Assembly: GCF_964204645.1 (NCBI RefSeq)
Contig: NC_134025.1
Location: 4,159,001-4,223,000, forward strand
Origin: Tubulanus polymorphus
Taxonomy: Eukaryota > Nemertea > Palaeonemertea > Tubulaniformes > Tubulanidae
Direction: 5' to 3'
Length of the DNA: 64,000 nucleotides
Part shown: positions 1 to 64,000 of the stretch, piece by piece
Layout of the letters: each line of letters starts with the position of its first letter
How positions within the stretch are numbered: position 1 is the first letter of the stretch
The notes under the pieces: generated by a model
Told to the model about the DNA's origin: nothing
Seen by the model: only the letters and a program-made list of their open reading frames with translations
Databases searched by the model: none
Made by a program: the position numbers and the translations under genes

Positions 1-151
1 ACATAGCATACGGAAAATTTACCTCGGAATAAGCCAGTATTGACCGAGTAATTAATCAAACAAGTTGAATTTACTAAAGATTTTCAGCACGATCCGCCAT
101 TAAGAGTATCCACAAATTATCGCGCCACTGGATGTTTGTTTAACCGCGTAA

Positions 152-8758
<8,607 letters not shown>

Positions 8759-10222
8759 ATCTGCTGAAATTTTCTTGCAAATCTTTCTTTCATTCATAGA
8801 AATGTGCTTTGCTTTCTCAATTTCTCGTGCCATTATTTCAATGTTGAATTGTGTAGAAAATTTTCATTGTACATGTAATTTCGATAAAGCTTTCTGGAGT
8901 TCATGAGGCTCAGGAGAATTTAAATAACTGTAGTCACTGACAGTGCAGCAGAATATATTCTTGTTCTTTTCTGAACAGCAACAACTCAACAATTTAAATC
9001 TGAATGCGATTTCGTCACGTGTAATAAGGTCTTTACTCTTAATCTGAAGAGCTTCATTTTTGTAAAAAATATTGTTCTTGTTCATGAACAAGAGTCTCAT
9101 TCTGTTGGGCTTACATGAAACTCAATTTTTTAATGACTCAATTTGGAATTGGGTGTTTCAGCGCTCTATTTGTTCCATCTTTCGGGGAACAAGTTCAGGA
9201 TCAAAGATTAATAAGTTATCAATTCCTTTATGATTAAAAAATGCTTGGTATAGAATGGTTGCTTTTCAATTAATGATTTTGAATATCTTCATGATAACAT
9301 TTGAATATTCAATGGAAATCTTTCAAATATGCAATAATGTAAGGTGGTTTATGTACACGTATGCTTTTAAAGCACAAATTAGGAAAAGCTTGGCAGCATC
9401 AATGGTCAGAGTGCTATATTTATTATAAACATCAATAACATATAGGTAACTATAAACAAACAGCAGGCGTTTTGTCTGTAAAACTGTTCCTTTGTAAACT
9501 ACTCCTCTACATGTCTATCAGTGGTGAATATATGAAGTCTCATTTGGCTTTTTTCTAAATGTGATCTTAAAACCTTTCTGACTTAGAATATTTTTTACTT
9601 GAAAACCAACTTGAATTTAGTTTCTTATGACATCGAAGTGATGCTATGCATTCCACACTTCAGCTTTTCTCTGTAGATATGGGTATATATTCAAAGGTTA
9701 AAAAGTCAAATGATCTCGTCTATGAATACTATTTGTAATAGTTCAGGTCTGTAACGGCATTATGAATCCTAACTTAACAATTAAACATGTACTACTGCAT
9801 GTATCTGTTTCAGCTAGTGCATAAACTGAAGCATTATTCTACCTACGAGTTTGCTTAACTTCATTTGTGTTATTATATGATTATCATCATCCGATGCAAA
9901 AACTTTAACAAGAAAATCTGCTGCTTTTATTCTAGTGCATTAATCACAATTTTATATGTTTTGTACATGGATGTGAAAAAGGTACAAACCCATTTATAAT
10001 GGTGTGCATTTCATAGGGCTAAATTGTTTTTGCATTTTAATGTTTATGTTTATGATGCATGAACATAAATTATTTGATTATTTATTTAATTAAGTTGCCA
10101 CATGTATTCATAGATTCTGTATATTTTCTGTTCTAAGTTGTATATGTGACACATATCTGTATTTTTTCTTGTACAGACTGTATTGGTTGTAATGTGAATA
10201 TTGTTGTGTACTATAAAATAAA
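8759..10222 (+). other. SPAST 3' UTR
   Basis: AT-rich sequence without coding potential follows the SPAST stop. The first good polyadenylation hexamer near a plausible end is AATAAA at 10217-10222, in the context CTATAAAATAAATATG. The extent is inferred from this hexamer; there is no transcript evidence. From 10223 to the ALDH6A1 3' end near 10869 I see nothing assignable. Confidence 0.5.
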
Positions 10223-10868
10223 TATGTAGACTTCTCAGTGAAACTATATGTCTCCTTTCCAAGTTTGTTTGTAGCCATTCGATTTTAATCTAATACATGA
10301 CCTCACTTCTTATCAATTCTGATTATCTTGCTCTAAGATATTTCAAGAGAGCTTCTGCATCATGTTATATCCAGCTTACAGTACTCCTAAATCGGTACCG
10401 TTTATCTCAGTTAACTGTTAATTCAGTGGTTTTATATAATAAGTAAATGTTTATCCTTGACACTAAACTCAGTTTCTTATCCGGTAACCGGCTAATAGGG
10501 TAACAAAGGGATCCTGGTTCCAACTGTACCGATTAAGGTGTAGTCTAACGTACAACTCCTAAATAATCTAGAGTAGTTTTGAAGGAATCAAATCATAGGG
10601 ATCCTGTAGCAGGTTATGCAGCACGAATACAGTCCACATGTGTCATATTGTCCATCAAATAGCTATCAATTTGTTCCTCTTATTACTTCACTCGGCCACT
10701 TAATGATGTTCTGTGACATCACATGCATTGCCTCAAGTCTGATCATTCCTTGATCATGGAGTTTTCATGTAAATCTAGTCTCATGCAAATCATTGATGCG
10801 GAGCTGTTAAATGTATGAGAATCCATCACTTGAGAGGAAATTCCAGTGTATAAGTGATAATAGTGGAT

Positions 10869-11060
10869 TTTATTTTACGATTGTATATTACAAAGTTAAT
10901 ACTTAATAAACCAGTGACTTAAAACAGGTGAACAATCAATCATTCAAACAAAGCACATATTAAGCACGTAGATGTGTGAAGGCTCATGATTTTTGAATAT
11001 ACAGTACAAATTGACATGATCATATTGCACTAAAGCACACTGCAAATTTCATAATCTGTT
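10869..11060 (-). terminator. ALDH6A1 3' UTR and polyadenylation signal
   Basis: On the minus strand the stop at 11061-11063 is followed by about 190 bases ending with AATAAA (TTTATT at 10869-10874 on the plus strand). The gene is therefore tail-to-tail with SPAST, with about 650 bases between the two predicted cleavage regions. Confidence 0.55.
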
Positions 11061-14000
11061 TTATCGCATGACGGGCATTGCTGTAGCGGCTTTTCCACCG
11101 GTAACATCATCTTCTCTCCACATTTGTGTTATGGTTTTAACCTCAGTATAGAATTGAATGCCCTGCAAATAAATTTTGAAGTCCAGTAATATTCAGACAC
11201 ATCTGACACTTTCAACCATCTTTTTCCTTATCAAAACGAACCTGCTTGCCATAGAAGTGTTGATCACCTCGGAATGAGCCTCTTGAACCGGTGAATGAGA
11301 ACATTGGGAGTGGGACAGGGATGGGAACATTTACTCCGATCTACAAAACAAAAGATCATTCAGATTTACCGGGCAATAGCGTACTATGATAAAAAACCTC
11401 TTGCCCAAGTTCCAACATACCTGTCCAACATCAATCTCTTGGGTGTATTTCCTTGCAGTTGCACCATTCGTGGTGAAAATTGCCGTACCATTTCCATAGG
11501 GATTTTTATTGATCAATTGGATGGCATCATCGAGTGTGTCAACTTCCATACTGCACAAAACTGGCCCAAAGATTTCTTCCGTGTAACAAGTGTTATCAGG
11601 CTGAAAGCGAAAATGATAATATAGTAAGTCCATCGCTGGCCTAGAAGTTGATTTGGTTCTCTCCAGGAGAAATGGATTACCTTGACATTATGGATTAGAG
11701 TTGGACCAACAAAGTTGCCTTTTTCATAACCCGGTACTTTGACATTTCGTCCATCCAACAAGATATCACAGCCCTGATCAGCACCACTCTGGATAAGATT
11801 AATCACCCTTTCCTTGGATTGGGGACTAATCAAAGGTCCGATATCAGCATTAGGTTCATGTCCTTCAAAATAAAATTGCAAAACCAAAGTTGAATCGTAT
11901 GATCACTTTTCAATTATTTAGAGCAGTGTTATCTCAGTCTTATAGATAAGCGTAAGTCAACACAATACCTGCATTAACCTGAAGCTTCTTAGCCTTCTCT
12001 ATTAATTCAGGGATCCATTCTTTGGCTTCTCCAACAAATACAATAGTTGTAAGTGCCATACAACGTTGACCAGCGGCTCCAAATGCAGCTCCAACAACCT
12101 GAAAATTGCATCAGATCATATCATTTGTCTAACTTGTGGCACACTACAACATGAGCTGAACCGTTTATACCTGGTTAAGTGTGGCTTCCTTATTTGCATC
12201 TGGCATAATGACGCCGTGGTTTTTAGCACCCTAAAACAGATATATGTAGAGAGTTTATTCAAAATCAACTTATATCAATGGTTTGTCAAGAATTGGTGTT
12301 AAACTCACCATGTTGGACTGGACTCTCTTTCCATTGCGTGATCCACGCTCATAAATGTATTGACCCTTAATTGATGAGACAGTATTATTAGTAAAGTATA
12401 CATCAATGGTTTAATAAAACATAATGTGGTAAACTGCGCGTGCGCTCTTACTGCTTGATCCGATCCTACAAATGAGATGGCTTGAATATGCGGATGATCG
12501 CAGATGAAGTTGACAGAATCGTGAGCACCGTGGATCACGTTGACAACACCGTCAGGGAATCCAGCTTGCTTAACAAGATCCATCAAGATCATAGTAGCTC
12601 CGGGATCGCGTTCAGAAGGCTTCAACAGCATAGTATTACCCGTTACAAGTGCCATTGGGAACATCTACAAATAGGTCAAACAGTGACTTTTTTAGTATCA
12701 ATTTTCATACAAAACTAGAATATCCACACTACAACCACCTAGGAGGTAATCCGATTCAATAGAACGCATTACATCGCTGAACCTTTGCGCTGTGGCTCTT
12801 ACAATCTGGAGTGATACAAGGGCGAACAAAGCGCCCTAATCAAAATATACTATATCATACTTTATTGTATTGCTATATCATGCAGACTTACCCAGAGAGG
12901 AATCATAGCAGGAAAGTTGAATGGAGTAATACCAGCTGTTACACCTAATGGAACCCGGTAGGAAATTGTGTCCATATCTTTGGCAATTCCGGACAATGAT
13001 TCTCCGAGTTGTAGTGATGGAATGCTACAACAGTGCTCAACAACCTCTACAAAGTTTAATGAATACATTTAATACTTCAAAATCGTTTCATTCAATTCAA
13101 CTACGGAATGAAAAGTGAAGTACTTACGAAGTCCTCGTTGTACATCACCTTCAGCATCAACTAAAGTTTTGCCTTGTTCTTTTGTAATATTGGCAGCTAA
13201 TTCTTTCTGTAAATCGAATGAGATATAATTATCTATGGGAGGCCTTACACTCAATTTCTCATAATGACATTCATTTTGGGAATTAAAGTAAAATACCATG
13301 TTTTCTTTGATGAGATTCTGTAATTTAAACATTAGCTGCTGGCGTGTCAGGATAGTTGTGTTGGACCATTCTTTAAAAGCAGCCTGACAAGAATTAACAG
13401 CTCTTTCCATCTCGGCTTGTGTTGACTTCGGGACACGTGTAATTACTTCATTTGTCGCCTTTGATTGATTACATGAAAATTACATAATCTTTTATGAAAA
13501 TAGTTTTTAAGACATTTATGTTTGAATAATTGACCTTCTAAACTTCAGACATTCATTTGAGATATGACAATGGTTTATAATAACCGATATCATTTCAATA
13601 TCTGCAAAGGACAAGGGGTACTCGTCATATTTGTGAGCTTATCAAAGATAACAAACAATCAATACCGGATTGTGCAGGTCAATCCATTCAGTAGCTTCAG
13701 ACTCTATAAACTTGTTGTCAATGAAGAGTTTTGTTGTTGGCTGAAATAAAAAATATCACCAATTTTCACAACGGATATTTTAATGAAATTAATTAATCAC
13801 GGCCTAACCGCTAACCCGAAGGCAGGGCACATTCTGAAAATCGTTCATTTTTTGGAAATGCGATAGCAGCAATCTAACAATACTTACAGCAGCACTTGAT
13901 CCATAATGTCTGCTTAAGTGTCCAGAAACACTGTTCAACAAACCCTAATGATAAGGAACATTTTCTGTTATTATGTATACGAATAAAGAACTGAACGAAA

Positions 14001-14173
14001 TCCACACAGACCATGATGATGACTGGGACGTGTTACATAAATAAAACTATTACACTATTTAACCATATTAGCAATCATGACATTACTTCAATCAACCACA
14101 TTATAATTATTTATTGTTTAATTATTCTGAAATATTTTACCTGTCGGCAGAGTGAAAAAGCGCGATAAGCCAT
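11061..14173 (-). CDS. ALDH6A1: Methylmalonate-semialdehyde dehydrogenase (acylating), mitochondrial
   Basis: Fourteen exons in transcript order: 14173-14141, 13944-13888, 13740-13666, 13458-13297, 13206-13128, 13046-12892, 12664-12452, 12365-12309, 12230-12171, 12098-11969, 11862-11681, 11600-11421, 11340-11242, 11162-11061; 527 codons (human 535 aa). The N-terminus [11 protein letters not shown] plus exon 2 (arginine- and serine-rich, no acidic residues) is a mitochondrial presequence. Family signatures: PATNEV-type start of the domain, [39 protein letters not shown] in the NAD fold, [11 protein letters not shown] with the catalytic Cys at about 310, [16 protein letters not shown], and [13 protein letters not shown] near the end. 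The enzyme oxidatively decarboxylates methylmalonate and malonate semialdehydes to propionyl- and acetyl-CoA in valine and thymine catabolism. All phases agree and no key residue is missing. Confidence 0.97.
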
Positions 14174-16793
14174 CCTTTGATTTACAGCACTGGATTTACA
14201 CGACGATAGAAAAGACAAGTGCCTGGTTGTCGGAATTTCGGACAGGTGGCGCGCGATGCAATAGTCGCTGCTCAGTCTATTATTATGAGTAGGTTCGAAT
14301 CCTGTGCAATAATAATCGATAGAAATACATTTTTTTGAGGCACAGATTTTTTCGAGAAAAGATGGAAGTGGGAAAATAAGAAAATGAAAAGGAAAATTCC
14401 ATTACGGACGTGGAAGGGGAAGGGAAAAATGAAACAAAAATCTTTTTTTACCATTCGAGTATTTTCTGCATGTTGGAACAAACCGCAGAAAACATAATGA
14501 CGGAGCGAAAATCATATTGAATGATGGAAGAAACGAAGAAAACTAATTATTGCTAATTATTAGCTCGAAAAATAAGACGGAAAAACAAAATTGTAATTTC
14601 TTGATGATGTTATTGATGAAATTCTGGGTGGCATTCCGTACTCCAACTGATAAAAAAGGCCTAAATTAAAATGAAACGCCAATAAACGTTTTCTCGCATT
14701 GTCTCCCAGCATGCTATTATCTAAATCACGGTTATTATAGAATAAATGTATGGAAGCCTGGGGACCTCTTGATTAATATTACCCACAAGATTTCGACTAT
14801 TCCAATGCGATGAAACGGATTGATTAGTATGGGAAAGGGTAAGAATTTATACAATCGGTGAGCCATACGAACTTTCTTAGTACCGCTGGAAAGACTAAAT
14901 CTGGGGCTTCGGACGCTGGGTCAAGGTACGACGGTGCTTTTCTCCTTTTGGTTTACCTTATTTTGAGCAAGAACAAAATCAGCAATAGCTCGAAATTCAC
15001 TGCTACAGATTATTGCAGATAATTGTCAACCATTATCTATGAAATACTTCATATGGGTATTTACCACTTAACGAAGCGATTCTTTCTGTAATTTGCGTTT
15101 TTTTCTGTGGTTCTATCAAATTGATTATTCCTACAAAAATAGCCAAAGAAATTAGCATAACTTCGCATGGATCATAAACCTCACTCTTTTTGTCTAGTGT
15201 ACATTTGTTATCGCTACAGAACCGCCTGATTCTTGTCGCATCTCATCTAGATGAGAATTATCTGTACAATTCCAAGACATTATTAATCAAAGCCTAAGAA
15301 CAACAAAAGTAATTTGGAATTTTCTATGACACGTTTTTGTCATTACAGAAGGTCAACGAAATGCAGTTGAACAACACAGTGGCCCAAAAGCAATTACGTT
15401 TTTCACAAATTTCACCGACGAATCATCACACAAAACGTGCAAATCGTATTTGCAGCCTTAACACTGTAAATCGAATAGTTCTCTCCTTAATCACGTCACG
15501 GAGTAAATTTTACGATAATTGCCATTAAACTACACTAGAAAATTAGATTACACCATTTCTGTGGGTTTATACGGGGTCTTGTCAATCTCCATCCATCAGG
15601 ATTTCGGGCAGCTTAAATCTATTACCCGCAGCGCTGACACCGGTGCACAAAATGTGCCGCATAGTTTTGTATTTGTCGCGTTAAATTAATTTGTATTGAC
15701 TGGCGACAATGCCGATTATGAATATGATATATGATATGGTTTAACCGGCCACCCACCTCCTCGTGTTTGGCCTTTGCGCATTACCCCCTTATTGTTTTTT
15801 TCCTCAATTGTGAACTTTACAAAAAAAATAAAGTCTGTAACTTGTCAACAGAAATGGGGACGCACAGAAGGCTGAATCATTTTAAGGAAATTATTATCAA
15901 AAGCAAGTTAACGCAACCTCGAAACCCGTGGAATTTTGGAAAGTGATGAACGATCGTCTTGGTGTAATACAAATGTACAAAGTCTCAATTAAGCCTTAAC
16001 AAATTTCGACGGGGATTTTCAGGTCCTCTGTCCTCGTCTGTTGTACATATTAGAAAAATTCAGTAGCACAGAACGATGAGCCGAATTGGCGGCTTATTTA
16101 ACACCCCAGGTTCGACGGCGTGACCGAGCGCTAGTAATGAACGCGCCGCTGAATTTTGTTTCGTGTGCATGACGCAGTCAAACACGAGCCATCATTAATG
16201 AATAATTAATGCCCTCAGAGGAGTAGTATTCAGAGCTGCTGATGTAGTAGCAGATACGATGCATTGTACCCTGGAACATTTGATTTGTATTGTGTGCTGA
16301 GTTTTTGAGGCTTTCGTGGCGAATTTTCTCGCAAATAGTTTCTGGTCATCCATTTCAGCATATAGGGGAAAAACATCGAACTGTTACAATCCTATTCTGA
16401 AATGACAAAATTAGCTTAAAAGGTTATAAAAATATATTCAAATCTCAAAATAGTTTTTCTTACATTTGAAAAAAATTTAATCGCATTTCGAAAAGGTTTA
16501 GCGTTTAATACAGATTGATTAAGCGAAATTCGGCGCCATTTTAAGCCGCTTGAAATTATGAATGACAGTTGCAACTGAACGATATTGAAAAGAGCAGATT
16601 GCGCATGCGGTCTCGCTCACGTGCGTAATGATCGGAAATCGTTGTAATAAGTCTTGGTACAGTGTTTGAAAAAGAAGCAATAGTAGTTTGAAGTATTAGA
16701 ACTTGGTTATTCAAAGTGACAGAGGACTGCCTCTCACTCCAGCTCATCCTGTCATATCTCTATCGATTACCGCCCGGTATTGATAAGCATCCG
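14174..16793. other. Intergenic region between ALDH6A1 and the receptor kinase
   Basis: Divergent upstream regions of a minus-strand and a plus-strand gene. No convincing coding exon is visible; small open frames here lack splice context and family resemblance. A stretch around 16100-16200 is richer in CpG (GACGGCGTGACCGAGCG, AACGCGCCGC), and AT-rich homeodomain-type motifs (ATTAATGAATAATTAATG, about 16195-16212) follow. These could be regulatory but this is only composition. Confidence 0.4.
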
Positions 16794-16801
16794 TATAAAT
16801 A
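16794..16801 (+). promoter_or_regulatory. TATA box of the receptor tyrosine kinase gene
   Basis: TATAAATA occurs at 16794-16801. From the expected start site about 30 bases downstream to 17039 there is not one ATG, so the first ATG is at 17040, which is what a real 5' leader looks like. The ATG is followed after 43 bases by a consensus donor (G|GTAAGT). Confidence 0.55.
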
Positions 16802-17039
16802 AGTAATAAGCGGCTGGCTGTTGGAGTGTGAACCCAAAGAAAGGTGTGCGCACTTGAGTTTAACTAGACGAACTACTGACGAATATTTCGACGCGTTCAC
16901 GTCAGCGACATCCTAAGAAGACGACATCGCCAAACCCTGGGATAACACGAGTTTGGATAGTCGCTTGGAACCACGTCCTCCGCAAACTTTCTAACAATCA
17001 TTTATACGCGCACGAGAAACTTGCGGAAGATAAATCACG

Positions 17040-20000
17040 ATGTTTCCCATTATGAACAGGACATCTCCAGAACTTTTTCCCGGTAAGTTTTAAAGTGTCG
17101 TAACTTTCGTGAATAGTTTAGAAACTTTATGTCACTGTTAAAGATTACCGATTTAAGAATTTATAGTGAAATAACCTTTTTCTGAATGGACAATTTTTCA
17201 GTGTTCACAAATTCTTTTTATATAGATTCAAATGAAGATTTTATGTTATTGATTCAATGATAAATCAGTCCTAAAAATATAGCCAAATAATTTTGTCCAA
17301 ATATTTTGAGAACAATCGTAAAGTTGTGGTTATCGTAATTTATAGTTTGTCAATTAATTTCGGATTTGCACTTGGTGGACCACGAGTCCATCTTCTCATC
17401 AGTCTCAGCATACGGCCAATCAGTAATAATCACTAGCCCGATAAACGACCCGTATCCCCGAGTAATCAAACATTCCCTTCAATGACTCAAAGGAAGCGCG
17501 GCATATGATCTTCACAATTATAGCGGTCAAGTCCTTATAGCGTGTTCATGACTACATCTTTATTATAACCTAACAAGGGATACGCCCTGCTCCATGGAAA
17601 GCAGAGAGATTACCGCGGGTTCTATTTTGGATTCTCTAGAAAATAAATTGAATTTTAAGAAAAATAGGAAATAACTTTTCAAAACTCTTGTGAATGCATA
17701 CAGTGATAATCCAAGTGGATTTGTTGTCACCTGGGACGTAGCCTAGAAATAGCCAAACACTAAATAATTATTTCAACAATGATTCGGCGTGCCAATAGTC
17801 AGGAAATCTGCCGAAAAAATTTCAAACAATACCAATTGTAGCTGAGCATGATTCGTCACAGAAAGCATTGCACTAACCTTCACATTTGTCTTCAATTACT
17901 GATTATATATACTCGACCACACCATGTATGAAATTGCAGAACGAAATCTGAACTTTAACTCGAAAAATTAGTTATTCATTATCGATTGAATTAATCTAGT
18001 ACAATATTTTGAACGTTTTTTACTTTCTTCTTTCCTCGTAAAAGGGGCGATTTATTATCGTGACGACACACACAATTTAATTCTGGAAACTGTTTACTCT
18101 TTGGTCCTCAAAGCGGTGACATATTTAATAATTCATAGGGTTTTGATGGTCCGGCGATTTGCAGCACATGCGTTATGGTCGATAGCTGGATATTACTTAT
18201 CGCTAATCAATCTTGCTACCCCGGGCAAAGTGCTGGCTCCAGTGTACTGTTAAATAACGCGTACAATCCAGAATCCGAAAGTTTGCACTAAATATTATAC
18301 ATAGATACATTAACAAATCCTAGGGGGATATGCAGATATATCGAAATATCAGGTTCGCGAGTGAATTATCTCAAATAGAAATTGAGAATGAAATTCACAG
18401 GCTTCGATAATAAACTTCGTTATATAAGTGGCTTTGATTTATTTAAGAATGTCATGATATTTCTATATATCAATGCAAGAAAAATAGATTTGATGAAGAT
18501 ACGCCAAATAACGTGCAATAAGTGGCGGATGTTTGACAGTAATAACCGGAATTCTGGTGCCATTATTACAAACATAAAACCAGTTACAAACGTAATATTT
18601 GCAGTGATTTCTAGTCATCAGCTTTTGCACATCTTATTTTTTCTTGGGCGGACACGGATACATCACGATGACCAGTCAAAATATAATAGTTTCTATGACA
18701 ACTATTGTCTATTCCAGGAAAGGGGCAACCCCCGGGAAAATATACCTCATTAAAGACATACTAAATAGCGTACCTTGCGTTTCATTTCCGCAATTGCACA
18801 CGCGCCCTACTAAAATGTATTGACCATCGAAAGGACTGAGGGGAACACATTGTTAGATAATTCAGGAAGATCTCAATAATTTCTTCAAATTTTAGGAACA
18901 CGTCTTCAACCAGAAGCTTAAATATTCCAAAATATTCAAAATAATCTTAAAAGTTATTTTTGAGGTGCACCTCCAAATTTTCAAAACGAGCGATACTATG
19001 ACGACACAATGCTGTCCGTCCGCAATTTGACAAGTCGATGTTATAACAAGTTGATGGTTTGAATATCTCAGAAAGTTCGTGAGAGCGAGTCCAGCAGCAG
19101 AAAGCATGCGAATCTTTAGCGTTCAGCCATCTGTCATGTGTCTCTTATTGGTAATTCCTGTAGCAGCCGATAGTTTTGAATCATTAATTCCATGTGGTTA
19201 TTTCAGAACGCAAGGTAATTTGTTCGCGAAAATAACTACACGGGGCGATGAAAGATAATTATCAATATTCAATCTCAACAAATATCGGCAGTAAATAATC
19301 GTGTATTAATTGAGAAAAACGGTTTGTGTTTGTCGTATAAATTTTCTAGCTGGGCGTTTTTGATTCTTGCCGATAGGCTCTCGTATGCCTGAGTCAACTG
19401 ATTTCGATTATCGTAACAAGTTTCATTACACAAAATATTGCTGTAATTGAAATCAATGGCAGGTTGATTTGCCAACTTACTGACAATGATTACATCTACC
19501 AAGCCGGACAATTCCCAAAGGGCCATTTCGAGCTGAGTGATTCGGGGTAATGCTGTTTCCAAAATTGACCTTACGCACAAAGATCGGTGATCAGAATGCT
19601 GCTAACTAACAAACGCTACAAATGATATGTTAGAAAAAAGTCGCATCGTTGTGAGGTCATGGTTTAAATCCATAACACCAAATTTGATGGTTAATGCTTT
19701 AACGCAGTGCTACTAGGGGCTTTTTACGCGTGCCGCACAATTCCAAACACGTTTCCGGAGCAAAGTACATGTTTAAAATTTCATCTAACCTAGAGATCAG
19801 TGAATCCAGTATCCGCTGAAGTTACCCCGCAGTCACATGAAGCTGCATGGAAAGGTTTACAAATCTCTACTTTACAGCGCACGGAGAGGGCGACAAGATG
19901 CCACATTCAACATCATCAGTAAACAAAGTTGAATTAAAGCGCATTATGTAAACACTACTTGCACCACTCGATAGTCGTTCGCAAATGGCCAAAGTCGGCT

Positions 20001-23000
20001 CCAGTGTATGCCTAGAATCTGCTTAGTCAAGCCATCGACTCTCAACGACTTATTATGTTTCGATGCTCTCCAATTAAATCGGTCGCCTTTCTCTGCAGTA
20101 TTGCGCTTGTCAAAGGTGTGTTATGTTTATAAGGGCAATAGTAGAGGGAATGAGAGAACTCGTACAATCCCATCAAAAAGTAGATTTTATTGTGTGCTAC
20201 TGAATGCGCACATGCCATCACCGCAATCAAAGCACGCACATTTTTTTTTTTTGTAAGCAATGGAAACTTATAAATGTCAAAACCACCCCAGTGTTTCCCT
20301 GTTAAGAAATGATCGGAGTCATATTGAAATTAAATTGTTTCTCAGTAGTCTCAAAGATCCAATTACTGTTGTACCGGTAATAGTATTGTCGAGCGCAATT
20401 GCACCTATCCGTTGGCAGAAAGACCCAACGATGTGAAGAGAACTAGCTCGTTTTTGTGACGAGGTAACAAACCGCAAAGAACCGCATCAATATTACTCAA
20501 CCAGAGGGAAATTTCTGCTATTGTTACATGACTTCACTGCAGTAACCATATTCGCAAAAACTAATTAACTCTATCGTCGACGTCCACGACTTTTTCTCGC
20601 GAACCATTTCAAAATACGCTTTCTCTCCCAACGACCGTATTTTGCATAATAAAGTGAGACAGAAAATGAAATTTCAATTCAGTAAAGTTGCAAGCGGTGA
20701 AATTGATCAGAAATCATTTCTGTATTAGTGACGCTCGTGAAACTTTAACAATAAAATAAGAAATATTTTATACAGATCTAATTATGGTTTTAGTGAAAAG
20801 GAAAGAAGGAAACGAGGAAAAGTGACTTCTTTTCTCGTGCAGATATCTTTCGAATCAATGATGCAGAGTTTACGTATAACAATAGGCTTTTTTTCGTGGG
20901 AGACAGAAATGGATTCTATTAAGATGAATTAATTATAACGTTTGATTGTACAGGTTGTAAAAAATTTCCGATACTATTTCTAAGAAAGAGATTCTTTGTC
21001 ATTCTATCGTTGACATGGAGATATTAGAATTTGTCGATTTCACAAATCTGTATCGTCTGAGTGCAATGACTATTTCTATTATTTTCATTATAATTTTGAC
21101 TTTTTTGTAGAGCCGAGTTGGTTGATTACGCACTCAAATTCCTTATCAGCACTTCTGTTGTATCTTATAATTTAAGGAATTGTCAAGCATCCAACGCTTA
21201 CTTCTTAATGTTGAAAATATCAAGAGTTTTGCACAAACAAAAATGTATCTAACTAAATGCTGAACTTGAACTAAATACTCAATAATCTTTTTTTGGGGAT
21301 CATGGGTTTTTATAGGAACTCTTAATTCAACGATGTATTGTATACTGTCATTTCTAAATACGTGCAACAACTCGACCCTAGTAAACCTTACAAAGCATCA
21401 CTCCGTCGATCTTCTATCAAGCGAATATTAGTACAAATCTGCAGTAATTAGTTTGATTTAGGTTTTTGTAACAGGATTCGTCTCAACAACGCCCATGATT
21501 TCGTTAAATGACGTCCAAACATGAAATTCTGTAGAGTATTAATTGTCCTATTTGTTACACTGGTGACAAATTTCATGTTCGTAGCTACGAGGTGATTTAA
21601 CAATATCTATCTACTTATAGATTATATCATCTTACAATAGGAATGGTCGTTGAATATCATGGACCAAATATGCCGGATAGATTATATCCACTTGTTGTAG
21701 ATACGACGTTTTTTAGCGGCGAGAAAATCTTTAAAAAACTATAGTTGCAAAGCAGCGATAACGGGTTTCTGCCTGCTGGTTTAAATGGAGTACTATAGGA
21801 AGATTTCGAGGAAATCTGTTCACAACATACGGCTGTTTTGAAGGAGCGCCACCTAGGGGTCAAAATATATCCTGGATATGTGGATCCATAACTACTAAAC
21901 AGTAACTTGCTAAAAGTACTGATTTTAGCAAGTTAATTGATGATAACGAAGATACGTTGCTTTCACAGTCCCCTGGCGGCAATTGTATAAACTGATGATG
22001 CCAGTGGCATACTGCACATAATGTATGTACTTATACCAGGTTTAGTGATTTCTCGAATAAAAGGACTGAATTAAACGCGAATAACCGATGCTGAAATTTT
22101 CATAGAAATCCCGTATTCCCATTAGTAGATATAGATGAAAATGCGTTTTCTAGCGTTTGTATAGGTGGCGCTATACGGCAGTGGAAACTCGGATGAAGTT
22201 CACATCCCCTCGAGATGAATTAACTGTATTTTATCATCTGACCCGCGATTATAATTGAACTGAAAATACAATAATTTATCGCTTTATTGACAGATTCCAT
22301 CAGCCATGGTCATGACTCAACCGTAGGTAATTAATTACATAGCAAATAATAATAGTCCTTAATGCGATTGGGCAAAAGTTATATTGAGAAAATCCATTAT
22401 CCTCAGCAGTGCTCTAAGTTATCGTGAATAAACAAGCATTTGAAAAATTCCTTGAAGCTAAAAACTACACGATACATTATCGCGCATCTTCCTAATACTG
22501 TACCAAAAATCACCATATTTTCTGGTTTTTATTTTATGATTTTTCACAATCGTATATTCATATATTGAAAAATCCATCCTTTATAATTGTTCCGTGGTAG
22601 ATGAACGTGCTGCTTAATTTCAACTTCGAGTAATTAAAATCTAAAGGCTTTTGTACATATACGAATCGGAATTCATGATGACAGGTGATGGCTTGCAGGA
22701 ATTTGGACACGACCCGTCCCGGTGCAGTGTCTTCGTGATGAGCTACGATGCGGCACTGCAACCTGCTCGACAAAACACTCGAAACTTGATTAATCCACTC
22801 GCCTGCACGCAATGTTTCTTGCTGCTCAATTTGTCCGACTCCTCACGCGTATCGAAACGGGGAGCTATTACCCACGGTATCGGTCGCTAGTAACCTATTC
22901 GCGGTCGTTATATCGTTATATTACCTCTAATTAAATTGAAATCCTGCTCCGAGTTCCATACAGGGTGAAATTCCCAGACGTATAGTTAGTGAACGGAGGC

Positions 23001-26000
23001 GGTGTGAATGAGATTAATAGTAGTTTTTTATTGGCAACTAAGCGTCAGGGAAATGTTAAAAATTGTTAAAACTATTTTGAGCAGCTTCGAATGATTTTTT
23101 TCGATACAATTTCTTAGTTCTTGAACGTGAACGACTACTACTAGCATAAAGTATTCTCCGAAAAATGTTCAATTATCCCTCATTGACTGCTTAGATATGG
23201 CTGACTGTTTGATGTGCACATGCCTTAAGGAATAATTTCAGAAATATATAACAGAAGCCGAGGAACCTATATAAACAGGTGTCGTCAAGAGCAAATATCT
23301 TTAGGTTGCACAATTAGGCACTCTCCCCGTCGGGACCAAAAAAGTAAAGTTTTCCGAGATGATGTGATCAATTATTAACAATGCTTGTCTTAGTCGTTGA
23401 TGGAACTGAATGCTTTGATGGTAAGAGTGGGCGATGTGAAATACTGAAAGTCTCATACGTACAATACACATCGATCGCATCATTTCTGTTTTAGACCAAA
23501 TTTCGCTTAGAGAAAAGTTGAAACTATTGAGATTGTCATTGTATCGATTAGATCGTCGTCATCCCTTTACTGGATCATGATTGGTTGATGAAAAATTGAT
23601 CGAAGATAGATATTTTTTCGAATGGTTTGGTATTTTGAGTGCTCTGACCCGTGAAGTTCTACACTGCCCCGGGAGCAGCATTTTTTCAGGTGCTCTCATT
23701 TTTTTACGTTCCTTCCCTCTTTATTTGTCGCGTGAGAATTCCGTGAACTCCTGTCGCTCTAGAGCTGATTGTTTTATCATCGTTTTCTGATAATTCTATA
23801 CGTGTGATATTTACTCTGCAAAAAAATAATCGCGTTTAACCTCCGGCGAAGTAAAACCCGATGTGGATGACCAGACGAAAACTGGACAATTTATATCAGC
23901 GAAGTTCACAGAAAATTATCATCTGTTTAAGGACGGAATTAGCGCCGCAACCGCACGGCGTGCTGTCATATTACTCAGCATCGATCCCGTGACTGGATAC
24001 AGTTTAATCACAAGTGATAAGCACTTCTTGATAGCCTTATACTACACGGCGTTAGCCACCTTTCCATACGAAGGATGAGCCGGTATTGTGTGACTGTGAT
24101 TAAGATGGATTGACTGATACAATAGCCGATCAATTCGAATGTTACCAACGCGGATAAATTCTTTTGATAAGATTCTGACACCGGGTAATTGTCGGTAGAT
24201 GTAACAAGGATAGATTAAGTCTTTACTTTTTTCTCTATCCCTCGGTTTCTATTCGAAATGTATAACAGTAACGATGATATTTCCCGATAAGTTCTTTTTC
24301 TCGTCAGTGACGTTTTTCATAAATCCAATTCTCGTTTTCTATAACCGCAAAACAAAGTGGAAGATTTCTTTCATAACCGTGAAACTTACCAATCAGGTTC
24401 AATCTGTCTCATTGTCCCCACGCGCAATCCTGTTCATCACATGCAAAAAACATAATTGCCGGACCCGTTTTGCGGTAACTTTATCAGCAGCAAAAAATCC
24501 CGGCCATAAATCAGGAAAATTAGAGATTTTCTCAAATGTGAGCTGTATTTACAGACTAAGCGATGACCGCTGATTTAATTGTCATCTTTAACGGTGACTG
24601 AGACTAACAAGACCCCTGTGAATCGTCCATGCATTCTGTACAGTTGCTCTCGCCCTTTCCTAGGCTGACTCGAACAGTCGTGGTTAGATAAGAAAAGTTC
24701 TCGTAATTTGATATCATTGGATTCGGCTCGCAAAAAGTAGGGAGTCGAGATAATTTTGTGGATGCAAGCGGTACAGGAAAGGGGGAATGGCTAGATAAAG
24801 ATTGCGTTTCTCTCTCGCCTCTACCATATGCATCCACAATGACATCATGAAGAAGGATACATTATGTCAAACGTACAAGACATTACGCACCTGATAATTT
24901 AAAAGTGCAAAAATAGACAATATGTGTAGTTCTGTTTCGTTAAAAATTTCATTTGTTAAGTATATTTTTTCATTTTCTTTTTGTGGATTCGAAATCTCGC
25001 GGAGACGCGTGAATCATGAGGTACACATTGAGGTGACAAGCAATCACTCCTGCACTACGTGAAAAAGATATTGGATTATGCTGATTTTTCGGAGTTCCTT
25101 TCGCGGAATGGTTTGCCTCGGCTTCAAACACGAATAAAGAATTCCATTTCTGAGACGATTAAAGTAGTTCTTTCATTGATGAAGTTGTAGTCGTGTAATC
25201 GCATATGGTTTCTCTGATTCTGGAGAACAAATTTGTTTACTGTGACCAATCAGTGCGCACATTTGGGCTTTCACTACACGTAATATGGGGAAATTTGATC
25301 ACTTATACTTTAACCACTGACTGGTTGGGTTATCCGTCCGTGTGGAAGACGCCGGTCTCCGTGGGATTGTGTCATCATCTTACCTAAAGGCAAACCACCG
25401 TAAAATCATTGAACATGTCCCCATTGGACTTAATAAGATCATAAAAGTCACTACTGCGAATTGAGTGTCTATTCTATACCGTTTTGCCTTATATAAACCC
25501 TAGATTTCTTTTGAACGAATGATAGCCACTTGGATCATATATATATTTTCTCGATACAGGAAATAAAACTCATTAGAATGTTTCAAACTCTGATCTACTG
25601 AAACGAACTCAGGCAATTATGACTAGATCAGTCAATTTATCCTTACAGCTATCTGTCTGGAATTTGAAAAGGAGAAATTATTGTAGATGATTTTTATGAA
25701 GAAAACTAATTTGAATCAGTGATCCATAAAAATATAGTATTCATGGCCGAGGCACATCTCCACACATCAAAGGTTCTCATTATGCAGCGTGGTCAGAGGT
25801 AAACAGTGACGATGATTCAACTGAAAAAGACCATGCGTATAAAAGCGATTACTGTTTCCTTTTCAGATGCCGTATCTTTGTCGACGTATACCAGTCAAAG
25901 CACTCAAGAATAAAATGCGGCAGCTCTTCTTTCTTTGTTGCGTCTTCAGTAAAAACTGTTAGATAAACAATTTGCTCGAAACTATTAGCTTCTAATTTCC

Positions 26001-29000
26001 GGGCAAACTACGGCGAGATATAATTTTACATGTCATTATACGGTTTATGGTGCACTGAGATATTGCGACTTGTATTTTTCGTATCTAGACTTTTGAGCTA
26101 CTTCGGAAAGTTGTTTCATCGGGCTACTCTGTTTCATGGCCTTACGAATCATAACGACGTTATTGGTATGTCAATCAGCATGAACCAACCTTTCACATTC
26201 CTTATAGTAAAATAGATAATATAACTGAGGGATGGGTACAATACAATGAATGATTGAGTATTCAGGACTTGGTGAATTTGCCTATCAGTAATCGAAAAGA
26301 ATCAACAAAACCATTCAACACTATCGTTGCCTTGCTTTAAATGCGTACATGCGTGTTCCGAGGGCTGTTCCCAAACATCAGTAGTCAGGCAAAGATGTCA
26401 CACCAGATAAAACACTAATAGCCGATGCTTCGAATACTAACACGTTTTAAGACACGCATGAACCGATAAGAGACTGAGCGAAGCGTCTGCTGATTCATTC
26501 GTTCGAATTCAGATCTTCATAATTCCCGTGAAAATGTGCAATGAAACGAAAAGCTTTTAACTGCTCTTCAACTTTAATACAGAATTCAAAGTTAACGACT
26601 TATTCTTGTTCTATAGTTAACCACCTATTTCCATGAAGAAAAAAAAAACGATAAGACCTTTATCTCTAAGGTGAATTAACCCTTAAACTAGTAAATTGAA
26701 GGCGAATTTTAGTAATAAACTGTAGTTAATTAGCGAATCAAGGGTTACCGTGACGTGGTAGACCCCAGGCTCTGCAGAATAAAACACTCGCATCGAGAAC
26801 AAACCTTCCACCGATCGTGGGAATATGAAAATATGTCATGCAACTTGTTTTTGGTACCGACAAGCTTCGGCATTACTCAATTGGTCCTTATTCGGCGATG
26901 CAGTAAACCACTTGGGCAGCAATCACTCGGTAAAATTCCTGCCTGTGAATGAATGAATCTGAGAATGGGATGAGTTCCAGACAATATATTTCACAAAAAA
27001 AGCTTTCATTTTTAACGAAACCAAACGTTTTATACAAGATAATCTATCCATAATTTCTACAGATAGTGTGTTTACAATGTTTTCTTATGTATTAAGTTTT
27101 ATTTGAATTTGCCGACTTGAATAAAATGTTTTAAAAATCTTGGTGGAGGAGTAAGATACGGTTAAGCAATGTGAATTATGCCTATTTCTTTTACAAATAA
27201 ATCATAATTTGCGCGTTAACTTGAAATGTGTCACGTTTAAAACGTAATGTATTTGCCAAGCTCGTCAGTTTGCTAGATTATACGGATGGAGATTTGTTGT
27301 AATTAGCGGATACTGAGCCAATTATAGTGAATTGTCGTCGTTTGAAACATAGATCATTTTTTCCTACAAAACGTTCAACGGAACAATCGAAAAATATTTT
27401 AAATTTTAGAATAAGAAGCCGGGTTGGAGGAGGTTTGGTTAGGGATTTTCATCTTATTTGTAACATATCAACGAATAAGGCCACAATGAATAAATGTTTG
27501 TACGAATTCAGATGTTTCAGACGAACTTAGTCTGCCAAAAATACCCGGACTTATGATCGACGGACCCCCGATTAAACAAGAAGAGTCTACCATGCCGAAG
27601 ATCGACTTCACAATCGCCCAAAAGTGTAAGACGGCAAAGGATTGTGTTGGTGGTGAACACGTATCTTGCGTCAAGTTTACGGGAAAATTCAGATGCATTT
27701 GTATAGGAAAATCCGGGGATACGGAACCGCTTGTTGACGGGAAATGCATTATGGCTACTCCAGTTAAAAAGATTAGCGCAAGTGAAGGTGAGCGAAAGAG
27801 TATGTATCGTTCAGAATTATCATTTTTTTCTGCGAATTTCCTTCATTGTGGTCCATATATCTGTGCGTGGAATTCATTTGGTAACGGTTTGAATGAATCT
27901 AGGTGACTCGCCCGTTCTTGGCGTTCTTGGACACGATGATATCGACCGTTTAAACAGAGAAAACTTCAAAAACATCGGGCACACAACTGAGGTAAAAAGA
28001 CCGAATTATCTATAAAATTCTTGAACGATTTATTATGCAACTACATGTATGTCAATCACAAAAGGGTTTTCTGCACCACAAATGTGTTCTAGAAAATTGG
28101 TTGATAAGAATGAAACAGTCGACAGAAAAAGCTAGCCATATATATCTGTTCAGAGTAAAATTAGATTCACATCATTGATGGAAAAATTGTTAAGAAGATG
28201 ACGAGTAACAATTCTCAAATCACAAACCGATTTTCCGATTGGCATTCTAAAATATCACAACAAGCACTTGATTATGCTCTTAATGTCCACTTAACATCGC
28301 TTTAGCAGCTCTTAAGTCCTCTAAAAAGATTGAAAAAATGCACCCAAGGGTCGCATTAGCCAATCCTTCAAACATTCTCAGCACCGTGTCCTCCAGCAGA
28401 GTCAATATAATTAAAGTGAAGACACGGTCCCATGATAACGTGCGACGATAAATCGAGAATGAAATATGATATTTAGAGAGCCGATCCCACTACCTATCCG
28501 AGGAGATTAAAGCGTAATTAATGGATTGACTAGTAGTTACAATTCGGAACTTAAGTACCGGATAATATTTCTTCTTGAAAATAGTTTTCAGTCATGTGTG
28601 TCGGAATTACGTGTATTTACAGTTTCAGGGAAATGCGATGCCTCGACGGGAAGGTGAACTAGCTGACTTCAACACTTTGCTAGTTCTGAAGATTCTTTTA
28701 CCGATTCTCGGGGTGATTATTATCGTGCTCGCTGTCTTATTGTTTCTCAAGAAACGCGGCATCGGTATATTCAAAGTAACTGGTGAACCCGGCGTGTCAA
28801 ATTCATCTTCGCAAGTTGTGTGGATGAGTCGGAATCCTGATAATTCTCTACTACTCGACAGTATGAGTTTAGTAAATAAGAATCCAACCTACTACGCCCC
28901 ACATCCCGAATTGGTTATCACAAAATACAGTGATAAAGAGATTCCACCTGAAACCCTCGTACTCATGGAAGAAATTGGCGAAGGAGCATTTGGGCAGGTT

Positions 29001-32000
29001 TTCAGAGGTAAATAAGGTCGAATGTGTTTGTGTTTTCTAGTACCATGAATGAATGAATTGAATGCTTTATTTTCAAATATGATTTACAACGTAGTGTACA
29101 TAGATGCAAAATACAAAATACAGTAAATTATACCTGGAGGGGCCTGTAGAAACTAAGAAATAGTTTCTACAGGCCCCTCCAGGTATAATTTACTGTAAAA
29201 AGTGAAGAAGAAAAAAGAGGAATGTAAGAACTCAAACCACTCACTCAGTCAACCCTCAAACACACAACATGCACACTTTTTAATTGTTATTATCTTTATT
29301 AATTTAACTATAATTAGAGTTTCATTAGGAGATACATATTATGATATGAAGTAATCGTTCAATAAGTAAAGATTTTAGATTTTTGCTACTGTTATTCTAG
29401 AGTAAATTTTCTTCTTTGACTTGTTAGTAAATTTTGCCGTCGCCGAGTATTACGACTGAATATGAAAATTTTGGCTCCAATAATTTTCGAATGATTTCGG
29501 TAATTCAGGGTGAATGAATTTATAAATGAAAGTACCTAGTTATAGTTTATCAATATCTTTGAGTTTGAGAAGTTTTAACTGTTTAGATATAGGGTCAGTG
29601 TGCGCCAAATAATAGGAATTAGAAATCATCCTAATAATTTTTTTTGTAATACAAATAATGGCTGTAGTTTATTTTCGTACTTTCGTCCCCTAACCAAATA
29701 ACAATACTGGTGGTAAGGAAATATAAATAAAGGATACGAAGTGACCTCAATGGGAGTTATATGTATTTGGCTCTATCTATTATGCCAATAATTCGACTGA
29801 TTTTATTTGACCAAATGGAGAAACTCAGGAAATTAATTCCTCCCTACTTAGCAAAAATAATGAAACCGTTGTGTTCATGATTTTTTCTTGTTTTCGTTAG
29901 CTTCGCAGTTCCAAACTGTTTAAATCCAGCTCATTGCTTTTCGGGGATTAATTACATTGAGTCCTGCAGGGTTCTAAATCGCAAAATCTAGCATGCTGTT
30001 TACAAAGAAAACGTTCTAATAGCTTTCAGTAGTTGTAATCAATGGTTTAAGAGTTAAATTGCGTCTTCATTGCAGGGGATCTGTTATGTGAAGATGGAAC
30101 TAGACAACCAGTAGCAGTCAAATTATTGAAGAACGGTGTTTCGTTGGAAATAAAGGAAGATTTCGAACGCGAAGTTGAAATAATGAGTACTTTTGATCAC
30201 GACAATATATTGAAACTTATTGGTGTCGTCACAAAAGGTAAGCGAGGCAGAAATTTCATTCCAAAATACGAATATTAGTATATGCACTCTCTGCTGATAG
30301 AAATTCTGTATTTTAGACCTGATTTATTGCATAGTTTTTTAATGGATATTTCCAATATATGAGACAATGAAATGAAAATTTAAGTATATTTCCGTATCTA
30401 TTCTATCGAGCAGAGTCTGATGAAAATGAATTTCCATGATTTCAAACGATGCACAGTCTTATTAATTATGTATTAAGACTGCAGTGTATAGGATTGACTG
30501 TAAACGAAGAGTTCGTTGATATAAGGACTATAAGTATTGAGGTCTGATTTAACGACGACATAAGGAGTAGATCAATTTATTGTCGTCGGTTACTGTACGG
30601 AAAAGCTCCAGATTTCAATTAAACGGCGGCAGAAGATCAAGTGTTGGTTTGATCTTTTCTTGTAGATAGATTGAAACGGCTTGAAGTTTTTTGTAGTCAT
30701 GCGCGTATATCGCTGCCGTTTGTTCCGTCTAATCGCGACGTTTTCCCTTCCGAAGGAAAGATTCTCTTTTCACGATAAGTCAAAAGATTTCACAGAATCT
30801 TATTAGCAAATGCCATCAAACATCGCCGACTTTCTAATTAGTACTAGATCCACCTGCCGAGGATGAAACGATACTATCTCGGTTTTAAAATGTGTCACCG
30901 TAATCTACGTTCAGATCGCTACGAAATTCCGCCGAGTCGGTTTCAGTAGTTAAGCTTGTCGGCGACGGCTAATGTATTATGTCCCTAAGGTTGGTACCTA
31001 CCAATTATATCATTTGCCAGACAATTATTCCGAAATTATGAAGTGCACCTCAGAGTATAGTAATCCAACTGGCGCTTAATTAATCGCGGAGAGGAGTTTC
31101 AAATCGAGCCGGTGAGTGTAATCACTGATACTCCGATACTATCAGTTACAACAGATTTTATAGTTCGTTTGAATTCCTATCATTTACATTTAAATCGTTT
31201 AATGACGATAAATCAAATGCAGTCGGGAACAGTTTTACGCCCAGAATAGTAATCCTCCACGCTATGGATGATTAGTATATTTTCAGTACAACATTGGGAT
31301 GGTACTGATCTGTAAATATTCCGGCGAGGTAATCGAATTTGTTCTAGGCATCACAGCTGATGATATCAAGGCTAGAGCCCTAATTTTGGACGCGTCGCGG
31401 TTTTTATTCCGGGAAAATCGACAAAATTCGTATGGATGGCCTAAACGCGCAGCGGTCATTAGATGAAATGAAAGAAATCATCCGATCCAAGAATTATTTT
31501 ACTTTTCTATTACCAGTACATCTAAAACGTATTTTCTGATTTTCATTATTTTTCTTAATTTGAATTGTCATTGCATTGTTTTAGAAGTTGAAGAGACTCC
31601 GTATATGGTTTTTGAATTTATGGAATTTGGAGATTTAGCAGGTCTTCTACGCAAGAATGACCCTATAATGCGCAAAACAAGAGACTGTCCCATAACGCTA
31701 AAAGATGTAAGTTCGTTCTTATTGATTATCATTGGATAAGAATCATCCATTTGGATATTTTCTAACTATCGAAAGTATCGACGCCCAAGTATTGACCATA
31801 ATCTGGAAAATGTAAGATATGTATAGCGATAATTTTCTCTCTATCGCGCAGACGGAATTGGTAGATATTGCGGTACAGATTGCAAACGGGATGGTTTATT
31901 TAACTCAGCAACATTTCGTTCATAGAGATTTAGCCACGCGCAACTGTTTAGTCGGCGATGGACTTTTGGTTAAGATTTCAGATTTTGGCATGTCCCGAGA

Positions 32001-32722
32001 CATATACACCTGTGACTATTACAAGGTAGAATGTATACTACACGTATAAATTATCTTTCAATGCTTACACGCGAAGATACATCTAAATTTGGAGATAATG
32101 ATGAAATGTTTTTGTGAAAATAAAATAAGTGCAACTTGGAATTAGAAGTCTTGACCACGGTACGTCCAACAATATTGATAAAATTTCAGATCGGAGGTTC
32201 TCGGATGTTACCAGTCCGTTGGATGTCACCGGAAAGTGTAAAATACGGTAAATTCACTACTGAATCTGATGTCTGGGCATACGGGGTCGTACTGTGGGAA
32301 ATATTCTCCTACGGAAAACAGCCTTATTATGGCCATACCAACGAAGAGGTGAGAACATGAATAAGAACTGAAAAACTATGATTGAAATCTAAATTATGAT
32401 AGATAGTAGTTTAACTACGTCTTGAGTCTAGAATTATAGCATTCGCCATACGTTCTGAGATGAAGTGTGATGTATTTTCAATTTCTCACATGTATACTTT
32501 AAGGTAGTTGTATTTATCGAGAATCACATACTGTTGTGTAAACCAGAAGGTTGTCCGTCAGCAATTTACGACATGATGCTTGAATGTTGGCATACAGATC
32601 CGGATGAAAGAATATCGTTTGTAGATATTCACAAACAGTTAGTTGATCACAGCAAACACATGGTGAAACAGATACACAAACGACGGGTCGTCGAGAATGG
32701 TCATTGTTCTATACCTGTATAG
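17040..32722 (+). CDS. Compact receptor tyrosine kinase, Trk/ROR/MuSK-like kinase with one EB/EGF-like module
   Basis: Exons 17040-17082, 27521-27787, 27903-27991, 28629-29007, 30076-30237, 31585-31706, 31852-32025, 32190-32348, 32504-32722; 537 codons with every phase matching. Residues 50-91 hold six cysteines (C-x5-C-x7-C-x8-C-x-C-x14-C), an EB/EGF-like spacing; a transmembrane helix spans about 150-173 with KKR after it; NPTYY (218-222) fits a Shc/FRS2 PTB site. The kinase has glycine loop GEGAFGQVF (250-258), VAVK lysine 275, HRDLATRN (378-385), DFG 398-400, and activation-loop tyrosines 406, 410 and 411 in the YxxxDYY pattern of Trk, ROR and MuSK, so it looks catalytically intact. The C-terminus ends SIPV, a possible class II PDZ ligand; no Trk-type PLC-gamma site is present. 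No signal peptide is seen. The first exon is the least certain part; ligand and orthologue unknown. Confidence 0.8.
17083..27520 (+). other. 10.4-kb first intron of the receptor kinase gene
   Basis: No exon with both splice context and family resemblance is visible on the plus strand, so I treat this as one long intron. Two places deserve mention: a short GC-richer island at about 22660-22890 and a minus-strand open frame at 19275-19580 (both under findings). Long first introns often carry enhancers, and missed exons encoding further ectodomain or a signal peptide cannot be excluded. Confidence 0.5.
29119..29197. repeat. Perfect hairpin in receptor kinase intron
   Basis: Arms of 37 bases (29119-29155 and 29161-29197) are exact reverse complements around the 5-base loop AGAAA. 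The arm contains TACCTGGAGGGGCCTG, clearly different in composition from the AT-rich surroundings. It lies in the intron between the transmembrane exon and the first kinase exon. It could be the collapsed end of a foldback transposon or a small-RNA precursor. Confidence 0.85.
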
Positions 32723-35217
32723 AGCAGAAATGTAATAAATAAAAACATATCCGAAAGAATGATTCTCACTGGAAATAATCGAAAAATGAACTGAAAAATA
32801 TTGTTGTTGATAACTAGACTGAGATGTTATATCATGTAAAAACGAATAAGTTTTTAATGTCATCGACACAAAGCAGCTTTTACAATACTCACAAATCGGC
32901 ATTGAATGACTTATATCATTGGGAAACATTCTTTCGCCTCCTTATGATGCAGAGAAGACTGTTTTCGTTTCGTCCGGACGCGAGACGTATATACAAATCA
33001 AAAAATTGTTCTCTTTACAAGAATGTACAATAACCAGAACAAAACGAAATTTCGAATTCTAGATGCATCATTAAACTGTCATATTTCGTATTTCGGAATG
33101 AAAGTAATTGGTTATTGTACACAAGGAGGTTAAATAGTTGGCTTCAAACGGGATCAAAATAGCCTGAAGACCTCTACTTATTAGAGGTCGAGGTGGTAAC
33201 ATTGCAGCATTTCTTATATATTATAATATTGATACATCGTGTTTTGTCCGTTATTGTGCGTTATCTGTGATTAGTGGAAGTATGTCTGTTACAAACTGCA
33301 CCAGAATCAAATCTGTAAATTTTTGCAAACATCTCTGGATTTTCCCGTATGAAACGTGGCAAATACAAGAACTTTCTAATTCGCAAATCTAAGGCATAAA
33401 TTCAAATATTCTAGAAGAAAACCAATTTTTTCACTATATTCACTTTCATTTTTCAACTACTGCATATTTCTTCATAAGAACAAAGTCAAACTTCTGAATC
33501 TATTAGGAAATATGATTGTATACAAAACTTTTTAAAATGATTTTATGTGTACAAGTAGTCGAGTTGTCTTGAATGGGTCTAACCCTGAATTGTTATTATT
33601 TCATAAAGATTTATATGAATTAAGTATTCATGATATGTATTTATCCACCGTTGAATAAATCATTGTCGGAATAAGTATAGGCCTATTCAACATATTCAAA
33701 GCCTGGGGTCACCTTGAAATTTTCAATTATTTTTTTCTTAATGTATGGGAAAAATCTTACTACTGAGACGAGGTTCTTCAAAGATAACTAAACAGTGTTG
33801 ATTTGTTTTCATTTATGTAAATGTTATCACGCATTATTGTATAGGTTAGGAATAGGCAGGAATGGTGACAATCTTTGTGTGTATAAAGATATGTGTAAAA
33901 ATGTAGACCTACTCAAAGCCAGAAATTATGGAGTATTTACGCGAAACCAGCCGTTATTCAATCAGCAAATTCTGAAAACTTCGTGAAATGCACATTCAGG
34001 GCATGTGACTGGGTTGGTTTGCGTACATGAATTTTAGTTCAAATCTAGATAAAGGTTGTGATATGTAAGATAGTTCAATGCGCGTTTATTCTTTAGTTGG
34101 AGTCTCAGCTCCATCAATTGTTAATGTGATACCCGATTACGGGAATTAATCTGAAAACACTTTACTGAAATACTCTGAACTCTTTAGAGATCTGACTAAT
34201 ACAAATACGTACATGACATCAAATGGCTCATTTTCATGACACGAACTTCATTCTTTGGGCAGAAGTCAAGAGTTCAGAATATTTTTTCGTCGCTCATTGG
34301 AGAAGAGTGGGGATAGATGGAATTGTGACATGTATCGGATTCATTCAAATCTAAAAGAATCTTCTTCAAAAATTCTGTAAACAGTCTTCAAATCCGAACT
34401 CAATTCTGATCGGTCCGCGGAAAACTGTCGTGATATGTAAAGAAAATATGTTTAAACTGTATATATGCACTGCGCATGTATGTTCTGCTTCTTGTGTTGT
34501 AGTCCATCGTTGGAAAAGGGAATTCAATAGCGACTGAACCAAAACTCTCAAGTCACCAAACATATGGAATTAGTTATTGGATTTTATAGGTGACTCTAAA
34601 AAAAATACTGATAGTGAATGACAATTGAATTGTCCAGTTTATCTTTAAATGTTGTACAGTAAAATAATATATATATATATAAATATGAGGAGGTTAACTA
34701 CTTGAGAATCCGTCATTCGTTGTCAGGTGAAATATAGAGACTTACGGACAAGCCAGTTATTTCGTGCAAAAATTTACAAACGTATTTTTTCAGTTTTATT
34801 CGATTTAAATCATTGCAATCATACACATCAAGTATTGATAAAGTTCGAGCCGAATTCAGCCAACTTATATAACCATGAATAGCATTGAGATACAGTATTG
34901 AATTAAAATATTCTTCAAATAACATTTCATGTTGCAATGTGTCATTATATACGACACTTCCAGCTACATAATTTCACACTAAAATCTATGAATGAAGTTA
35001 CGATTATCATTATCATTATCATTATTTTTATCATTATTATTATCATTATTATTATTATTATCATTAAAGGATATTTACATTGCATTCAAATTATCAGCTC
35101 TTTGATTTTTTTTTTCAGAAAGTGCAATGAGTAAAGCAAACCATGAGCTAAATTTACCTCTATATATCAGTAAAAAACATCACTCTTATCAGTTTACAAG
35201 TAAGAAATTGTCTTCGA
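32723..35217. other. Tail-to-tail intergenic region, receptor kinase and P450
   Basis: AATAAA hexamers at 32734-32739 give a likely short 3' end for the kinase transcript only a few bases after its stop. The rest is AT-rich with no coding signal. It holds a TA run (34667-34681) and an ATT/ATC microsatellite (35002-35065) just downstream of the P450 stop. No P450 polyadenylation site could be fixed. Confidence 0.5.
35002..35065. repeat. ATT/ATC microsatellite
   Basis: About 64 bases of interrupted ATT, ATC and TTATC units immediately past the P450 stop codon, probably in its 3' UTR or just beyond. Length polymorphism is expected. Confidence 0.85.
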
Positions 35218-38182
35218 TCAAGCATTTCTCTTCACAAGTTTTACCCTGAGTGGTTTTGTCGGGCGAATAAGACCACTTACATCTAAGTCAACCTTTCGCT
35301 GAAAAACATTACATATAATAGTACAATATCTGAACTTACATGATTATTGAAATATATTATTTATGAAAGACTTACCACAGTTTCAGCGCATTCGACAAAG
35401 CGATATTTCCTCAGAACAGACACAAGAGCCATCTTAGCTTCGAGTATCGCTAGTCGCATTCCAATACAGTTCCTCGGTCCCATACCAAATGGTATAAAAC
35501 TACAAGGATGCATGTTTTCTCTGTTCTCAGCTGAAAAACTGTAAGGAATACCATCAATGATATATGATTAGAATATTTACATGGATGATTAGGGAATTCA
35601 GGTTGAGAAGTTTGTGCAAGAAAAATAAGAATGTCTCAAGAAGAGCTTGAGATAGATGGCAGCTGTGTTTCCTGTGCATGACTTCTTTATTTCCGAGTTC
35701 ACGATAGTTCTTGTAATTAGAAAACAGAAAATAGTATCGAAGTGAATAAATATGGTCTATATCATACCGTTCTGGTTTGAAGGATTCTGGATCTTCCCAA
35801 ATATCAGGATCACGATGAATTGCATACACGGGCACAGTGACATCGATACCTTTTTCAAAAAGAACTCCGTCTATTTCTGTTGTCTCGTTACAAATTCTAT
35901 CAAATCTGAAACCAGCAGAAATATCAAAATTACCTTTAATTCTAACATCAAATATACATATATTGCAATTCTCGACGTTTAGATATTTTATGATTTGTGT
36001 CTCTACCTCAAAGCTGGAGGAAACAGCCTCAGAGTCTCATTTATCACCATTTCCATATATTCCAATTTTCCAACATTGTCGTATGTAAGTTCCTATAATT
36101 CATTCATCGCTTTATTTTACTTGCACAAGATTTCATGGCTAGCACGTGTTAATATACTTACATCATCATAACCAATCTTCTCTTCAAATTCCTCGCATAG
36201 TTTCTCCTGTTCGGTGGGATTCAGTGCCAGGTTATATGCCGCAAATGAAAGCAGTGACGCAGTTGTATCGAAACCAGCCAAAAAGAATAAGACTGACTGA
36301 GCAATGATTTCATCATTTAGAAGACCTGTAACAAAATGATTTAGTTAGTAACATCTTGGAGTAATCATTTGGAGTAGTCAATAAATGATTACTCCATTAC
36401 TCCATCCACTCATCAGGATTCAGTTTCAGTGCCAAATGAACGTAAAAGCAGTTGTATCAAACCAGCCATAACGAATCTTATTGACTGATCCACAGGAGAC
36501 CTCGTATCAAAATGACCAAACCTCGAAAATCTCCATTTTTGTATTGATGAAAATAGCTTGAAAATTGTGTACCTTTCGTAGACCATTTGAAAGATTCTGT
36601 TTTTCGATCACATTCTGATTCGCTTACTCTAGAGCGAACCATTAGCTGAAGGAAGTCAACGTATTTCTGAAATCAATTTCAAGTAAAAGGAAATGTTCAT
36701 CGCTATCTAAATCAAGCATTATCTATACGTTTACGTAGTATATTTGATACGTACATCATCTTTAGATTTTGCTCGTTCATCGAGTGCTTGTTGACATACA
36801 TTATCAAAGAAGGCAGTTGATGACTTGGGAAACAAACCCCATCCGAGTTTACTGAGCAGAGTAAGAAGTGGTGGACATATCACTGAAATGATACATACAA
36901 TTGAGTATTTCAGAGATACGTTTGACGCCTAAAAACCAGACACGTTCGTAGGTTTCAGCCATGTTTTCATACATGCAATGATCAAAATGGGACTGCGAAA
37001 TGACAGCTTGAAAAAATCGCCAGCTTTTCTCACAAATTCATTATCTGTGTCGTTTTCTGAATCTACATCAATTCCGAATAATGTGGAACCAACAACGTCC
37101 ATAGTGTAAGAATTAAATACCCTATAAAAAACCATAAGGAAAAATCAAACCAAAACGAAACCAGTAAATTCAAATTAGCAGTTTCTCGAGTATAACTAGA
37201 ATCATTTAAATTTCTTATACAATATGAATATCCATACTCTTTTGGGCTAATAACTGTGTCAACCTTCCGTTCCATATTCTTAGTCAGTCGTTGACAGCAA
37301 TCATTTATGAGTACACTCATCTGAAAATTTCATTTCGAAATACATAGATTAACCACTCTCTCCTCAAACGATAAATCTAAGCTGTTTTCATTGAAATAGA
37401 AATTGTTCGTACCTTCCTAAGTTTTCCACTACTAAATGTAGGTGTAAGGGCCCCTCTCACATGTTTCCAATGATCATCAATTATAACAGTCAATCCTTTT
37501 TGAAAAACTGGATTAGAGGTCCTAAATAATCGCTGTAAAATGTTCTCATTTAATTTCATCCATACATACATATTCAATAAAACGAATATTTTGATTTATT
37601 ACTTTACCAGTCTATTTGTAAAACTTGCGGATTCTTTCACAAGAATTTTCTTCAATAAATCCAAATCACAAGGAAATATCATTTTCAAATTGAATGACAA
37701 GGCCCTGCAAATAATGAAATGTGGACGTTTGGACAGGCATATTGATACATTTGTTTAATACTCGAATTGTTTGCTTACCCAAACACTCTCTTGTGTTTAA
37801 AGCGATTGTAGTTTTTCCGATCAAACTCATGTATACCCTATAGATAGAAAATATATGAGTCTTCAGATATATTTTTATTGTATAATATCAAATATGTATC
37901 CGAATTGTTCATAAATACTTACCTTTGTTAATGCTTCGTAGTGACCTATACCAGGCAATAAAGCAGACGGCATTTCAATCCCGAGAGATTTAAAATATGA
38001 CAACGGCATTATTCCATACCTTCAGTTATACGAATTAGAAAAAAATATACATACGTCAAACTTTAAACTCAATTGGAAATGATTAAGATACAAACATTAA
38101 ATATTTACCTATAAGTCAACAAGCTGATGATTAAAGTTACAATTATGATCCATATTGGAAAATCAACGCCGAAAAGTAACAT
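35218..38182 (-). CDS. Cytochrome P450, CYP3-clan-like, microsomal
   Basis: Fourteen exons in transcript order: 38182-38109, 38019-37923, 37837-37779, 37704-37608, 37532-37413, 37320-37238, 37121-36973, 36882-36755, 36666-36573, 36325-36162, 36092-36007, 35905-35768, 35538-35376, 35298-35218; 510 codons, all phases consistent. The N-terminus (MLLFGVDFPIWIIIVTLII) is a membrane anchor for the ER. Motifs: WKHVRGALTPTFSSGKLR of the C helix; I-helix LAGFDTTA (about 316-323); K-helix ETLR (374-377); ESFKPERF; heme loop FIPFGMGPRNCIG with the thiolate Cys at about 454. The C-helix, I-helix and heme-loop wording is that of CYP3/CYP6-type enzymes, which oxidise xenobiotics and steroids; the substrate cannot be told from sequence. 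A decayed copy of exon 10 lies in the intron just upstream of it. The gene looks intact. Confidence 0.93.
36415..36516 (-). pseudogene. Degenerate duplicate of the P450 I-helix exon
   Basis: In the intron between P450 exons 9 and 10 (36326-36572), the stretch TTCAGTGCCA ... GCAGTTGTATCAAACCAGCC ... TATTGACTGA matches, with gaps and substitutions, exon 36162-36325 (TTCAGTGCCA ... GCAGTTGTATCGAAACCAGCC ... GACTGACTGA). On the minus strand it still reads GGTTTGATACAACTG, the GFDTT core, but the frame is broken. It is preceded by a 13-bp inverted repeat (36358-36370 and 36383-36395). Confidence 0.65.
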
Positions 38183-38678
38183 TTTGAATACTTAACAGTT
38201 CATTCGCTAGTATTGTATCAAAAATACTAATTGTATATATAACAGATATCAAAAATCCGTGTACGTGAATAGACCTATATGAAATCACTAATATGTCAGA
38301 CACTCGCGCGACTAAAACTAGTTCCAATCTTTATTTCGTCAGAAAGAGGTCAGCAATTGGGACAAACTTCAGTATGCACGTCAATTGTTATTGACGCACT
38401 GCAGTAACAGTTGGGGGTAAAGCATGAAATACAAAATGTATATCCCTCGGAAATCAGCCGCTCTATTACTGATTTTCTCCTCAGTTCACACAAAAATACT
38501 TAACAGACCCCTGATTCGTTTAATGGTGGGGGGGGATATGCGTAGATCGACAATCATGGGATTGTCCAAAAATGAAATGAAATAGCCTCAGAACATCCCC
38601 AAATCACTTTTAAACTGGTGCCTGAAAGTTTCTCTTCGGGAATATCAACAAAAATATCCAAAAGTACTATAACATTGT
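38183..38678. promoter_or_regulatory. P450 upstream region
   Basis: About 500 bases between the P450 start and the predicted TAMALIN 3' end. It must hold the P450 promoter. I see no TATA consensus at a sensible distance; an AT-rich stretch (TTGTATATATAACAG near 38230) lies only about 50 bases upstream of the ATG and could serve. A G-run (38527-38535) is present. Confidence 0.35.
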
Positions 38679-39705
38679 TTTATTTTATTAGTGTGTATAA
38701 TCAACAATATATGATTAATAAACAAATGGACTATTATGGACTGAATACAATATGTGATAAGAAAACAATCAATCAATCAATATAAATCATCTGTCAATCA
38801 AAAACTATATAGTCACATCTCACAATCAGTAACAAACAAATCGATTGGATAACAATACATGAAAACAATACATATACATTTCTGAATATCATATTTGATT
38901 GTCAATGAATACATGATAAAGAAGTGAATCTCATCATTTGCTTCATCTATGTAGATTAGTATAATCACACCACACTACTGATTATCTTCATTAAATGAAT
39001 TTGTGTAACAACTTTGAAATTCAAAAGTGGAAATATTGAGAAACGATAAAATGCATGTTATGATCATATATCCAATCACTACATCTGCCTTAGTTATGAA
39101 GTGAATGGGGGAACAAATTCCGGAATGTGACAAAAACTAAGTATTTCACTACAATGACTGACAATTACTGAGACAAATCTGGCAAAGTCCAGAGTAGCAC
39201 CAATTATGCAATTTCTCTAACATGAATAAGCCAACAAGCGTGTAGTACAAATATCACATCGGTTTTTGGAACGGATATTGTAATTTAACTCCTCATTTTG
39301 ATCGATTGATAATCAAAAATAAAGATAAATCACCAGTGCTGTAAATACAACAAGTGTTAAGTACAAGATAACCTACAAAATGTGTTCTGAAAAGTTTCAC
39401 ACAACCAGCAGTTTGCAGCTTTCACATAAAATACATCAATGTGGAATGCATATCCAAGATATCCATAGAGAAGATATCAAGAGAATTGTTAAAATCTTTA
39501 GATATAAAAGGCAGATTTCTATGAAAATGGAAGAATGATAAATTGATTTGTGTATTGGTTCAGTTCAACAGTAAAAGGTACTTGGCCTTCTGATAAGGAA
39601 ACTGGTATCTTGTTACAGTAGCTTGTAATGCTTATTCGCTTACATAGTTGCATGCATATCATAGTAAATATTATCTGTTATCTGAATACAGTGATATAAA
39701 TGCTT
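38679..39705 (-). other. TAMALIN-like 3' UTR
   Basis: On the minus strand about 1 kb of non-coding AT-rich sequence follows the stop and contains an AATAAA hexamer (TTTATT at 38679-38684 on the plus strand). The boundary is inferred from that hexamer. Confidence 0.45.
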
Positions 39706-41664
39706 CTAGAGGAATGTTACCTCATCCTCTTCATTAATGTATTGCAATTCCAAATTTTGCGTTTTGAGTTCAGGCATTTTCAACTCGGCATCGATGAACA
39801 CATTATCATCGCTACCGTAAGTAGATTTCCCCATTTTGTGCGAATATGTGACAAAATCCGTCCCTGAGAGTTCAGTTGCAAGTTTTTCCGTTCCCTCACT
39901 AAAACTTGCCGATTTTACTAACGAAGCTGTAACTTCTAAATAATTCTGGCTATCAACCGAACTGTTCGATGATAAGGATTCAGGTCGAGCAGATTTCACT
40001 TTCTGTTCATAAGATTTGCTGAGATTTCGATTCAATATTCTAGTGGGAAAGTCTTCATCGATGTTTTTCTTGACTAAACACGGACTGCTGCCTCCGCGTC
40101 TCATCTGTTGATTCGATGTGTTTAAAAATTGCCGTCGTTTCGTTAGCGGTGAAGCCGAGAGTGCAGGTGAACTCAGTAGAGGTATTCGCGGCGAGCGATG
40201 GCCTTGCATGTTAGTTATGTTCCCTAAACTCATCGACGCGCACAGACGGCCCTGGATAGGAACGATGTCACTACCGAGTTCAGCAGAGAATTCACTAAAA
40301 CTACTGAGAGATGTGCTGTCTCCACTCCATGAACTATCAAAAGAACTATAACTTTCCCCTAGTTGGTTATTCATTGATCCGTGGTCTTTTCTATTATAAC
40401 AAACTGCAAAACATCGAAAGATTTGAACATTTCATACGATTCATGAATCTAGTAAATACACGCACAGTGAAACAAATACAAATAACCATTTAACTCACCT
40501 TCTAGGATTCTTTTTTCTTTTCTTTCAAGTTCTTTCAATTCTTTCATCTTGTCATCCATTATTTTCTTAAGTTATAATAAATATTTATTTGGTTTGAGTA
40601 TATCGCTTACTGACAGGATACTGCATTAATCATGGCAGAGTTGGTTATCATACAATTTTGTCTTACGTGTTAAGAGATTCTACCAGAATAGAGACAACTT
40701 ACTTTTAATTTTAGATATCGCCTGTGGAGGTCAACCTTTCTTACACAGTCTTCAAATAAAACAACCATTCTGTAAATGGAGAAAGTCTCTTATGACGCAA
40801 AAATGAAATGGCGAAAGCTGTGGAGGCCACAAAATAACTATCGATATTACATGCACCTCATTTGTTCTTCGCAATGTTTGATAGCTTGAACTAGAGTTTC
40901 ATGATCTGCACTTTCCATACTTTTACCATTAATCGCCAGTATTACATCTCCTAAATTGAAAAAAAAGATAGAGAGACCAAAATAACAAGGGTTATACCAG
41001 CAGTAGTAATATCAATCATTAAGTGAATATATACCTGGTCTCATACCAGCAACATGAGCTGCCCCTAAAAATTCTACATAATCCACAAACGTAAATACTT
41101 CAAGAGTATTAGTGTCTTTCTGATGAATTCCATAAGTCTGAAAATTTAAGATAAAAATCATGTGAGAATGAACTCACCCTTAAGATACAAGTTGTTATAG
41201 ATTTCACAGGAATTTATATGGCCTACCTGCAACGTAAAACCCCAAGAATCATCCTTTTTGTTCAGCGCAATGGCTCGTCGATTTCTATTGTGACTAGGAT
41301 CACTAGAAGCTACTTTGTAGTCATCAAAACTGTCTTCAAGATCTCCTGTAAATGATCCAGAATTCCGGACATCGTCATCTACTACTACACTACTACTACT
41401 ACTAGAAGCAGACAGGGTTTTCACTTTCTGAAAAACAAGACATATTCAAAAATACATACATTTTGAAATCATTTTTAAAGATTAATGTCTGGAGGGGCAG
41501 GCTTCTAGATTCCAAACAAGCTCTACCATGGCTCCCCAACCATAATCCCGACGGGGGTGTGTATTTCATGAATCATGTTGTGAAGAAGATCGACCTGGCC
41601 TGCTAACCTTTTTCAGTTTTTTTCTCAGGTTTATAGTCGCTGCACTGTCAGTAGTGTCACCCAT
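39706..41664 (-). CDS. TAMALIN: PDZ/coiled-coil scaffold of the TAMALIN (GRASP)/CYTIP family
   Basis: Seven exons in transcript order: 41664-41608, 41427-41227, 41137-41035, 40950-40857, 40769-40703, 40565-40499, 40403-39706; 428 codons with consistent phases. A low-complexity serine run precedes a PDZ domain (about 69-165) beginning [20 protein letters not shown], with WGF in place of GLGF, then [19 protein letters not shown]. It is followed by [14 protein letters not shown] and a Lys/Glu-rich coiled coil (about 168-196), matching the order in vertebrate TAMALIN/GRASP and CYTIP, adaptors that link receptors to cytohesin Arf-GEFs. The last exon encodes a long serine-rich tail. The C-terminus VTFL fits a class I PDZ ligand; vertebrate TAMALIN also carries one. 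Orthology to one vertebrate paralogue versus the other is not resolved; the symbol is used for the family. Confidence 0.82.
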
Positions 41665-42055
41665 CCTAATGATTTTATTATCTTATCTCATATATAGCTA
41701 GGTGACCATTTTAAGGCTTGTTCAAAGGACTGTCCGAAAATAATTCACACTTTAAGTTGAGCAATTATTAGAAATTCAGGGATTTCTCAAGAACCCGGAA
41801 ATGAATATTGTTGTTACTGCGGCAATCGAGGAATCACTACTTTTATCAAATAAATCTATTATCGAATATATATGACATTAAACCAGAGGTATTTGACTGA
41901 AAATATTGATATAAAATTTACCAAAATATGAATATTAGATTTTGAGTTGAAGGTGGTGAAACATTTCTCCATAATCTCAAGGTCGTTGGGTACTGTGTTA
42001 ATGGATGAGGTGGCAGTGAAATTTTGTTCACTACCAATTCTTTATCTGATTAAAA
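41665..42055. promoter_or_regulatory. Shared head-to-head promoter region, TAMALIN-like and SCYL1
   Basis: The two start codons face away from each other across 391 bases, leaving little room for separate promoters. No TATA box is evident at a standard distance for either gene. Bidirectionality is inferred from spacing. Confidence 0.5.
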
Positions 42056-45000
42056 ATGTGGTCGTTTTTTACAAGAGATCCTACGAAAGATTTTAATTAT
42101 GAAATTGGGGAAAGAGTGTCAGGACTGGATGATAAATCTATCTGGAGTCTACACGAAGGGAAAAGAAGGGTAAAGTCATCCATAAGTAGTCTGTACACAA
42201 AACGTTTACACTACAACAGTGTGACGTTTCCGTATTGAAACCCATTTGAATCATCATTTGAAAATGGTTATGTTTCGATTGATTTCACAGAGTGACGGGG
42301 AGCAGGTTTCAATATTTGTATTTGATGCGAAGAATGGCAGTGAGTCCACGGTTAGTATTCCACTTCCATTTGACCAGACCATGCAGGCCTATGTCTTTCT
42401 AGATAGTCATGCCATTCACTAAATCAAATAATTCCTCATACAGGAATGATATTGGTATAGATTGATGTTTAGGTCAGGAGTGAAGGCTTGTGGAGGATAG
42501 TAAAAGTATCCCCTTGAAAATTTTCTTATCGCTCAAATAGGCTATTCACCTGTACCGTTTATCATCAATATTCCAGCTGAATGTAGCGAAGCAGTCTTTC
42601 AAGAGAATCAAGACTTTACGTCATCCAAATATTCTGACGTACTTAGATGGACTTGAGGTAAATTAAATCATATTCTTCTAGCGCGTCGATTACTATAAAG
42701 TATCGCTCAATGCCACATGAATATTTTATTTCTAGACTGAAAAAGTGTTATACATTGTCACAGAGGTTGTCATTCCTCTTGAGACATATCTTACTTTGCA
42801 CAAAGACGATGGAAGTGAGAATGAAGTTGCGATATCTTGGGGACTTCATCAGATTGCTGTATGTATTGAAATCCATATTATTTTCCTTCAAATTGAACAG
42901 ACTTGGTACCAGTTGTCAGAATCAGAGAAATTTATAATATTTCATTGGTATATGATGTTAAAATCATTTACTTAGTAAGGCTGATTGAACCGTATGGGAG
43001 TTAATTGAGTTTTGAAATTTTTGTCTCATTTTGAATTTCAGAAAGGTTTGAGTTTTCTGATTAATGATTGTAAGTTTATTCACAATAATGTGTGCATTTC
43101 TTCTGTGATGGTTGATCGAGCCGGTGAATGGAAACTAGCTGGTGTTGACTATATCCAAACTGCTCAAAGCAACGAACCAATACCTCCTAAACCTCCAGCT
43201 CTTGATAAATACAAACCTCCTGAAACATCTAATCCGAGAACAGTACCTTCAGAAAAATGGTAAATTTTACTCTCTTGTTTGGTGAGTGTTTCCAAATTGT
43301 CATACATGTATTCTGTAGTGTAAAGCATTTAATTTCAGGTCAGCAGATATGTGGGGGCTTGGTTGTCTCATTTGGGAAGTATTTAATGGAACTCTTCCGA
43401 GGACAGCATCTCTAAAACAGATGGGAACTATTCCCAAGAAGCTGGTACCAAACTATTGCGAACTAGTTGGCGCAAATCCGAAATCTCGACCAAATCCTTC
43501 GAAATTCTTGGAGGACTGTTGTCGACCTGGTCGCTTTCTGAACAATGATTTCATTAAAACAATGTTGTTTTTAGAGGAAATCCAGGTAAAAACCATCAAA
43601 ATCATGGACTTTTGATTCATGAATCTGTGAACAGTACTGTTGACTTAAATTGCTATTTCAGATTAAAGATCAGAATGAGAAGATGAAATTTTTCAGTAGT
43701 TTACCCAAATCACTAGACACATTCCCACAGACTTTCTGCAAACATAAAATCCTGCCTCAGTTGCTCAATGCTTTCGAATATGGTAATGCTGGATCTGCGG
43801 TACTTACACCATTATTTAAGGTAAGACATTATTTAAGGTAAACTTGAATGAAACCAAAACCTTCTTTGTCTTTTGAGGCCAGAATGTTCTAATGGGAAAT
43901 TTAAACCTTGTGTTTTAGATTGGAAAGTATTTGGAGACCGATGAATATCAGAAGAAGATAGTTCCTTGCGTTGTGAAATTATTTTCATCGCCAGACCGAG
44001 CTACACGAGTTAAACTACTGCAACAGGTAATTCATTAGTTATTTTAAGTTATATCTAATTAGTGAATCAAATTCTTTGATAATTCTCAATGATTTTAGGT
44101 TGAACACTTTGTGGAACATCTAGATATTGCAACTGTCAATAATCAAATTTTTCCGCATGTTGTGCAAGGTTTTCTGGATACAAATCCTGTCGTAAGGGAA
44201 CATACAATAAAGGTTTGTGGTTCTTCTTACGTATTGAAATTGTTTACGGTTTGAAATAGTTAAGAATTAATAATCAGCATCTTATTTTAACAACATGATT
44301 TTTCAGGCAATGATGCATTTAGCCTCAAAACTGAACCATAAAAACCTAAATGAGGAATTGATGAAACATTTTGCGAGGTAAGAAGCATAAATGTAGATAG
44401 CATGAAACCAAGAACTAAAATCATGTGTTTTCAGTGACTAATTATGATTTTCTTTCATGCAGACTGCAGGCAAAAGATGATCAAGGTGGTATTCGAACTA
44501 ATACAACTGTATGCCTTGGAAAAATAGCTACCTATCTTTATCCCCAGGTAAGCATACATACATACATTCAAAACATATCCATCAATTCATCAGTTCATGT
44601 TGATGTTAATGAGTGGTTTTTTTTTCAGAATCGATCAAAGATCTTAATATCAGCATTCACACGCGCGATCAGAGATCCATTTCCTCCAGCTCGACAAGCT
44701 GGTGTACTAGCCATGGCAGCAACACATAATCTATATACTTTACAAGATTGCGCTTCAAAACTATTACCAGCATTGTGTTGTTTAAGTATGGATCTGGATA
44801 AGGGCGTGAGGGATCAGGTATATATTGATTTTGTTTATTCTTTCAGTCACGTTAGATACTGTAAGTTTTATGACTTATTTTGAATTGACAGGTCTTTAGA
44901 ACTATTAAATGTTTCTTGAGCAAACTGGAAAAAGTATCAGAACAACCAGAACTTGTGCAAGAGATGGGTGAGGATATTGAATTGTTTGTGAATTCAGTAT

Positions 45001-47098
45001 TTGATTTGGTTGCATATGTGAAATAAAATGTGAGTTGTTTCTTTTTTGTAGAAAAAGATGTTGAAATAGGTGGAACTAGTGCTGATAATGCAACTGGCTG
45101 GGCAGGATGGGCAATGGGTGGTATGACTTCTTTGACCACAAAACTCTATTCAAAAACAAAACGACCATCACCTAGTAAAAAAGGTAATATTGAGATTGAT
45201 AAAGCATTACCATTAAAGATCAAGTTATAGAATGAATTGGCATTATTTTGTGAGTTTCGAATTATTCTCAGTTGAACCAGTTGCTGATGAAAGTGCGAAG
45301 TCAACGTCATCACAGGAGACGACTCCTATCCCATTGAGTAAACTGCCTGATGTCGTAACTGAGGAGACACCAGTCGACGATAATGATGCAGATACAGGAT
45401 GGGATGATGAAGATTGGGGAGAAATGGATGTAAATATTTTCAGCAAAATGGGTAATATATGATAGATAATACCTCAGGCATAGGTTGATGACAAATTTGT
45501 GTCTATATCTTACTTAGGATATTGATGAACAGCAGGATAAAGGTGATTCTATGGGTGTCCAGGCCGATACTGGATGGGATGAAGGTGGCTGGAATGATGA
45601 CGACAATTGGGAAAGTTTGGAAGCTACAAATCAGGTATACAAAACACGTCCTTTGATAAATTATAAATTTTATCAAAAGGACAGTCAACGAGTAAGCCCT
45701 ATTGAGATAGCTAACAGCCACTTGTATTTCTGTGCTGCAACAAACGCCCAGCTAACCTTTCAGCTCCGTCTGAGACATCTTAGCCTGTTTGAAGGGTATA
45801 CACTGGGTGAGGATCACTCACGGATAGGTACTTTCTACCACTGGTCCAGGGACTTTTCCCAAAGTATCATTGAGGTACTCCGATGACAAGTCTGTTTCCT
45901 GTCCACTACACTATGCAGTCAAGAATCCTATATATACCTGATATTTGATTTATTCTGACCTGTGCGGTATTTTCAATAATTCGTCAAAAATTCCCCATAA
46001 GTCTCAATCCTTTCATCATTCTTTACATTCAATCAATTGCTAGAAATGATGTATGAAATGAAAATGATTAGTATTTTTTGTTGATACCAAACTTCATTCT
46101 ACCAATGTATAAATGGACATGTGTTGATTGTAGTTCCATATTTTGTCACCAGGTGGCCAGAATTAAAGTTTGGTTATTTCGATGACCATAAACGTGTATT
46201 TTAAACCTATATATAAAACCTATATATTGATTTTATTCTTTACTTAGAACTATGATTTTATTTATAAGTAAATCCACAACTTTCATCGTATAGCTTGTTA
46301 AATTTTCAGGGAAATGCGAAAATTGCTACAAATGATGGTTGGGATGATGGTGATTTTATTAGTCCAAATTCAGATGCTCAGCCTGCTAGTAGTTATGATT
46401 GGGGCGACACTGGGAATGATGATTTCTTTAATTTAATTGAAAAGGTAATAATCATGTCAGGTTAATTAGTTTATCAGTTGATCAATTTGATTAAAAGTAC
46501 ATATGGTGCATATGTCTAAAAAACTTTTAAAATTTTCTCTTTATCGGAATTTATAGCCTTCTCCCAATAAAACTAAATCATTGATGTCTTCCAAATCGAA
46601 GTCACCACCACGAACTAGTGCACCTTCTAAATTATCAACAACAACGAATACCCAGTCCATGTCATCAACTACAACAACATCAAGTAAATTAAAAATGACT
46701 GCGGGTTGGGAGGAGAGTGGCTGGGGTGATAGTGAATGGAAGGATGCCAATAGTGAGTGGAAAGATGCTGACAGTGGTTGGAAGGATGCTGATCATAGTG
46801 AATGGAAAGATGCTGAAGATTGGCAACCTATTGATAATACTGGTATGTATAGATCATTCTTTCATTGATATTCGCAGAATCCAAAACTTGAAATAATTTA
46901 ATAATTCTTCATCAAATTTTGTTCCTAGGACCAACGAAAGCTGAACTTGCGCGACTGAAACGAGAGGAAAGAAAACTGCAGAGACAAAAAGAAATAGAAC
47001 AAAAACGTGCTGCTAAACAGGGAGGTGCAATGAAACTGGGTGCTAAGAAAAAACCTGCAACAACTGCTGATGACTTTGACAATTTTGATAATTGGTGA
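42056..47098 (+). CDS. SCYL1: SCYL1-type N-terminal kinase-like protein (COPI-associated pseudokinase)
   Basis: Nineteen exons: 42056-42169, 42291-42350, 42577-42657, 42736-42858, 43042-43259, 43339-43585, 43662-43820, 43919-44026, 44099-44212, 44307-44377, 44463-44547, 44629-44817, 44892-44967, 45052-45183, 45272-45429, 45518-45634, 46310-46444, 46557-46842, 46929-47098; 880 codons. The N-terminal kinase fold ([19 protein letters not shown] onward) is a pseudokinase: HNN replaces HRD and GVD replaces DFG. HEAT-type repeats follow ([39 protein letters not shown]). From about 630 the tail is acidic and tryptophan-rich, with fourteen Trp in short WDDxDW/WKDA motifs, then a basic helix and a C-terminus FDNFDNW. 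In the family SCYL1 acts in Golgi-ER COPI traffic through a C-terminal RKLD motif that this protein lacks; sequence like KLGARK is present but continues for 16 more residues. Confidence 0.95.
45681..45925 (-). mobile_element. Possible tRNA-derived SINE in SCYL1 intron
   Basis: In the intron between exons 16 and 17, a GC-richer block read on the minus strand begins CATAGTGTAGTGGACAGGAA, close to the tRNA box A, and is followed by CGGAGTACCTCAATGATACT at about the box-B position, but box B is poor. The rest is a non-coding body without an obvious tail repeat. The plus-strand open frame across it is fortuitous. This is a composition-and-motif call only. Confidence 0.35.
46735..46818 (+). repeat. 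21-bp coding tandem repeat (S-[EG]-W-K-D-A-D)
   Basis: Inside SCYL1 exon 18, four imperfect copies of a 7-codon unit ([21 protein letters not shown], then SEWKDAE after two extra residues) follow one another. They encode tryptophans 790, 797, 804 and 812. The repeat is in frame and keeps the acidic-Trp pattern. Confidence 0.85.
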
Positions 47099-47888
47099 AG
47101 GGTTTGTGGAAAAGACTTGCCTAATCTAGTCTCATCGAGGAGGTTCTTGTAAATGGATACACTGTGATATGTTGTGCTCTGGACTGGACTTCTTTATGTA
47201 TATGTGGACATAGTTTTCAGTGACGAAAATGAATGAATTTTTATGTTTGAAAAAAATGATTTTGTTCTCTAAATTTGATTACTAAGTTAAGGATTTTGTT
47301 TTGTGTTATAATGTAATTCACACAGTCATTTTAGATTTAATGCCTATATTTAAGTAATTGTGCATGCTTCCTGTAAATGTCCCTGTCACTGTATTATGAA
47401 TGCTATAATTTTACTGTGTAATTTATCACATGTAAAACGCAATTATGTTACTCATTATTATTCACTTGAAGTACTTAAACACGATCAGTAGATAGTGAGA
47501 AATATGGAAGTAAAGGCACACTTTTCAGTTAGCTTATATCATTCCCAGTTGCATTTGTTATTCATTAACCTGGTAAGAATATGTAATCATATAGACTAAA
47601 GCACTCTCAAACTCATTCATAAACGTTTTATTTTTTTTCTGGGATGAATGAGTCTGAATGTAGTTCATTTTAGCTTTAGTTGACAAATGACTAATTAAAT
47701 TGGGTTCAGTCATTGTGGTGTAAAAGTTGCTTTAGTTTTTCAGGTTGAGAAGAGATTTTTCTGATTAGTTTTATGCTAACTGAGGTAAAATGTATTATTT
47801 ATAATTGTAAATATGTATAGATATGCAATCCCATTCTACTATGATTTGTAAATTGATGAAGAGTGAGGCTATGGACTATCGAAATAAA
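47099..47888 (+). other. SCYL1 3' UTR
   Basis: AT-rich sequence after the stop without coding signal, ending at a likely polyadenylation hexamer AATAAA (47883-47888, context CGAAATAAATAATTG). An alternative earlier end cannot be excluded. Confidence 0.45.
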
Positions 47889-48053
47889 TAATTGAATTCA
47901 GAATGTGACTGTTTTGTTATGTAGTACTCGGTTCATTGATCAGTATAACTTAAAGCTTCTCAAAAATTTTGAACAACTTTACCTAAATGATTTATATAAA
48001 GAATTATGATTAATTTAATCAATGGGTTAGTGTCACGCGCCGCCGCATGTTGC

Positions 48054-48089
48054 GGGGGCAGCACCTGACGGATTGCTAGTGCTGCCTCC
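48054..48089. repeat. GC-rich stem-loop
   Basis: GGGGGCAGCAC (48054-48064) and GTGCTGCCTCC (48079-48089) pair with one mismatch around a 14-base loop. GC content is far above the surroundings (GCGCCGCCGCATGTTGCGGG upstream). It lies between SCYL1 and IFT57; its role is unknown. Confidence 0.6.
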
Positions 48090-48490
48090 TGCAAGAATGT
48101 TCATCAGCGAATAACTGGGAAAAGGAATTCTTAAGTGGTAAATACATCTTTATGCTGGTTTCTAGTCAGTAAACAATGTCAGGAATCACTTGTTCTAAAA
48201 CATATATGAAATCTAGAATACCGAGTGATTTATGGCTAAAATAGAGACACGAAATAGAGGTTTTTGGCGTGTTCAACTTGGTTGTCAAGTTTGAAAATAT
48301 TTGTTATGGTTAGTCTGTGTATAATCTCCTCTACCTACAAGTAAATAGGCCGGCCTTAATCATTTTGGAGAAGTAGTGTTGATACTATGCTTCGGACCCT
48401 TCAGATAGGATATTCATTGAACCCGAATTCTGTAATCCATCATATTTGACAATTATTTCATCAGAGACAGAAGTGCATAGATACTACTAG

Positions 48491-49035
48491 TAATGTCTAT
48501 TTATTAATTGATGAGACCTGTTTTTCTGGGATATTTTACTTACTTTTTGGGGTACATACCTCATTAATGTCTTAACAGAATGCCAAAAATCGCGGACAAC
48601 AACTGAATATCCGATATATTTCCAGTTCTGTACCAATTAGATGGATTGGCAAAAAGACTCCTTTAGTCCAATTGAATGAGAGAGAAAATCCTCCATTTTG
48701 TCAAATTTCTTGGATTTGAACATTGTTACCATGCCTACGCCACCCTGATTTAGTTGTTGAGACCCCACAAGAAAAATAACTTCATTTCGTAGGCATGGTG
48801 ACAATGTAAAAATTCAAGAAATTTCACAAAATGGAGGATTTTCTCTCTCATTCAATTGGACTTAAGGAGTCTTTTTGCCAATGCATCTAATTGGTACAGA
48901 ACTGGAAATATATCGGATATTCAGTTGTTGTCCGCGATTTTTGGCATTCTGTTAAGACATAAATGAGGTATGTATCCCAAAAAGTAAGCAAAATATCCCA
49001 GAAAAACAGGTCTTATCCATTAATAAATAGACATT
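48491..49035. mobile_element. 545-bp palindromic foldback element
   Basis: Left arm 48491-48739 and right arm 48788-49035 are near-identical reverse complements over about 248 bases, separated by a 48-base spacer. Matching landmarks: AATGTCTATTTATTAAT outermost, TTTTTCTGGGATATTTT, CCAAAAATCGCGGACAACA, TGAATATCCGATATATTTCC, and ACCATGCCTACG innermost. Only a handful of mismatches are visible. No open frame spans it. It is a non-autonomous foldback/MITE-type element and transcripts would form a very long hairpin. It ends about 130 bases upstream of the IFT57 start. Confidence 0.85.
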
Positions 49036-49163
49036 AGATAGTCAAGGTTGGGATACCGGTACCTGTCCTAGACCTAACTTGACTGTTTATACCAATTTGA
49101 ATTATTCGTGAAATTTCATGCCCAACAACGGCTAAAAATTACCATTTTATTTTCAGTATTCAG

Positions 49164-51017
49164 ATGTCTGAGGAACGAAGAAGAGGAGATGATGATGGTG
49201 AGGAGGGTGGTCCAGGAGCTGCTTACATGCAGTTCGTTGTTATGGAAGAATTACTGGATAAATTGAAATTATTGAATTATGAATCTTCGTTTTCAAGACA
49301 GATTGGAATGAAACCGTTTTCCAGGTAAGTCATCACTAAGGCCTGCTATTTTGAAAACAATAAGTTAAAGAATGTGATTCACTTTCATCTAAATGTCTTT
49401 TCAGGCATTATTTTGCTATCGCCACAAATCCAGGTGAACAGTTCCATGCATTTACATCACTGGCGGCATGGCTTCTACGTACAGCTGGAAAACATATGGA
49501 TCAACCACAAGAATATGACGATCCAAATGCCACGATAGCCAACATTCTTGATGAATTACGACAATTCGTACGTTTGCGAATCGGTCTTTAGAACTGACCT
49601 CACCTTTCAAATGATTTGTTATGAATATTGTTCAATTCGTTACAGGGACATACAGTTGACTTTCCTCCATCAAAACTGAAACAAGGATGTGGTGAGAAAT
49701 GCATCGAAGTCCTGGATAAGCTGGCGAACGAAGCGCTGAAAAGCACAATGTTCATGTGGAATAGGTACGAACTTCCGTATTATCGATAAGAGCTGGAAAA
49801 TAAAGTATAATGTAAGAATCTTAATTGAAAGATAATTTTTTCGAAATAGGCCGTCATATCCGGAGGAAGAGGCAGACGAAGAAGATATAATCGATGATGA
49901 ATCAGAGTTAGAATTGAATAAACCGCTTGAAGAAGTCGAACAAGCCGATGATGAGGACGAATACGAAGATGAAGCCAGAATTTTAGATTTAGATGGTCTC
50001 AAGAAAAATAAACAGTCTCAGGTATGATAAATATCCCTTAAATTACCCTTTTTTACAATAGAACCCTTGGCTGCTGTTGTGTTTAAATGCTTGGTTATTG
50101 GTTGTGGTTTTTAGGATGGAGAATCGTCAAAACCAGAAGAAATACTACTTTCAACGACAGATGCGGCTGAGTGGAAATTAGAAGTTGAAAGAATTTTACC
50201 ACAACTTAAAGTGACTATTCGTACCGACAATAAGGTGAGTAGTTATAGGTGGAACACGTTTTTAACCAATCATGGTTCTTAATAGTAAGCAATGATGATG
50301 ATTGTGATTGATTTGCAGGATTGGAGAGTCCACGTTGAACAAATGCACCAGCACGCCGGAGGTATTGAAACTTCATTGACCGAAACTAAAACGCACTTGG
50401 ATAAATTACATGATGAAATCACGCGAACATTGGAAAAAATCGGCAGCCGAGAGAAATATATAAACACGCAACTAGAACAGTCGCTGCAGGAGTTTCGACA
50501 CATGCAAGATCGACTGGCAGAAACTAAGGAGAGATATCGGCAAGGGAGTGGTGGAGTTACTGAACGTACCCGCATTTTAGCAGAGGTTTGTTTGGAATTT
50601 TCGGCTCTGCCAGATCTTTGTTATCTGTAGATTATTGTGATACTTAATTCGTGTTTGATTTACTCAGGTTACGGAAGAACTGGAGAAAGTGAAACAAGAA
50701 ATGGAAGAAAGAGGCAGCAGTATGACTGATGGGGGTAAGATAAAATGAGATATCACTTCATTAATCAAAATTAGATCATACGATAACACCTCAATTTAGG
50801 AAAACTCTATCGCTATTACAAAAAAAATTCTCATTGATTTTCAGCTCCACTAGTTAAAATCAAACAGGCGATAGTTAAAATCAAAAGCGAAATTACACAA
50901 ATGGATATCAGGACCGGTGTACTGGAACATATTCTACTGCAAGCTAAAATGCGAGAGAGAACCGAGAACCAGCGTCAACTACCGGGTGATGATCCATACG
51001 AAATCAAAGCCTACTGA
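49164..51017 (+). CDS. IFT57: Intraflagellar transport protein 57 (IFT-B)
   Basis: Eight exons: 49164-49324, 49405-49567, 49646-49764, 49850-50021, 50115-50234, 50319-50585, 50668-50734, 50845-51017; 413 codons (human IFT57 429 aa). After an acidic start the calponin-homology-like N-terminal region is recognisable: YMQFVVMEELLDKLKLLNYE, KPFSRHYFAIATNPGEQFHA, WLLRTAGK and VDFPPSKLKQGCGEKCIEVL. A long acidic linker follows (PEEEADEEDIIDDESE), then a C-terminal coiled coil (about 245-400; REKYINTQLEQSLQEFRHMQ) that in the family pairs with IFT20 within the IFT-B peripheral complex of cilia. A splice acceptor (TTTCAG, 49151-49156) just before the ATG suggests an upstream non-coding exon. The gene implies a ciliated animal. 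Polyadenylation hexamers lie at 51260-51265 and 51323-51328. Confidence 0.96.
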
Positions 51018-53193
51018 TTAGAAATTCGATCTGATAATTTCGAGACTATGAGATATAAATAAACCTGTGACACAAGGAGGATGTGATGATGGGGAATTTT
51101 TTCCCTGCATTGTCAAAAGGACTGAATTTAAACTGCCATGCTTCAAATCTAATTTGTTTTAATGTAGCACCCGGTAGTGTAATTGCTTTGAATTTCAGTT
51201 GTTCGTACATTGTACTTAGTTGAAATGTCCACATTGTCTTTATACACAAAGAACCACGTAATAAAGATTATTTTTTTTCCGTCCACAAGTTAACTTATAC
51301 ACATGTGCTGTATTAGTTTTGAAATAAAAGATTTATCAATTGACATATTGAGTTCTTCAATGATACAGGCTTATTAATAACCACAATCATAACTTCAGGA
51401 TGAAGCAATAACTTTTCCTTCTGGTTTTGTCGGTCTCCTTCCTCTGCAGTGGAAATCTCATTATGACCACTTCAGATGTTACGATTCTTGTGATTACAAA
51501 CCTAGATCTTGATCCCGAAAAGTACTGGATATAACGAACTAGCGATTATAACGCATTTTCTGGTCCCCTGAAGTTCGTGGTAACAAGGTTCCATTGAATA
51601 ATCATTCTAACTTGATGGCTATATAGAGATGGAAGAAATTGCTTTGACAATGGATGCTCTTACATCATACATTCCCTATAAAGGGCCAAGCCAGGACCAA
51701 TTGCCATTGAAGAACAACAAAATGTGTCATGAAATTTACAGAATAAACACTTTATTTACAATTATCAACCATACTCGGATACATCGTAACCTAGATCAGA
51801 GCAGTGGCCAGCCTATCATACAAGTTGTTTTTATTTTTTAGCTGCCTATGTTTATAGTGATAATTCAATTTTTCACTAGTTTGATGTTCTTTGGCTCTGA
51901 ACATCAACATTTAAATGGCTCTCGTTTTTACAGCCATAACATGCATAAGAGAAACCAAATTTACTATGTGTTCCTGAACTATTGTTCTAACTTAAGTGTA
52001 CATTGTTGTTATATGAGGAGGGGGGGGGCGGGGGATGGGTCAGCTCATTTATTCATTATTTGTATAAAATGCATAGAAAACTTGAGATAAATGAAAATTC
52101 ACATCATTTGATACATAAAGAACAGAGAAAGTGTCAATTTCCATGAATTGAAACATATTTTGCACACCTTTGTATACCCAGTAAATGAATGAATCAAACC
52201 TTGAATATGTTCGTAACTCATTCATTAATCATTAATCAGATGGAGTTCAAATCAAGTTATAATCAGTTTGATTTACTTTTTTCCCTGATGATGCTCAATA
52301 GAAGACGAATACGGAAGCAATAGTAACTACTAAATCACAAATGATACATACACTGTCATACATACAACACGTTCTAGTACAATGGGTTTTTGAGAACACC
52401 ATAGTCAATTTCTTATTCCGAATGATTCAAGAATCTTTCATAGAATAGCGTGTGATTTGAGGTTAGTAGCACTGGCCAGTCTCTCCATAGATATAAAAAT
52501 TCATTGACAATTTATGAATTTCATACAAGAAATATCTACAAGTAAAATTCACTATACGTACAGTATGTAATTTTTGTTTAAATATTGCAAAAACTCACAA
52601 TACAATTTACAATTACAATCTCTCCTGATAAGCACTTAAGACTACTAGCAAAGGTTCAAGTCAAATAAAGTGTACACATACTGAAGAACAAGGATGATAC
52701 ATATATAGGCAATATAAGCACCTTTAAACTTAATGAGACTGACTGGAGGTATATCGTAGCGCACTCATGTTAAGTGGAAAAGAAAACGGAAAGCAAGTGT
52801 TTGGATGGTAAATCTAACAATTGGCATCATTGAAAGACATCCAAGATTAATCTCAGTTTTAGTCTAAACGATGAGAAATAATCATGCCTAAATTAAAAGA
52901 ATGCCAAAACGATTACATACTTTAAACAAAAGGCATGTTCTCAGTATTAGCTAATATGTCAGATATGAAACATGAAATAAATAGCTTAATAATTACTGTA
53001 TCTCAGACTCGGAAATAATATACAAAATTGCAATGATCTTACACATACAACTACTGTAACAAGTCAGACTTCAAGAGATCAGTTAATTCTACAGTTTAAG
53101 TTCATAAAAAACTCTCACGCTTCCATCTAACACATTCACAAACCATCCAACAATGATTTTATAATAATTACTCATACAAAATGCATGGTCTAA
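51018..53193. other. Convergent 3' region of IFT57 and RTF1
   Basis: IFT57 probably ends just after the AATAAA at 51260 or 51323. On the minus strand TTTATT near 51750 (AATAAA) could be the RTF1 polyadenylation signal, giving an RTF1 3' UTR of about 1.4 kb. A G-run (GGAGGGGGGGGGCGGGGG, about 52017-52034) could fold as a G-quadruplex. Otherwise AT-rich with no coding signal. Confidence 0.4.
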
Positions 53194-56100
53194 TCATATG
53201 AGTCCTCGTCGCTTTTTATAAGCTTCCAGGTTTAAAGATCGTCTTGGAGCTGAATCTTTCGTAAATGGAGGAGGGTTTGATGCCATAGAAATAGGTGTAT
53301 CTGAAACGATAACAAAGACATTTAGAATTTGAATTTCTTATTCAAGGATCAAACGTGATTCAAAAATGAATGCATTATAAAACATACTTGATACAGGAAC
53401 ATCTAGATTTATTGTGATGTCAAAATTATGCACATCAAAAAGATCTTCTTGTTTTTGTAATGAGTCTTTTTTGCTCTTTTTGGCCGGAGTTTCCTCATCG
53501 TCATCATCATCATCATCATCATCATCGCCAAAAAGATTCTAAATAAAAGATATTCATATTTGCGTGTTAATCTTTCCCTTATGTTTTCAATCAGTTTGAT
53601 CTGAATATAATGAACTCACTTTTAAAGGTGGAGCAGTTGGAACGGGTATTACAGGAACATTTGTTTCAGGGTTTTTCACCCGAGGTTGTGCAGCGACTGG
53701 CGATGGTTTCATATCTTTATTTCCCTATTTGAAGAAAATGAGTTACACAAAACACAAAATTCAACGTCCATCACAATATTCTAACGAAATTAAGATATTG
53801 ATTGTCCCTTACCTTGGTCACCATTGTCGGCCGTGTATGTCTTCGCGTAAATGGATCAGCTTTAGCATTTTTCATTTCGGCTATTTCTCGTTTGAATGCA
53901 TCTTCGGCTTCCACGATGTTTCGTTGTCGATTTCTCTGATTTATAAAACTGCAGAAAACGAATAAAGGTTCAAGAAATGGTCAAAAAGGGTATGTGAAAA
54001 ATTTGTCAACACAAATATTTGAGATATAATATACAAACCTGATTGAGTTGATATTACTCGTTCGTCTCCTGTCTAATTCTTTTGCTCTCTCTTCTAATTC
54101 ATCCAGTTCTCTTTTCGCTTCTTGAAGTTTATCATCATCACCAGTTATTTCAGCCATTTCCTGAAAATGAATACAAAAAGAAAATGTATATTCTGCGTAC
54201 AGAGAGAAATTTTGCCTGCTTGAAAAAGATTCTTGTAATTTTCAATTTTTTACCTTCGTTTTTATCAAGTGAGTTTTTTGCATGGCATAGTTGTGCGGAT
54301 TCTTTTTGAATTTCTTCTTTTCGCTGACAATCTGTCATTGGAGTAAAAATCAATCGTATATTCGATGAAAAAGAAAAACCTATGTTGATTAGAATAAGAT
54401 GAACTACTGAAAAAGAATGAAGTTACCCTGTCAATATCATCTTCATTGAATTTATAATTGATTGCTCTTTGAATATCTTTTTCTTTTTGTTCTATTTCCT
54501 GAATAGTGGGCAGCTGTAATCCACCGAGCATCATCGCTGTTTTCCATTTGAAAAATTCGGTCTCAGTAAAATCCTGATTTGATACAAATTCCAGCCGATA
54601 AACTCGCTCAGCATTGGCGTGACGCAAGCGAAGTCCTTTATTTGTGGTTGTATTATTCAGTTTGTACACTTTTCCTGTCTCAACAACTTCAATAATTTCT
54701 GCCACCTTAAATAAGAAGAGTCAACTATTGACCTCTCTGTATCTGTATTGAATAACAATAATTTTGAATACAACTTACTCTATAAACAGATTTGCCTTCA
54801 TGATTCCCGATTCCTATTCGTACATAGCAACCATTGATAGTTTGACCAAAGAATGGCATGTGGCACCACCTAAATATATACAAATAAAAAGTATATTCCA
54901 ACTACTTGATACTTAAAGATTCTGTCCTTAGATTTGCTGCATAAACAAAACTCACTTTTCTAATTTGAATCGTGATAATCTAACCCTTCCAAGCTCTTCT
55001 TTAGCAGTGATGATTTGTTGTTTTTTCGGCCGCCTTGCTTCCGTATCAGAACTAAATAGAGAAAATCAATACGATGCTTTCACGAGGAAACTTCAAATTT
55101 AATCTTTTTTTAATATTCGAAAGGCAAAATCATAATATACATACTCGTCTTCTGAATCAGATCTGGAACGATATGAATTTCTTTCACTTGATTCCGAGTC
55201 TGATTTGCCTCGCGATTTCACTTCATCTTCACTTTCATCATCCTCATCATCGTCCGAATAAACATCACTCGCTTTCAGAACCTGTTTCTTCTTTTGTTCT
55301 TCTGTAAAGTGGAATTCAAATTCAATTTTCTATTTGAGACGTACCTTGTTATCGGTATGTCAGTACGATTGAATGAATGATTTTACCAACCTAACAACTT
55401 GATTTTCTTCTCTTTTTCTTCTCGTCTAGCTTTCAAATCTTGGAACGCCGATTTTTTCAAATCTTTCTTATCCTCAACAGTTTGACGTCGTTCAGCACTA
55501 CGTTGACTAACAGGAGTTGATGGCTTCAGATAATTTGGAATTGGCGATGCGATCTTGTGCTTCTTTTTCTCTTTTTCCTTCTTCTTTTGTTCCTTCTTCT
55601 TCGCTTGTCTCAGTTTCTTTTCGATTTCAAACCTAAGCAATTATAACAATCCTCACTGTCTTAATCAAGACTAAAGATTGTAATAAATGTATTTTCCTCC
55701 TCTCATACATTGTAGCATATATTCACCTGGTTTTGAGGACTTCACGTTTTTCTATTCGATTGAATAACTCTTGTTCTCTCTCTTTCTCGGTCATATGTTC
55801 CAGCATACGCCTGTCTTCTTCGTCTCCCATCAAATTCTCGTCATATCCGTCATGAAACTCTTCAGGTCCACTGTCCGAATCATCGCTGCTTTCAGCCTCC
55901 GATTTCTGGACTGATTTTTCGCTACCAGAATCAGAGATTTCTCCTGAAATTCATAAATTGGGACATTGATAACCATCTCATTCTTTTCATTCTTTTTTCG
56001 TTTTTCATTCTTCTGATAAGTTGTTTTACTTATATATCTACCTTCTTCTGGTTCAGAATGAGGTTCAGGTTTTTCTGGCTCTGCCTCGCTGTCCGATGAG

Positions 56101-57125
56101 GCAATTTTTGTTTTCTTCTTTTGACGTTTTCCGGCTTTAGCCTTCTTCTTTTTGCTAGCTTTACCATCACCAGTCCACTAAAAGGGACACAAAATTCAGA
56201 ATTTTGGATTCGGCCAAGCATATTCTGGATTTGGAAGGTAGATATTAAATTTTCAAGCATCTATTGCTTCAATGCAAGCTACCACAGACCTCATCATCAC
56301 TCTCAGATGTAGCTGATGCCGAGTCATCATCTTCTTGTTGGCTAGATTGTTCTGGTTCTGGTTCTGAAGAACGTTTGCGCTTTGCTAACGCCTTCAAATC
56401 CTACAACGACAAACATCATTATTTCATTATCAGATACAGCGACAAAATTAAGAATTTTAAGCTGTTTTATAGGAATTGCACGTTCTTAAAATTCATAAGA
56501 GACATGATTTAGGAATATTTCCTGGTTATAGAGATTTAGTTGATTTGCCCGTACTTAGGCTCTGTTAGTCTACATGTTCTACAGGGTTTTGAAGGTTGTT
56601 CATTCATGGCGGTAGGCTATATGTAGTGCCTGAAGCCAAAAGGCACAGAAGATTCATCGGTGTATCATAAACTTTTCCGTTGCTTGGACTGTCTGGATTA
56701 TAGATATAGGCCCCATCATGTCAGGATTCATTTTCTTGAATCACCAGACAATGGGGGCCATCACTACATGATTAAGGAGATGCATTTCTTTTAAAATTTT
56801 AGGCCAGGGGCTGAAGAGGGCTTGTACGCTAGTAATTTTGTAGTTTACTGAGAGACTGGACCATTTCATTCTCACAATAAGATCTTCTGATAGATTTTCT
56901 AATCTTTCTGGGATTTTCCGCCATACATTATTACACAGTATAAGTTGTGTAGTGAGAAGTAAGCAGGGAATCGATTTTTCCATCAAGAAGAAGTCATATT
57001 AGGCGACATTAAAACGACTTCGAAACACACGATTAAGTCGTTTCAACTACCTCTTCAAGATCAGCATCACTTTCACTACTATCAGTATCAGAATCAATAA
57101 GGGCTCTACTCTTCTTTCGCTTCAT
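53194..57125 (-). CDS. RTF1: RTF1, Paf1-complex transcription elongation factor
   Basis: Fifteen exons in transcript order: 57125-57051, 56400-56290, 56177-56042, 55943-55727, 55632-55391, 55301-55145, 55051-54956, 54869-54779, 54705-54427, 54331-54254, 54160-54039, 53948-53813, 53724-53620, 53538-53388, 53300-53194; 700 codons (human 710 aa). The N-terminal half is Ser/Asp/Glu and Lys rich, including the histone-modification region ([40 protein letters not shown]), which stimulates H2B ubiquitination in the family. The Plus3 domain (about 335-470; [48 protein letters not shown]) binds phosphorylated SPT5. After it come [19 protein letters not shown], a coiled coil, and [15 protein letters not shown]. 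The tail carries an Asp run encoded by a TCA/ATC microsatellite, then ends KKRRGLI. Nuclear; intact. Confidence 0.96.
53495..53526. repeat. TCATCA microsatellite encoding an Asp run in RTF1
   Basis: About ten ATC/TCA triplets in RTF1 exon 14 encode consecutive aspartates after LFG on the minus strand. Being a triplet repeat it can vary without frameshift. Confidence 0.9.
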
Positions 57126-57512
57126 TTTCGGGGTAAAATTTAGGGTAAATTACGAGCAGCAAATTTCATCCGCCGCGAGCCTTCGAGCCTTCCCGAACTA
57201 AATTGAAATATCGTCGGAGTGAATAATGCTAGCGTTTCCGATTCGCTAATTCGGTCACTAATACAAACATTGTTAGGCATTATTTCTCGTAAATAAAGAT
57301 TTCTAAAATATTAAAAAATGTTCTAAACTAACTTATTTCAATGTAAGTATATCATAATTGTATGTATTTAATTTTTATATGGTGAAATGAAGTTTCGCCA
57401 TTAGATATTCAGCCCGTACCTACGAATGACACACTTATTGAAATGAAAATTCAGTCTCAAAAGTCACCTATTTAATCCTATTTAAACTAATTTTAATGTG
57501 TAACACCTCAAA
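57126..57512. promoter_or_regulatory. Shared head-to-head promoter region, RTF1 and DHTKD1
   Basis: Start codons of RTF1 (minus) and DHTKD1 (plus) are 387 bases apart and point outward. The RTF1-proximal half contains several CpGs (CCGCCGCGAGCCTTCGAGCC at about 57170-57189) while the DHTKD1-proximal half is AT-rich. No TATA box at a convincing distance. A single bidirectional promoter is inferred from spacing. Confidence 0.5.
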
Positions 57513-60500
57513 ATGTTCCGACATCAAGTACAGTTAACTAATAAGATAATAAAGTGCGCGTCTAAAGTGGCCGGGCGCCGCTGTTTACGAAGTTATCATT
57601 CGGATGAAGGTGTATTTGGGTTCAAGAATGACAAATCTGCGAGATCCGTCTCTAATCTGGAATCATCCAATACAGACAATGGTGAGTTGCTAAGTTGAAT
57701 TGCACTACATGTATCTTTCATTTTGGTATCTATCTTATATGCTAGAGTGGGTGCTTTATTTCTAATAGTTGAAGAGGATGATCATCGACCAATGTCCTGG
57801 TGGAAAAAATTATTTTTCCACGACCAAGGGCGACGCAAAAAATCTGAAAATTCAGGTATTTTTGTTGAAAGTTGTTTTCCATGAATGTTACTCCACATAA
57901 TTAGTTATTTCTTAGTAAGCTATCTATTTTTCAGCATGATTTGAAGTTTTCTGCTTGCACCAGATTCAGAATATTTGTTTGTATTTTGATTTAAACTTCT
58001 ATAGGCGCTTTTACGAAATTGAATCTGATTCGGTTTAGCTAAATCTGATTCGATGTCGGAAAACAAAAGGTTTAGTAAATCGAATCGTTTTTCGTAAATG
58101 AGTCAAATTTATCAATTTATCAATTTAAAGGTCGCGATTCAAAAGAAAATGGGCGTCAATGGTGACCGAATTATTGATAGATGATGGTCTGCGATAGATG
58201 TCTTAAGCCCTCGGTCGAAGAGGACGCCATGTTGGATTTCACTGACTAAATCGCTACTAATTTGCTGGCCGAGCAAGTTAGTCGATTTAATAAATCAGTT
58301 TACTAAACCGCGTCCATAAACAATTGGATTTATTAAACCCGATTCACTAAACCGCGGGCCGTAAACGTGAAACTTAAATCGATTTACAAAGATTCAGTTT
58401 CGTAAAAGCGCCTATTGTGTAATGAAATTACTAATAATGCAGTATTTTTATATATATGTATACATATATATATATAGGTGAATTATATAGATTTTTTCTT
58501 ACTGTCCATTATTCATTACAGATGAGCGCATTTAGCTTACAGAATTATCTATGTTTAGAAGCATTTTCTTAACATGTAGACTTAAGTGCAATGATTTTTG
58601 GTCCAATCTATGGATGATTGACGAAGAACTTGATTTTTGATTTCAGTGAATGTTGATCTCATTGATAACGCACATGTCATACGCCTGGTACAAGCTTACA
58701 GAGAATATGGACATAAAAAGGCTAAGATTGATCCATTAGGAATCATGAAATCACAGTCAGTAAAAATTGTAAGCTATACCAAAAATACTCTGCTGTAAAA
58801 TGTTTTTAAATGGCCATTTACACTTACAGACCAGCACCAGAATTAAAGCCAGAATTATACGGCTTATCTGTACAGTCCCCTGCATCGTTCAATGTCAAAG
58901 GAATTCTTCATTCTGAATTAACGAATGCAACGTGTGCAGAACTAGTCAATGAACTGGAGAATATATACTGCGGAGTTATTGGAGCAGAATTCCAGCATTT
59001 AATAGTGAGCCATTTTTATTTTCAATTACCTAACTTAATTTGATTCAATGTTTACCATGATTCAGTCTATGACGTGACATGTTTTATTGAAGGAAATGGA
59101 TGAAAGAACTTGGTTTGCTGAAAGGTTTGAAAATCTGCATTCTGTTCCGATATTGGCAGAACGGAAAGTCGAATTAGCGAAACTGATGCTTAAATGTGAG
59201 GTAATAATGTCTGAATTCATCAGGTTTTATATACGGAATTTGTCTTGGAACATGATTTAAGATATTGATGTCTGCTGTTTTGTAGGGTTTTGATCATTTT
59301 CTGGCCAGTAAATTTACTACCGTTAAACGATATGGTGGAGAAGGAGCTGAAAGTATGATGGCTGTGTTTGATGAGGTTTTCGCGTCTGCTGCTGAAAGTA
59401 AGTTGGACTGTTTTCTGACCTCATATGACTCTATTTTTGAGTATGATTATCGTATAATATTTTCCTTCTAGTGGGGGTAAAGGATATAGTGGCATGTATG
59501 CCTCATCGAGGAAGAAATAACCTGTTGACTTGTATGCTCGATTTTCCGATTGCTGTCATGTTGAGAAAGGTAAGTAATGCAATACGAAATGAATGTACCA
59601 CTATTATGAAGGATTCGCTAACGAACGTTACAATCCCTAAAGCACTGAAGATTCTGAGAGCTAGTTTTCATGCATCGGTGAAAATATGTTACAGATGAAA
59701 GGTTTGAGTGAATTTCCTCCAGGGGTCAAGGGCGCTGGTGATGTTCTGTCACATTTACGTTAGTATTTTCATCAAACCTGTGAAGAGACGTAGTGTATCT
59801 AATCGGCTTTTATACGTTCGTTTTGTATGTTATTCAGATACTTCCATTAATCTGAAATATGGTGAAAAAGACGTTCATGTATCATTAATACCAAACCCTT
59901 CACATTTAGAGGTAAGAGGAGTACAGGCTTTACTTATTTCAATGCTTACCGAGATTCATCCTTTTATTGCTATTTAATGCCAAACGGTTTGATACCTTTT
60001 CAGGCGAACAATCCAGTAGCGGTAGGAAAAACTAGAAGTCGCCAGAAACGATTACATGATGGAGATTATAATAATGACACTGATGTGCATCTCGGTGATA
60101 AAGCACTTTGTCTACAAGTTCACGGTGATGCATCATTTACTGGTCAGGTAAATTACATCTATAACTTCATATCCTTCATCCTCAGACCTGTTGTGCAGAA
60201 GTTTTACTTTGAATGGTCTATTATTCAGGGCATTGTTCCCGAGACATTTACATTGGCTTACACCCCACATTTCCGAATTGGTGGCAGCATACATTTGATA
60301 GTTAACAATCAACTAGGGTTTACTACAGAACCTGAGAGAGGAAGGTAATGTACTGTAATTGTGTTATTCATTCATAGTTCTATGATCGAAAAAGTGCTGA
60401 AGAAAATCAAACATTTACGCCGTTTATTTGAACTGCAGGTCATTCCATTACTGCAGTGATGTCGGGAAAATGATCGCTTGTCCAGTACTACATGTGAATG

Positions 60501-63055
60501 CAGATTATCCAGAGGTAAAGTACACAATATACCGTAATATTTTATACTTTGTGTAACCCTGTGATTTAAAGCTGAAATTCTGCTGACAGAATGTTTTAAG
60601 AGCGACTCGACTTGCTATGGAGTACCGTCAGACATTCAAGAAAGATGTAATTATTGACCTAGTCTGCTTCCGACGCTGGGGTCATAATGAACTCGATGAT
60701 CCATCCTTTACCCAGCCCCTGATGTACGAGGTTATTAACAACAGACCGAGTATACCTGCCTTGTATTCAGAGAAAATAGTAGTAAGTGCTCACCACTATA
60801 AGTAATTATGAGAGAGTTTCAATGATTGTTGCATCCTCGTATCATCTTTCATTAAAGCATGAAAATCTGTGCGATGGAGAAGAGTTACAGAGTTACGTGA
60901 AAGACTGGCAAGAACAGCTTAATAATGAAATAAAGAAAATGGATAATTACACGCCTAAAGTTTGTATTCATTCCTAATACTTTCTCATATTTGAGCTATA
61001 TATACGATGCAAATCTGAAAATAGACATTTGTTTGAATTTAGGCAAATCATTTGGAAGCTCAATGGAAAGGATTAGTTCAAGCCCCTAACACTATTAGTC
61101 GTTGGGATACCGGTGTTCCTACAGATCTCCTAAAATATGTTGGTGCTAAATCTGTCGCTGTTCCAGATGATGTGGTAAATGATTCGTAAATTCTATAACT
61201 GATGTTATTATCCTTTAGAAATGTTCTTACTGATATTTGTCCTGTCTTTACGAACAGACAGTCCATCCAACTTTGATTAAAACTCACATCGAACGCAGAG
61301 TTCAGCGGTTAGAATCGGGAACTGAATTAGACTGGGCGACTGGAGAAGCTTTAGCTATGGGTTCATTACTTCATCAAGGTAGGACATATTTCATTAGAAT
61401 CGTGGATAGTTTGCTCTCCAGATTGATCACTATCTCTTGATGATGTGATGTTTAGGTTATGGTGTACGAATATCTGGCCAAGATGTTGGAAGAGGAACTT
61501 TTAGCCATAGACATTGTATGCTCGTTGACCAGAAGAAGGATCAAATCTATGTACCTTTGAACCACATGCACGACAAACAGTCTGCATTTATTGAGGTATA
61601 ATGTAGCTATAAAATGTTCATCAAACAGCAGAAACCAGAAATGAGTAACAAAATTCATATAATGGGTTTACCTGATTTGAATTTTCCAGGTGGCAAATAG
61701 TGCGCTTTCGGAGGAAGCTGTATTAGGATTTGAGTATGGCCTAAGCATTGATGATCCCAACACATTGGCGATCTGGGAGGCTCAGTTCGGAGACTTTTTT
61801 AATGGGGCTCAGCCTATTATTGACACATATGTTACAGCTGGAGAAAGTAAGTTTGCGCTGAACATTGGGTTTGATATGCTGCATGCATGTTTTGCAATGA
61901 AAATTAATGATTGATTACAGATAAATGGCTTTTACAATCCGGACTAGTCATGTTACTACCAAATGGTATGGATGGAGCAGGACCTGAACATTCTTCTTGT
62001 CGCTTGGAAAGATTCCTTGTTGTAAGTACCATACGTCAATTCATAATGAAACGAAAAAGCACTGAAATTTTTCGGTTTTGTATAGAGAGCTAGATTTCGT
62101 TCGTTCGAATTTCCAGATGTGTGATAGTAAAGAAGATGGTGTTGATGGTGATGATGTAAATATTCAGATAGTGAATCCAACAACTTCTGCTCAGTATTTC
62201 CATTTGCTACGTAGACAGGTAGGAGATCCTTCCACGGATTTTTTGTACCATCTATCTAGTTCACGCATAACACCATCAGAATTTATATTATTTTGCAGAT
62301 GATACGTAATTTTAGAAAGCCTCTTATCGTGTCGTCACCGAAAATGATCCTGCGAATGTCAGCTGCTAGTTCTAGTTTGACCGATATGGCACCGGGTACA
62401 TCATTTCAACCAGTCATCGATGACATGTCTGTACAACCAGCTAAGGTCAGCCGAATTATTATCTGTTGCGGAAAACATTTCTATGCCCTTCAGAAAGAGA
62501 GAGCTGCCCGAAATATTGAAGATACTGCCATAATTAGAATAGAGGTACCAGTAATCATCGTTGCTAGTGATCTCATGTAGTATAGAATCTGTCTCTTCTT
62601 ACACGCAACTTGTATTTTATCTATTACGCAGGAACTGTGTCCATTTCCCGCTGAAGCAGCCAAAAATATCATCAATAAATATCCAAATGCAACAGGTGAT
62701 AGTTAATTAGGATATTGATGTATTGACTCGGGATATTTAAGAATAAATTGTAACTGAACTTATACTTTTATCTATTGCAGAATTCGTGTGGAGTCAGGAA
62801 GAACATCGAAATATGGGTGCTTGGTTCTTCGTAAAGCCTAGATTTGAGAATATTGTTGGAATCAGAGTGAGTGAATTTGATATTATGAAACCTGATATAA
62901 TTATTCAACAAAATGTTTAATCATCCCTCTTTCTTTGTATTTTGAAGTTGAAATACGTTGGTCGTGATGTGCTTGGAATGCCGGCTGTTGGAATCGGACA
63001 CGTTCATAAACAGGAAGCAGAGTATGCTGTACAGAAGCCTTTCGAAAGATCGTGA
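57513..63055 (+). CDS. DHTKD1: 2-oxoadipate dehydrogenase E1 subunit, mitochondrial
   Basis: Twenty-four exons: 57513-57681, 57769-57855, 58647-58755, 58830-59004, 59093-59200, 59286-59397, 59472-59569, 59695-59758, 59838-59911, 60004-60147, 60229-60344, 60439-60514, 60590-60781, 60858-60959, 61043-61174, 61258-61378, 61456-61595, 61690-61846, 61921-62021, 62117-62218, 62299-62544, 62632-62695, 62781-62866, 62948-63055; 960 codons (human 919 aa). The Arg/Lys-rich acidic-free start is a mitochondrial presequence. Core: [65 protein letters not shown], the thiamine diphosphate motif GDASFTGQ...[52 protein letters not shown]-like close. GLSEF and HNELDDPSF favour DHTKD1 over OGDH. The enzyme decarboxylates 2-oxoadipate to make glutaryl-CoA in lysine and tryptophan breakdown. 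Exon 2 is a lineage addition with SWWKKLFF. Confidence 0.96.
58001..58415. mobile_element. 415-bp TIR element (MITE-like) in DHTKD1 intron 2
   Basis: Terminal inverted repeats: ATAGGCGCTTTTACGAAATT at 58001-58020 and, at the right end, its reverse complement with one change (TTTCGTAAAAGCGCCTAT, ending 58415). Inward copies of GAATC/GATTC and TTTAGTAAA-type motifs recur in inverted order. No coding capacity. A TA flank could be the target duplication. Confidence 0.75.
58448..58477. repeat. TA-rich microsatellite
   Basis: TATATATATGTATACATATATATATATA-type dinucleotide run directly after the TIR element in DHTKD1 intron 2. Confidence 0.85.
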
Positions 63056-63655
63056 TGATACAAATGGAGTGAATTACCGATTAGAATTATCTATGCCACC
63101 AAAAATACATAAAGTGTTAAATACATAACATCCTTTTAATGTATTTTTGGTACCACTGAATTATTCAGCAAAATTTCAAGAATTTTTCATCATGTTACTC
63201 TATGTGATAAAATCAATTGTTACATTATGTGCTTACAACAAATGTGGGCTACACTGACTTATCATTTGTAACAATATGTGCTAACAACGAAAATTGTTTC
63301 ATTTAGTTTTGATTTTTGTAATATTTTAAGTTAAGTTGCATAGCAATACAGTAATTCAACATTTGTTTGAATATTTTTACATTCCATTTGAAAGTTGATA
63401 AGCAGCTGTTATTTCATATCATAGAGTACCATAGAGGCAGGGTCTCGATTAAACGTATTCCAGAATAGAATTTATTCTAGTCAAAACACTTAAACTAATT
63501 CTGGTTGGAAAGCTATCGTAACCTGCCTTGAAATTGCCCGTTTATAACGCTTGATATTTCACAATTATTTATCATGTTTGAACTTAGTGATCTAATCGCT
63601 AGGAAGTAATGATCTAACCGGACCTGTTAATTAGCTTTAATGATGACTCGCTAGG
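63056..63655 (+). other. DHTKD1 3' UTR and downstream
   Basis: Non-coding sequence after the stop. A stem-loop with 13-bp arms (63098-63110 and 63139-63151, ACCAAAAATACAT against its reverse complement) lies about 45 bases past the stop. A loose direct repeat (TTGTTACATTATGTGCTTACAAC near 63218, TTGTAACAATATGTGCTAACAAC near 63264) follows. No canonical AATAAA was found in a clear position. Confidence 0.4.
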
Positions 63656-63820
63656 CAGGGCCACCTTCGGTTATCTGAGTTAGTCGACTATAGTCGAACT
63701 AAACGAAACCGAATGTCCGTTAGTCGGAACTATATTCCGGAAATAGTTCAAAAATCAAGTGCATTCGGTTATTAGTTCCGACCACTAGTCGACTAGATAC
63801 GAAAACCGAATTTGGCCCTG
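63656..63820. mobile_element. 165-bp hAT-like MITE
   Basis: Ends CAGGGCCACCTTCGGTT (63656-63672) and AACCGAATTTGGCCCTG (63804-63820) are inverted repeats with two internal differences; CAGGG termini are typical of hAT elements. The 8 bases outside (TCGCTAGG and TCTGTTGG) agree at five positions, as an eroded target-site duplication would. The interior is built of TTAGTCGACTA/TAGTCGAACTAA palindromes. No coding capacity. Confidence 0.65.
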
Positions 63821-64000
63821 TCTGTTGGTCGTGTTTGAATGATGTGCAGATGTGATGTAACAAACGAAACTGAAGTTTATAGAATATAGCAAATGTTTTA
63901 CAAATACATCAGATTTTATTCGAACTAGTTTTTGAAATGCAATTAAAATAATTTGTGGAGTTTGTCGGTGAGATTTCATGCGTTCGAGAGTTTACAATCT

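Follow-up and report, generated by a model that had tools for sequence, protein, structure and literature searches.

A probable Trkl receptor kinase gene with a small six-cysteine ectodomain in the nemertean Tubulanus polymorphus

Which kind of receptor is encoded by the gene found between positions 17040 and 32722 of the window, i.e. the whole 64,000-nucleotide stretch of T. polymorphus DNA analysed here (contig NC_134025.1, positions 4,159,001 to 4,223,000)? An earlier note, made from the sequence, described a Trk/ROR/MuSK-type kinase joined by one transmembrane (TM) helix to an ectodomain holding a single six-cysteine module. It considered this architecture to match nothing known and proposed either a new receptor class or a lineage-specific reduction. 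Our analysis favors another answer: with a probability of about 0.86, the gene encodes a Trkl (Trk-like) receptor kinase (a Trk paralogue of ancient protostome origin), the match to Trkl being made by description.

Rebuilding the nine exons from the sequence gave a single open frame of 537 aa with a stop at its end. All eight introns are GT-AG and every junction is phase-consistent, in exact agreement with the nine exons, eight junctions and 537 residues proposed earlier. The presence of a Trk-like receptor kinase gene in the window is supported far beyond chance, and this gene is real. All its exons are on the + strand. Downstream of the proposed first exon (17040-17082), the exon that encodes the six-cysteine, EGF-like part of the ectodomain (27521-27787) may use an acceptor at 27512 in place of 27521, which leaves the phase unchanged. 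It is followed by an extracellular juxtamembrane exon (27903-27991, GT-AG and in frame) and by an exon (28629-29007) encoding the TM helix, the cytoplasmic juxtamembrane region with its NPTY motif and the kinase P-loop (31 residues recorded for these features). The remainder of the kinase is encoded by an N-lobe exon carrying the VAVK lysine and the alphaC glutamate (30076-30237, PDB and Pfam matches), a hinge exon (31585-31706), an exon with the catalytic loop (11-residue motif) and the YTCDYY activation loop (31852-32025) and a C-lobe exon (32190-32348), the last three all having PDB matches. In the gene model, the last exon (32504-32722) encodes the end of the kinase and a tail of about 28 aa devoid of tyrosine, then the stop. 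Within the intron after the TM exon lies an inverted repeat (29119-29197) whose two 37-nt arms match perfectly around a 5-nt loop; it is possibly a small transposable element. Elsewhere in the window, fragments read by eye resemble succinate-semialdehyde dehydrogenase (11334-13479, - strand), cytochrome P450 (35557-36036, - strand), SCYL1 (44419-46865, + strand) and 2-oxoglutarate dehydrogenase E1/DHTKD1 (59866-60345, + strand).

The kinase itself is unambiguous. The protein matches the Pfam tyrosine kinase model PF07714 (E=1.3e-90) together with an overlapping general kinase model, and nothing besides kinase models scored above the Pfam cut-off. In the PDB search, the best match is TrkB (E=3e-86), followed by TrkC, TrkA, MuSK, ROR and insulin-type receptors. 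The scores for the Trks, MuSK and ROR are nearly equal (293, 285 and 277 bits for TrkB, TrkC and TrkA, 277 for MuSK and 253 for ROR). A 21-residue TM helix starts at about residue 153, NPTY lies at residue 218 and the P-loop region begins at about residue 247. Together with the in-phase exons, these results bear out the Trk/ROR/MuSK-type kinase and single TM helix described in the earlier note. The single TM helix, the NPxY motif before the kinase and the YxxDYY activation loop are all features of the Trkl type; YxxDYY also appears in the kinase alignments, along with a 21-residue stretch. Since the P-loop, the VAVK lysine, the 11-residue catalytic-loop motif and the YTCDYY activation loop are intact, the kinase is predicted to be one that should be catalytically active.

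The ectodomain of the gene model is short, about 115-150 residues. It contains six cysteines at residues 50, 56, 64, 73, 75 and 90 (C-x5-C-x7-C-x8-C-x1-C-x14-C), and the 537-aa model and these positions support a single six-cysteine module as its apparent whole. Its six cysteines have an EGF-like spacing, from which an EGF-like fold may be predicted, but searches for EB/EGF identity against Pfam profiles and PDB sequences returned no match to the module. An AlphaFold model built from the sequence of the module alone has low confidence (mean pLDDT 67), and Foldseek retrieved nothing meaningful with it. It is very unlikely that the module does not adopt a true EGF fold and that the gene belongs to a distinct lineage of short-ectodomain receptor tyrosine kinases apart from Trkl.

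The small size of the ectodomain could also result from an incomplete model, exons for Ig, LRR or other domains having been missed between the 5' end and 27512, in which case the receptor would be longer. The model indeed implies a 10 kb intron upstream of 27521. The three + frames, read through stops from 13.2 to 27.6 kb, contain no significant Pfam domain (Ig, LRR, Fz or Kringle). However, the same scan at the true Trk locus of this genome detected just a weak I-set match (E=0.098), and the upstream scan is therefore insensitive to split Ig or LRR exons. Fz and Kringle domains are a different matter: in genome-wide searches, such exons turned up no more than a few kb upstream of both the Ror and the Nrk kinase, with none in the window, and thus none near the kinase gene at 17040-32722. 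Furthermore, a gene resembling aldehyde dehydrogenase, read from the other strand, bounds the space upstream at about 13.5 kb, and the Trkl relatives were published with just a small EGF-type ectodomain (PMC2772990). Hidden ectodomain exons are, on balance, unlikely.

The 5' end is the one part of the model that is doubtful. Exon 1 is supported by its start codon (ATG) and by a phase-1 donor of good quality (7.4 bits with an ad hoc matrix). It encodes 14 residues plus one base, and its coding status is doubtful. The hydrophobicity of its product is negative and no signal peptide is therefore encoded by 17040-17082, a segment that is possibly 5' UTR. We searched both strands for reading frames that open with a hydrophobic stretch and run into a phase-1 donor, and compared the outcome with Markov-resampled sequence. 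Two candidates were found on the + strand and none on the - strand, 0.1 being expected from the resampled sequence. The better-looking one, at 19106-19214 (+ strand), encodes a 21-residue putative signal peptide followed by DS, in keeping with the -3,-1 cleavage rule, within a further 15 residues that end at a moderate phase-1 donor. Spliced in frame to the downstream exons, it gives a protein of 559 or 562 aa. This suggests that 19106-19214 is a credible alternative first coding exon. The Trkls of Aplysia and Daphnia were published as having no signal peptide (Wilson 2009, PMC2772990), so that the start in exon 1 may still be correct.

To which family does the kinase belong? The genome separately encodes a Trk kinase (C5:10.253 Mb), a Ror kinase with Fz and Kringle domains (C2:27.03 Mb), an Nrk/MuSK kinase also with Fz and Kringle domains (C2:5.525 Mb) and a DDR kinase. 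Orthologue gaps are clear for the Ror (403 vs 293 bits) and Nrk (365 vs 267 bits) of this genome, in contrast to the near-equal scores of the window kinase. In a maximum-likelihood tree that took in Trk, MuSK/Nrk, ROR and DDR kinases, the window kinase forms a long, separate branch outside these groups; the phylogeny called for by the earlier note thus places it in none of the four families. AU tests rejected its pairing with the Trk (p 0.011), Nrk (p 0.007) and Ror (p 0.002) of the same genome. They did not reject a sister relationship with the Trks as a whole (p 0.20) or with Nrk/MuSK (p 0.21). The window kinase is an old, separate lineage. As one would expect of an animal gene, searches of bacterial/archaeal and of viral contigs revealed no relatives. 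The genome survey also returned just one match to a neurotrophin (NGF family), which lies on the contig of the window about 0.45 Mb away (C1:4657311-4657610), and at least 125 Kringle domains, an unusually large number, many of them clustered. One weak DUF1676 hit had hinted at an insect origin, a reading that was set aside given that the whole genome contains a single weak match of this kind and so many Kringle domains.

These results bear on both proposals of the earlier note. A lineage-specific reduction would make the gene a recent duplicate of the Trk, Nrk or Ror of this genome that lost its ectodomain. The sequence of the window kinase is similar to each of these, but its branch is long and separate and the AU tests reject each pairing; therefore the gene did not arise recently by the stripping down of one of them. 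This reading, rejected on the AU tests and on the description of Trkl (Wilson 2009, PMC2772990), is very improbable. A new receptor class distinct from Trkl is likewise very improbable. In its favor, the likeness to Trkl is by description, the tail is short and the module has no profile match. Against it, the readable Trkl features (small ectodomain with a cysteine module, TM helix, NPxY and YxxDYY) are all present. The description of Trkl by Wilson 2009 (PMC2772990) and the AU tests led us to reject it.

The layout that had been thought to match nothing known, and hence to suggest a new class, was in fact already published as that of the Trkl family: a small, EGF-containing ectodomain, one TM helix, NPxY, a Trk-like kinase and YxxDYY (Wilson 2009, PMC2772990). 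Trkls were identified in Aplysia, Lottia, Daphnia, honey bee, jewel wasp and pea aphid; in trees they stand apart from Trk, ROR and NRK, and deuterostomes were reported to lack them (Wilson 2009, PMC2772990). Since our comparison with Trkls was by description and not by sequence, the assignment draws on architecture together with the exclusion of other families, and orthology with Trkl is the most likely interpretation.

Signaling can be proposed by analogy. This single-pass receptor would most likely be activated by ligand-induced clustering, or by transactivation by other receptors, as reported for ApTrkl of Aplysia acting downstream of serotonin. Clustered receptors would phosphorylate one another on the YxxDYY activation loop. 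Shc-type adaptors with PTB domains might then bind the tyrosine of the juxtamembrane NPTY motif and trigger ERK signaling. This route and any ligand go beyond what the sequence motifs themselves tell. Because the C-terminal tail has no tyrosine, the PLC-gamma route of vertebrate Trks is improbable, and the Trk-type C-terminal PLC-gamma site is probably absent. ApTrkl mediates serotonin-dependent ERK activation, according to the citations of Ormond 2004 in PMC10464504 and PMC5176290, and its internalisation is kinase-dependent and serotonin-dependent (PMC3215182).

Among known systems, the other receptor families resemble the window gene mainly through their kinases. Trks (TrkA/B/C and invertebrate Trk) have the closest kinase by PDB search and share NPxY and YxxDYY. 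The window gene differs from them in that no LRR or Ig was found by an insensitive scan and in its lack of a tail tyrosine for PLC-gamma. Its kinase has about 52% identity to that of MuSK and about 45% to that of ROR, but the gene has neither the Fz nor the Kringle domains of MuSK/NRK and ROR. By description, the likeness to Trkls (ApTrkl, Dappu-Trkl and those of Lottia, Apis, Nasonia and Acyrthosiphon) extends to the small ectodomain with its apparent single cysteine module, the TM helix, NPxY and the YxxDYY kinase. As in them, no Ig, LRR, Fz or Kringle domain was found, by a scan of low sensitivity for split Ig and LRR exons, and the gene shares its genome with Trk, ROR and NRK. The Trkls of Aplysia and Daphnia differ in having C-terminal extensions after the kinase, long in Aplysia and shorter in Daphnia (Wilson 2009, PMC2772990), whereas the tail of the window gene (about 28 aa) is short, and much shorter than that of ApTrkl. 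They may also differ in the signal peptide, which they were reported to lack, while the window gene has a possible signal-peptide exon. The gene has a modest bearing on the evolution of neurotrophin signaling and most likely does not represent a new receptor class. Trk, Trkl, ROR, NRK and neurotrophin occur together in the Daphnia genome (Wilson 2009, PMC2772990), and T. polymorphus, with its Trk, Ror, Nrk and neurotrophin set plus a probable Trkl, would be a further genome combining them, which fits an ancient protostome Trkl lineage.
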